Origin: Pseudomonas sp. SJZ074
GTDB lineage: Bacteria; Pseudomonadota; Gammaproteobacteria; Pseudomonadales; Pseudomonadaceae
DNA: 64,000 nucleotides
Reading direction: 5' to 3'
Assembly: GCF_007828215.1 (NCBI RefSeq)
Contig: NZ_VIUE01000003.1
Span: forward strand, 310,001 to 374,000
Part shown: piece by piece, positions 1-64,000 of the stretch
Layout: every line of letters starts with the position of its first letter
Numbering within the stretch: the stretch's first letter is position 1
Position numbers and translations under genes: made by a program
Notes under the pieces: model-generated
Told to the model about the DNA's origin: nothing
Seen by the model: only the letters and a program-made list of their open reading frames with translations
Database searches by the model: none

Positions 1-21591: not shown

Positions 21592-24039
21592 TTGATTCGT
21601 CTGCTGAAATTTTTCGGATGGTCCGTCATCGCCGTTTTCTGCGGACTGCTCCTGGGTCTGAGCGGTGCGTTTCTTTACCTTAGTCCGGGTTTGCCATCCG
21701 TGGAGGCGCTGAGAAGTATTCAGTTGCAGATTCCTTTGCGGGTGTACAGCAGCGACAACAAGCTGATCGCCGAATTTGGCGAGATGCGCCGCACACCGAT
21801 CCGTTTCGCCGACATCCCGCCCAACTTTATCAATGCGTTACTCAGTGCCGAAGACGACAATTTCGCCAACCACTATGGCGTCGATCCAGGCAGCCTGATG
21901 CGTGCCGCCAGCCAGTTGGTCAAGAGCGGGCACATCCAGTCCGGCGGCAGCACCATCACCATGCAGGTGGCCAAGAACTTCTTCCTGACCAGCGAGCGCA
22001 GCTTCTCGCGCAAGACCACCGAGATCCTCCTGGCCCTGCAGATCGAACGGCAGCTGACCAAGGATGAAATCCTCGAGCTGTACGTGAACAAGATCTACCT
22101 GGGCAACCGCGCCTATGGCATCGAGGCGGCGGCCCAGGTGTACTACGGCAAGTCGATCCGTGATGTGAGCCTGGCGCAAATGGCGATGATCGCCGGCCTG
22201 CCGAAGGCGCCATCGCGCTTCAACCCGCTGGCCAACCCGGCGCGCAGCAAGGAGCGGCGCGACTGGATCCTGGGGCGCATGTACAAGCTCGGCAAGATCA
22301 GCGAAGCCGACTACACCGCTGCGATCAATGAGCCGTTGAACGCCAGCTATCACGTGCCGACACCGGAAGTGAACGCCCCGTACATCGCCGAAATGGCTCG
22401 GGCCGAGATGGTCGGACGCTACGGCAGCGACGCCTATACGGAAGGGTTCCGCGTCACCACCACAGTGCCGAGCAACCTGCAGGAAATGGCCAATACCGCG
22501 TTGCACGAAGGCCTGATGACTTACGATCAGCGCCACGGCTACCGCGGCCCCGAGTCGCGCCTGCCGGGCAAGACCAAGGAGGCCTGGGCCCTTGAACTGA
22601 CCAAGCAGCGCACCATCAGCAGCCTGGAACCGGCGATTGTCACCCAGGTGGACAAGGACGGCATCAAGGTCCTGACGCGCAATGGTGAGCTTGAGGAACA
22701 CGTGAAATGGGACACCATGAAATGGGCCCGTCCGTTCCTCAACACCAACAGCATGGGGGCCGCCCCCCGGCAGCCGTCGGACGTGGCCCAGGTCGGCGAC
22801 CTGATCCGGGTGCAGCGCCAGCCGGACAACACTCTCAAGTTCAGCCAGATCCCGGCCGCCCAGGGCGCACTGGTATCCCTCGACCCGCAGGACGGTGCGA
22901 TCCGTTCCCTGGTGGGCGGCTTCGCCTTCGAACAGAGCAACTACAATCGTGCATTGCAGGCCAAGCGCCAGCCGGGCTCGAGTTTCAAGCCGTTCGTCTA
23001 CAGCGCCGCCCTGGATAATGGCTATACCGCGGCCAGCCTGGTGAACGACGCGCCGATCGTGTTTGTCGACGAGTACCTGGACAAGGTCTGGCGACCGAAG
23101 AACGACACCAACACCTTCCTCGGTCCGATCCGTTTGCGCGAGGCGCTGTACAAATCGCGCAACCTGGTGTCGATCCGCCTGTTGCAGGCGCTGGGGGTGG
23201 ATCGCACCATCGACTACATCGCCCGGTTCGGCTTCAACAAGCAGGACCTGCCCCGCAACCTGTCCCTGGCCCTGGGCACCGCGACCCTGACCCCGATGGA
23301 AATCGCCACAGGCTGGAGCACGTTCGCCAATGGCGGGTACAAGATCACCCCGTACATCATCGACAAGATCGAGAGCCGCAACGGCGAGACACTGTTCGTG
23401 GCCAACCCGCCGCGGGTGCCTACCGGCGAGCAAGCCAGCGACGGCATCGCCGCACCGTCCGCCGAGACGTTCACGGTGAATCCGACGCCGGGCGAAGCCA
23501 CCACCGCCACTCCAGCGACCCAGGCACCTGCTGTCGCCGAACGCATCGTTGACGGGCGCACCACCTACATTCTCAACAGCATGCTGGAAGACGTGATCAA
23601 GCTCGGCACCGGCCGTCGCGCACTGGCCCTGGGCCGTACCGACCTGGCAGGCAAGACCGGTACCACCAACGAATCCAAGGACGCCTGGTTCTCCGGCTAC
23701 AACGGCGACTACGTGACCACCGTCTGGACCGGTTTCGACCAGCCCGAGAGCCTGGGTCGCCGTGAGTTCGGCGGTACCGTGGCACTGCCGATCTGGATGA
23801 GCTACATGGGTGCCGCCCTCAAGGACAAACCGCCGCACACCCAGCCGGAACCGGAAGGCATCCTCAGCCTGCGGGTCGACCCGGTCAGCGGTCGCGCGGC
23901 CACTCCAGGCACCCCCGGCGCCTACTTCGAACTGTTCAAGAGCGAAGACACCCCGCCGTCAGTCAATGAACTGGGCAACGGCGTTGCGCCGGGCAGCCCG
24001 CTGCCGGCGGATGAAGCGGCGCCGATCGATTTGTTCTAG
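21592..24039 (+). CDS. mrcA: Penicillin-binding protein 1A (bifunctional)
   Basis: Class A PBP that polymerises and crosslinks peptidoglycan; called ponA in Pseudomonas. An N-terminal membrane anchor (about residues 7-28) precedes the glycosyltransferase domain, with catalytic Glu in SAEDDNFANHYG and the QVAKN motif. An OB-like insertion follows, then the transpeptidase domain with the SxxK serine in GSSFKP, a SRN motif and KTGT. Start choice is uncertain: the TTG used here gives MIRLLKFF, matching family N-termini, while a TTG 21 bases upstream is in frame; neither has a strong ribosome site. Length is about 815 residues. Confidence 0.95.
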   Translation: MIRLLKFFGWSVIAVFCGLLLGLSGAFLYLSPGLPSVEALRSIQLQIPLRVYSSDNKLIAEFGEMRRTPIRFADIPPNFINALLSAEDDNFANHYGVDPGSLMRAASQLVKSGHIQSGGSTITMQVAKNFFLTSERSFSRKTTEILLALQIERQLTKDEILELYVNKIYLGNRAYGIEAAAQVYYGKSIRDVSLAQMAMIAGLPKAPSRFNPLANPARSKERRDWILGRMYKLGKISEADYTAAINEPLNASYHVPTPEVNAPYIAEMARAEMVGRYGSDAYTEGFRVTTTVPSNLQEMANTALHEGLMTYDQRHGYRGPESRLPGKTKEAWALELTKQRTISSLEPAIVTQVDKDGIKVLTRNGELEEHVKWDTMKWARPFLNTNSMGAAPRQPSDVAQVGDLIRVQRQPDNTLKFSQIPAAQGALVSLDPQDGAIRSLVGGFAFEQSNYNRALQAKRQPGSSFKPFVYSAALDNGYTAASLVNDAPIVFVDEYLDKVWRPKNDTNTFLGPIRLREALYKSRNLVSIRLLQALGVDRTIDYIARFGFNKQDLPRNLSLALGTATLTPMEIATGWSTFANGGYKITPYIIDKIESRNGETLFVANPPRVPTGEQASDGIAAPSAETFTVNPTPGEATTATPATQAPAVAERIVDGRTTYILNSMLEDVIKLGTGRRALALGRTDLAGKTGTTNESKDAWFSGYNGDYVTTVWTGFDQPESLGRREFGGTVALPIWMSYMGAALKDKPPHTQPEPEGILSLRVDPVSGRAATPGTPGAYFELFKSEDTPPSVNELGNGVAPGSPLPADEAAPIDLF

Positions 24040-24042
24040 GAA

Positions 24043-24135
24043 AGCAGCGGCGAGCTTCAAGCCGCAAGCTTCAAGTAAAGCCAAAGCAAGCGCGGTATGC
24101 CTCGCTTCTAACTTGCAGCTTGAAGCTTGCCGCTC
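24043..24135. repeat. CTTGCAGC-type imperfect palindromic repeat (copy 3)
   Basis: AGCGGCGAGCTTCAAGC on the left and GCTTGAAGCTTGCCGCT on the right form a long imperfect inverted repeat between the convergent ponA and maeB genes, next to their shared terminator. Confidence 0.75.
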
Positions 24136-24140
24136 GAAGC

Positions 24141-24179
24141 CCATAAAAAAACCTGGCCGAGGCCAGGTTTTTTTATGGG
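24141..24179. terminator. Bidirectional intrinsic terminator between ponA and maeB
   Basis: Near-perfect palindrome with stem ACCTGGCC / GGCCAGGT flanked by seven A and seven T residues, so it has a T-tract on both strands and can end both convergent transcripts. Confidence 0.92.
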
Positions 24180-24188
24180 CGACTGCTT

Positions 24189-25457
24189 TTAACCGTTGAA
24201 CACGTCATCCACGCTCTTGAGCGGGTAGTTCTTCGGATACGGCAGGGTTGCCACGCCAGTCTCGATCGCAGCCTTGGCCACGGCGTCGGAGATCAGGGTG
24301 ATCAGGCGGGCGTCCATTGGCTTCGGAATGATGTACTCACGACCGAATTCCAGCTTGATGCCACCGTAGGCGTCGCACACTTCCTGAGGCACCGGCAGCT
24401 TGGCCAGTTCGCGCAGGGCGTTGGCGGCCGCGACTTTCATCTCTTCGTTGATGCGCTTGGCGCGAACGTCCAGGGCACCGCGGAAGATGAATGGGAAACC
24501 CAGCACGTTGTTGACCTGGTTCGGGTAGTCCGAACGGCCGGTGGCCATGATCACGTCGCTGCGGGTGGCGTGAGCCAGTTCCGGGGCGATTTCCGGATCC
24601 GGGTTCGAGCAAGCGAACACAATCGGGTTCGGCGCCATGCGCAGCAGGTTCTCCGGGCTCAGCAGGTTCGGGCCCGACAGACCGACGAACACGTCGGCGC
24701 CGTCCAGTGCGTCCGCCAGGGTGCGCTTGTCGGTCGCGTGGGCGAAGACAGCCTTGTACTGGTTCAGGTCGCTACGACCGGAATGGATCACGCCGGTACG
24801 GTCGATCATGAAGATGTTTTCGATCTTCGCGCCCATGCTCACCAGCAATTTCATGCAGGAAATGGCCGCAGCACCAGCGCCCAGGCAGACGATCTTGGCT
24901 TCCGGCAAGGTTTTGCCAGCGATTTCCAGGGCGTTGATCATGCCGGCCGCAGTCACGATTGCGGTACCGTGCTGGTCATCGTGGAACACCGGAATGTCGC
25001 ACTGCTCGATCAGGGCGCGTTCGATTTCAAAGCACTCAGGTGCCTTGATGTCTTCCAGGTTGATGCCACCGAAGGTGATGGAGATGCGCTTGACGGTGTC
25101 GATGAAGGCTTGCGGGCTTTCGGAGTCGACTTCGATGTCGAACACGTCGATACCGGCGAAACGCTTGAACAGCACACCCTTGCCTTCCATGACCGGCTTG
25201 GAGGCCAATGGCCCCAGGTCACCCAGGCCGAGAATCGCGGTGCCATCGGAAATGACTGCAACCAGGTTGCCCTTGCCCGTGTATCGGTAGGCCAGTTCAG
25301 GGTCGCGAGCGATTTCGCGGACTGGTTCGGCTACGCCGGGGCTGTAGGCCAGCGACAGATCGCGGGCAGTAGCGGTGGCCTTGGTGAGCTCGACACTCAG
25401 CTTTCCTGGACGAGGATTAGCGTGATATTCGAGAGCGGCAGTTTTCAGATCAGACAT
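24189..25457 (-). CDS. maeB: NADP-type malic enzyme, short form
   Basis: Oxidative decarboxylation of malate to pyruvate, supplying NADPH. The catalytic tyrosine motif AYSPGVAEP lies near residues 38-46, the metal-binding segment NLEDIKAPECFEIE near 132-146 and the Rossmann motif GAGAAA near 193-198. At 422 residues it lacks the C-terminal phosphotransacetylase-like domain of long MaeB proteins, which is a common form in Pseudomonas. Cofactor preference is inferred from the subfamily. Confidence 0.9.
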   Translation of the reverse strand: MSDLKTAALEYHANPRPGKLSVELTKATATARDLSLAYSPGVAEPVREIARDPELAYRYTGKGNLVAVISDGTAILGLGDLGPLASKPVMEGKGVLFKRFAGIDVFDIEVDSESPQAFIDTVKRISITFGGINLEDIKAPECFEIERALIEQCDIPVFHDDQHGTAIVTAAGMINALEIAGKTLPEAKIVCLGAGAAAISCMKLLVSMGAKIENIFMIDRTGVIHSGRSDLNQYKAVFAHATDKRTLADALDGADVFVGLSGPNLLSPENLLRMAPNPIVFACSNPDPEIAPELAHATRSDVIMATGRSDYPNQVNNVLGFPFIFRGALDVRAKRINEEMKVAAANALRELAKLPVPQEVCDAYGGIKLEFGREYIIPKPMDARLITLISDAVAKAAIETGVATLPYPKNYPLKSVDDVFNG

Positions 25458-25638
25458 GTGGGCATTCCGCTTTTTACTGTGTTGGACAGACGGACCGCCG
25501 AGGATACGCGCCTCGCAAAGTCCCTACAAGACTGACCGGTCACCGCTGTCAAGCGCCCTGCCCTACGACTTTGGGCCAAGGGCCACGAAACACAAGGGCT
25601 CAATGCATACAATCAACAGAAAAAATGTCGACAATTTA

Positions 25639-26424
25639 TTATCCGGGCAAGGGACTCAGCATCATTGGATCGGTCAATGGCAGTAACCATCGGCCTTGCC
25701 CCTGCCCGGTGCTCCCACGTCGCGAACGGTCGATCACCCAGCCCCGTGCCTCGATCTGTCTGCCGACAAGGCGCTCAAGGGAAGCCACATCGAAGCGATC
25801 CAGCAGATTGGGCGCAACGCGCAATACAACCGAATCGTCCAATTGCAGCCAAACACCGCCACGATTGCGCCTGACCGCGTTGACACGGCCGCTCAGCACG
25901 GCGAAACCGGACGCTTTGACCTGCCCGGCCTTGAGCACGGGTGAACGCCCCCACAGCCCCAGACGCGCCTTGCGCGCCTGGCGTTCGGCTGATCGCTGGC
26001 AATCCGCCAGGTCGACATTCGGTGCCACCGCCACCTGGAAACCCAGGCCCTCAGCGAGCATCTGCGCCTCGAGGTTGCGGCCATCGACACCGTAGGCATG
26101 GGCCAGTGTCCGACCATAGCGATCCTTGCTTTCCTTGCCGGGAACCAGCCCTACACGCCTGTCACTGGCAGCCACCAAGGCCTCCAGGCGACGGCGGGCC
26201 ACAACGGCAAAAGGCTCGTCGGAACGCCCCTGCCGACCCAGCTCAGGTGTATTGAGCCCGATCAAGCGCACGCTGCGACCATCTGCCAGGCGCAGGGTAT
26301 CGCCATCCACCACCCGCCGGACCGTCACCTCGGTCGCGCCCGTCGGTGCCGGGCAAAAAGCCTGGGCGCCGGTCAGCCAAATCGCGGACACAAAAAAGGC
26401 GCCCGCAAGGGACGCCTTCTTCAT
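25639..26424 (-). CDS. Secreted SNase-like (thermonuclease family) nuclease
   Basis: Predicted exported or periplasmic nuclease of the staphylococcal nuclease fold. From the ATG the product has 261 residues with a signal peptide of about 22 residues (ending GAQA). The SNase core shows VVDGDTLRL, LIGLNTPELG and KDRYGRTLAHAY, which carry the equivalents of catalytic Arg, Glu and Arg. A beta-rich C-terminal part (about 165-255) is additional. An upstream in-frame TTG was rejected because the signal peptide starts at this ATG. A terminator-like hairpin lies inside the first codons. Confidence 0.85.
   Translation of the reverse strand: MKKASLAGAFFVSAIWLTGAQAFCPAPTGATEVTVRRVVDGDTLRLADGRSVRLIGLNTPELGRQGRSDEPFAVVARRRLEALVAASDRRVGLVPGKESKDRYGRTLAHAYGVDGRNLEAQMLAEGLGFQVAVAPNVDLADCQRSAERQARKARLGLWGRSPVLKAGQVKASGFAVLSGRVNAVRRNRGGVWLQLDDSVVLRVAPNLLDRFDVASLERLVGRQIEARGWVIDRSRRGSTGQGQGRWLLPLTDPMMLSPLPG
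26392..26419 (-). terminator. Terminator-like hairpin inside the nuclease signal-peptide codons
   Basis: On the minus strand AAGGCGTCCC pairs with GGGCGCCTT (one bulged T, loop TTGC) and is followed by TTTT. It lies about 50 bases after the rpmE stop and within codons 2-11 of the nuclease, so it would end rpmE transcripts while also being translated sequence. Confidence 0.6.
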
Positions 26425-26465
26425 CACTTCGCAGCCGTCGAAACGACCCGTCAAAATGATCAGTC

Positions 26466-26684
26466 TCAGGCCTTCTTGGCGCCGAAAGCACCGAAACGGT
26501 CGGCGAACTTCTGAACGCGACCACCGGTATCCAGAGTCTTTTGCTTACCGGTGTAGAACGGGTGGCATTCGTTGCAAACGTCGATCGCCAGGGCTTTGCC
26601 GTAGGTCGAACGGGTTTCGAACTTGTTGCCGCAGCTGCAGGTTACAGCAACGGCTGGGTATTCCGGATGGATATCGGCTTTCAT
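26466..26684 (-). CDS. rpmE: 50S ribosomal protein L31, zinc-binding form
   Basis: Large-subunit ribosomal protein at the subunit interface. It has 72 residues and retains four cysteines (16, 18, 37, 40), the C+ zinc-binding form; under zinc starvation such proteins are typically replaced by a Cys-free paralog, which is not in this window. A GAGGAA-type ribosome site precedes the ATG. Confidence 0.98.
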
Positions 26685-26835
26685 GGTGTTTTCCTCAGGC
26701 TAGCGTGCCGCCATCCAACACTATTGTTGAATACCGCACGTAATTAGGGCGCGAATTCTACCAGACATCGACGATGACGCAAGCTATGCCTTGTACCAAC
26801 CGTCTGCTAGGCTCCCGGCCTCATGCACGATGCCA

Positions 26836-26926
26836 ATGTGGGAGCGGGCTTGCTCGCGAAGGCGGTGAATCAGTTTGCAGTAATGCCGACTGTGCCACCG
26901 CTTTCGCGAGCAAGCCCGCTCCCACA
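26836..26926. repeat. REPIN (inverted pair of REP sequences) upstream of priA
   Basis: TGTGGGAGCGGGCTTGCTCG on the left is mirrored by its reverse complement on the right, separated by about 45 unique bases. This is the classical inward-facing Pseudomonas REP doublet. Confidence 0.92.
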
Positions 26927-26973
26927 GGGATTGCGCCCAGCCTTTTGAACATGCCTGTCATTGAGATCCCCGC

Positions 26974-29193
26974 GTGCCCGACGCCATCCTGCGCCTCGCC
27001 CTGCCTTCGCCCCTGCGCCGCCTGTTCGACTACCGCGCCCCGGCCGGAGTCCCGCGTGCCCGGCTGCAACCGGGCATGCGCTTGCGGGTGCCCTTCGGTC
27101 GGCGGGAGATGATCGGCATCCTGGTGGAAGTCACCGACCACAGCGAGGTCCCGGCCGACAAGCTCAAACCGGCCCTGGCGTTGCTCGATGCCACGCCACC
27201 GCTGCCGGCCTCGTTGTTCAAGCTATGCCTGTGGACCGCCCAGTATTACCAGCACAGCCTCGGCGATACCCTGAGCTGGGCATTGCCGGTGTTGCTGCGC
27301 CAGGGCGAACCGGCCGAAGCACGCCAGGAGCGGTTCTGGTCGGTGGCGCCGGGGGCTTCGCTGGATGACCCGCGCATCGCCCGCGCCCCGCGCCAGCGCG
27401 AAGCCCTGACGACACTTGCCCAGCATCCCCATGGCGTGGCGCATCAGTTGCTGAGCAAGCTGATGCTCAGCAAGGACAGCCTCGACCTGCTGTTGGCCAA
27501 GGGCCTGGTCCAGGTGGAAGTCCGCCGGCATGCCCCGGGCGCTCGTCACGAACATTGGCCGGCCCAGCCGGAACTGCCGCTCAACGCCGAACAACGAGCG
27601 GCTTGCGAAGCGATCCGCGCAGGCTTCGACAGTTATCACGCCTTCCTGCTGGCAGGCGTCACCGGCAGCGGCAAGACCGAAGTCTATCTCCAGCTCATCC
27701 GCCAGACCCTGGAAGCAGGCAAGCAGGCCCTGGTGCTGATTCCGGAAATCAACCTCGGCCCACAGACCCTCGCGCGTTTCGAACAACGTTTCAACGCCCG
27801 CATCGCCCTGGTGCATTCGGCGGTCAATGACCGCGAACGCCTGGAAGCCTGGCTGGCCGCCCGAGACGGCGAAGCCGATATCATCATCGGCACCCGCTCA
27901 GCCCTGTTTACGCCGATGAAGAACCCCGGCCTGATCATCATCGACGAAGAACACGACGGCTCGTATAAACAGCAAGAAGGCTTGCGCTACCACGCCCGCG
28001 ACCTGGCCCTGGTACGGGCCCGCCAAGAGGACATTCCCATTGTCCTCGGCTCGGCGACGCCCTCCCTGGAGAGCCTGCACAACGCCTACACCGGCCGCTA
28101 CGGGCTCCTGCGCCTGAACGAACGGGCCGGCGGCGCCAAACAGCCGCGGTTCCTGCGCCTGGACGTGAAGAGCCGCCCACTGGACAGCGGCATTTCCGGG
28201 CCGATGCAACAAGCCATCGGCCAGACGTTGGCTGCCGGCCAGCAGGTTCTGGTGTTTCTCAACCGCCGAGGCTTCGCCCCGACCCTGCTGTGCCATGACT
28301 GCGGCTGGATGTCCGGCTGCGAACGCTGCGACGCGCGGATGACCGTGCATCAACGCTACGGCGAGCTGCGCTGCCATCACTGCGGCCACACCGAGCGGGT
28401 GCCGAGGCACTGCCCGCAGTGCGGCAAAGTAGACCTGCGCCCGGTGGGCGCCGGCACCGAACGCGCCGAAGAACGGCTGGGCATTCTCTTTCCCGATTAC
28501 CCGGTACTGCGGGTGGATCGCGACAGCACCTCGCGCAAGGACGCGATGAACCAGCTGTTCGCCACGATCCAGAAGGGCCAGCCCTGCATCCTGGTGGGCA
28601 CGCAGATGCTCGCCAAGGGACACCACTTTCCCCGGGTCACGCTGGTGTCGATCCTGGATGCCGACGGCGGGCTGTTCTCCGGCGACTTCCGCGCCAGCGA
28701 ACGCATGGCTCAGTTGATCGTCCAGGTCGCCGGTCGGGCCGGACGGGCCGAGGAACCGGGCAAGGTGATTATCCAGACCCACCTGGCGGACCATCCGCTG
28801 CTGATACAACTGACCGAGCAAGGCTACTTCGCCTTCGCCGAGCAGGCCTTGAGCGAACGCCGCAGCGCCGGTTTGCCGCCGTTTGCCCATCTGGCACTGT
28901 TGCGGGCCGAGGCCCACAAGCCGGGGCAGGCCGAAGGCTTTCTTGACGATGCCTGCAGCGAGGCCGAACGTTTGCTGGCCGAGCAGAACCTGAGCGGAAT
29001 CGAGCTACTGGGCCCGGTACCGGCTCCGATGGAACGGCGAGCGGGGCGTTATCGGGCGCAACTCTTGTTACAAGCCAATGCCCGGGCGCCGCTGCATCGC
29101 CTGCTGAGCGCCTGGCTGCTGGTACTGGAACAGATGCCCAGCGGACGAGCGGTACGTTGGTCGCTGGATGTGGACCCGGTGGATTTGTATTGA
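26974..29193 (+). CDS. priA: Primosomal helicase PriA
   Basis: 3'-5' DNA helicase that restarts collapsed replication forks. It has 739 residues and a GTG start. The N-terminal DNA-binding domain covers about 1-200. Walker A GVTGSGKTEVYL lies near residue 226, the Walker B/DEAH-type box IIDEEHD near 322, and zinc-binding CxxC pairs (CHDCGWMSGCERC, CHHCGH, CPQCGK) around 440-485. It is probably transcribed alone, since a REPIN lies on each side. Confidence 0.97.
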   Translation: MPDAILRLALPSPLRRLFDYRAPAGVPRARLQPGMRLRVPFGRREMIGILVEVTDHSEVPADKLKPALALLDATPPLPASLFKLCLWTAQYYQHSLGDTLSWALPVLLRQGEPAEARQERFWSVAPGASLDDPRIARAPRQREALTTLAQHPHGVAHQLLSKLMLSKDSLDLLLAKGLVQVEVRRHAPGARHEHWPAQPELPLNAEQRAACEAIRAGFDSYHAFLLAGVTGSGKTEVYLQLIRQTLEAGKQALVLIPEINLGPQTLARFEQRFNARIALVHSAVNDRERLEAWLAARDGEADIIIGTRSALFTPMKNPGLIIIDEEHDGSYKQQEGLRYHARDLALVRARQEDIPIVLGSATPSLESLHNAYTGRYGLLRLNERAGGAKQPRFLRLDVKSRPLDSGISGPMQQAIGQTLAAGQQVLVFLNRRGFAPTLLCHDCGWMSGCERCDARMTVHQRYGELRCHHCGHTERVPRHCPQCGKVDLRPVGAGTERAEERLGILFPDYPVLRVDRDSTSRKDAMNQLFATIQKGQPCILVGTQMLAKGHHFPRVTLVSILDADGGLFSGDFRASERMAQLIVQVAGRAGRAEEPGKVIIQTHLADHPLLIQLTEQGYFAFAEQALSERRSAGLPPFAHLALLRAEAHKPGQAEGFLDDACSEAERLLAEQNLSGIELLGPVPAPMERRAGRYRAQLLLQANARAPLHRLLSAWLLVLEQMPSGRAVRWSLDVDPVDLY

Positions 29194-29215
29194 TCAGATC
29201 GCAAGCTTTGCCCCC

Positions 29216-29304
29216 TGTGGGAGCGGGCTTGCTCGCGAAAGCGGCGGCACAGCCAACATCACCACAACTGACCCACCGCCTTCCCGGGCAAGCCCGCTCC
29301 CACA
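29216..29304. repeat. REPIN between priA and argS
   Basis: Inward-facing pair GTGGGAGCGGGCTTGCTCGC and its complement, separated by a short unique core. The right half has TTCCCGGGCAAG in place of TTCGCGAGCAAG, so the two arms have started to diverge. Confidence 0.9.
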
Positions 29305-29457
29305 GGTGGATCGCATACATCCAGGCCAGCAAGAATGGTCACCGCACGCCCCAACCGACCCGCTACAGTTGGCAAGCCCGTCTTCCCCACGGATAATGCC
29401 CAGTTTTTCCACCAGCGCATCGAAGCGCCGCCGCGCCTGCGGTTGAAAGAGAAGACC

Positions 29458-31194
29458 ATGAAAGACACCATTCGCCAGCTCATCCAGCAAGCCATCACCC
29501 AACTCGTCGCTGAAGGTGTGTTGCCAGAAGGCCTGTCGCCGGCGATTCAGGTCGAAAATACCCGCGACAAGACCCACGGCGACTTCGCCAGCAACATCGC
29601 GATGATGCTGGCCAAGCCGGCCGGCATGAAACCACGGGACCTGGCCGAGAAGATCATCGCCGCGCTACCGGCTGACGAAAACGTCACCAAGGCAGACATC
29701 GCCGGCCCCGGGTTCATCAACTTTTTCCAGAACACCCAGGCCCTGGCCTCGCGCCTGGACGCTGCCCTGGCCGATGCACGCCTCGGCGTACGCAAGGCCG
29801 GCCCGTTGCAGCGCACCGTGGTCGACCTGTCCGCGCCGAACCTCGCCAAGGAAATGCACGTCGGCCACCTGCGCTCGACCATCATTGGCGATGGCGTGGC
29901 CCGGGTCCTGGAATTCCTCGGCGACACCGTGATCCGACAGAACCACGTCGGCGACTGGGGCACCCAGTTCGGCATGCTGATGGCCTATCTGCAGGAAAAC
30001 CCGATTACCAGCGACGAACTGTCGGACCTGGAGAATTTCTACCGCGCCGCCAAGCAACGCTTCGATGAATCGCCGGAGTTCGCCGACCGCGCCCGCGGCC
30101 TGGTGGTCAAGCTGCAGGCCGGCGATGCCGAATGCATGGCCCTGTGGACCAGGTTCAAGGACATCTCCCTGTCCCACTGCCAGAAAATCTACGAGTTGCT
30201 GAACGTCAAGCTGACCATGGCCGACGTGATGGGCGAAAGTGCCTACAACGACGACCTGATCAACGTGGTCAACGACCTTCGGGCCAAGGGCATGCTGGTA
30301 GAGAGCAATGGCGCCCAGTGCGTGTTCCTCGACCAGTTCAAGACCGCCGACGGCGAACCGCTGCCGGTGATCATCGTCAAGGCCGACGGCGGCTACCTCT
30401 ACGCCACCACCGACCTGGCGGCCGTGCGCTATCGCAACGGCGTGCTGAAGGCGGATCGGGTCCTGTACTTCGTCGACCAGCGCCAGGCCCTGCACTTCCA
30501 GCAAGTGTTCGAAGTGGCCCGCCTGGCCGGCTTCGTGCCGCGCCCGATGGAAATGGAGCACATGGGCTTCGGCACCATGAACGGCGCCGATGGCCGTCCG
30601 TTCAAGACCCGCGACGGCGGCACCGTGAAGCTGATTGACCTGCTGACCGAGGCCCAGGAACGTGCTTACACCTTGGTCAAGGGCAAGAACCCGGACCTGG
30701 CCGAGGAAGAGCTGCGCCAGATCGCCAAGGTCGTGGGCATCGACGCGGTGAAATACGCCGACCTGTCCAAGCACCGCACCAGTGACTACAGCTTCAACTT
30801 CGACCTGATGCTCAATTTCGAAGGCAATACCGCGCCGTACCTGCTGTATGCGTACACCCGCGTGGCCGGTGTGTTCCGCAAGCTTGGCAAAAGCTTCGAG
30901 GAAGTGGAGGGCCGGATTGTCCTGCAGGCCGCTCACGAACAGGAACTGGCCGCGCGGCTGGCGCAGTTCGGCGAAGTGCTGAACAACGTCGCCGACAAGG
31001 GCACACCCCACACCCTGTGCGCCTATCTGTATGACGTGGCCGGGCTGTTCTCCAGCTTCTACGAGAACTGCCCGATCCTCAGCGCCGACACCCCGGAGCA
31101 AATGCAGAGCCGCCTGCGCCTCGCCGCGCTGACCGGACGCACACTCAAGCAAGGCCTGGAACTGCTGGGCCTGGAAACGCTGGAGCGCATGTAA
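29458..31194 (+). CDS. argS: Arginyl-tRNA synthetase ArgS
   Basis: Class I aminoacyl-tRNA synthetase charging tRNA-Arg. From the ATG (MKDTIRQ) the protein has 578 residues, the usual length; the frame is open further upstream but that extension overlaps a non-conserved stretch. The N-terminal Add-1 domain is about 1-110. The HIGH-box variant HVGH sits in [16 protein letters not shown] (about 120-135), and the C-terminal DALR anticodon-binding domain begins near 455. As in most ArgS proteins no canonical KMSK is evident. It is followed after one base by the SPOR gene. Confidence 0.97.
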
Positions 31195-31195
31195 G

Positions 31196-31891
31196 TTGGC
31201 CGCCAAGAAAAAACCTGCACCCAAACGCGGCGCCAGTCGTTACCAGCCCCCGGCCAAGAAACCGATTCCGGGCTGGTTGTGGATGGCGATCGGCCTGAGC
31301 GTCGGCGCCTTCATCGTGTTTCTGATGAAACTGGAGCCGGGCCAGGGCGATGACGTCAAGCGTGTCAAGCAAGAGCAGCAGAAAGCCACACGCATCGCCG
31401 AGGCCAACAAGACCCCGCCGAGCCCGGCGCAACCGGTGAAGCCGAAATACGACTTCTATACCCTGCTGCCGGAATCGGAAGTCATCGTGCCGCCCGATGC
31501 GGTACCGGAAAAGACCCTGCCGACGCCACAAGTGCCCGCCACGCCGGTCACCCCGGCCGAAGCCGCGAAGATCGACACTGCCCGCGCCCAGGCCGCCCTG
31601 GCTGGGATCACGCCGCCACCGGCGCCACCGGTGCAGAAAGCTGCACCGGTGACGAAGTTCTTCCTGCAGGCCGGCTCGTTCCGCAAGGAAGCCGACGCCG
31701 ATAAGGTCCGGGCGCAGATCATCCTGCAGGGCCAATCCGTGTCGGTGGAGTCCGGAACCGTGAAGGACGAAACCTGGTACAGAGTCATGGTCGGTCCGTT
31801 CAGCAACCGCGAGGAACTGACCAAGGCGCAGAAACAACTGGCCAGCAGCGGCTTCAGCAACCTGTTGTTACAACAACGCCAGAGCCGCTAG
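31196..31891 (+). CDS. FtsN-like SPOR-domain protein
   Basis: Probable septal peptidoglycan-binding division protein. It has 231 residues from a TTG start: a basic N-terminus (AAKKKPAPKRG), one membrane segment (about residues 26-43), a charged and Pro-rich periplasmic linker, and a C-terminal SPOR domain (about 155-228). It begins one base after the argS stop, so translation is probably coupled. Position between argS and hslV matches the gene usually annotated ftsN in Pseudomonas, but function is inferred. Confidence 0.85.
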   Translation: MAAKKKPAPKRGASRYQPPAKKPIPGWLWMAIGLSVGAFIVFLMKLEPGQGDDVKRVKQEQQKATRIAEANKTPPSPAQPVKPKYDFYTLLPESEVIVPPDAVPEKTLPTPQVPATPVTPAEAAKIDTARAQAALAGITPPPAPPVQKAAPVTKFFLQAGSFRKEADADKVRAQIILQGQSVSVESGTVKDETWYRVMVGPFSNREELTKAQKQLASSGFSNLLLQQRQSR

Positions 31892-31897
31892 TGGCTT

Positions 31898-32005
31898 ACT
31901 GATCGTTCCCACGCTCCGCGTGGGAACGCCTCAGGGGACGCTCCGCGTCCAGTGACGCGGAGCGTCACGGGCTGCATGCCCACGCGGAGCGTGGGAACGA
32001 TCAGT
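31898..32005. repeat. Nested four-hairpin palindromic repeat between the SPOR gene and hslV
   Basis: The whole 108-bp unit is bounded by perfect ends (ACTGATCG / CGATCAGT). Inside are four hairpins: two with CTCCG loops (stems GTTCCCACG and GGACG) and two with CGGAG loops (stems GTGACG and CCCACG). It is different from the REP family seen elsewhere in the window. Confidence 0.88.
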
Positions 32006-32046
32006 ACAAACGGCCAGATGCCGCTCGTCCCCTACCCCACCCCACA

Positions 32047-32074
32047 GTTGAAAAACCCCACGCCACCCCCATAT
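32047..32074 (+). promoter_or_regulatory. Sigma32-type heat-shock promoter for hslVU
   Basis: GTTGAAA, 13 bases, then CCCCATAT, about 48 bases before the hslV start. This closely follows the RpoH consensus (CTTGAAA, 13-15 bases, CCCCATNT) and fits the known heat-shock control of hslVU. Confidence 0.75.
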
Positions 32075-32121
32075 GAGTTTTCATCCGGGCATTTTCGCCC
32101 CGCTGCGTGGAGACTCTTCCC

Positions 32122-32652
32122 TTGACCACCATCGTTTCAGTCCGCCGTCACGGCAAAGTCGTCATGGGCGGTGACGGCCAGGTTTCACTGGGCAATACCG
32201 TGATGAAAGGCAATGCGAAGAAAGTCCGCCGCCTATATCACGGCCAGGTCATCGCCGGCTTCGCCGGGGCCACTGCCGACGCGTTTACCCTGTTCGAACG
32301 TTTCGAAGGTCAGCTGGAAAAACACCAGGGCCATCTGATCCGTGCCGCCGTGGAACTGGCCAAGGAATGGCGCACCGACCGCTCCCTCAGCCGCCTCGAA
32401 GCCATGCTCGCGGTCGCCAACAAGGACGCCTCGCTGATCATCACTGGCAACGGTGATGTGGTCGAGCCCGAAGATGGCCTGATCGCCATGGGGTCCGGGG
32501 GCGCCTACGCCCAAGCCGCCGCCAGTGCCCTGCTGAAAAAGACCGAGCTGTCGGCCCGCGAAATCGTCGAGACCGCCCTGGGCATCGCCGCCGATATCTG
32601 CGTCTTCACCAACCACACCCAAACCATTGAGGAGCAGGATCTCGCGGAATGA
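32122..32652 (+). CDS. hslV: ATP-dependent protease peptidase subunit HslV
   Basis: Proteasome-like N-terminal threonine protease that degrades proteins unfolded by HslU. The TTG start is chosen because removal of Met exposes TTIVSVRR, the catalytic Thr1 of the family, and a GGAG ribosome site lies 9 bases upstream. It has 176 residues. It is followed by hslU after 44 bases and preceded by a sigma32-like promoter. Confidence 0.97.
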
Positions 32653-32696
32653 AGCCCGTACCCCGGCTCATTCTTGCTTGAGGACCGCCAATTACT

Positions 32697-34034
32697 ATGT
32701 CCATGACTCCCCGCGAAATCGTCCACGAACTCAACCGCCACATTATCGGCCAGGACGATGCCAAGCGCGCCGTCGCCATCGCCCTGCGTAACCGCTGGCG
32801 GCGGATGCAGCTGCCCGAAGAGCTGCGCGTCGAAGTGACCCCCAAGAACATCCTGATGATCGGCCCGACCGGTGTCGGTAAAACCGAGATCGCCCGTCGC
32901 CTGGCGAAACTCGCCAACGCACCGTTCATCAAGGTCGAGGCCACCAAGTTCACCGAAGTCGGCTATGTCGGCCGTGACGTCGAGTCGATCATCCGCGACC
33001 TGGCCGACGCGGCCATCAAGCTGCTGCGCGAACAGGAAATCACCAAGGTCCGCCACCGCGCCGAAGACGCGGCCGAAGAACGCATCCTCGATGCCCTGTT
33101 GCCACCGGCGCGCATGGGCTTCAATGCCGATTCCGCCGCGACCCAGGACTCCAACACCCGCCAGCTGTTCCGCAAACGCCTGCGCGAAGGCCAGTTGGAC
33201 GACAAGGAAATCGAGATCGAGGTGGCCGAAATGGCCGGTGTCGATATTTCCGCGCCGCCAGGCATGGAAGAGATGACCAACCAGCTGCAGAACCTGTTCG
33301 CCAACATGGGCAAGGGCAAGAAGAAAAGCCGCAAGCTCAAGGTCAAGGAAGCGCTGAAACTGGTGCGTGATGAAGAAGCCAGCCGTCTGGTCAACGAGGA
33401 AGAATTGAAGGCCAAGGCCCTGGAAGCCGTCGAACAGCACGGCATCGTGTTCATCGACGAAATCGACAAGGTTGCCAAGCGCGGTAATGTCGGCGGTGCC
33501 GACGTCTCCCGTGAGGGCGTGCAACGGGACCTGCTGCCACTGATCGAAGGTTGCACGGTCAACACCAAGCTGGGCATGGTCAAAACCGACCACATCCTGT
33601 TCATCGCCTCCGGTGCGTTCCACCTGAGCAAGCCCAGTGATCTGGTGCCGGAACTGCAAGGTCGCCTGCCGATCCGTGTGGAGCTCAAGGCACTGTCGCC
33701 GGAAGACTTCGAACGCATCCTGAGCGAGCCCCATGCCTCCCTGACCGAACAATACTGCGCGCTGCTCAAGACCGAAGGCCTGAACATCGAGTTCACGCCC
33801 GAAGGCATCAAGCGCCTGGCGCAGATCGCCTGGCAGGTCAATGAGAAGACCGAGAACATCGGTGCTCGCCGCCTGCACACGCTGCTTGAGCGCCTGCTCG
33901 AAGAAGTGTCGTTCAGCGCCGGCGACCTGGCGAGCAAACACGACGAAGCGCCGATCCTCATCGACGCCGAGTACGTCAACAGCCACCTGGGTGAATTGGC
34001 GCAGAACGAAGATCTGTCGCGGTATATCCTCTGA
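32697..34034 (+). CDS. hslU: HslU unfoldase ATPase
   Basis: AAA+ unfoldase forming the HslUV (ClpYQ) complex. It has 445 residues. Walker [16 protein letters not shown] lies near residues 57-71, the GYVGRDVES pore-loop motif near 90-98 and Walker [10 protein letters not shown] near 250-258, with the I domain between (about 110-240). The C-terminus ends DLSRYIL, the tail that inserts into HslV. A second ATG two codons in is an alternative start. Confidence 0.98.
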
Positions 34035-34110
34035 AGCTGTGAGCCTCGAGCTGCAAGCTGCAAGTCGGTTAGCTCCCGCTTGTAGCTTGTAGCTTGTAGC
34101 TTTAAGCTGC
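34035..34110. repeat. CTTGCAGC-type imperfect palindromic repeat (copy 4)
   Basis: GAGCTGCAAGCTGCAAG is followed by repeated TGTAGCTTGTAGCTT units between hslU and the DUF971 gene; same family as copies 1-3. Confidence 0.7.
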
Positions 34111-34114
34111 TTTC

Positions 34115-34492
34115 ATGACCAAACTCCCCAGCGCCATCAACCTGCACAAAGCCTCGAAGACCCTGACGCTGAAATACGCGCCGGACGAGGAGTACCACCT
34201 GCCCGCTGAATTCCTGCGGGTGCATTCGCCTTCCGCCGAGGTCCAGGGCCACGGCAAGCCCATCCTGCAGTACGGCAAGCTCAACGTCGGTTTGTCCAAG
34301 ATCGAACCCGCCGGCCAGTACGCACTGAAACTGACCTTCGACGACGGTCATGACAGTGGCCTGTTCACCTGGGAGTACCTGTACCAGTTGGCCGTGCGCC
34401 AGGACGAACTGTGGAACGATTATCTTGCCGAGCTCAAGGCCGCCGGAAAAACCCGCGACCCCAGTGAGTCCGTCGTCAAGCTGATGCTCTAG
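34115..34492 (+). CDS. DUF971 domain protein (gamma-butyrobetaine hydroxylase N-domain-like)
   Basis: Small soluble protein of 125 residues. It carries the DUF971 pattern with CxxH-free form: PAEFLRVHSPSAE (about 29-41), a GKLNVGLSKIEPAGQYAL segment (about 51-68) and a terminal WEYLYQLA motif (about 85-92). The fold is that of the N-terminal domain of gamma-butyrobetaine hydroxylase. Its place between hslVU and the pha operon is common in Pseudomonas. Function is unknown. Confidence 0.8.
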   Translation: MTKLPSAINLHKASKTLTLKYAPDEEYHLPAEFLRVHSPSAEVQGHGKPILQYGKLNVGLSKIEPAGQYALKLTFDDGHDSGLFTWEYLYQLAVRQDELWNDYLAELKAAGKTRDPSESVVKLML

Positions 34493-34609
34493 CTCAAGGG
34501 TTGGCGCGTTAGGGCGAACTTTCTAGATTCATCTGCTTGAATGTCCGCCCGGCAAGGTCAATGACTGGCCTGCTTGCGAAAAAAATTAAACTCGGGTAAC
34601 CAATGGAGC

Positions 34610-34625
34610 TGGCAAGTTCCCTGCA
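34610..34625 (+). promoter_or_regulatory. Sigma54-like -24/-12 element upstream of phaC1
   Basis: TGGCAAGTTCCCTGCA agrees with the RpoN consensus TGGCACR-N4-TTGCW at 10 of 12 defined positions, including both invariant GG and GC. It lies about 140 bases before phaC1. A related 16-mer lacking the GG follows 24 bases downstream (34634-34649). Confidence 0.55.
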
Positions 34626-34766
34626 AAGGAACCTGCGAGTTCCCTTGCACATGTTTCCTCATTGGCCACGATGCGGAATTAACGGTCACCCGAGCAGCGT
34701 ACCTGGTATTGGCTGTGTGGCGTCATGGCACGGCCCCGGTACTCGTCTGACAATGGAGCGTCGTAG

Positions 34767-36446
34767 ATGAGCAACAAGAACAACGATGACCTGAAGTACC
34801 AGGCCTCGGAAAATACCCTGGGGTTGAATCCTGTCGTCGGCTTGCGCAGAAAAGACCTGCTGGCCTCTGCTCGCATGGTGCTGACCCAGACCCTCAAGCA
34901 ACCGCTGCACAGTGCCAGGCATGTGGCCCATTTCGGTGCCGAACTCAAGAACGTCCTGTTTGGCAAGTCCGCGCTGCAACCCGCCGCCGATGACCGCCGC
35001 TTCAACGATCCGGCGTGGAGCCAGAACCCGCTCTACAAGCGCTACATGCAGACCTACCTGGCCTGGCGCAAGGAACTGCACGCCTGGATCGATGACAGCA
35101 ATCTGCCTCCCCAGGACATCAGCCGTGGGCATTTCGTGATCAACCTGATGACCGAGGCCATGTCACCGACCAACTCGGCGGCCAACCCGGCGGCGGTCAA
35201 ACGCTTCTTCGAAACCGGCGGCAAAAGCCTGCTGGACGGCCTGTCCCACCTGGCCAAGGACCTGGTACACAACGGCGGAATGCCGAGCCAGGTGGATATG
35301 GGCGCGTTCGAAGTCGGCAAGAGCCTGGGCGTGACCGAAGGCGCCGTGGTGTTTCGCAACGATGTGCTGGAGCTGATCCAGTACCGCCCCATCACCGAGC
35401 AGGTCCATGAACGGCCGCTGCTGGTGGTCCCGCCGCAGATCAACAAGTTCTACGTATTCGACCTGAGCCCGGACAAGAGCCTGGCGCGCTTCTGCCTGCG
35501 CAGCAATGTGCAGACCTTCATCATCAGCTGGCGCAATCCCACCAAGGAGCAACGCGAATGGGGCCTGTCGACCTACATCGAGGCGCTCAAGGAAGCGGTG
35601 GACGTGGTCACGGCCATCACCGGCAGCAAGGACGTGAACATGCTGGGGGCCTGCTCGGGTGGCATCACCTGCACCGCGCTGCTGGGCCATTACGCCGCGC
35701 TCGGCGAGAAGAAAGTCAATGCCCTGACCCTGTTGGTAAGCGTGCTCGACACTACCCTGGACACCGATGTTGCGCTGTTCGTCGACGAGCAGACCCTCGA
35801 AGCCGCCAAGCGTCATTCCTACCAGGCGGGTGTGCTCGAAGGCCGCGACATGGCGAAGGTCTTCGCCTGGATGCGCCCCAACGACCTGATCTGGAACTAT
35901 TGGGTCAACAACTACCTGCTGGGCAACGAGCCACCGGTATTCGACATCCTCTTCTGGAACAACGACACCACGAGGCTTCCGGCGGCGTTCCACGGCGATC
36001 TCATCGAAATGTTCAAGACCAACCCGTTGACGCGGCCCAATGCACTGGAAGTGTGCGGCACACCGATCGATCTCAAGCAGGTCACCGCCGACATCTTTGC
36101 CCTCGCGGGCACCAACGATCACATCACGCCGTGGAAGTCCTGCTACAAGTCGGCGCAACTGTTCGGCGGCAAAGTGGATTTCGTGCTATCGAGCAGCGGT
36201 CATATCCAGAGCATCCTCAACCCGCCGGGCAACCCCAAGTCGCGCTACATGACCAGTGAAGACATGCCCGCCAAGGCCGAGGACTGGCAGGAAAACTCAA
36301 CCAAGCACACCGACTCCTGGTGGCTGCACTGGCAAGCCTGGCAGGCCGAGCGCTCGGGCAAACTGAAAAAGGCGCCTACCGTGCTGGGCAACAAGACCTA
36401 CGTGGCAGGTGAAGCGGCGCCCGGTACTTACGTGCATGAACGATAG
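34767..36446 (+). CDS. phaC1: Class II PHA synthase PhaC1
   Basis: Polymerises medium-chain (R)-3-hydroxyacyl-CoA into polyhydroxyalkanoate at the granule surface. It has 559 residues in the class II size range. The lipase-like box GACSGG holds the catalytic Cys296; the expected Asp and His partners lie in AGTNDHITPW and SSGHIQS toward the C-terminus. It is the first gene of phaC1-phaZ-phaC2-phaD. A 274-base upstream gap carries a sigma54-like site. Confidence 0.98.
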   Translation: MSNKNNDDLKYQASENTLGLNPVVGLRRKDLLASARMVLTQTLKQPLHSARHVAHFGAELKNVLFGKSALQPAADDRRFNDPAWSQNPLYKRYMQTYLAWRKELHAWIDDSNLPPQDISRGHFVINLMTEAMSPTNSAANPAAVKRFFETGGKSLLDGLSHLAKDLVHNGGMPSQVDMGAFEVGKSLGVTEGAVVFRNDVLELIQYRPITEQVHERPLLVVPPQINKFYVFDLSPDKSLARFCLRSNVQTFIISWRNPTKEQREWGLSTYIEALKEAVDVVTAITGSKDVNMLGACSGGITCTALLGHYAALGEKKVNALTLLVSVLDTTLDTDVALFVDEQTLEAAKRHSYQAGVLEGRDMAKVFAWMRPNDLIWNYWVNNYLLGNEPPVFDILFWNNDTTRLPAAFHGDLIEMFKTNPLTRPNALEVCGTPIDLKQVTADIFALAGTNDHITPWKSCYKSAQLFGGKVDFVLSSSGHIQSILNPPGNPKSRYMTSEDMPAKAEDWQENSTKHTDSWWLHWQAWQAERSGKLKKAPTVLGNKTYVAGEAAPGTYVHER

Positions 36447-36531
36447 CTGCAAGTTGCAAGCCCCAAGCTGCAAGCGGCCTGATCTGCCGCCTGTAGCTTG
36501 CAGCTTGCAGCTCATAACTTGTCGCTCCCTC
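36445..36531. repeat. CTTGCAGC-type imperfect palindromic repeat (copy 5)
   Basis: AGCTGCAAGTTGCAAG and TAGCTTGCAGCTTGCAGCT form an inverted pair inside the pha operon between phaC1 and phaZ. It could modulate relative phaZ expression through mRNA structure. Confidence 0.7.
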
Positions 36532-36549
36532 TCTCTTAGGGCTTGAAGC

Positions 36550-37407
36550 ATGCCGCAACCGTACATCTTCCGTACCGTCGATCTGGATGGCCAGACCTTG
36601 CGCACCGCGGTACGCCCAGGCAAGCCTCACTTGACGCCCTTGCTGATTTTCAACGGCATCGGCGCCAACCTGGAGCTGGTGTTCCCGTTCATCGAGGCCC
36701 TGGACCCGGACCTGGAAGTCATCGCCTTCGACGTGCCCGGCGTCGGCGGTTCATCGACACCCAGCCGTCCCTATCGCTTTCCCGGCCTGGCAAAGCTTGC
36801 CGCGCGCATGCTCGATTACCTCGACTACGGGCAGGTCAGCGTGGTCGGTGTGTCTTGGGGCGGTGCCCTGGCCCAGCAGTTCGCCCACGATTACCCGGAG
36901 CGCTGCAAGAAGCTGATATTGGCGGCCACGGCCGCCGGAGCGGTGATGGTGCCGGGCAAGCCGAAAGTCCTGTGGATGATGGCCAGCCCCCGGCGCTACG
37001 TGCAGCCCTCCCATGTGCTGCGCATCGCGCCGCTGATCTATGGCGGCTCGTTCCGCCGCGACCCGAGCCTGGCGACGAGCCATGCGGCCCGGGTCCGCTC
37101 GGCGGGCAAGCTCGGGTATTACTGGCAACTGTTTGCCGGCCTGGGCTGGACCAGTATCCACTGGCTGCACAAGATCCATCAGCCGACCCTGATCCTGGCC
37201 GGCGACGACGATCCGCTGATTCCATTGATCAACATGCGCATGCTGGCCTGGCGCATTCCCAACTCCCAGTTGCACATCATTGATGACGGCCACCTCTTCC
37301 TGATCACCAGGGCCGAGGCCGTGGCGCCCATCATCATGAAATTCCTGGAAGAGGAACGTCAGCGTGCGGTCATGCATCCGCGCCCTACGCCGCAGGGTAG
37401 CGGCTGA
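36550..37407 (+). CDS. phaZ: Intracellular medium-chain PHA depolymerase PhaZ
   Basis: Alpha/beta hydrolase that mobilises stored PHA. It has 285 residues. The nucleophile elbow GVSWGG places the catalytic Ser at residue 102; an Asp in LAGDDDPLIP (around 221) and a His in DDGHLF (around 248) complete the triad. It lies between the two synthase genes, so polymer synthesis and turnover are transcribed together. Confidence 0.97.
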   Translation: MPQPYIFRTVDLDGQTLRTAVRPGKPHLTPLLIFNGIGANLELVFPFIEALDPDLEVIAFDVPGVGGSSTPSRPYRFPGLAKLAARMLDYLDYGQVSVVGVSWGGALAQQFAHDYPERCKKLILAATAAGAVMVPGKPKVLWMMASPRRYVQPSHVLRIAPLIYGGSFRRDPSLATSHAARVRSAGKLGYYWQLFAGLGWTSIHWLHKIHQPTLILAGDDDPLIPLINMRMLAWRIPNSQLHIIDDGHLFLITRAEAVAPIIMKFLEEERQRAVMHPRPTPQGSG

Positions 37408-37516
37408 CAGCTTCATCGCGCCTGGCAGGAAGCCGGAACGCGCAACTTCCGAAACAGCGACTATGTTGTCTGGTTCGGTGTGTTTGTTTTTAGCCTGATG
37501 ATGAAGGAGTTGACTC

Positions 37517-39199
37517 ATGCGCGACAAACCGGTGAAGGGTTCCACGCCCGCCCCTGCCAGCTTCATCAGTGTGCAAAGTGCGGTCACCGGCCTGCGCGGC
37601 AAGGACCTGTTGTCCACCTTGCGCGACGTTGCCGCCTACGGTTTGCGCAATCCGGTGAACAGTGCCCGCCACGCGTTGAAGTTTGGCGGCCAATTGGGCC
37701 GTGTGCTGCTGGGGGAAACCCTGCACCCGACCAATCCCAAGGATAAGCGCTTCGCCGATCCCACCTGGGAGCTCAACCCCTTCTACCGTCGCGGCCTGCA
37801 GGCCTACCTGGCCTGGCAGAAACAGGTCAGGAGCTGGATCGACGATTGCGACATGACCCCTGATGATCATGCACGCGCGCACTTCGCCTTCTCCTTGCTC
37901 AACGACGCCATGGCGCCCTCGAACACCTTGCTCAACCCGCTGGCGGTCAAGGAGTTCTTCAACTCCGGCGGCACCAGCCTGATCCGCGGCATCAGTCACC
38001 TGGTCGACGACCTGCTGCACAACGATGGAATGCCGCGGCAGATCACGCCCCATGCCTTCGAGGTCGGCAAGACCCTGGCAATCACGCCCGGTGCGGTGGT
38101 GTTCCGCAATGAACTGCTGGAGCTGATCCAATACCGCCCCATGAGCGAAAAACAATACGCCAAGCCGTTGCTGATCGTGCCGCCGCAGATCAACAAGTTC
38201 TACGTTTTCGACCTGACCCCTTCCAACAGCGTCGTCCAATACGCCCTGAAGAATGGCCTGCAGGTGTTCATCATCAGTTGGCGCAACCCGGACGTGCGCC
38301 ACCGCGAATGGGGCCTGTCCAGCTACGTGGAGGCCACCGAAGAAGCCATGAACGTCTGCCGGGCGATCACCGGCGCCCGCGAGGTCAACCTGATGGGCGC
38401 CTGTGCCGGCGGCACGACCATCGCTGCCCTGCAGGGCCATCTGCAAGCCAAACGCCAACTGCGCCGGGTCGCCAGCGCTACGTACCTGGTGAGCCTGCTG
38501 GACTGCGAGATCGACAGCGCGGCCACCCTGTTCCTCGACGAGCAGGCCCTCGAAGCCGCCAAGCGCCGGTCCTACCAGAAAGGCATCCTCGATGGCCGTG
38601 ACATGGCCCGGGTATTCGCCTGGATGCGGCCCAACGACCTGGTGTGGAACTACTTCATCAATAACTACCTGCTGGGCAAGGAGCCGCCAGCCTTTGACAT
38701 CCTCTACTGGAACAACGACTCCACCCGACTGCCGGCGGCCTATCACGGCGAGCTGCTGGATCTCTTCAAGCACAACCCACTGACCCGCCCCGGGGCGCTG
38801 GAAGTGTGCGGCACGCCGATCGACCTGCAGAAGGTGACGGTGGACAGCTTCAGCGTGGCCGGTATAAACGACCACATCACCCCGTGGGACGCGGTGTATC
38901 GTTCGACGCTGCTATTAGGAGGTGAGCGACGCTTCGTGCTCTCCAACAGCGGCCATATCCAGAGCATCATCAACCCACCGGGCAACCCCAAGGCCAATTA
39001 CGTCGAGAACCCGCAACTGAGCGGCGACCCACGGGCCTGGTACTACGACGGCAAGCATGTCGATGGCAGCTGGTGGCCTCAGTGGCTGGACTGGATTCAG
39101 GCGCGCTCCGGTACCCGACGTGAAACCCAGATGGCCCTGGGCAATGCCAAATACCCACCGCTGGAGGCCGCGCCCGGAACCTATGTACGCGTGCGCTGA
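37517..39199 (+). CDS. phaC2: Class II PHA synthase PhaC2
   Basis: Second medium-chain PHA synthase. It has 560 residues, aligning end to end with PhaC1. The catalytic Cys296 sits in GACAGG; the Asp and His partners are in AGINDHITPW and NSGHIQS. A strong AAGGAG ribosome site precedes the ATG. It probably arose by an ancient duplication of phaC1 around phaZ, the usual arrangement in Pseudomonas. Confidence 0.98.
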   Translation: MRDKPVKGSTPAPASFISVQSAVTGLRGKDLLSTLRDVAAYGLRNPVNSARHALKFGGQLGRVLLGETLHPTNPKDKRFADPTWELNPFYRRGLQAYLAWQKQVRSWIDDCDMTPDDHARAHFAFSLLNDAMAPSNTLLNPLAVKEFFNSGGTSLIRGISHLVDDLLHNDGMPRQITPHAFEVGKTLAITPGAVVFRNELLELIQYRPMSEKQYAKPLLIVPPQINKFYVFDLTPSNSVVQYALKNGLQVFIISWRNPDVRHREWGLSSYVEATEEAMNVCRAITGAREVNLMGACAGGTTIAALQGHLQAKRQLRRVASATYLVSLLDCEIDSAATLFLDEQALEAAKRRSYQKGILDGRDMARVFAWMRPNDLVWNYFINNYLLGKEPPAFDILYWNNDSTRLPAAYHGELLDLFKHNPLTRPGALEVCGTPIDLQKVTVDSFSVAGINDHITPWDAVYRSTLLLGGERRFVLSNSGHIQSIINPPGNPKANYVENPQLSGDPRAWYYDGKHVDGSWWPQWLDWIQARSGTRRETQMALGNAKYPPLEAAPGTYVRVR

Positions 39200-39259
39200 A
39201 GCGCTCACTCCACGGTCGAGCCCTCGGCCGTGGCACGACTCCATCATTAAGACAACCGG

Positions 39260-39880
39260 ATGAAAACCCGCGACCGCATCCTTGAATGCGCCCTGCATCT
39301 GTTCAATGAAAAGGGCGAACCGAACGTCTCTACCCTGGAGATTGCCAATGAAATGGGCATCAGCCCCGGCAATCTCTATTACCACTTCCATGGCAAGGAA
39401 CCCCTTGTCCTTGGGCTGTTCGAGCGCTTCCAGGCAGAATTGTCACCGCTGCTGGATCCCCCCGCCGACGCACAACTGGCACCGGAAGATTACTGGCTGT
39501 TCCTGCACCTGATTGTCGAACGCCTGGCCCAGTACCGGTTCCTGTTCCAGGACCTGTCGAACCTGGCCGGGCGCCTACCGAAACTGGCCAAGGGTATCCG
39601 CCAGTTGCTCAATGCCCTGAAGCGGACCCTGGCGTCCCTGCTGGCGCAACTCAAATCCCAGGGATTCCTGGTCAGCGGTACCCAGGCCTTGGGGCAATTG
39701 GTGGAACAGATCACCCTGACGTTGCTGTTCTCGCTGGACTACCAGCGGATCCTTGATCGCGAAGGGGAGGGCCGGCTGGTGGTCTATCAGATCATGATGC
39801 TGGTGGCCCCGCATCTGCTGCCGGCGGCCAAGGTAGCGACCGAACGATTGGCGTTGCGGTATCTGGAAGACCACGAATAA
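39260..39880 (+). CDS. phaD: TetR-family PHA regulator PhaD
   Basis: TetR-type regulator known to activate pha genes in related species. It has 206 residues. The N-terminal helix-turn-helix spans about 5-50 (NVSTLEIANEMGISPGNLYYHF), followed by an all-helical ligand-binding region. It is the last gene of the phaC1ZC2D row and converges on phaF; a REPIN and terminator separate them. Confidence 0.95.
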   Translation: MKTRDRILECALHLFNEKGEPNVSTLEIANEMGISPGNLYYHFHGKEPLVLGLFERFQAELSPLLDPPADAQLAPEDYWLFLHLIVERLAQYRFLFQDLSNLAGRLPKLAKGIRQLLNALKRTLASLLAQLKSQGFLVSGTQALGQLVEQITLTLLFSLDYQRILDREGEGRLVVYQIMMLVAPHLLPAAKVATERLALRYLEDHE

Positions 39881-39885
39881 CAAAC

Positions 39886-39974
39886 TGTGGGAGCGGGCTT
39901 GCTCGCGAAAGCGATATCTCAGCCGACATCATAGTGACTGGAACACCGCCTTCGCGAGCAAGCCCGCTCCCACA
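39886..39974. repeat. REPIN between phaD and phaF
   Basis: Inward-facing pair of GTGGGAGCGGGCTTGCTCGC and its reverse complement, about 45 bases apart, in the convergent phaD-phaF gap. Confidence 0.92.
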
Positions 39975-39993
39975 AGGGTCTTTTGCTACCCAT

Positions 39994-40030
39994 CAAAAAA
40001 CGCCCGACCTTTGCAGGCCGGGCGTTTTCT
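39994..40030. terminator. Intrinsic terminator between phaD and phaF
   Basis: Stem CGCCCGACCT / AGGCCGGGCG (one mismatch), flanked by six A on one side and TTTTCTT on the other, so it can act for both convergent operons and is strongest for phaIF. Confidence 0.9.
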
Positions 40031-40046
40031 TGTGTGCCCTGAAAAA

Positions 40047-40967
40047 TCAGGACTGACTGGTAAGCGTCGATGGAGCTGGCGCTGGAGTCGGGTTGACCAC
40101 CGGGGTCGGCGCCGAGACGGAATTTGCCGTACTCGTCGGGGTAGCCGGATTTGCGACGGCTGCCGGTGCCTTGGGTGCAGCTGCTTTTGGCGCTGCCGCT
40201 TTCTTCACGGCAGGCTTCTTCGCGGCGGCAGGCTTGGCTGCCGCTTTTGTTGCCGGCTTGGCCGCTGCCTTGACTGCTGGCTTGGCCGCCGGCTTCGCTG
40301 CCGGTTTGGCCGCCGCGGTTTTTGCCGCAGGTTTCGCCGCAGCCTTGGCGGCAGGCTTGGCTGCCGCTTTGGCCGCTACCGGCTTGGCCGCCGCCTTGAC
40401 TGCAGGCTTGGCCGCAGCGGTTTTTGCCACAGGCTTGGCCGCGGCTTTCACCGCAGGTTTGGCGACGGTTTTTGCCGCTGCCTTGACCAATGGCTTGGCT
40501 GCTGTTTTGGTGGCCGGCTTGGCCGCTGCAGTCTTGGCCGCCACCGGTGCGACCTTGGCGCCGGTGAGTTTTTCGATCTGCTTGGTCAGGGTGTCGACCT
40601 TGCTGTGCAGTGCCTTGACTTCATTGCGGCTTGGCACGCCCAGGCGGGAGATCGCGCTGTTCAGGCGCTTGTCGAAAGCTCCTTCCAGTTCGTCCCACTT
40701 GCCCAGTGCACGATCCTTCACGCCGCTCATTCGCGACTTGGCGGACTCGGCAGAGTCCTTGGCCGCATCGACTTGTTTGCCGACCGCCGTCTTGGTGAGT
40801 TTTTCGGCCTTCTCGCCGTCCTTAACCAGGGACTCGAAGAGTTTGCTGCCGTCAGTGTCGATCTTCGAGTACACGCCTAAACCAGCAAGCCAGATTTTGC
40901 GGGAATATTTTTCAATCTTCCCGGCCCACGAGCTGCTTTCTTTTTCAGTTGTTTTTTTGCCAGCCAT
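40047..40967 (-). CDS. phaF: PHA granule-associated phasin PhaF
   Basis: Bipartite phasin that coats PHA granules and binds DNA, helping segregate granules at division. The N-terminal phasin domain (about 1-135) contains SWAGKIEKYSRKIWLAGLGV and a leucine-zipper-like heptad stretch (about 110-140). The C-terminal half is a histone H1-like tail of many AAKPA/KPAVKA repeats (about 142-280). The 306-residue length is larger than the roughly 255 of P. putida PhaF, owing to a longer repeat tail. It lies 10 bases downstream of phaI. Confidence 0.96.
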   Translation of the reverse strand: MAGKKTTEKESSSWAGKIEKYSRKIWLAGLGVYSKIDTDGSKLFESLVKDGEKAEKLTKTAVGKQVDAAKDSAESAKSRMSGVKDRALGKWDELEGAFDKRLNSAISRLGVPSRNEVKALHSKVDTLTKQIEKLTGAKVAPVAAKTAAAKPATKTAAKPLVKAAAKTVAKPAVKAAAKPVAKTAAAKPAVKAAAKPVAAKAAAKPAAKAAAKPAAKTAAAKPAAKPAAKPAVKAAAKPATKAAAKPAAAKKPAVKKAAAPKAAAPKAPAAVANPATPTSTANSVSAPTPVVNPTPAPAPSTLTSQS

Positions 40968-40977
40968 CCCGTTCTCC

Positions 40978-41400
40978 TTAATGTTTACGCGTCACACGTT
41001 CGAGCAGTGCCGTCAGCTCATCGAGCTTGGCAGAGAGTGCCTCAACGTCATGTTTAGACGGAATGCCGATACGATTCAAGGCACTTGCAACACGGGCGTC
41101 GAATACCTTCTCGACTTTATCGAGTTGTATTTCGACCCGGGCCTTGAACGTATTGACGTCGGCCCTGGCTTCAATCAGTTCGCTGTTGGCCGCTTCAAGT
41201 TTTCCGGCAATGTTCTTTTTACCTTTGGTTTCAACGACTTCACCAGCCTTGACCAACTCCTGGAAGTACTCGCTGCCTTCCTGGCCGACCTTGGTGTAGG
41301 CGCCCAGGCCCGCCAGCCAGATCTTGCGCGCGTACGTTTTTACGCCGCCGAGCGTGGAAGATTCAACGTCGGTTTTTTTCTTCAGAATAACTTTGGCCAT
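40978..41400 (-). CDS. phaI: PHA granule-associated phasin PhaI
   Basis: Small phasin of 140 residues aligning with the N-terminal domain of PhaF, including the shared YARKIWLAGLGAYTK segment (about 23-37) and the final coiled coil. Translation is assigned to the ATG preceded by GAGGTG; the frame extends 20 codons upstream without conservation. It is the first gene of the phaIF operon. Confidence 0.96.
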   Translation of the reverse strand: MAKVILKKKTDVESSTLGGVKTYARKIWLAGLGAYTKVGQEGSEYFQELVKAGEVVETKGKKNIAGKLEAANSELIEARADVNTFKARVEIQLDKVEKVFDARVASALNRIGIPSKHDVEALSAKLDELTALLERVTRKH

Positions 41401-41469
41401 GGTGCACCTCACTTGAAAACAGGTTCGAGGAACTGCCCGCATGCGCACGGGCTCAGGCACAAAGTAGGG

Positions 41470-41497
41470 AGAATAATTAGAAACGGCACCCTAACAA
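41470..41497 (-). promoter_or_regulatory. Candidate sigma70-type promoter for phaIF
   Basis: On the minus strand TTGTTA is followed after 16 bases by TATTCT, about 70 bases before the phaI start. PhaD is known to act on this promoter in relatives, but no operator could be defined by eye. Confidence 0.4.
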
Positions 41498-41526
41498 CTG
41501 ACACAACACTGAAGGCGATGACTTCA

Positions 41527-41616
41527 TGTGGGAGCGGGCTTGCTCGCGAATGCGGTGGACCATTCACTATTGATGTCGACTGATCCACCGCTTTCGCGAG
41601 CAAGCCCGCTCCCACA
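41527..41616. repeat. REPIN upstream of phaI
   Basis: Inward-facing pair TGTGGGAGCGGGCTTGCTCG and its complement, separating the phaIF promoter from the small PHA-associated gene. Confidence 0.92.
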
Positions 41617-41664
41617 GGAGTAGGTAGTGAACCTGGATGTGTTCCACCCCACACTTTCGATCGA

Positions 41665-41940
41665 TCAAGCCAATGCCTTATCCAACGCCTTTTCGATTTC
41701 CGTCTTGATCATTCCGCTCATGGCCGACATCAACAGACCCAGCTTCACGTCGACGCGAATCAAGTCCTCGCCAACGTCCACCGTGCCCTCGACTCCGGAA
41801 CCCTTGAACTCCAGCGTGTCGCCGACCCATTGCGGCTTCAGGCCATAACTGTCGGATAATTTCTGCGCCAACTGGTCGGCCTTCGCGCGGGCCGCTTCCT
41901 TGCCCAGGTCATGGGTACGCTCAACACTGATTTTGGCCAT
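41665..41940 (-). CDS. Small polyhydroxyalkanoic acid system protein
   Basis: 91 residues, matching the PHA-granule-region family (PHA_gran_rgn type). It opens [23 protein letters not shown] and has an internal amphipathic stretch, [21 protein letters not shown]. Family members are encoded near pha genes, but their biochemical role is not established. It lies upstream of phaIF in the same direction and is separated from it by a REPIN; it is divergent from ubiE. Confidence 0.82.
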
Positions 41941-42080
41941 TCGCTGACTCCTGTTATATCGACAATTGCCCGGACTGCGTCAAAACGTCCCGGCGGTGGT
42001 TCATCTTACCTTCAGCCTTGCCAAGACAAAGCCCTCCACCGGGATTAGAATGTCCCGCATTCTTTTTTGGTGACAGCGAT

Positions 42081-42851
42081 ATGACTGATCAGCGCAAAGG
42101 CAGCGATGCCGAACCCACCACTCACTTCGGCTTCAAGAACGTGCCGGAAAGCCAGAAGGCGGAAAAAGTCGCTGAGGTTTTCCACTCGGTAGCCGCCAAA
42201 TATGACTTGATGAACGATCTGCTCTCCGGCGGCATGCACCGCCTCTGGAAGCGCTTCGCAATCGAGTTGTCGGGCGTGCGCAGCGGCAACCGCGTGCTGG
42301 ACATCGCCGGCGGTACGGGCGACCTGACGAAGAAATTCTCCCACATCGTTGGCCCGACCGGCCATGTGGTGCTGGCCGACATTAACGAATCCATGCTCAA
42401 GGTCGGGCGCGACCGCCTGTTGGACCTGGGTGTCGCCGGCAATGTCGAGTTCGTTCAGGCCGACGCTGAGAAACTGCCGTTCCCGGACAACCATTTCGAT
42501 TGCGTGACCATCGCCTTCGGCCTGCGCAACGTCACCCACAAGGAAGATGCCCTGCGCTCGATGCTGCGGGTGCTCAAGCCCGGTGGTCGCCTGCTGGTGC
42601 TGGAGTTCTCCAAGCCCACCAACGCGCTGATGTCCAAGGCCTACGACGCCTACTCGTTCGCCTTCATGCCGCTGATGGGCAAGCTGATCACCAACGATGC
42701 GGAAAGTTATCGCTACCTGGCCGAATCGATCCGCATGCACCCGGACCAGGAGACCCTGAAGTCGATGATGGTCGAAGCCGGTTTCGACCGCGTGACCTAC
42801 CACAACATGACCTCAGGTATCGTGGCCCTGCACCGCGGAATCAAACCCTGA
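42081..42851 (+). CDS. ubiE: Ubiquinone/menaquinone C-methyltransferase UbiE
   Basis: SAM-dependent C-methyltransferase of quinone synthesis. From the ATG (MTDQRKG) it has 256 residues. The family signature [18 protein letters not shown] (about 41-58) and SAM motif [11 protein letters not shown] (about 73-82) are present, and [20 protein letters not shown] gives the second signature. The stop overlaps the ubiJ start by one base (TGATG). Confidence 0.98.
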
Positions 42852-43468
42852 TGTTGTTCGCCGGCCTGCTCGCCAGCGTCGAACTCGGCATCAACCGGGT
42901 ATTGCGCCTGGACAGCACGGCGCTGGCGCGCCTGGCACATCTGGGCGGCAAGGTGATTGCCGTCGACTGCCGCAGCCCGGCGCTGCAGTTGTTTATCCTG
43001 CCCAGCGACGAAGGCCTGATGCTCGCCTCTCATTGGGAAGCCGAGGCGGATTGCACCCTGCGCGCCCCGGCCTCGAGCTTGTTGAACCTGGCCTTGAGCA
43101 AGGACAAGACTGCGGTGCTGCACAGCCCCGACGTCGAACTCGAAGGCGACAGCGGTGTGCTGCTGGACCTCGCGGCCATCCTGCAGGATCTGGAGCTGGA
43201 CTGGGAATATGAGCTGTCTCGCTGGCTCGGCCCGGTGGCCACCCAGTTGATCAGCGGCCATTTGCGCAGTCGTACGCGCTGGTATCGGCAGGGGTTCGCC
43301 ACCCTGGGGCAGAATCTGAGTGAATACCTGGCCGAAGAATCGCGTACGCTCGTAGGCAAACGCGAAGCCGAAGCCCGTTTTAGTGAACTGGACCGGATCA
43401 AACTTGATCTGGAACGTCTCGAGGCGCGTTTCGAGCGCCTTTCCCGATCCCTTGAAACCAAGCGATAA
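42851..43468 (+). CDS. ubiJ: Ubiquinone biosynthesis accessory factor UbiJ (SCP2-like)
   Basis: Lipid-binding accessory protein of aerobic ubiquinone synthesis. It has 205 residues: an SCP2-like domain (about 15-120) and a C-terminal coiled coil (about 165-203, rich in Glu, Arg and Leu). The ATG overlaps the ubiE stop, and ubiB follows after three bases, so ubiE-ubiJ-ubiB is a compact operon. In E. coli UbiJ organises the Ubi metabolon with UbiK. Confidence 0.94.
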   Translation: MLFAGLLASVELGINRVLRLDSTALARLAHLGGKVIAVDCRSPALQLFILPSDEGLMLASHWEAEADCTLRAPASSLLNLALSKDKTAVLHSPDVELEGDSGVLLDLAAILQDLELDWEYELSRWLGPVATQLISGHLRSRTRWYRQGFATLGQNLSEYLAEESRTLVGKREAEARFSELDRIKLDLERLEARFERLSRSLETKR

Positions 43469-43471
43469 CGC

Positions 43472-45076
43472 ATGAAGCTGCTTGCCGTCCGCCGTTTGTT
43501 GCGCATCCAGCGCGTCGTGATCCGTTACCGCCTCGATGACCTGCTGTTCGCCCTGCCACTGCCCTGGTTTCTGCTGGCACTGCGCTTCGCGCTGCCGTGG
43601 CGCTGGTTCCCCCGGCGAACGCTGGACCTGAGTCGCGGCGCCCGCCTGCGCCTGGCCTTGCAGGACCTGGGGCCGATCTTCATCAAGTTCGGGCAGATCC
43701 TCTCGACCCGCCGCGATCTGCTGCCCGAAGACATCGCCGATGAGTTGATGCTGCTGCAGGACCGTGTGCCACCGTTCGACTCCAGACTGTCTGTGGCCTT
43801 GATCGAGGAACAACTGGGCAGGAAGATCAACGAAGTCTTCAGCCGTTTCGATGTCGAGCCCCTGGCTTCGGCCTCCGTGGCTCAGGTTCACGCCGCACAG
43901 CTCAAGAGTGGCGAAGAAGTGGTGGTCAAGGTCATTCGCCCAGGCCTCAAGCCGGTCATCGCCCAGGACCTGGCGTGGCTGTTCATCCTTGCCCGCGCCG
44001 CCGAGCGACTGTCCGCCGATGCACGCCTGCTGCACCCGGTCGACGTGGTGCTGGATTACGAGAAGACCATCTACGACGAACTCGACCTGCTGCGCGAGGC
44101 CGCCAACGCCAGCCAGTTGCGCCGCAACTTCGAAGGCTCGCCGTTGCTGTATGTGCCGCAGGTCTATTGGGACTGGTGCCGGCCCAAGGTCCTGGTGATG
44201 GAGCGCATCTACGGCATCCAGGTCACCGACCTGGCAACCCTGGCCGACCAGCGTACCGACATGAAGATGCTCGCCGAGCGCGGAGTGGAAATCTTTTTCA
44301 CCCAGGTGTTCCGCGACAGCTTCTTCCACGCCGACATGCACCCCGGCAACATCTTCGTCAGCACCGTGCAGCCGTGGAGCCCGCAATACATCGCTATCGA
44401 CTGTGGCATCGTCGGCAGCCTGACGCCCGAAGACCAGGATTACCTGGCCCGCAACCTGTTCGCGTTCTTCAAGCGCGACTACCGTCGCGTCGCGCAACTG
44501 CACATCGATTCAGGCTGGGTGCCGGCCGAGACCAAGCTCAACGAATTCGAAGCGGCGATCCGCACCGTGTGCGAGCCGATCTTCGAAAAACCGTTAAAAG
44601 ATATTTCCTTCGGCCAGGTGCTGATGCGCCTGTTCCAGACCGCGCGTCGCTTCAACATGGAGGTTCAGCCGCAGCTGGTGCTGTTGCAGAAAACCCTGCT
44701 GAACATCGAGGGCCTGGGTCGCCAGTTGTACCCGGACCTGGACCTGTGGAACACCGCCCAGCCCTTCCTCGAACGCTGGATGCGCGAGCGCGTCAGCCCC
44801 AAGGCCCTGCTGGGCAATGTGCAGAGCCAGTTCGAGCAGATCCCGCACCTGGCCAATATGACCCGGGACCTGCTCGAACGCATGTCCCAGCCCCACGCCC
44901 AGGACCCCGCACCGCCATGGAAACGCCGCAATGACGACTGGTTGCTGCGCCTGCTCGGCGCTGCGCATCTGGGTGGCGGCGCGGTACTGGCGGCCGGCGG
45001 ACCGTTGAGCGAACTGGGGCATTGGCCCGCCGCCGTGATGGTGATCGTCGGTTTGTATCTGGTCGTTCGTCGATAG
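43472..45076 (+). CDS. ubiB: Ubiquinone biosynthesis kinase-like ATPase UbiB
   Basis: Membrane-associated atypical kinase/ATPase of the ABC1/ADCK family supporting ubiquinone synthesis. It has 534 residues. The family KxGQ motif is in [11 protein letters not shown] (about 69-79), the Ala-rich nucleotide loop is ASASVAQVH (about 131-139), and HADMHPGN near 288-295 gives the catalytic-loop and metal-binding residues. Two C-terminal membrane segments follow (about 488-530). Confidence 0.97.
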
Positions 45077-45157
45077 CCAGCACCGGTTCGCACTGGCACA
45101 CTGTTTCAACGCTGGGCCCACCGACTTGAGGTGCAAGGCCCATGGTCGGAGTCGAAG

Positions 45158-45556
45158 ATGAAAAACTGGCAGGACGAAATCAAATGGGACGCTGAAGGCC
45201 TGGTGCCGGCCATCGCCCAGGATCACAAAACCGGGCGCGTGCTGATGATGGCCTGGATGAACCGCGAAGCCCTGGCCCTGACCGCCAGCGAGAACCGCGC
45301 CATCTATTGGTCACGTTCCCGTGGCAAGCTGTGGCGCAAGGGCGAAGAGTCCGGCCACGTGCAGCATCTGCATGAAATGCGCCTGGACTGCGATGGCGAC
45401 GTCATCATCCTGATGGTCGAACAGATCGGAGAAATCGCCTGTCACACCGGCCGTCAAAGCTGCTTCTATCGCGTCTTCGAGAACGGCGACTGGAAAACCG
45501 TCGATCCGGTGCTCAAGGACCCGCATGCCATTTATTCAGGACATACCCATGAGTGA
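45158..45556 (+). CDS. hisI: Phosphoribosyl-AMP cyclohydrolase HisI
   Basis: Third step of histidine synthesis, hydrolysing phosphoribosyl-AMP. It has 132 residues from the ATG (MKNWQDE). Zinc and magnesium ligands are visible in RLDCDGDVI and [11 protein letters not shown]. It overlaps hisE by eight bases; in this lineage the two activities are separate proteins, unlike the fused HisIE of enterobacteria. Confidence 0.97.
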
Positions 45557-45881
45557 TACCCTGACCCGCCTGGCCCAGGTGCTGGAAGAGCGCAAAGGCG
45601 CAGCGGCCGACAGTTCCTATGTCGCGAGCCTGTACCACAAGGGCCTGAACAAGATTCTGGAGAAAGTCGGCGAGGAATCGGTCGAGACCATCATCGCCGC
45701 CAAGGACGCCGCTGTCAGCGGTGACTGCAGCGACGTGATCTACGAGACCGCCGATCTGTGGTTCCACAGCCTGGTCATGCTGGCTCAACTGGGGCAGCAC
45801 CCGCAGGCTGTACTGGATGAACTGGACCGTCGCTTCGGTCTGTCCGGGCATGTCGAGAAAGCCTCGCGCCCGTCCGCCTGA
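45549..45881 (+). CDS. hisE: Phosphoribosyl-ATP pyrophosphatase HisE
   Basis: Second step of histidine synthesis, removing pyrophosphate from phosphoribosyl-ATP. It is 110 residues of all-alpha MazG-like fold, with the metal-binding pattern KVGEESVE (about 38-45) and [12 protein letters not shown] (about 65-76). The start ATG lies within the end of hisI, giving translational coupling. tatA follows after 24 bases. Confidence 0.97.
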
Positions 45882-45905
45882 TCAATTATCGAGAGGAATA
45901 GCCAC

Positions 45906-46193
45906 ATGGGTATTTTTGACTGGAAACACTGGATCGTCATCCTGGTTGTCGTGGTGCTGGTATTCGGGACCAAGAAGTTGAAGAACCTAGGTACCGATGT
46001 CGGCGAATCGATCAAGGGCTTTCGCAAGGCCATGAATGACGACGAGAAACCGGCCGATCCGACGGCAGCCCCTGCCCAGCCTGCGCAACCGGCCCCACCC
46101 GTACAGCCTCAGGCCACGCAGCCTGTGAGTACACCGCACACCATCGATGTGCAGGCACAGAAAGTCGAAGAGCCGACCCGTAAAGACCCGTGA
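45906..46193 (+). CDS. tatA: Twin-arginine translocase subunit TatA
   Basis: Pore-forming subunit exporting folded proteins. It has 95 residues: a single N-terminal membrane helix (about 7-22, [14 protein letters not shown]), the [24 protein letters not shown] amphipathic helix, and a long Pro/Gln/Ala-rich tail. It is the first of a tatABC group that follows the his genes in the same direction. Confidence 0.97.
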
Positions 46194-46203
46194 GCACTGA
46201 CTA

Positions 46204-46620
46204 ATGTTTGGGATCAGCTTCACTGAACTGCTGCTCGTCGGCCTCGTCGCCCTGCTGGTGCTGGGCCCCGAGCGCCTGCCGGGTGCTGCGCGCACCGCCG
46301 GTCTCTGGATCGGGCGCCTGAAGCGCAGCTTCAATGCGATCAAACAGGAAGTCGAGCGTGAAATCGGTGCCGACGAGATCCGTCGGCAACTTCACAACGA
46401 ACACATCCTGTCCCTGGAGCAGGAGGCGCGGAAAATCCTCGCACCGACCCAGCAGGAGCCGACGCCGGTCCAGCCCCCGGCCGAACAGGCAACGGCGTCC
46501 CCGGTACCGGTGGACGAACCCGCAGCGGTACCGGCCGAGTCAGTCAAACCGGCAGCGACAGCCCCAACGGCGCCGACACCGGCCCCCCACGACCCAACAC
46601 AGCCACCGCGAGCATCATGA
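46204..46620 (+). CDS. tatB: Twin-arginine translocase subunit TatB
   Basis: Partner of TatC in the signal-peptide receptor complex. It has 138 residues: membrane helix (about 3-20), the TatB-specific [14 protein letters not shown] motif (about 20-33), an amphipathic helix and a low-complexity Pro/Ala tail. It overlaps tatC by four bases (ATGA). Confidence 0.97.
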
Positions 46621-47411
46621 GCAATATCCCAGAGAACGATCAGCCGATGCCGCTGGTATCGCACCTCACCGAGTTGCGCACCCGCCTGCTGCGTTGCGTG
46701 GCGGCGATTTTCATCATCTTCGCCGGGCTGTTCGCCTTCACCCAGCAGATCTACACCTTCGTCTCCACGCCCCTGCGCCAATATCTGCCGGCGGGCGCGA
46801 CCATGATCGCCACCGACGTGTCGTCGCCGTTCCTGACCCCGCTGAAGCTGACGATGATGGTCTCGCTGTTCCTGGCGATTCCGGTGATCCTGCACCAGAT
46901 CTGGGGCTTCATCGCACCGGGCCTGTACAAGCATGAAAAACGCATCGCCGTGCCGCTGCTGGTTTCCAGCATCCTGCTGTTCTACACCGGCATGGCCTTC
47001 GCCTATTTCCTGGTGTTCCCGCTGATCTTCAAGTTCTTCGCCGCCGCCACCCCGGCCGGCGTGGAGATGATGACCGACATCACCAGCTACCTGGATTTCG
47101 TCATGACGCTGTTCTTCGCCTTCGGCGTGGCATTCGAAATTCCCGTGGCGGTGGTGTTGCTGGTGTGGATCGGTGTGGTCGATGTCGCATACCTGAAGAA
47201 GATCCGTCCGTACGTGATCATCGGTTGCTTCGTGGTCGGCATGATCCTCACCCCGCCGGACATCTTCTCCCAGACCCTGCTGGCGGTACCGATGTGGTTG
47301 CTGTTCGAGATCGGCGTGCTGTTCGGCGGCCTGGTGCGTAAACGTAGCGAAGAGCCGGAAGCTGAAACGGCCGACGATCACAACGACCAGCCGCCTGCGA
47401 CCCAACCGTGA
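46617..47411 (+). CDS. tatC: Twin-arginine translocase subunit TatC
   Basis: Six-helix inner-membrane receptor for twin-arginine signal peptides. It has 264 residues. The conserved N-terminal [10 protein letters not shown] (about 15-24) and the F-E core region in [15 protein letters not shown] (about 163-177) are intact. Its stop overlaps the rsmE start by four bases, so rsmE is cotranslated at the end of this row. Confidence 0.98.
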
Positions 47412-48115
47412 ACCTGCTGCTGCTCGAAGAGGCCGATTTCGTTGGTCCTGACCGGGTCGTCCTGAGCGATCGCCGGCTGACCCATATGCAGGAAGTCCAC
47501 CGCAGCGCCGTCGGCGACAGCCTGCGGGTCGGGTGCGTCGGCGGATTGATGGGCACGGCCCAGGTACTGCGCCTGGAAGCTCGCGAAGCCGAACTGCAAG
47601 TAACCCTCGACCAGCCGCCACCGGCCAAGCTGCCGCTGACACTGGTACTGGCCCTGCCGCGGCCGAAGATGCTCCGGCGGGTGTTCCAGACCATCGCCAC
47701 CATGGGCGTGCCCCGTGTGGTACTGGTCAACAGCTATCGCGTCGAGAAGAGCTTCTGGCAGACACCCTTCCTTGAGCCCGAGGCCATTCGCGAACAACTG
47801 ATCCTCGGCCTGGAACAGGCGCGGGACAGTGTGCTGCCGGAGATCATCATCGAAAAACGCTTCAAGCCCTTCGTTGAAGATCGCTTGCCGGCCATCGTCA
47901 GTGGCACCCTGGGCCTGGTCGGTCACCCTGGCGACCACCCGCCCTGCCCACGGGCATTGACGGAACCGGTCACCCTGGCGATTGGCCCCGAAGGCGGTTG
48001 GATTCCCTACGAGATCGACCTGCTGGGCAAGGCCGGCCTGCAACCGGTGCAGCTTGGCGAACGAATCCTGCGGGTCGAGACCGCCGTTACGGCATTGCTC
48101 GCAAGGCTGTTCTGA
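47408..48115 (+). CDS. rsmE: 16S rRNA (uracil-1498-N3)-methyltransferase RsmE
   Basis: SPOUT-class methyltransferase modifying U1498 of 16S rRNA. It has 235 residues: an N-terminal PUA-like domain (about 1-75) and a C-terminal knotted SPOUT domain with the SAM-binding IGPEGGW (about 192-198) and [11 protein letters not shown] (about 215-225) motifs. It starts with GTG, overlapping the tatC stop. Confidence 0.96.
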
Positions 48116-48135
48116 TCCCCTCGCCGCAAAAGTCC

Positions 48136-48162
48136 TTCAGATTCTGCCCAAGCTGCCGATAT
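48136..48162 (+). promoter_or_regulatory. FliA (sigma28)-type promoter of the first chemoreceptor
   Basis: TTCAGATT, exactly 11 bases, then GCCGATAT. This matches the flagellar sigma consensus TAAAGTTT-N11-GCCGATAA at 5 of 8 and 7 of 8 positions and lies about 40 bases before the gene. Confidence 0.72.
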
Positions 48163-48204
48163 AGCTCCCCATAAAACCAATTGGTCCCTCAAGGGAGTAT
48201 CAGC

Positions 48205-50121
48205 ATGTTCCGGTGGTTTGCCCAGGCTCTGGGAAACGTAAGCGTCAATCGCAAACTCGGCTTCGGCTTCGGCCTGGTGCTGTTTCTCACTTTGATGATC
48301 GCCTTCACCGGTTGGTCCGGCTTGGGCAACGTCATCAGTCGGGGCGACAAGCTGGGATTCATTGCCAGCCTGAACGACTTGAGCAAGGACTTGAGCCTGG
48401 CCAGCATCGACTACAACGCCACGCGGGGCGAGAAAGGGCCACAACAGGTCAACGATCTGCTGGGCAAGCTTGAGGCCGGGCTGAAGGATGCTCGCCAGTT
48501 GCTCGAACAGCCGGCCGATGTGGCCATGATCGACAAGCAATTGGCCGCCGTGACCGAATACAAAAGCGCCTTTGCCGGAATGACCCGCGCCACCGTCAAC
48601 CGCGAAGATGCCCGCAGTAAACTCGGCGCCAGCGCCGACAACGCCGTGGCCCGGGTCGCCGAGGTAGAACAGTCACTGTTGCAAGGCGGCGACGTCACCC
48701 TGTTCAACAGCGCGGTAACCCTGAGCAAAGCAGTTCAGCAAGCGCGTTACCAGGTTCGCGGCTACACCTATAGCGGCAAGAGCGAAGCCCAGCAGCCAGC
48801 CCTGGAAGCCATCGATACCGTGCTCAAGCTGCTGGCACGCCTGCCGGACCAACTGCCCCAGGAACATGCCGCCAATCTGCAACAGGCTAGCGATTCGTTC
48901 AATCTGTACCGCGCGGCGGTCGCCCAGTTCCGTGACTCGCAGATCGAGAACGGCGCCGCCCTCCAGCGCATGACCGAGCAAGGCCAGGTGCTGATCGACT
49001 CCAGCCAGAAGCTGACCGTGTCCCAGACAGCCAAGCGTGACCACGACGTCGCCCAGGCCAAGACCGTCCTGATCGTTGCCGCCGCGCTGGCCCTGTTGTT
49101 CGGCGTCATTGCCGCCCTGCTCATCACCCGGCAGATCGTTGTCCCGCTCGGCCAGACCCTCCAGGTCGCCGAACGGGTAGCCGCCGGCGACCTGAGCCAC
49201 AACCTGACCTCCGAGCGTCGCGACGAAATGGGCCAACTGCAACGCGCCATGCAAAGCATGACCGTGAGCCTGCGGCAATTGATCGGTGGCATCAGCGAAG
49301 GTGTCACCCAGATCGCCAGCGCCGCCGAACAGCTTTCAGCCGTGACCGAGCAGACCAGCGCCGGGGTCAACAGTCAGAAGGTCGAGACCGATCAAGTGGC
49401 TACCGCCATGCACGAAATGACCGCCACGGTGCAGGAAGTGGCGCGCAACGCCGAAGAAGCCTCCGAGGCTGCCGTTGCCGCCGACCAGCAGGCCCGCGAG
49501 GGTGAGCGAGTGGTTGGCGAAGCCATCGCCCAGATCGAGCGCCTGGCCGAGGAAGTGGGCCACTCCATCAACGCCATGAGCGATTTGAAGCGCGAGAGTG
49601 ACAAAATCGGCAGCGTCCTGGACGTGATCAAGTCTGTCGCCCAGCAGACCAACCTGTTGGCTCTCAACGCCGCCATCGAGGCCGCGCGGGCCGGTGAAGC
49701 CGGGCGTGGTTTCGCCGTGGTCGCCGACGAAGTCCGCAGCCTGGCCCAGCGCACTCAGAAGTCCACCGAGGAGATCGAGGAACTGATCGTTGGCCTGCAA
49801 AACGGTACCGAACAGGTCGCGACCATCATGGACAACAGCCGCGGCCTGACCGACAGCAGCGTCGAACTCACCCGCCGGGCTGGTGGTTCGCTGGAGAACA
49901 TCACCCGCACGGTCTCGGCCATCCAGTCGATGAACCAGCAGATCGCCGCCGCGGCCGAGCAGCAGAGCGCCACCGCCGAAGAGATCAACCGCAGCGTATT
50001 GAACGTGCGCGACGTCTCCGAACAAACCTCCGCCGCCAGCGAACAGACCGCCAGTTCCAGTGCCGAGCTGGCACGTCTCGGCGTTCATTTGCAGACGCTG
50101 GTGGGGCGCTTCAAGGTCTAA
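48205..50121 (+). CDS. Methyl-accepting chemotaxis protein, HBM-type sensor (first of tandem pair)
   Basis: Transmembrane chemoreceptor signalling to CheA/CheW. It has 638 residues from the ATG with GGGAG upstream. Membrane segment 1 is about 18-38; a helical bimodular-like periplasmic sensor domain covers about 40-290; segment 2 is about 292-313, then HAMP (about 314-368) and the signalling domain with hairpin tip [20 protein letters not shown] and following [11 protein letters not shown]. By position next to rsmE it resembles the P. putida citrate receptor McpQ locus, but ligand is inferred only from synteny. No CheR-binding C-terminal pentapeptide is seen. Confidence 0.92.
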
Positions 50122-50148
50122 GCGCTCAAAAACGACTACAAGAAACCC

Positions 50149-50244
50149 GAGGCGGGAGCGCTTGCTCTCGCCTGGGCAAGCCGGCTACGCCCTGGATGGA
50201 CGTGCGACTGATTCGTAACCGAACAAGAGCAAGCGCCCTCCTGT
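50149..50244. repeat. Diverged REP-like inverted pair between the two chemoreceptor genes
   Basis: A hairpin GGCGGGAGC-GCTT-GCTCTCGCC is mirrored 65 bases later by AAGAGCAAGCGCCCTCCTG. The arms share GGGAGCGCTTGCTCT with the REP core but differ in several positions. Confidence 0.6.
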
Positions 50245-50264
50245 CCAGTCCCTCACCTATTTCC

Positions 50265-50291
50265 TACAGATCTGCATGGCATGGTCGATAC
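50265..50291 (+). promoter_or_regulatory. FliA (sigma28)-type promoter of the second chemoreceptor
   Basis: TACAGATC, 11 bases, then GTCGATAC, about 43 bases before the gene. It has the same spacing as the promoter of the first receptor with a slightly weaker -10, so the two genes can be transcribed independently within the flagellar regulon. Confidence 0.6.
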
Positions 50292-50333
50292 TCTCCTCAT
50301 AAGACCTACAAAAAGGTCCGTGGGAGTATCAGC

Positions 50334-52250
50334 ATGTTCAGTTGGCTAACCGAAAAGCTGGGAAACGTAAGTGTCAATCGCAAGCTGGGGTTCGGTTTTG
50401 GCCTGGTCTTGCTGATGACTCTCCTGAGCACCTTCGCCGGCTGGAGCAGCCTGAGCAGCGTGATCAGTCGCTCGGACAAACAGGCGTCCATTGCCAGTCT
50501 CAATGAATTGGCCAAGGATTTACGAATTGCCAGCCTCGACTACGAGATGCGGCGCGGCGAACAAGGACCAACTGCCGTCAGCGACCTGGTAGGCAAGCTG
50601 CAGGAAAGCATACAGACTGCTCTCAAACGGTTTGTACGACCGACCGACCAGGAACTGCTCAATCAGCAACTGGCTATCCTCGATGATTACAAACGCAGCT
50701 TTAGCGACCTGACCCAGGCGACACAGAACCGCGAATCGGCCCGATCCAAGCTGGGGGCCAACGCCGACAATGCCGTGGCGAAGGTGACGGAAGTCGAAAA
50801 CGCCCTGCGACAAGGCGACAGCGTCGCGCAATTCAATAACGTGGTCGAGCTGAGCAAACTGCTCCAGCAGGCCCGCTATCAAGTGCGCGGCTACACCTAC
50901 AGCGGCAAGGCCGACGCCGAACAACCCGCCCTGGATGCCATCGAAAACGTCCTGAAGAACCTTCAAGACCTGCCCGGCAAATTGCCGGAACAGCACACCG
51001 CCAATCTGCAGCAAGCCGCCGAATCGATGAAGGCCTATCGTGCCGCTGTCAGCCAGTTCCGCGACTCGCAGGTGGTCAGCGCCTCGGCCTTCAAGAAAAT
51101 GCTGGAGCAAGAGAGCCACTTGAGTGAGCTCAATAATCGAATGACAGTTTCGCAGATCGAGAAACGCGATCAGGAAACCGGACAAGCCAAGGAAACCTTG
51201 ATCATCGTCGCCGTCCTGGCGTTAGCCTTTGGTCTGCTGGCGGCATGGATCATCACCCGGCAGATCGTTGCTCCCCTGCAACAGACCTTGAGCGCGGTCG
51301 AACGTGTCGCCTCGGGTGACCTCAGCCATGACCTTGTGGTCGCCCGCCGTGACGAAATGGGCCAACTGCAAGGTAGCCTGCAACGCATGACCGTGAGCCT
51401 GCGGCAATTGATCGGTGGCATCAGCGAAGGTGTCACCCAGATCGCCAGCGCCGCTGAACAGCTGTCGGCCGTGACCGAACAGACCAGTGCCGGGGTCAAC
51501 AGCCAGAAGATCGAGACCGATCAGGTCGCCACCGCCATGCACGAAATGACCGCCACGGTGCAGGATGTGGCGCGCAACGCCGAGGAAGCCTCCGAGGCTG
51601 CCGTTGCCGCCGACCAGCAAGCCCGCGAGGGTGAGCGAGTGGTGGGCGAAGCCATCGCTCAGATCGAGCGCCTGGCCAACGAAGTCAGCAACTCCACCGC
51701 CGCCATGGGTGACTTGAAGCACGAGAGCGACAAGATCGGCAGCGTGCTGGACGTAATCAAGTCCGTGGCCCAGCAAACCAACCTGCTGGCGCTCAACGCC
51801 GCTATCGAAGCCGCCCGCGCCGGTGAGGCCGGGCGTGGTTTCGCCGTGGTGGCCGACGAGGTCCGCAGCCTGGCCCAACGCACCCAGAAATCCACCGAAG
51901 AGATCGAGGAACTCATCCTCGGACTGCAAAGCGGAACTGAAAGGGTCGCGAGCATCATGGACAGCAGCCGCGGCCTGACCGCCAGCAGCGTCGAACTCAC
52001 CCGCCGGGCTGGCGGTTCGCTGGAAAACATCACCCGCACGGTCTCGGCCATCCAGTCGATGAACCAGCAGATCGCCGCCGCGGCCGAACAGCAGAGCGCC
52101 ACGGCTGAAGAGATCAACCGCAGCGTATTGAACGTGCGCGACGTCTCCGAACAGACCTCCGCCGCCAGCGAAGAAACCGCCGCCTCCAGCGCCGAACTGG
52201 CACGTCTCGGCGTTCATTTGCAGACGTTGGTGGGGCGGTTCAAGGTCTAG
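50334..52250 (+). CDS. Methyl-accepting chemotaxis protein, HBM-type sensor (second of tandem pair)
   Basis: Chemoreceptor of 638 residues, exactly the length of its upstream neighbour. The cytoplasmic signalling half (about 385-638) is nearly identical to it, whereas the periplasmic sensor (about 40-290) is clearly diverged though still homologous (both keep [15 protein letters not shown]). This is the pattern of duplication followed by ligand specialisation. The ATG follows GGGAG at the same spacing as in the first gene. Ligand unknown; an HBM-type organic acid or amine sensor is the best guess. Confidence 0.92.
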
Positions 52251-52267
52251 ACAACACCCCCTCCCCG

Positions 52268-52355
52268 GTGGGAGCAGAGCTTGCTCGCGATAACGGCATT
52301 ACAGTCGACATCGCTGCAAGCCGTCCCACCGCTTCGCGAGCAGGCTCGCTCCCAC
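52268..52355. repeat. REPIN after the second chemoreceptor gene
   Basis: Inward-facing REP doublet; the left arm reads GTGGGAGCAGAGCTTGCTCG and the right arm CGCGAGCAGGCTCGCTCCCAC, a different subtype from those upstream of priA. Confidence 0.88.
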
Positions 52356-52401
52356 AGAAAAGGCCAGCGACAAACACCCAATCCATGAACCCCGCAAAAA
52401 C

Positions 52402-52492
52402 TGTGGGAGCGAGCCTGCTCGCGATGGCGGCGTTACATCCAACATAGATGCAAGCTGACACGTCGCCATCGCGAGCAAGCTCGGCTCCCACA
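52402..52492. repeat. Second REPIN, immediately before the promoter-like module
   Basis: TGTGGGAGCGAGCCTGCTCG and its complement face inward. It lies only 46 bases after the previous REPIN, giving a two-REPIN cluster directly before the first copy of the duplicated module. Confidence 0.9.
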
Positions 52493-52498
52493 GAACGG

Positions 52499-52600
52499 AA
52501 GTTGAGCAGGAGGCCACAGCGTCCTGCGCCATTGCCTACAACTGCACCCGAATCCGCCGGCTTGTGCGCCTGGGGGTCTGGCTTCTATTGTTTGAGGGCT
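52499..52600 (+). promoter_or_regulatory. Promoter-like repeated module, copy 1
   Basis: About 100 bases closely similar to 53435-53535, sharing TGCGCCATTGCCTACAACTG and CCGCCGGCTTGTGCGC. It contains TTGTGC, 18 bases, then TATTGT, a plausible sigma70 promoter. It ends about 65 bases before the ATG of the next gene. Confidence 0.6.
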
Positions 52601-52664
52601 CTGTCGATTAATTACGCTTTCTGAGCATCAAACGCACGATGTTCATCAACTCACAAGGACGCAT

Positions 52665-53157
52665 ATGGAGACGATCATTGTTCGTTATCTCGAAACGGTG
52701 AACAACCTTGAACAGAATGCCGCGGTACCAAAACAGCGGCAAAGATTGCTACGTACTTTGCAGCATGCTCGAATGTGTATCGATCCAAAGAGTCCTGCCA
52801 CCGGTCAGCTACTTCAGCGAGGGAAAGAATACGGGTAGAAATGTAAAGTACACCGTGGCCCTCAGTGGTACTGAGACAAAACAGCTGAAAGCCTCCCTAA
52901 TTCATGCAGTGGGCGCTTCCGGTTATGTTCCTTACAATGATGTGCTGCAAACACAGCTTAAAGTTGACCAGCTGCAGGAGATCATTGATCAACTGAAAGC
53001 TGATCTGAAAGCCCGAGACGGGGCCTTGGAAAGACTTGTTCCTGTTCAGCATCTGGCCGAAAGGTGGGCAGTGGACATGGGGCTTGTGTTCGAGGAAGAA
53101 CTAGAATTCCAGCGGAATCTGGATGCTGCCGATGAGACCGAAACCGAGGATATCTAA
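52665..53157 (+). pseudogene. Gene of unknown function, probably split by a one-base frameshift
   Basis: An ATG with an AAGGA ribosome site opens a 57-codon frame ending at a TAG (52836-52838). The next frame continues from the same region to a stop at 53157. Removing one G from the GGG just before the TAG joins both into one 163-residue protein reading KEYGRNVKYTVALSG at the junction, with a coiled-coil stretch (LQTQLKVDQLQEIIDQLKAD) and an acidic C-terminus. The part of the second frame upstream of the junction has only a TTG start and looks like a shadow. Alternatives are two overlapping genes or programmed frameshifting. No family recognised; GC is lower than neighbours. Confidence 0.6.
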
Positions 53158-53284
53158 CAGGCCAGACGAGTTGACACCAGCGCCAACGGCCAATACCATC
53201 CACATACATGGTCTGGCAAAGAGAGCAGAACTCTACCCAGGCGACAGGGCTAATACCCTCTTCTGTGAAAGTAAAGTGTCAAAG

Positions 53285-53311
53285 AAACCGCCTCTTTAGG
53301 GCGGTTTTTTT
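53285..53311 (+). terminator. Intrinsic terminator after the unknown split gene
   Basis: Stem AAACCGCC / GGCGGTTT with a 7-base loop, followed by a run of T residues; it closes the 52.5-53.3 kb unit. Confidence 0.9.
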
Positions 53312-53390
53312 GTGTCCGTGAATTTTCAGAACGGGCTGATTAGTGACCAAGAGCATGCCAGCGTTCCCCAGTCAGGCCCCGTTACCGTTC

Positions 53391-53415
53391 ATCGCGAGCA
53401 GGCTCGCTCCCACAG
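53391..53415 (-). repeat. Single REP sequence before module copy 2
   Basis: TCGCGAGCAGGCTCGCTCCC stands alone without a mirrored partner and lies about 20 bases before the second promoter-like module, echoing the REPIN that precedes copy 1. Confidence 0.85.
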
Positions 53416-53434
53416 AATGAGGAGCTGTTGTGGA

Positions 53435-53535
53435 AAGTTGTGAGCAGGGCTACATCGTCTTGCGCCATTGCCTACAACTGCGCCAGAATCCGCCGGCTTG
53501 TGCGCTTGGGGTCTGGGTTCTATCGTTTGCGGGTC
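53435..53535 (+). promoter_or_regulatory. Promoter-like repeated module, copy 2
   Basis: Counterpart of 52499-52600. It contains TTGTGC (53498-53503), 17 bases, then TATCGT (53521-53526). It is followed by the structured leader of the DUF6124-like gene, whereas copy 1 leads to a short leader, so the two share promoter sequence but not leader. Confidence 0.6.
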
Positions 53536-53769
53536 GTTGCATCCTGTAGCGATCAGGTTTCGCAGCCTGGAATTATCAAGGCGCCTTGCGCCACCGTTTC
53601 CTTTCAGTGGGCGCTGCTTCGTCTACTGGATCGTCATGGCGGCTGTGCGCGGGATACCTTCGGGTATGCCGGGTTCCTTGATTCCCGGTCTGCGAACCTG
53701 CGTACAGCTGCCACCCTCCCTTCGTTTCGCAGCGAATCGTGGCGGCTCCATCAATCAAGGAGCATCACC
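53536..53769 (+). ncRNA. Highly structured 5' leader of the DUF6124-like gene
   Basis: About 235 nt between the promoter-like module and the ATG. Visible hairpins: GGCGC/GCGCC (53580-53592), CAGTGG/CTACTG (53605-53628), ATACC-TTCG-GGTAT with a UUCG tetraloop (53654-53667), CCGGG/CCCGG (53669-53688), and TTCG-CAG-CGAA (53726-53736). A 13-bp stem with two G-U pairs (53638-53650 with 53700-53712) encloses the middle two. Its 3' arm can instead pair through 53708-53715 with 53739-53746, just before the AAGGAG ribosome site, so two exclusive folds are possible. Confidence 0.6.
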
Positions 53770-54141
53770 ATGTTCAAAATCACACCCAATCCTCCGGAAA
53801 CGGACCCAACCTCTTCCTACACCAGCCTCGACCCCGAAAAACTCCAGGAAGCCACCGAGCGGGCATTGGATTTCTACCTGAAACCGAAACACGCCGAACC
53901 CGATAAAGCGCCACCCCCTGGCCAGCTCTTCACCGTTGTAGACGATATCGACACCGAATGCCTGCTGGCCAACCTCAGCGAGACCCTGGCTTCGGCCAAT
54001 GTCATGGCCAGCGACCTGGCGTTCGAGCTGGATGGACCCCGGCGGCATTTTGCCTTGGGCCTTCAGCAGTTGATCGAGTTGAGTGGTTTGCTGGCGGACC
54101 GGGCGCTGGATCGGGTCGACCCACGAGCTGAGGCCGAGTGA
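53770..54141 (+). CDS. Small DUF6124-like Pseudomonas protein of unknown function
   Basis: 123 residues beginning MFKITPNPPETDP, with a helical stretch LDPEKLQEATERALDFYL (about 20-38), the segment LFTVVDDIDTECLLANLSETLASANVMASDLAFEL, and a helical C-terminus ending in acidic residues. It resembles, from memory, the DUF6124 family, small cytosolic proteins found in many Pseudomonas genomes. No signal peptide or catalytic motif is visible. The start is set by AAGGAG 8 bases upstream, although the frame is open back through the leader. It ends before a repeat and a shared terminator. Confidence 0.78.
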   Translation: MFKITPNPPETDPTSSYTSLDPEKLQEATERALDFYLKPKHAEPDKAPPPGQLFTVVDDIDTECLLANLSETLASANVMASDLAFELDGPRRHFALGLQQLIELSGLLADRALDRVDPRAEAE

Positions 54142-54144
54142 TGT

Positions 54145-54272
54145 TGTGGCGAGGGGATTTATCCCCGCTGGGCTGCGTGGCAGCCCCAGAGTCTCAACTC
54201 ACCTGATCAGGATTGCGGGTTGTCAGGTTCAGGGACGCTACGCGTCCAGCGAGGATAAATCCCCTCGCCACA
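54145..54272. repeat. Inverted repeat of the TGTGGCGAGGGGATTTATCC type
   Basis: TGTGGCGAGGGGATTTATCC at the left is mirrored by GGATAAATCCCCTCGCCACA at the right, with about 88 bases between them. This is a separate interspersed repeat family from the REP elements, placed in the convergent gap before opgH. Confidence 0.85.
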
Positions 54273-54301
54273 GGGTATGGTGTCCACAAGAATCGTACCC
54301 A

Positions 54302-54342
54302 ACAAAAAGCCCCGCTTCCTTTTGGGAAGCGGGGCTTTTTGT
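54302..54342. terminator. Bidirectional terminator between the DUF6124-like gene and opgH
   Basis: Stem AAGCCCCGCTTCC / GGAAGCGGGGCTT with A and T runs on both sides serves both convergent transcripts. Confidence 0.92.
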
Positions 54343-54345
54343 ACA

Positions 54346-56916
54346 TCAGGCTACTTGAATCTGTCCGCTCACCGGCTGAAGCGGTAGCAGCGGTGCATGG
54401 GGATCAGCCTTGACCGATGCACGCCATGCCGCCAGCCATTCGGGGTGGCTTTCACTCCAGATCTGCTCATGCAGTCGGGACAGGGCCACCGGATCACTCA
54501 GTAGCGCCAGTCGCTCGCCGTTGTTGAGCCCGGCCGGGCCGACCTTCAAGGCATGACGAACACGTTCGACCCGCAACCATTCGATCGGCTCGGCCTGGCC
54601 GTGCCGGGAAGTCGCCAACGCATACGCCAGGGCGTTTTGCTGTGGGTCGACCACCGCGCGAATGAAGCCGTCGTTCAATGCATGCCAACGGTTCTCGTGG
54701 GTGTACTGGTCAGTCGACACCAGCTCTTGGGGTGGTGCGTATTCCTCAGGGATCAGGAACAGGCTTTCATCACGGGACTTCAAGCCCAGGCCGACACGGC
54801 TGGAGATCACCGACACCGGAATCGACAGCATCAGCGAACCGACGATCGGTACCAGCCACCACAGGAAGCTCGGGTTCAACCAGATCACCAGCAGTGCCCA
54901 GAAGAAGCCCAGCAGGGTCTGCGGACCATGACGCTTGACCGCTTCGCTCCAGGGCGTCGAGTCGTCGTCACGTTGCGGCGAGTTCCAGGTTGCGGCCCAG
55001 CCCAGGAACGCGGCGAGCACGAAACGGGTGTGGAAAATCATCCGCACCGGCGCCAGCAACATGGAGAACAACATCTCCAGCAGCATCGACACCGTTACCT
55101 TGAACTTGCCACCGAACTCCTTCGCACCCTTGGCCCAGATCAGGATGACGCTCAACAGCTTGGGCAGGAACAGCAGCACGATGGTGGTGGAGAACAGGGC
55201 GATGGCCTTCTCCGGATGCCATTGCGGCCAGAGCGGATACAGCTGGCGCGGCTCGAGGAAGTACTGCGGCTCCATCAGTGTGTTCACCGCCAGCAGCGCA
55301 GTGGACAGCACCAGGAAGAAGAACCACAAGGGCGCCGACAGGTAGGACATCACCCCGGTCAGGAACACCGCACGGTGCACCGGGTGCATGCCCTTGACCA
55401 GGAACAGCCGGAAGTTCATCAGGTTGCCGTGGCACCAGCGACGGTCACGCTTGAGCTCGTCCAGCAGGTTCGGCGGCAACTCTTCGTAGCTGCCCGGCAG
55501 GTCATAGGCAATCCACACGCCCCAGCCGGCACGGCGCATCAGTGCGGCTTCGACAAAGTCGTGGGACAGGATCGCACCGGCGAACGCGCCTTTGCCCGGC
55601 AGCGGCGCCAGGGCGCAGTGCTCGATGAACGGTTTCATGCGGATGATCGCGTTGTGGCCCCAGTAGTGGGATTCCCCCAACTGCCAGAAGTGCAGGCCGG
55701 CGGTGAACAACGGACCGTACACCCGGGTCGCGAACTGCTGCATGCGCGCATACAGCGTATCCATGCCCGAGGCCTTTGGCGCGGTCTGGATGATCCCCGC
55801 GTCCGGCGTGGCTTCCATCAGGCGTACCAGGCTGGTCAGGCATTCGCCACTCATGACGCTGTCAGCGTCGAGCACGACCATGTACTTGTAATCGCTGCCC
55901 CAACGACGGCAGAAGTCGTCGAGGTTGCCGCTCTTGCGCTTCACGCGACGACGGCGACGACGATAGAAGATCTTGCCCAGGCCGCCGGCTTCCCGGCAGA
56001 CGTCCAGCCAGGCCTGCTGCTCGGCAACACAGATATCGGTTTCGTTACTGTCGCTGAGCACGAAGAAGTCGAAACGATCCAGATCACCGGTGGCCTTCAC
56101 CGACTCGAAAGTCGCGCGCAAGCCGGCGAAGACCCGGGGGACGTCTTCGTTGCAGATCGGCATCACCAGTGCGGTGCGAGCGTCCTTGGGGATCGGCTCG
56201 TTGCCGGCGCTGGCGCCGGAAATGCGGTACTTGTCGTGACCGGTGAGCAATTCCAGAAAGCCCATCAGCGCGGTCCAGAAACCGGCCGAAACCCAGCAGA
56301 ACAGGATCCCGAACATGATCAGGATGCTGGTTTGCAAGGCATACGGCAGCACTTGCGTGGCGGTCTGCAGCAATGGCTGGTGCAGGACTTCATCCAGGTC
56401 CACGAACGACCAACCCTGGTACGGCATGATGCCTTTCATGTACCAGCCGGCGACGATGGTCTGGCCGAGCATGAGAATCAGCAGGATATAGCGGCGGATC
56501 GAGCCTACGGTTCGCCAGCGGGCATGGGGCAGCACCCGCTCATCCTTGGGCGGCTTCGGCGGGTTGGTGCGGCCGGTCATCCTTCGCCAGGCGCGCACCA
56601 GGATGTTGGTGCGCCATGGCTCCGGCACGACTTTGGTCCGACGAATCGGCGGCGTGGCTTTCAGGCGCACACGACCGCTGGAGTCGAGCCCCAGCATCTC
56701 TGCATCTTCGAGCTCTTCGGCAGTGCTCAGGACCAGCCGACGACCGACCGAGGCTTGCGCCGCCTCGGTGGGACCGTCGAAGGTCGAAGACGAGAGACGT
56801 TCATGCAATTCGCTGAAGGACTTGCAGCCCGCCAACTCGGCGCGCTGCTGGTCGGTCATTGGCAAATGGGCCAGATATTCGCTGAGCGTCTCTGGCGGTA
56901 CTGGCGTATTACTCAT
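54346..56916 (-). CDS. opgH: Osmoregulated periplasmic glucan glucosyltransferase OpgH
   Basis: Inner-membrane GT2-family glucosyltransferase (also mdoH) that makes the beta-1,2 glucan backbone from UDP-glucose and extrudes it. It has 856 residues. Several membrane segments lie at about 143-165, 190-215 and in the 515-690 region. The catalytic domain shows LVMPICNED (about 245-253), DADSVMSG (about 345-352) and the [11 protein letters not shown] (Q/RxxRW-type) motif near 490. It overlaps opgG by eight bases. Confidence 0.97.
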
Positions 56917-58681
56917 CGGCTGGCAACTGATAGCTCCAGGTCTCGGTCAGGACTTGTTCAGTCGGTTCCGGTTCCTGCGGGGTTGGGGTCGCCTCAGCAG
57001 CCTCGGATGCCTTGACGGCCTTGGCTTCTTCTTTGGCTTGTTCGTTTGCTTTTTCTGCTTCTTTTTCGCCTTGTTGCTTGGCGATCTTGTCGGCCTTGGC
57101 CAAGGTGGCGGTCACGGAGTGCGACGCGGCCGGCGCTTCGACAGGCGTCAACGGACGGACCAGCGCGGCACGCATTTCGGTGGCCTGCTTCGCATCCTTG
57201 ATCTTCAAGCGCAAGGTCAGGCGCCAGCCCTTGGTTTCAGGGTTGTAGCGCACACTGTTCTCGACGATCTCGGCGTTATCGCCGACGCTCACCTGGCTAC
57301 GCACTTCGGCGTCTTCCGGCAGCGCCTGCAGGGACGGGCCTTCGAAATCCACCAGGTAGGCCACACTGCCGTCCGGCTGGCGAATCAGATTTGACTGCTT
57401 CACGTCACCGGTGGAGCGCAGGGTCTGCTTGACCCAGGCGCTGTCAGGCGAGTGCAGGCTGGCTTCGTCGAGTGTCCAGTGCAGGCGGTAGCCGAAGTCC
57501 AGCGGCTGGCCTGGCTCGGGCAGTTTTTCCGGGCTCCAGAAGGCAACGATGTTGTCGTTGGTTTCATCGGCGGTCGGGATTTCCACCAGATCGACAGAAC
57601 CCTTGCCCCAGTCGCCTTTCGGTTCGATCCAGGCGCTCGGACGCTTGTCATAGCGGTCGTCCAGGTCTTCGTAGTGACTGAAGTCACGACCACGTTGCAG
57701 CAGGCCGAAACCACGTGGGTTTTCCACCGAGAAATTGCTCACGGCCAGGTGTTTCGGGTTGTTCAGCGGACGCCAGATCCACTCGCCGTTGCCGGCATGG
57801 ATCGACAGGCCGCTGGAATCGTGCAGCTCGCGACGGTAGTTCAACACCTTGGACGGCTGGTTCGCGCCGAACAGGAACATGCTGGTCAGCGGGGCGACGC
57901 CCAGCTTGTTGACGCGATCGCGCAGGAACATGCGCGCCTTCACGTCGACGACGGTGTCGGTGCCAGGGCGCAGGGTCAGGCGGTAGGCGCCGGTGGCCCG
58001 AGGCGAATCCAGCAGGGCGAAGATCACCAGGTGCTTGTCGGTCGGTTTCGGGCGCTGGATCCAGAACTCGCGGAACCGCGGGAATTCTTCACCGGACGGC
58101 AACGCGGTATCGATCGCCATGCCGCGGGCGGACAAGCCGTAGGTCTGGCCCTTGCCGATGACGCGGAAATAGCTCGCGCCCAGCATGGTCATGATTTCGT
58201 CCTGCTTGTCGGCCTTATTGATCGGGTACAGCACGCGGAAACCCGCGTAGCCCAATTGCTCGGTAGCCTTGGGGTCGAACTGCACGTCGCCGAAGTCGAA
58301 GTGCGTCGGGTCGTATTTGATTTCTTCGACGTTGGTCGCGGTAATTTCGTTGATTTTCACCGGCGTATCGAAGTGCATGCCCTGGTGATAGAACGACAGC
58401 CGGAACGGCGTCTTCTGGTCGGCCCACTCGGCTTTTTCAGTGCGGAAACGGATTTTTTGATAGTCGCCGAATTTCATGTCGCGAAATTCGTTCGGCAGAT
58501 TGCTGCGCGGGGCTTCGAATTTTTGCCCGGCCAGTTCTTTAGCCTTCGCCGATACATCATCCAGGCTGAATGCCCACAGTTGACCCGCACCGAGCAGGCA
58601 CAGCAGCGCCGAACCCGCTACCAGAGCGCTTCTAAACCGTTTGGCAGACATTTTTGGTGCATTACAGGGACTAACAATCAC
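56909..58681 (-). CDS. opgG: Periplasmic glucan biosynthesis protein OpgG
   Basis: Periplasmic protein acting with OpgH in osmoregulated glucan synthesis. The GTG start with GAGGG 7 bases upstream gives 590 residues ([16 protein letters not shown]); an ATG ten codons later is possible, and the frame is open further upstream. The signal peptide ends near GQLWA. The main beta-sandwich MdoG domain spans about 40-525. An unusual C-terminal tail (about 535-590), rich in Ala, Lys and Glu and then Pro and Glu, looks like a charged helical extension absent from E. coli OpgG. Confidence 0.95.
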
Positions 58682-59001
58682 GAGCAACCCTCGCCGAAAA
58701 CAGATCAAAAAACCAACGGCCAGATAAAGTATCCGCTTGGTAACGGCATAGAAAAACCGACCTTGCGGAGCACTCTTGCCAAGTTGGCGAGCATTGTTCC
58801 GACTCCGATGGGGCAAAATGATTCCCCAAACGGCTCAGGACAAGTCTCTACCTAAGTCAAATGGACCAGCGAATGCCGATCCCCCGTAGCGCGCGATTAT
58901 CTAGCAGGCCGCGTGACAACGCATCAGGGGCAACGAAGTATTTATCGAGAAAACTCCCTGTTTAACCTCGAAACAGAACCGAAAAGGTGTTTCAAACGCT
59001 T
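58682..59001. other. Intergenic region upstream of opgG
   Basis: About 320 bases between the dtd stop and the opgG start. It must hold the opgGH promoter. The opgG frame stays open to 58816 but without a conserved or well-initiated extension. No terminator or RNA gene was recognised. Confidence 0.5.
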
Positions 59002-59439
59002 TCAGACCTGTAACAGAAAGGTTACCGGGCCATCATTGACCAGATGCACTTGCATGTCGGCGCCGAATCTACCTGATGCCACAGTGCCATGCACCTCTTT
59101 CGCTTGACCGATCAGGTAGCTGAACAGTTCCTCTCCCAATGCCGGAGGCGCGGCCGTCGAAAAACTCGGGCGCAGGCCACTTTTGGTGTCGGCCGCCAGG
59201 GTGAATTGTGACACCAGCAACAAGCCACCCCCGACGTCCGCCAGCGACAGGTTCATCTTGCCGTCGGCATCACTGAACACTCTGTAGTTAAGCAGCTTGT
59301 GCAAGAGCTTGTCGGCGCTGGCCCGGGTATCCTCGGGTTCGACCGCCACCAGGACCAGCAACCCCTGGTCCACGGCCCCCACGATATCCCCCGCGACCTC
59401 GACCCGGGCCCCACGGACCCGTTGCAACAGCCCTTTCAT
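59002..59439 (-). CDS. dtd: D-aminoacyl-tRNA deacylase Dtd
   Basis: Proofreading enzyme that removes D-amino acids (and glycine from tRNA-Ala) from mischarged tRNA. It has 145 residues. Both cross-subunit motifs are present: LLVSQFTL (SQFT, about 74-81) and NDGPVTFLL (GPVT, near the C-terminus). The start overlaps the pip stop by four bases, so it is translated after pip. Confidence 0.96.
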
Positions 59440-60407
59440 GCTTCTTCGGGCGGCAGGTCGAGCAAGCGCCGGGCCATTTGCCCGGCGGCGCGCACCAGTG
59501 CGTCGGTAATACCCGGCTCCGAGGCGGCATGTCCCGCATCGCGGATCACCTGCAGTTCGCTGTTGGGCCAGTTCTGATGCAGTTCCCAGGCATTGTCCAG
59601 CGGGCAGATCACGTCATAGCGGCCATGCACGATGACGCCCGGCAAATGGGCGATCTTGCCCATGTTGCGAATCAACTGGTTGGGTTCGAGGAAGGCGTTG
59701 TTGGTGAAGTAATGGCATTCGATCCGAGCGATCGACAGCGCACGCTGCGGCTCGGAGAAGCGGTCGACCACCAGCGGGTTCGGACGCAGGGTCGCTGTAC
59801 GCCCCTCCCAGATCGACCAGGCCTTGGCCGCGTGCATCTGGGCGATCTGGTCATTGCCGGTCAGGCGCTTGTGGAAGGCGCTGAGCAGATCGTCACGCTC
59901 ATCCAGGGGAATGGGCGCAATGTAATCCTGCCAGTAATCGGGGAACAGGCGACTGGCGCCAGCCTGATAGAACCACTCGATCTCCTGCGGGCGGCAGAGA
60001 AAGATCCCACGCAGGATCAGGCCATGGACCCGCTCCGGATGGGTCTGGGCGTAGGCCAGGGCCAGGGTCGAGCCCCAGGAGCCGCCGAACAGTACCCATT
60101 TCTCGATGCCCAGATGCTTGCGGATGCGCTCCAGGTCTTCGACCAGATCCCAGGTGGTGTTGTTTTCCAGGCTGGCATGGGGCGTGGAACGACCACAGCC
60201 GCGCTGATCGAAAGTAACAATGCGATACAGGTTCGGATCGAAGTAGCGACGGCTCTGCGCGTCGCAACCCGCACCCGGACCACCATGAATGAACACCACC
60301 GGCAGGCCTTCCGGAGAGCCGCTTTCATCGACATAGAGCGTGTGGGTGTCATCGACAGCCAGATCGTGCCGGGCATGGGGTTTGATCTGCGGGTACAAAG
60401 TCTGCAT
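59436..60407 (-). CDS. pip: Proline iminopeptidase
   Basis: Alpha/beta hydrolase releasing N-terminal proline from peptides. From the ATG (MQTLYPQ) it has 323 residues. The oxyanion segment HGGPGAGCD (about 41-49), nucleophile elbow [10 protein letters not shown] (Ser near 112), catalytic Asp in GRYDVICP and His in [10 protein letters not shown] are all visible. An in-frame start nine codons upstream is rejected because CGGAG precedes this ATG. Confidence 0.95.
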
Positions 60408-60707
60408 TGGGCGCTCCGTAAGGGGTCGAGTCATCCCTGTAGGGACTTCTATTTAATCTGCCGTCCGGCATCATAAACCCGAATCGCCTTGATGGGCATG
60501 CCCCCCTGTGACGCCAACGACCTGTCTGCAGAAATCTCTATCGGCTACGACAGGATGACGCCCGAAAATGACTTCGAATCAGTACATTTTTATTTATCGC
60601 GAAAAACTACAAAAAACTGTCGATTCCGACAGTAGTTCACATTCCGCAAAGCCTTGTTAATGGCCTGAGCCCCCCTTTCCCTGGGGGAGCATCAGAGGAA
60701 CCGCACC
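60408..60707. other. Divergent intergenic region between pip and the orphan gene
   Basis: About 300 bases, AT-rich from 60570 to 60620. It holds promoters for pip-dtd leftward and for the orphan gene rightward, and a perfect inverted repeat (60616-60633). No other gene seen. Confidence 0.5.
60616..60633. promoter_or_regulatory. Perfect 7-bp dyad, candidate operator
   Basis: ACTGTCG-ATTC-CGACAGT lies 75 bases before the orphan gene start in AT-rich sequence. Short spacing and perfect symmetry suggest a dimeric regulator site; it has no T-tract, so it is not a terminator. Confidence 0.5.
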
Positions 60708-61211
60708 ATGAATAACGCAGCCACGGCCCCACTGAACACGTTTACAGCCACCCTGACATTCAAGGACCACCTGGAACATTTCTCGGCTAATCGGGTAAAA
60801 CTGCAGGAGTTCCTTACCCAGTCGGGCACGTTCTGGGCCATTAAAGGGTTCGAAGACACCATCAATCCAGAGACCCAGAGTACGGAGATCAATACCCTGC
60901 AGTTCTACCTGAGCAAAACCGACCGTCCCGTGATGCTGGACCTGATACCGCCCAAGGTCCTGCCGCAGATCGCTCCAAACAGTGCTGGCTACTACAAGCT
61001 GGAAGACAGCCCTGACGATGACGATAACGAAGTGGATGCGGCGTATGAGTTCCCTTGCACTCAAGGAAAGATTTTCTTCGTACCTTTTCTAACCCCTCAA
61101 CGCTGGGGCGCCATATTCGACTTCAATGTGAAAGCCCCAAACGCTGAGACTTTCAACATCAAGGGAGTGTTTGATGTGACCGGCCCCTTTGTTCCAACCG
61201 ATCTGCGATAA
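60708..61211 (+). CDS. Hypothetical protein, family not recognised
   Basis: 167 residues, cytosolic by appearance (no signal peptide or membrane segment). It alternates short hydrophobic strands with charged turns: FTATLTFKDHLEHF, INTLQFYLSK, a DSPDDDDNEVD acidic loop near 103-113, GKIFFVPFLTPQRWGAIFDFNVKAP, and a strand-like C-terminus ending FVPTDLR. This suggests a beta-rich fold. GAGGAA precedes the ATG by 9 bases. It stands alone between pip-dtd and the hut genes, with lower GC than either, which hints at acquisition. No function can be assigned. Confidence 0.75.
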   Translation: MNNAATAPLNTFTATLTFKDHLEHFSANRVKLQEFLTQSGTFWAIKGFEDTINPETQSTEINTLQFYLSKTDRPVMLDLIPPKVLPQIAPNSAGYYKLEDSPDDDDNEVDAAYEFPCTQGKIFFVPFLTPQRWGAIFDFNVKAPNAETFNIKGVFDVTGPFVPTDLR

Positions 61212-61216
61212 GCGAC

Positions 61217-62020
61217 TCAGCGCTTGTAGGTCTGTCGTCCCCACGCCAACAGACCTTCAAGCAGTTCCCGGAGTACTACCTGGGTCGGCTCCGCCAGGTC
61301 CGCACGGTAGTTGAACGGTTCGAACTCTTCCATGTAGGTGCTCTGGCACAGCTCCAGCTGCACCGCATGGATGTTCTCGGCCGGGTTGCCGTAATGCCGG
61401 GTGATGTGTCCGCCCTTGAAGCGCCCGTTGAGCACATGGGTGAAGGTATCGTGACGGGCGCAGATGGCTTCGAGCTGGCTCGCCAGCACCGGGTCGCAGC
61501 TGGCGCCGTTGAAGGTGCCGAGGTTGAAGTCCGGCAGCTTGCCGTCGAACAAATGAGGGATTACCGAACGAATCGAATGGGCGTCGAACAGCAAGGCGTA
61601 GCCGAACTCGGCCTTGAGCCGCGCCAGCTCCTGTTGCAAAGCCTGGTGATACGGCATCCATATCTGCTGCAGGTACGTCGCCCGTTCCTCTGCAGAGGGT
61701 GTCAGCCCTTCGCGAAACAGCGGTACACCATCGAACAGCGTCGCCGGGTACAGGCCGGTGGTGGCGCCGACGTACATCGGTGTGTCGTCGGAGGGTCGGT
61801 TCAGGTCGACGACGAACCGTGAGTATTCGGCGGCCAGGGTGCTGGCGCCCAGCTCATTGGCGAATTCATAGAGCTTGGGAATGTGCCAGTCGGTGTCCGG
61901 TAGGCTCTGGGCCTCGGGAATCAACCCGGCCTTCACTGCCGGGGTCAGGCGCAGGCCGGCGTGGGGCATGCTGACTAGCAGCGGCACGCTCCCTTGCTTG
62001 AAATTCAGGACCTTCTCCAC
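61217..62020 (-). CDS. hutG: N-formylglutamate deformylase HutG
   Basis: Last step of the formylglutamate branch of histidine degradation, giving glutamate and formate. A GTG start 6 bases after GAGGAGA gives 267 residues (MEKVLNFKQG), better spaced than the ATG two codons upstream. Family segments include PLLVSMPHAGLRL (about 11-23), FVVDLNRPSDD (about 69-79), DAHSIRS (about 147-153) and KGGHITRHYGNP. It starts 11 bases after the hutI stop, so the two are cotranscribed. Confidence 0.96.
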   Translation of the reverse strand: MEKVLNFKQGSVPLLVSMPHAGLRLTPAVKAGLIPEAQSLPDTDWHIPKLYEFANELGASTLAAEYSRFVVDLNRPSDDTPMYVGATTGLYPATLFDGVPLFREGLTPSAEERATYLQQIWMPYHQALQQELARLKAEFGYALLFDAHSIRSVIPHLFDGKLPDFNLGTFNGASCDPVLASQLEAICARHDTFTHVLNGRFKGGHITRHYGNPAENIHAVQLELCQSTYMEEFEPFNYRADLAEPTQVVLRELLEGLLAWGRQTYKR

Positions 62021-62031
62021 AACCATTCTCC

Positions 62032-63234
62032 TCAATCGATTTCAACGCCGTGACGCACGACGCGTTTTTCCAGATCGCCACCAAGCCAGTACGCCAGGTC
62101 GGCCGGGCGGTCGATGTGCCAAGCGACAAAATCCGCGACTTTGCCGACCTCCAGCGAACCATGGGTTTGCGCCATGCCCAAGGCCTGGGCCGCATGAATC
62201 GTCGCCCCTGCCAGGGCTTCTTCCGGCGTCATGCGGAAACAGGTGCAGGCCATGTTCAACATCAAGCGCAGCGACAGCGCCGGCGAGGTGCCGGGATTGA
62301 GGTCGCTGGCCACGGCGATTTTCACCCCGTGCTTGCGCAAGGCATCCATGGGCGGCAGTTGAGTTTCCCGCAGGAAATAAAACGCCCCCGGCAGCAATAC
62401 CGCCACGGTGTCGGAAGCGGCCATGGCCTTGGCGTCGTCCTCGGTCATGAATTCCAGGTGATCGGCCGACAGCGCCTGGTAACGCGCCGCCAGGCTGGAA
62501 CCGTGCAGAGACGACAATTGTTCGGCGTGCAGCTTCACCGGCAACCCCAGTCGTTGCGCGGTGATGAACACCCGCTCGACCTGCGCCGGGGAAAACGCCA
62601 GGTACTCGCAGAAGGCATCCACCGCATCCACCAGCCCTTCGGCCGCCAGGGCTGGCAACATCTCGGTGCAGATGTGCTCGATGTAGTCATCGGCGCGATC
62701 CTTGTACTCCGGTGGCAAGGCGTGGGCCGCCAGGCAGGTACTGCGCACACTGATCGGCAGTTCGGCAGCGAGACGGCGGGCGACCCGCAACATCTTGCGT
62801 TCGTTGGCCAGGTCCAGGCCGTAACCGGACTTGATTTCCACCGTGGTCACGCCGTCGCGCATCAGGCTGTTCAGGCGTTTGGCGGCGCTGCTGAACAGTT
62901 CGTCTTCACTGGCGGCTCGGGTGGCGCGCACGGTACTGGCGATACCGCCACCCGCTGCAGCGATCTCGGCGTAGCTGACGCCTTGCAGGCGCTGTTCGAA
63001 TTCACCGCTGCGGTTACCGCCGAACACCGCGTGGGTGTGGCAGTCGACCAGGCCTGGGGTGACCCAGGCGCCCTTGAGGTCGTTGACTGTCGGATAGTCA
63101 CCGGCCGGCAGTTCTGCGCGCGGGCCGATCCAGTGGATGTGTTCGCCCTGGGTGATGATGGCGGCGTCTTCGATGATCGAGTAGACGCCCTGGGCCATGG
63201 TGGCGGCGTGGCAGTTTTGCCAGAGGGTTTTCAT
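62032..63234 (-). CDS. hutI: Imidazolonepropionase HutI
   Basis: Amidohydrolase of histidine degradation that opens 4-imidazolone-5-propanoate to formiminoglutamate. It has 400 residues from the ATG (MKTLWQN). Metal-binding [11 protein letters not shown] (about 67-77), a second His in KLHAEQLS (about 240) and the catalytic Asp in [10 protein letters not shown] (about 315-324) are visible. It lies between hutH and hutG; a REP pair separates it from hutH. Confidence 0.97.
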
Positions 63235-63265
63235 CCCGGGTTTCCTCGTCTCATTCAGAATCGAA

Positions 63266-63326
63266 TCGCGAGCAGGCTCGCTCCCACAGGGTACGCATTC
63301 CAATGTGGGAGCGAGCCTGCTCGCGA
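63266..63326. repeat. Outward-facing REP pair between hutH and hutI
   Basis: TCGCGAGCAGGCTCGCTCCC and its complement lie tail to tail, separated by only about 17 bases, giving a 61-bp near-perfect palindrome. This is the opposite orientation to the other REP doublets in the window. Confidence 0.88.
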
Positions 63327-63334
63327 TGAGGCCC

Positions 63335-64000
63335 TCACAGGCTCGGCAACAGGTTCGCCATGACCAGCTCGTTCAGGCAACGGCTCGCCAACAGCTCACT
63401 CGCGGCATTGATGTCCGGGGCAAAGAACCGGTCCTTCTCATAGAACCGCACTTCGGCACGCAGGAGACCGCGAGCCTGTTCCAGCTTCGGCGAAGTCTTC
63501 AAGCCGCCGCGCAGGTCCAGGCCCTGACACGCCGCCAGCCATTCCACCGCCAGGATGCCACGGGTGTTCTCGGCCATTTCCCACAGGCGCTTGCCGGCAG
63601 CCGGGGCCATGGACACGTGGTCTTCCTGGTTGGCGGAGGTCGGCAGGCTGTCCACCGAATGAGGATGGGACAGCGCCTTGTTCTCACTGGCCAGGGCAGC
63701 GGCAGTGACCTGGGCGATCATGAAGCCGGAGTTGACCCCGCCGTTACCCACCAGGAACGGTGGCAACTGCGACATGTGCTTGTCCATCATCAGGGAAATG
63801 CGACGCTCGCTCAGGGAACCGATTTCGGCAATCGCCAGGGCCATGTTGTCAGCGGCCATCGCCACGGGCTCGGCGTGGAAGTTGCCACCGGAAATCACAT
63901 CACCTTCGGCGGCGAACACCAATGGGTTATCCGACACGGCGTTGGCCTCGATCACCAGCACTTCGGCCGCCTGGCGGAACTGGGTCAGGCAGGCGCCCAT
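63335..64000 (-). CDS. hutH: Histidine ammonia-lyase HutH (5' part outside window)
   Basis: First step of histidine degradation, removing ammonia to give urocanate. The last 221 residues are visible and the frame is open at the window edge. Recognisable family segments are [41 protein letters not shown] and [14 protein letters not shown], which hold active-site Gln/Glu residues. The ASG triad that forms the MIO cofactor lies in the missing N-terminal half. It is upstream of hutI and hutG in the same direction. Confidence 0.96.

Follow-up and report, generated by a model that had tools for sequence, protein, structure and literature searches.

Within a 64,000-nucleotide stretch of the Pseudomonas sp. 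SJZ074 genome (assembly GCF_007828215.1, contig NZ_VIUE01000003.1, positions 310,001 to 374,000 of the forward strand; this whole stretch is hereinafter the window, and its coordinates are used throughout), a small gene of the DUF6124 family is preceded by a highly structured leader, and the question raised by this locus is what kind of RNA the leader is and how it might act on the gene behind it. The first-pass annotation, which was derived from the letters alone, placed the leader at 53536-53769, recognized no known riboswitch core in it, and proposed that its mutually exclusive folds next to the start codon made a riboswitch, a thermosensor or an attenuator. The assignment of the gene is borne out: the product of 53770-54141 (forward strand, like all features of the unit; 123 aa; a predicted N-terminal helix followed by a helical hairpin) matches PF19619 with 103.6 bits, against a cut-off of 27. 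The RNA does match a known family: the leader contains a C4 antisense RNA, probably a self-silencing switch of the phage type.

When the 4227 models of Rfam 15 were run against positions 52500-55000, only one family exceeded its cut-off, namely RF01695, the C4 antisense RNA known from the phages P1 and P7. It aligns with 53632-53718 over its entire model (positions 1-87 of 87) and scores 85.0 bits, against a cut-off of 45, compared with 68.8 bits for the C4 of P1 itself; a covariance model (R1) built from a set containing the window copy gives 96.1 bits. No riboswitch or thermosensor family was above its cut-off in this region. The c4-a1b1 family (RF03163) matches upstream, at 53520-53573, with an E-value of 1.4e-6 and 35.2 bits, below its cut-off of 46.7. 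C4 has been known chiefly for its role in phage immunity.

The resemblance extends to the layout of the locus. In the annotated immI region of phage P1, the order of elements is a1, b1, C4, a2, b2 over the ribosome site and ATG, and the same order is found here (a1 at 53558, b1 at 53575, b' at 53676, a' at 53690, a2 at 53725, b2 at 53753, ATG at 53770), with the DUF6124 gene in the place occupied by icd in the phage. The spacing is similar as well: from the end of C4 (here, 53715) to a2, b2 and ATG, there are 3, 32 and 50 nt in the phage and 9, 37 and 54 nt in the window, and a1 is separated from C4 by 88 and 80 nt, respectively. The RNA has the same three stems as the phage C4. Stem P1 comprises 17 bp (53637-53653 with 53697-53713), as indicated by the fold and by covariation among paralogues, and includes the 13-bp stem with two G-U pairs of the earlier description (53638-53650, GGCGGCTGTGCGC, with 53700-53712, GCGTACAGCTGCC), which can be read directly from the letters, as can the UUCG tetraloop hairpin P2 (53654-53667); all five pairs of P2 show two-sided changes among the paralogues. 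Alignment with the model and comparison with phage P1, in which b' lies within the P3 loop and a' is the single-stranded segment 3' of P3, place the corresponding elements in hairpin P3 (53668-53689; loop 53673-53684; b', CCTTGATT, at 53676-53683) and in the segment CTGCGAA (a', 53690-53696), which is single-stranded in the cloverleaf. Both are complementary to downstream targets, namely, a2 (TTTCGCAG, 53725-53732), which occupies the place of the phage a2, and b2 (53753-53762; AATCAAGG at 53753-53760), which by reading of the letters overlaps the Shine-Dalgarno sequence AAGGAG (53757-53762). Upstream of C4, matching copies of the targets are present, a1 (53558-53565), identical to a2 in every letter, and b1 (ATCAAGG, 53575-53581). 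The hairpins and the competing pairing close to the ribosome site reported in the first-pass annotation are all confirmed; the element implicated in the latter, GTGGCGGC at 53739-53746, lies 10 nt 5' of AAGGAG, resembles a part of the 5' arm of C4 and is pairable with the 3' arm. The operon of P1 and P7 itself is absent: unlike the phage units, those of Pseudomonas are chromosomal, occur in tens of copies per genome and consist of a single gene, and in the window, instead of icd and ant, there is only the DUF6124 gene, followed by a convergent gene that, from a reading of the open reading frame, we take to be opgH/mdoH-like.

This is not a solitary locus. The genome carries 30 C4 copies, all above the cut-off, compared with none in the 14 control genomes. 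It also encodes 28 matches to DUF6124 (27 genes if two neighbouring pieces on contig C9 are counted as one), 22 of which have a C4 less than 600 nt upstream, and five DUF6124 genes lack a C4 even when the covariance model made from the genome's own copies is included in the search. Eight of the 30 C4s have no DUF6124 behind them: five precede other small open reading frames, of which the two at L009 and L011 had no Pfam match (E up to 0.1) and no NCBIfam match above cut-off, and three (L004, L025, L030) are not followed by any recognized gene. In one place (G000:C14:86832-87273), two C4s (L014 and L025), separated by about 350 nt, share a single DUF6124 gene behind them; the first of the two has no recognizable gene of its own, and two weak additional C4-like matches (L086) are located further upstream.

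The multiple copies allow the structure to be assessed by covariation, which the first-pass annotation had named as a mark of a genuine leader and which is indeed found in the 30 paralogues. In these, 96.4% of the 810 pair cells are standard pairs, and 14 of the 27 pairs show two-sided changes (eight in P1, five in P2 and one in P3). Not one of 500 shuffles reached any of the five measures of covariation, a test that can be inflated by the kinship of paralogues; a control with slid partners, which is free of that fault although it is biased towards a structure that was itself derived from a member of the set, lowers the pairing to 32-45%. The signature of processing is conserved, too. In a set of 91 units (taken from 100 with an assigned start, after omission of identical units and of those with the start at least 70 nt behind C4), the GG where RNase P would be expected to cut, which is shared with the C4s of P1 and P7, is present in 90, and the motif CC[AG]CC at the 3' end of C4 in 76, being absent from the other 15. 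RNase P processing of the P1/P7 C4 is reported in two papers (PMC5320573; PMC11143913) and can be predicted from these motifs for the Pseudomonas C4s as well.

The leader recurs across Pseudomonas far beyond this strain, as the first-pass annotation had suspected. Such units are also present in Pseudomonas fluorescens FW300-N2E3 (L143 and L144). Of 79 Pseudomonas genomes, with the present one among them, 73 contain a C4 match and 72 a match above the cut-off, with a total of at least 1248; these counts are lower bounds because 47 candidates were scored per genome. DUF6124 is represented in 60 of the 79 genomes (845 matches) and another family, DUF3077, in 58 (297 matches). Across the 79 genomes, the number of C4s correlates with that of DUF6124 (Spearman 0.88, uncorrected for kinship) and with the sum of DUF6124 and DUF3077 (0.94, likewise uncorrected); the six C4-free genomes lack both families, and 13 genomes have C4 without DUF6124. 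A relative with a single-contig assembly (G049), searched on its own, yielded 55 C4 matches, 52 of these above the cut-off. In a class-wide sample of 274 genomes, DUF6124 was detected only in the present one and C4 in 18; with 15 candidates scored in each genome, none of the others had more than six copies. We also collected the best 80 of at least 199 DUF6124 relatives from GTDB genomes, all 80 from Pseudomonas and leaning towards close relatives of the window protein, and searched their surroundings with a covariance model of the 30 copies from this genome; in 73 of these best 80 loci, a C4 lies on the same strand, 43-118 nt 5' of the start of the protein match. The remaining seven had no C4 in this search, one (L108) being cut by the end of its contig. 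The other six (L127-L132) have DUF6124 leaders in which, with the exception of L127, an a1-like hairpin (GGGACTGCAAGCCCG) is kept; these genes could have escaped control or could be targets of C4s encoded elsewhere. Among the 30 C4 loci with the highest scores in the genus, there are 11 (L031, L032, L033, L040, L043, L045, L047, L048, L051, L054 and L060) in which C4 precedes a different, Ala/Arg-rich protein of 52-57 aa, for which no Pfam or PHROG match was found at E up to 0.1 in the two cases searched, L031 and L033.

Comparison of these loci shows that, while the structured leader is real, its start had been set too late, at 53536: a conserved 30-nt box, CTACAACT-N2-GCCAGAATCC-N-CC-N-GCTTGT, which recurs in many sister units and is probably an operator or promoter element, is located at 53472-53501, about 150 nt 5' of C4. 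With up to three mismatches, the box is found in 21 places in the genome, 17 of which precede a C4 and four do not, and in none with the reversed-pattern control; with up to five mismatches, it occurs within 260 nt upstream of C4 in 18 of the 30 units of this genome and in 71 of the 73 GTDB units, the latter fraction overstating the prevalence in the genus because the GTDB set is biased. A probable promoter (TTGTGC at 53498-53503, a 17-nt spacer and TATCGT at 53521-53526), suggested by the consensus and the alignment of the paralogues, overlaps the 3' end of the box; the promoter scan gave no site at the leader. At the other end of the unit, an inverted repeat flanked by A/T runs (54304-54340) is a probable bidirectional terminator between the DUF6124 gene and the convergent gene, one that is not among the matches of the same scan. 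Several other features of the neighbourhood were observed. An orphan copy of the box, with two mismatches, is present at 52536-52565, before small open reading frames without a C4 unit, and the genome contains three further orphan boxes (L211, L216 and L217). Between the DUF6124 gene and the terminator, at 54147-54277, there is a long inverted repeat, imperfect and formed by GTGGCGAGGGGATTTATCCCC with its complement, which presumably is akin in kind to the REP/REPIN elements of Pseudomonas. Further upstream, two tandem open reading frames (48181-50121 and 50196-52250) read as chemoreceptor-like, with very similar C-terminal halves. A C4 adjoins the opgH-like stretch in three of the 30 loci that were fetched (this genome, G010 and G039), the stretch itself being present in 71 of the 79 genomes; BLAST comparison of the opgH-adjacent loci revealed no clean breakpoints.

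The variable loops of the RNA follow their own targets, though not perfectly. The P3 loops are all different, both in this genome (30 of 30) and in G049 (52 of 52, after two repeat sightings of the same places were dropped from 54 matches), and there are 13 types of a' among the 30 units here and 34 among the 52. In this genome, pairing of a P3 loop with the leader downstream in its own unit has an energy of -13.9 kcal/mol, compared with -8.0 for the other units (none of 20,000 permutations being as good), and the own downstream target ranks first for 21 of the 30 loops; with the upstream region of the own unit, the match is again unequalled in 20,000 permutations, the own region being the best in nine of 30. 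Taken alone, a' singles out the downstream target of its own unit as the best one in just four of 30 cases. The result is reproduced in G049, with -11.6 kcal/mol for own and -7.3 for other targets, a difference that none of 10,000 permutations equalled; 20 of the 52 loops there rank their own target first, shuffled loops paired with own targets give -7.4 kcal/mol, and the upstream copies are matched to their own unit as well. It is also reproduced in the 68 GTDB units that remain after removal of five redundant ones from the 73, although orthologous units of several species are still included in this set: again no permutation out of 10,000 did as well, and the own target was the top one for 29 loops. 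When the two contacts are summed, the own target comes first in 21 of 30 units here and in 33 of 52 in G049, and within the top three in 47 of the 52. Uninterrupted runs of at least seven Watson-Crick pairs between the P3 loop and the downstream region of its own unit were found in 21 of 30 units here, 35 of 52 in G049 and 45 of 68 in the GTDB set, compared with 2.4-3.3% of the pairings with targets of other units; similarly, runs of this length between a' and the own upstream region are present in 27 of 30 units, compared with 9.4% of other pairings. It is thus the two loops of C4 whose pairings follow the target: a' binds a1/a2, and b' binds b1/b2, which lies at the ribosome site. No part of the RNA varies more in Pseudomonas than the P3 (b') loop, in contrast to the alignment of the Acinetobacter baumannii and P1/P7 RNAs, in which a' is named as the only variable region (PMC5320573). 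Insulation between the units, then, is strong and incomplete: because several units share a', it depends on the P3 loop and falls short of perfection. Insulation may be under selection.

On the strength of the family membership, the P1-like layout, the covariation, the self-matching of the loops, the copy number and the link with DUF6124 and DUF3077, the locus is, very probably, a chromosomal C4 antisense-RNA unit that controls its own DUF6124 message through a C4 freed by RNase P. We infer the following sequence of events. A single transcript from the upstream promoter would contain a1/b1, C4, a2/b2 and the DUF6124 gene, and RNase P would cleave it 5' of G53638 to release a cloverleaf-like C4 of about 78 nt (predicted to span 53638-53715, by comparison with the annotated 77-nt C4 of phage P1). 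The a' segment and the P3 (b') loop would then bind a2 and b2, the latter overlapping the Shine-Dalgarno sequence, and so block translation of DUF6124, by analogy with the C4 of P1 (PMC8198154, PMC12197685, PMC5320573). The upstream a1/b1 may serve as a decoy or as a partner that opens C4 within the uncut precursor. Transcription of the untranslated message would probably end early, early termination being a feature of phage P1. Because the loops of most units match their own target, each unit would mainly silence itself.

The alternative that fares best, although we regard it as unlikely, is a switch acting in cis, without a freed RNA that works in trans: the precursor would fold either as the cloverleaf or with a1/b1 bound to C4 and the 3' arm bound to GTGGCGGC, and the balance between the folds would set the access of the ribosome. 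In silico, the structure exceeds chance: both the C4 part (minimum free energy -47.6 kcal/mol, z -5.7) and the whole leader, 53536-53772 (-101.7 kcal/mol, z -4.1), are more stable than any of 200 shuffled sequences. What speaks for the cis scheme is that, on base-by-base examination of the pair table, the cloverleaf is absent from the lowest-energy fold of the whole leader, in which a1 is bound to a', b1 to the P3 loop and the 3' arm of C4 to GTGGCGGC, and in which most of the Shine-Dalgarno sequence is paired with 53540-53545. Thus, two mutually exclusive folds do exist in silico, including the arm-leader pairing proposed in the first-pass annotation, and because the lowest-energy fold of the uncut leader lacks the cloverleaf, folding in cis could outweigh action in trans. 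The pairing of GCTGCCAC with GTGGCGGC can form; across units, exact pairing is weakly supported: own pairs are slightly better than others (-14.4 compared with -13.2 kcal/mol in 26 units of this genome, 6 of 10,000 permutations as good; -13.9 compared with -12.6 in all 91 units, 0 of 10,000), and the own partner is top-ranked in none of the 26 and none of the 91. There is also a precedent in the isrK/STnc1160-anrP locus of the Salmonella prophage Gifsy-1 and in the P4 CI RNA with seqA/seqC, where mutually pairing pieces of a leader govern downstream genes, an RNA from the leader opening a ribosome site in the case of IsrK/anrP (PMC4825925), and matches to isrK and c4-a1b1 overlap in two loci (L171 and L178). 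However, the isrK model (RF01394) reaches only 16.3 bits here, against a cut-off of 50, and the genes downstream of isrK differ by name from DUF6124; moreover, the RNase P-type GG is retained almost without exception, and the best-matched contacts are those between loops and targets, as in phage P1.

Another alternative, that the units are decaying, now functionless leftovers of P1-like prophage immunity, appears quite improbable. In its favour, two of the three genes behind C4 that were scanned outside Pseudomonas are of the antirepressor type (AntA and Rha), the third (L171) having no Pfam match, and in one Pseudomonas locus (L038) C4 precedes a gene with a Bro-N domain, also of the antirepressor type. 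Look-alike genes are found behind C4 at L038, L039, L041, L042 and L044, and the one scanned, L038, is the one in which Bro-N was found; loci of this type possibly link the phage immunity units with the DUF6124 units. In this genome, a few units are broken or have no recognized gene (L004, L018, L025 and L030). Against decay, one chromosome (G049) carries 52 copies above the cut-off, 22 DUF6124 matches follow a C4 in the present genome, and the loops and targets still match. Furthermore, DUF6124 was met only once among 50,697 phage records, in a prophage entry where it sits at the edge, and in none of 72,556 plasmids, with two loci in IMG/VR. Searches with the window protein itself (P0001) gave nothing in PHROG, NCBIfam or PADLOC (E up to 1) and nothing in Foldseek at E < 1, and among solved structures there was no clear relative (best E 0.79); its model, of modest confidence (pTM 0.49), is a helical hairpin, too plain to suggest a function. 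A diverged DUF6124 protein (L036) matches a phage family, phrog_6327, with E 1.3e-5, and a DUF3077 protein (L057) matches the same family weakly (E 0.016); because both match it and because L036 approaches the DUF3077 model (13.9, below the cut-off of 21), there are hints in these sequences that DUF6124 and DUF3077 are of common descent.

The original proposal of a riboswitch or an attenuator that senses a ligand or temperature, for which the structured leader with exclusive folds had spoken, was dropped as extremely improbable, given the full-length C4 match within a P1-like layout, the lack of any riboswitch family above cut-off and the divergence of the P3 loop in every copy, where a ligand pocket would be conserved.

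Among known systems, C4 is listed for "Proteobacteria, phages" by Weinberg in 2010 (PMC2864571). A further parallel is provided by the Group 1 RNAs of A. baumannii, 21 similar small RNAs in one genome, most of them C4-like in structure, which likewise have a variable recognition loop and show traces of being processed at a GGW motif; in the accessible part of that report (PMC5320573), their targets are unidentified, whereas in Pseudomonas the presumed targets adjoin most copies and match the loops. In the literature searched, no papers on DUF6124 were found, nor any title or abstract on C4 units in Pseudomonas chromosomes (with partial coverage of subscription journals), nor, with similarly partial coverage, a description of the Pseudomonas expansion, the tie with DUF6124 and DUF3077 or the self-matched loops. 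What is already known is the phage C4 and the C4-like RNAs of A. baumannii; these searches gave no printed account of the scale of the phenomenon in Pseudomonas.

What would such a repertoire mean for Pseudomonas? A tentative scenario, possible yet somewhat doubtful, is that a phage immunity switch was turned, genus-wide, into tens of mutually insulated, self-silencing units, with selection keeping the loops of sister units different, for which plasmid incompatibility is a proposed parallel. If so, a resident unit would be silent and an incoming unit with a new loop would be expressed on entry, and therefore the set could tag resident as opposed to incoming DNA; alternatively, the units may constitute a reserve of conditionally released DUF6124 and DUF3077 proteins. 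Because most Pseudomonas copies adjoin their presumed target, the specificity of these RNAs can be read from the sequence; a single chromosome, that of G049, offers 52 naturally occurring antisense RNAs, no two of which have the same loop, so that insulation and cross-talk between paralogous regulators become directly testable, and a regulatory context is gained for DUF6124 and DUF3077, both of them families without an assigned function.
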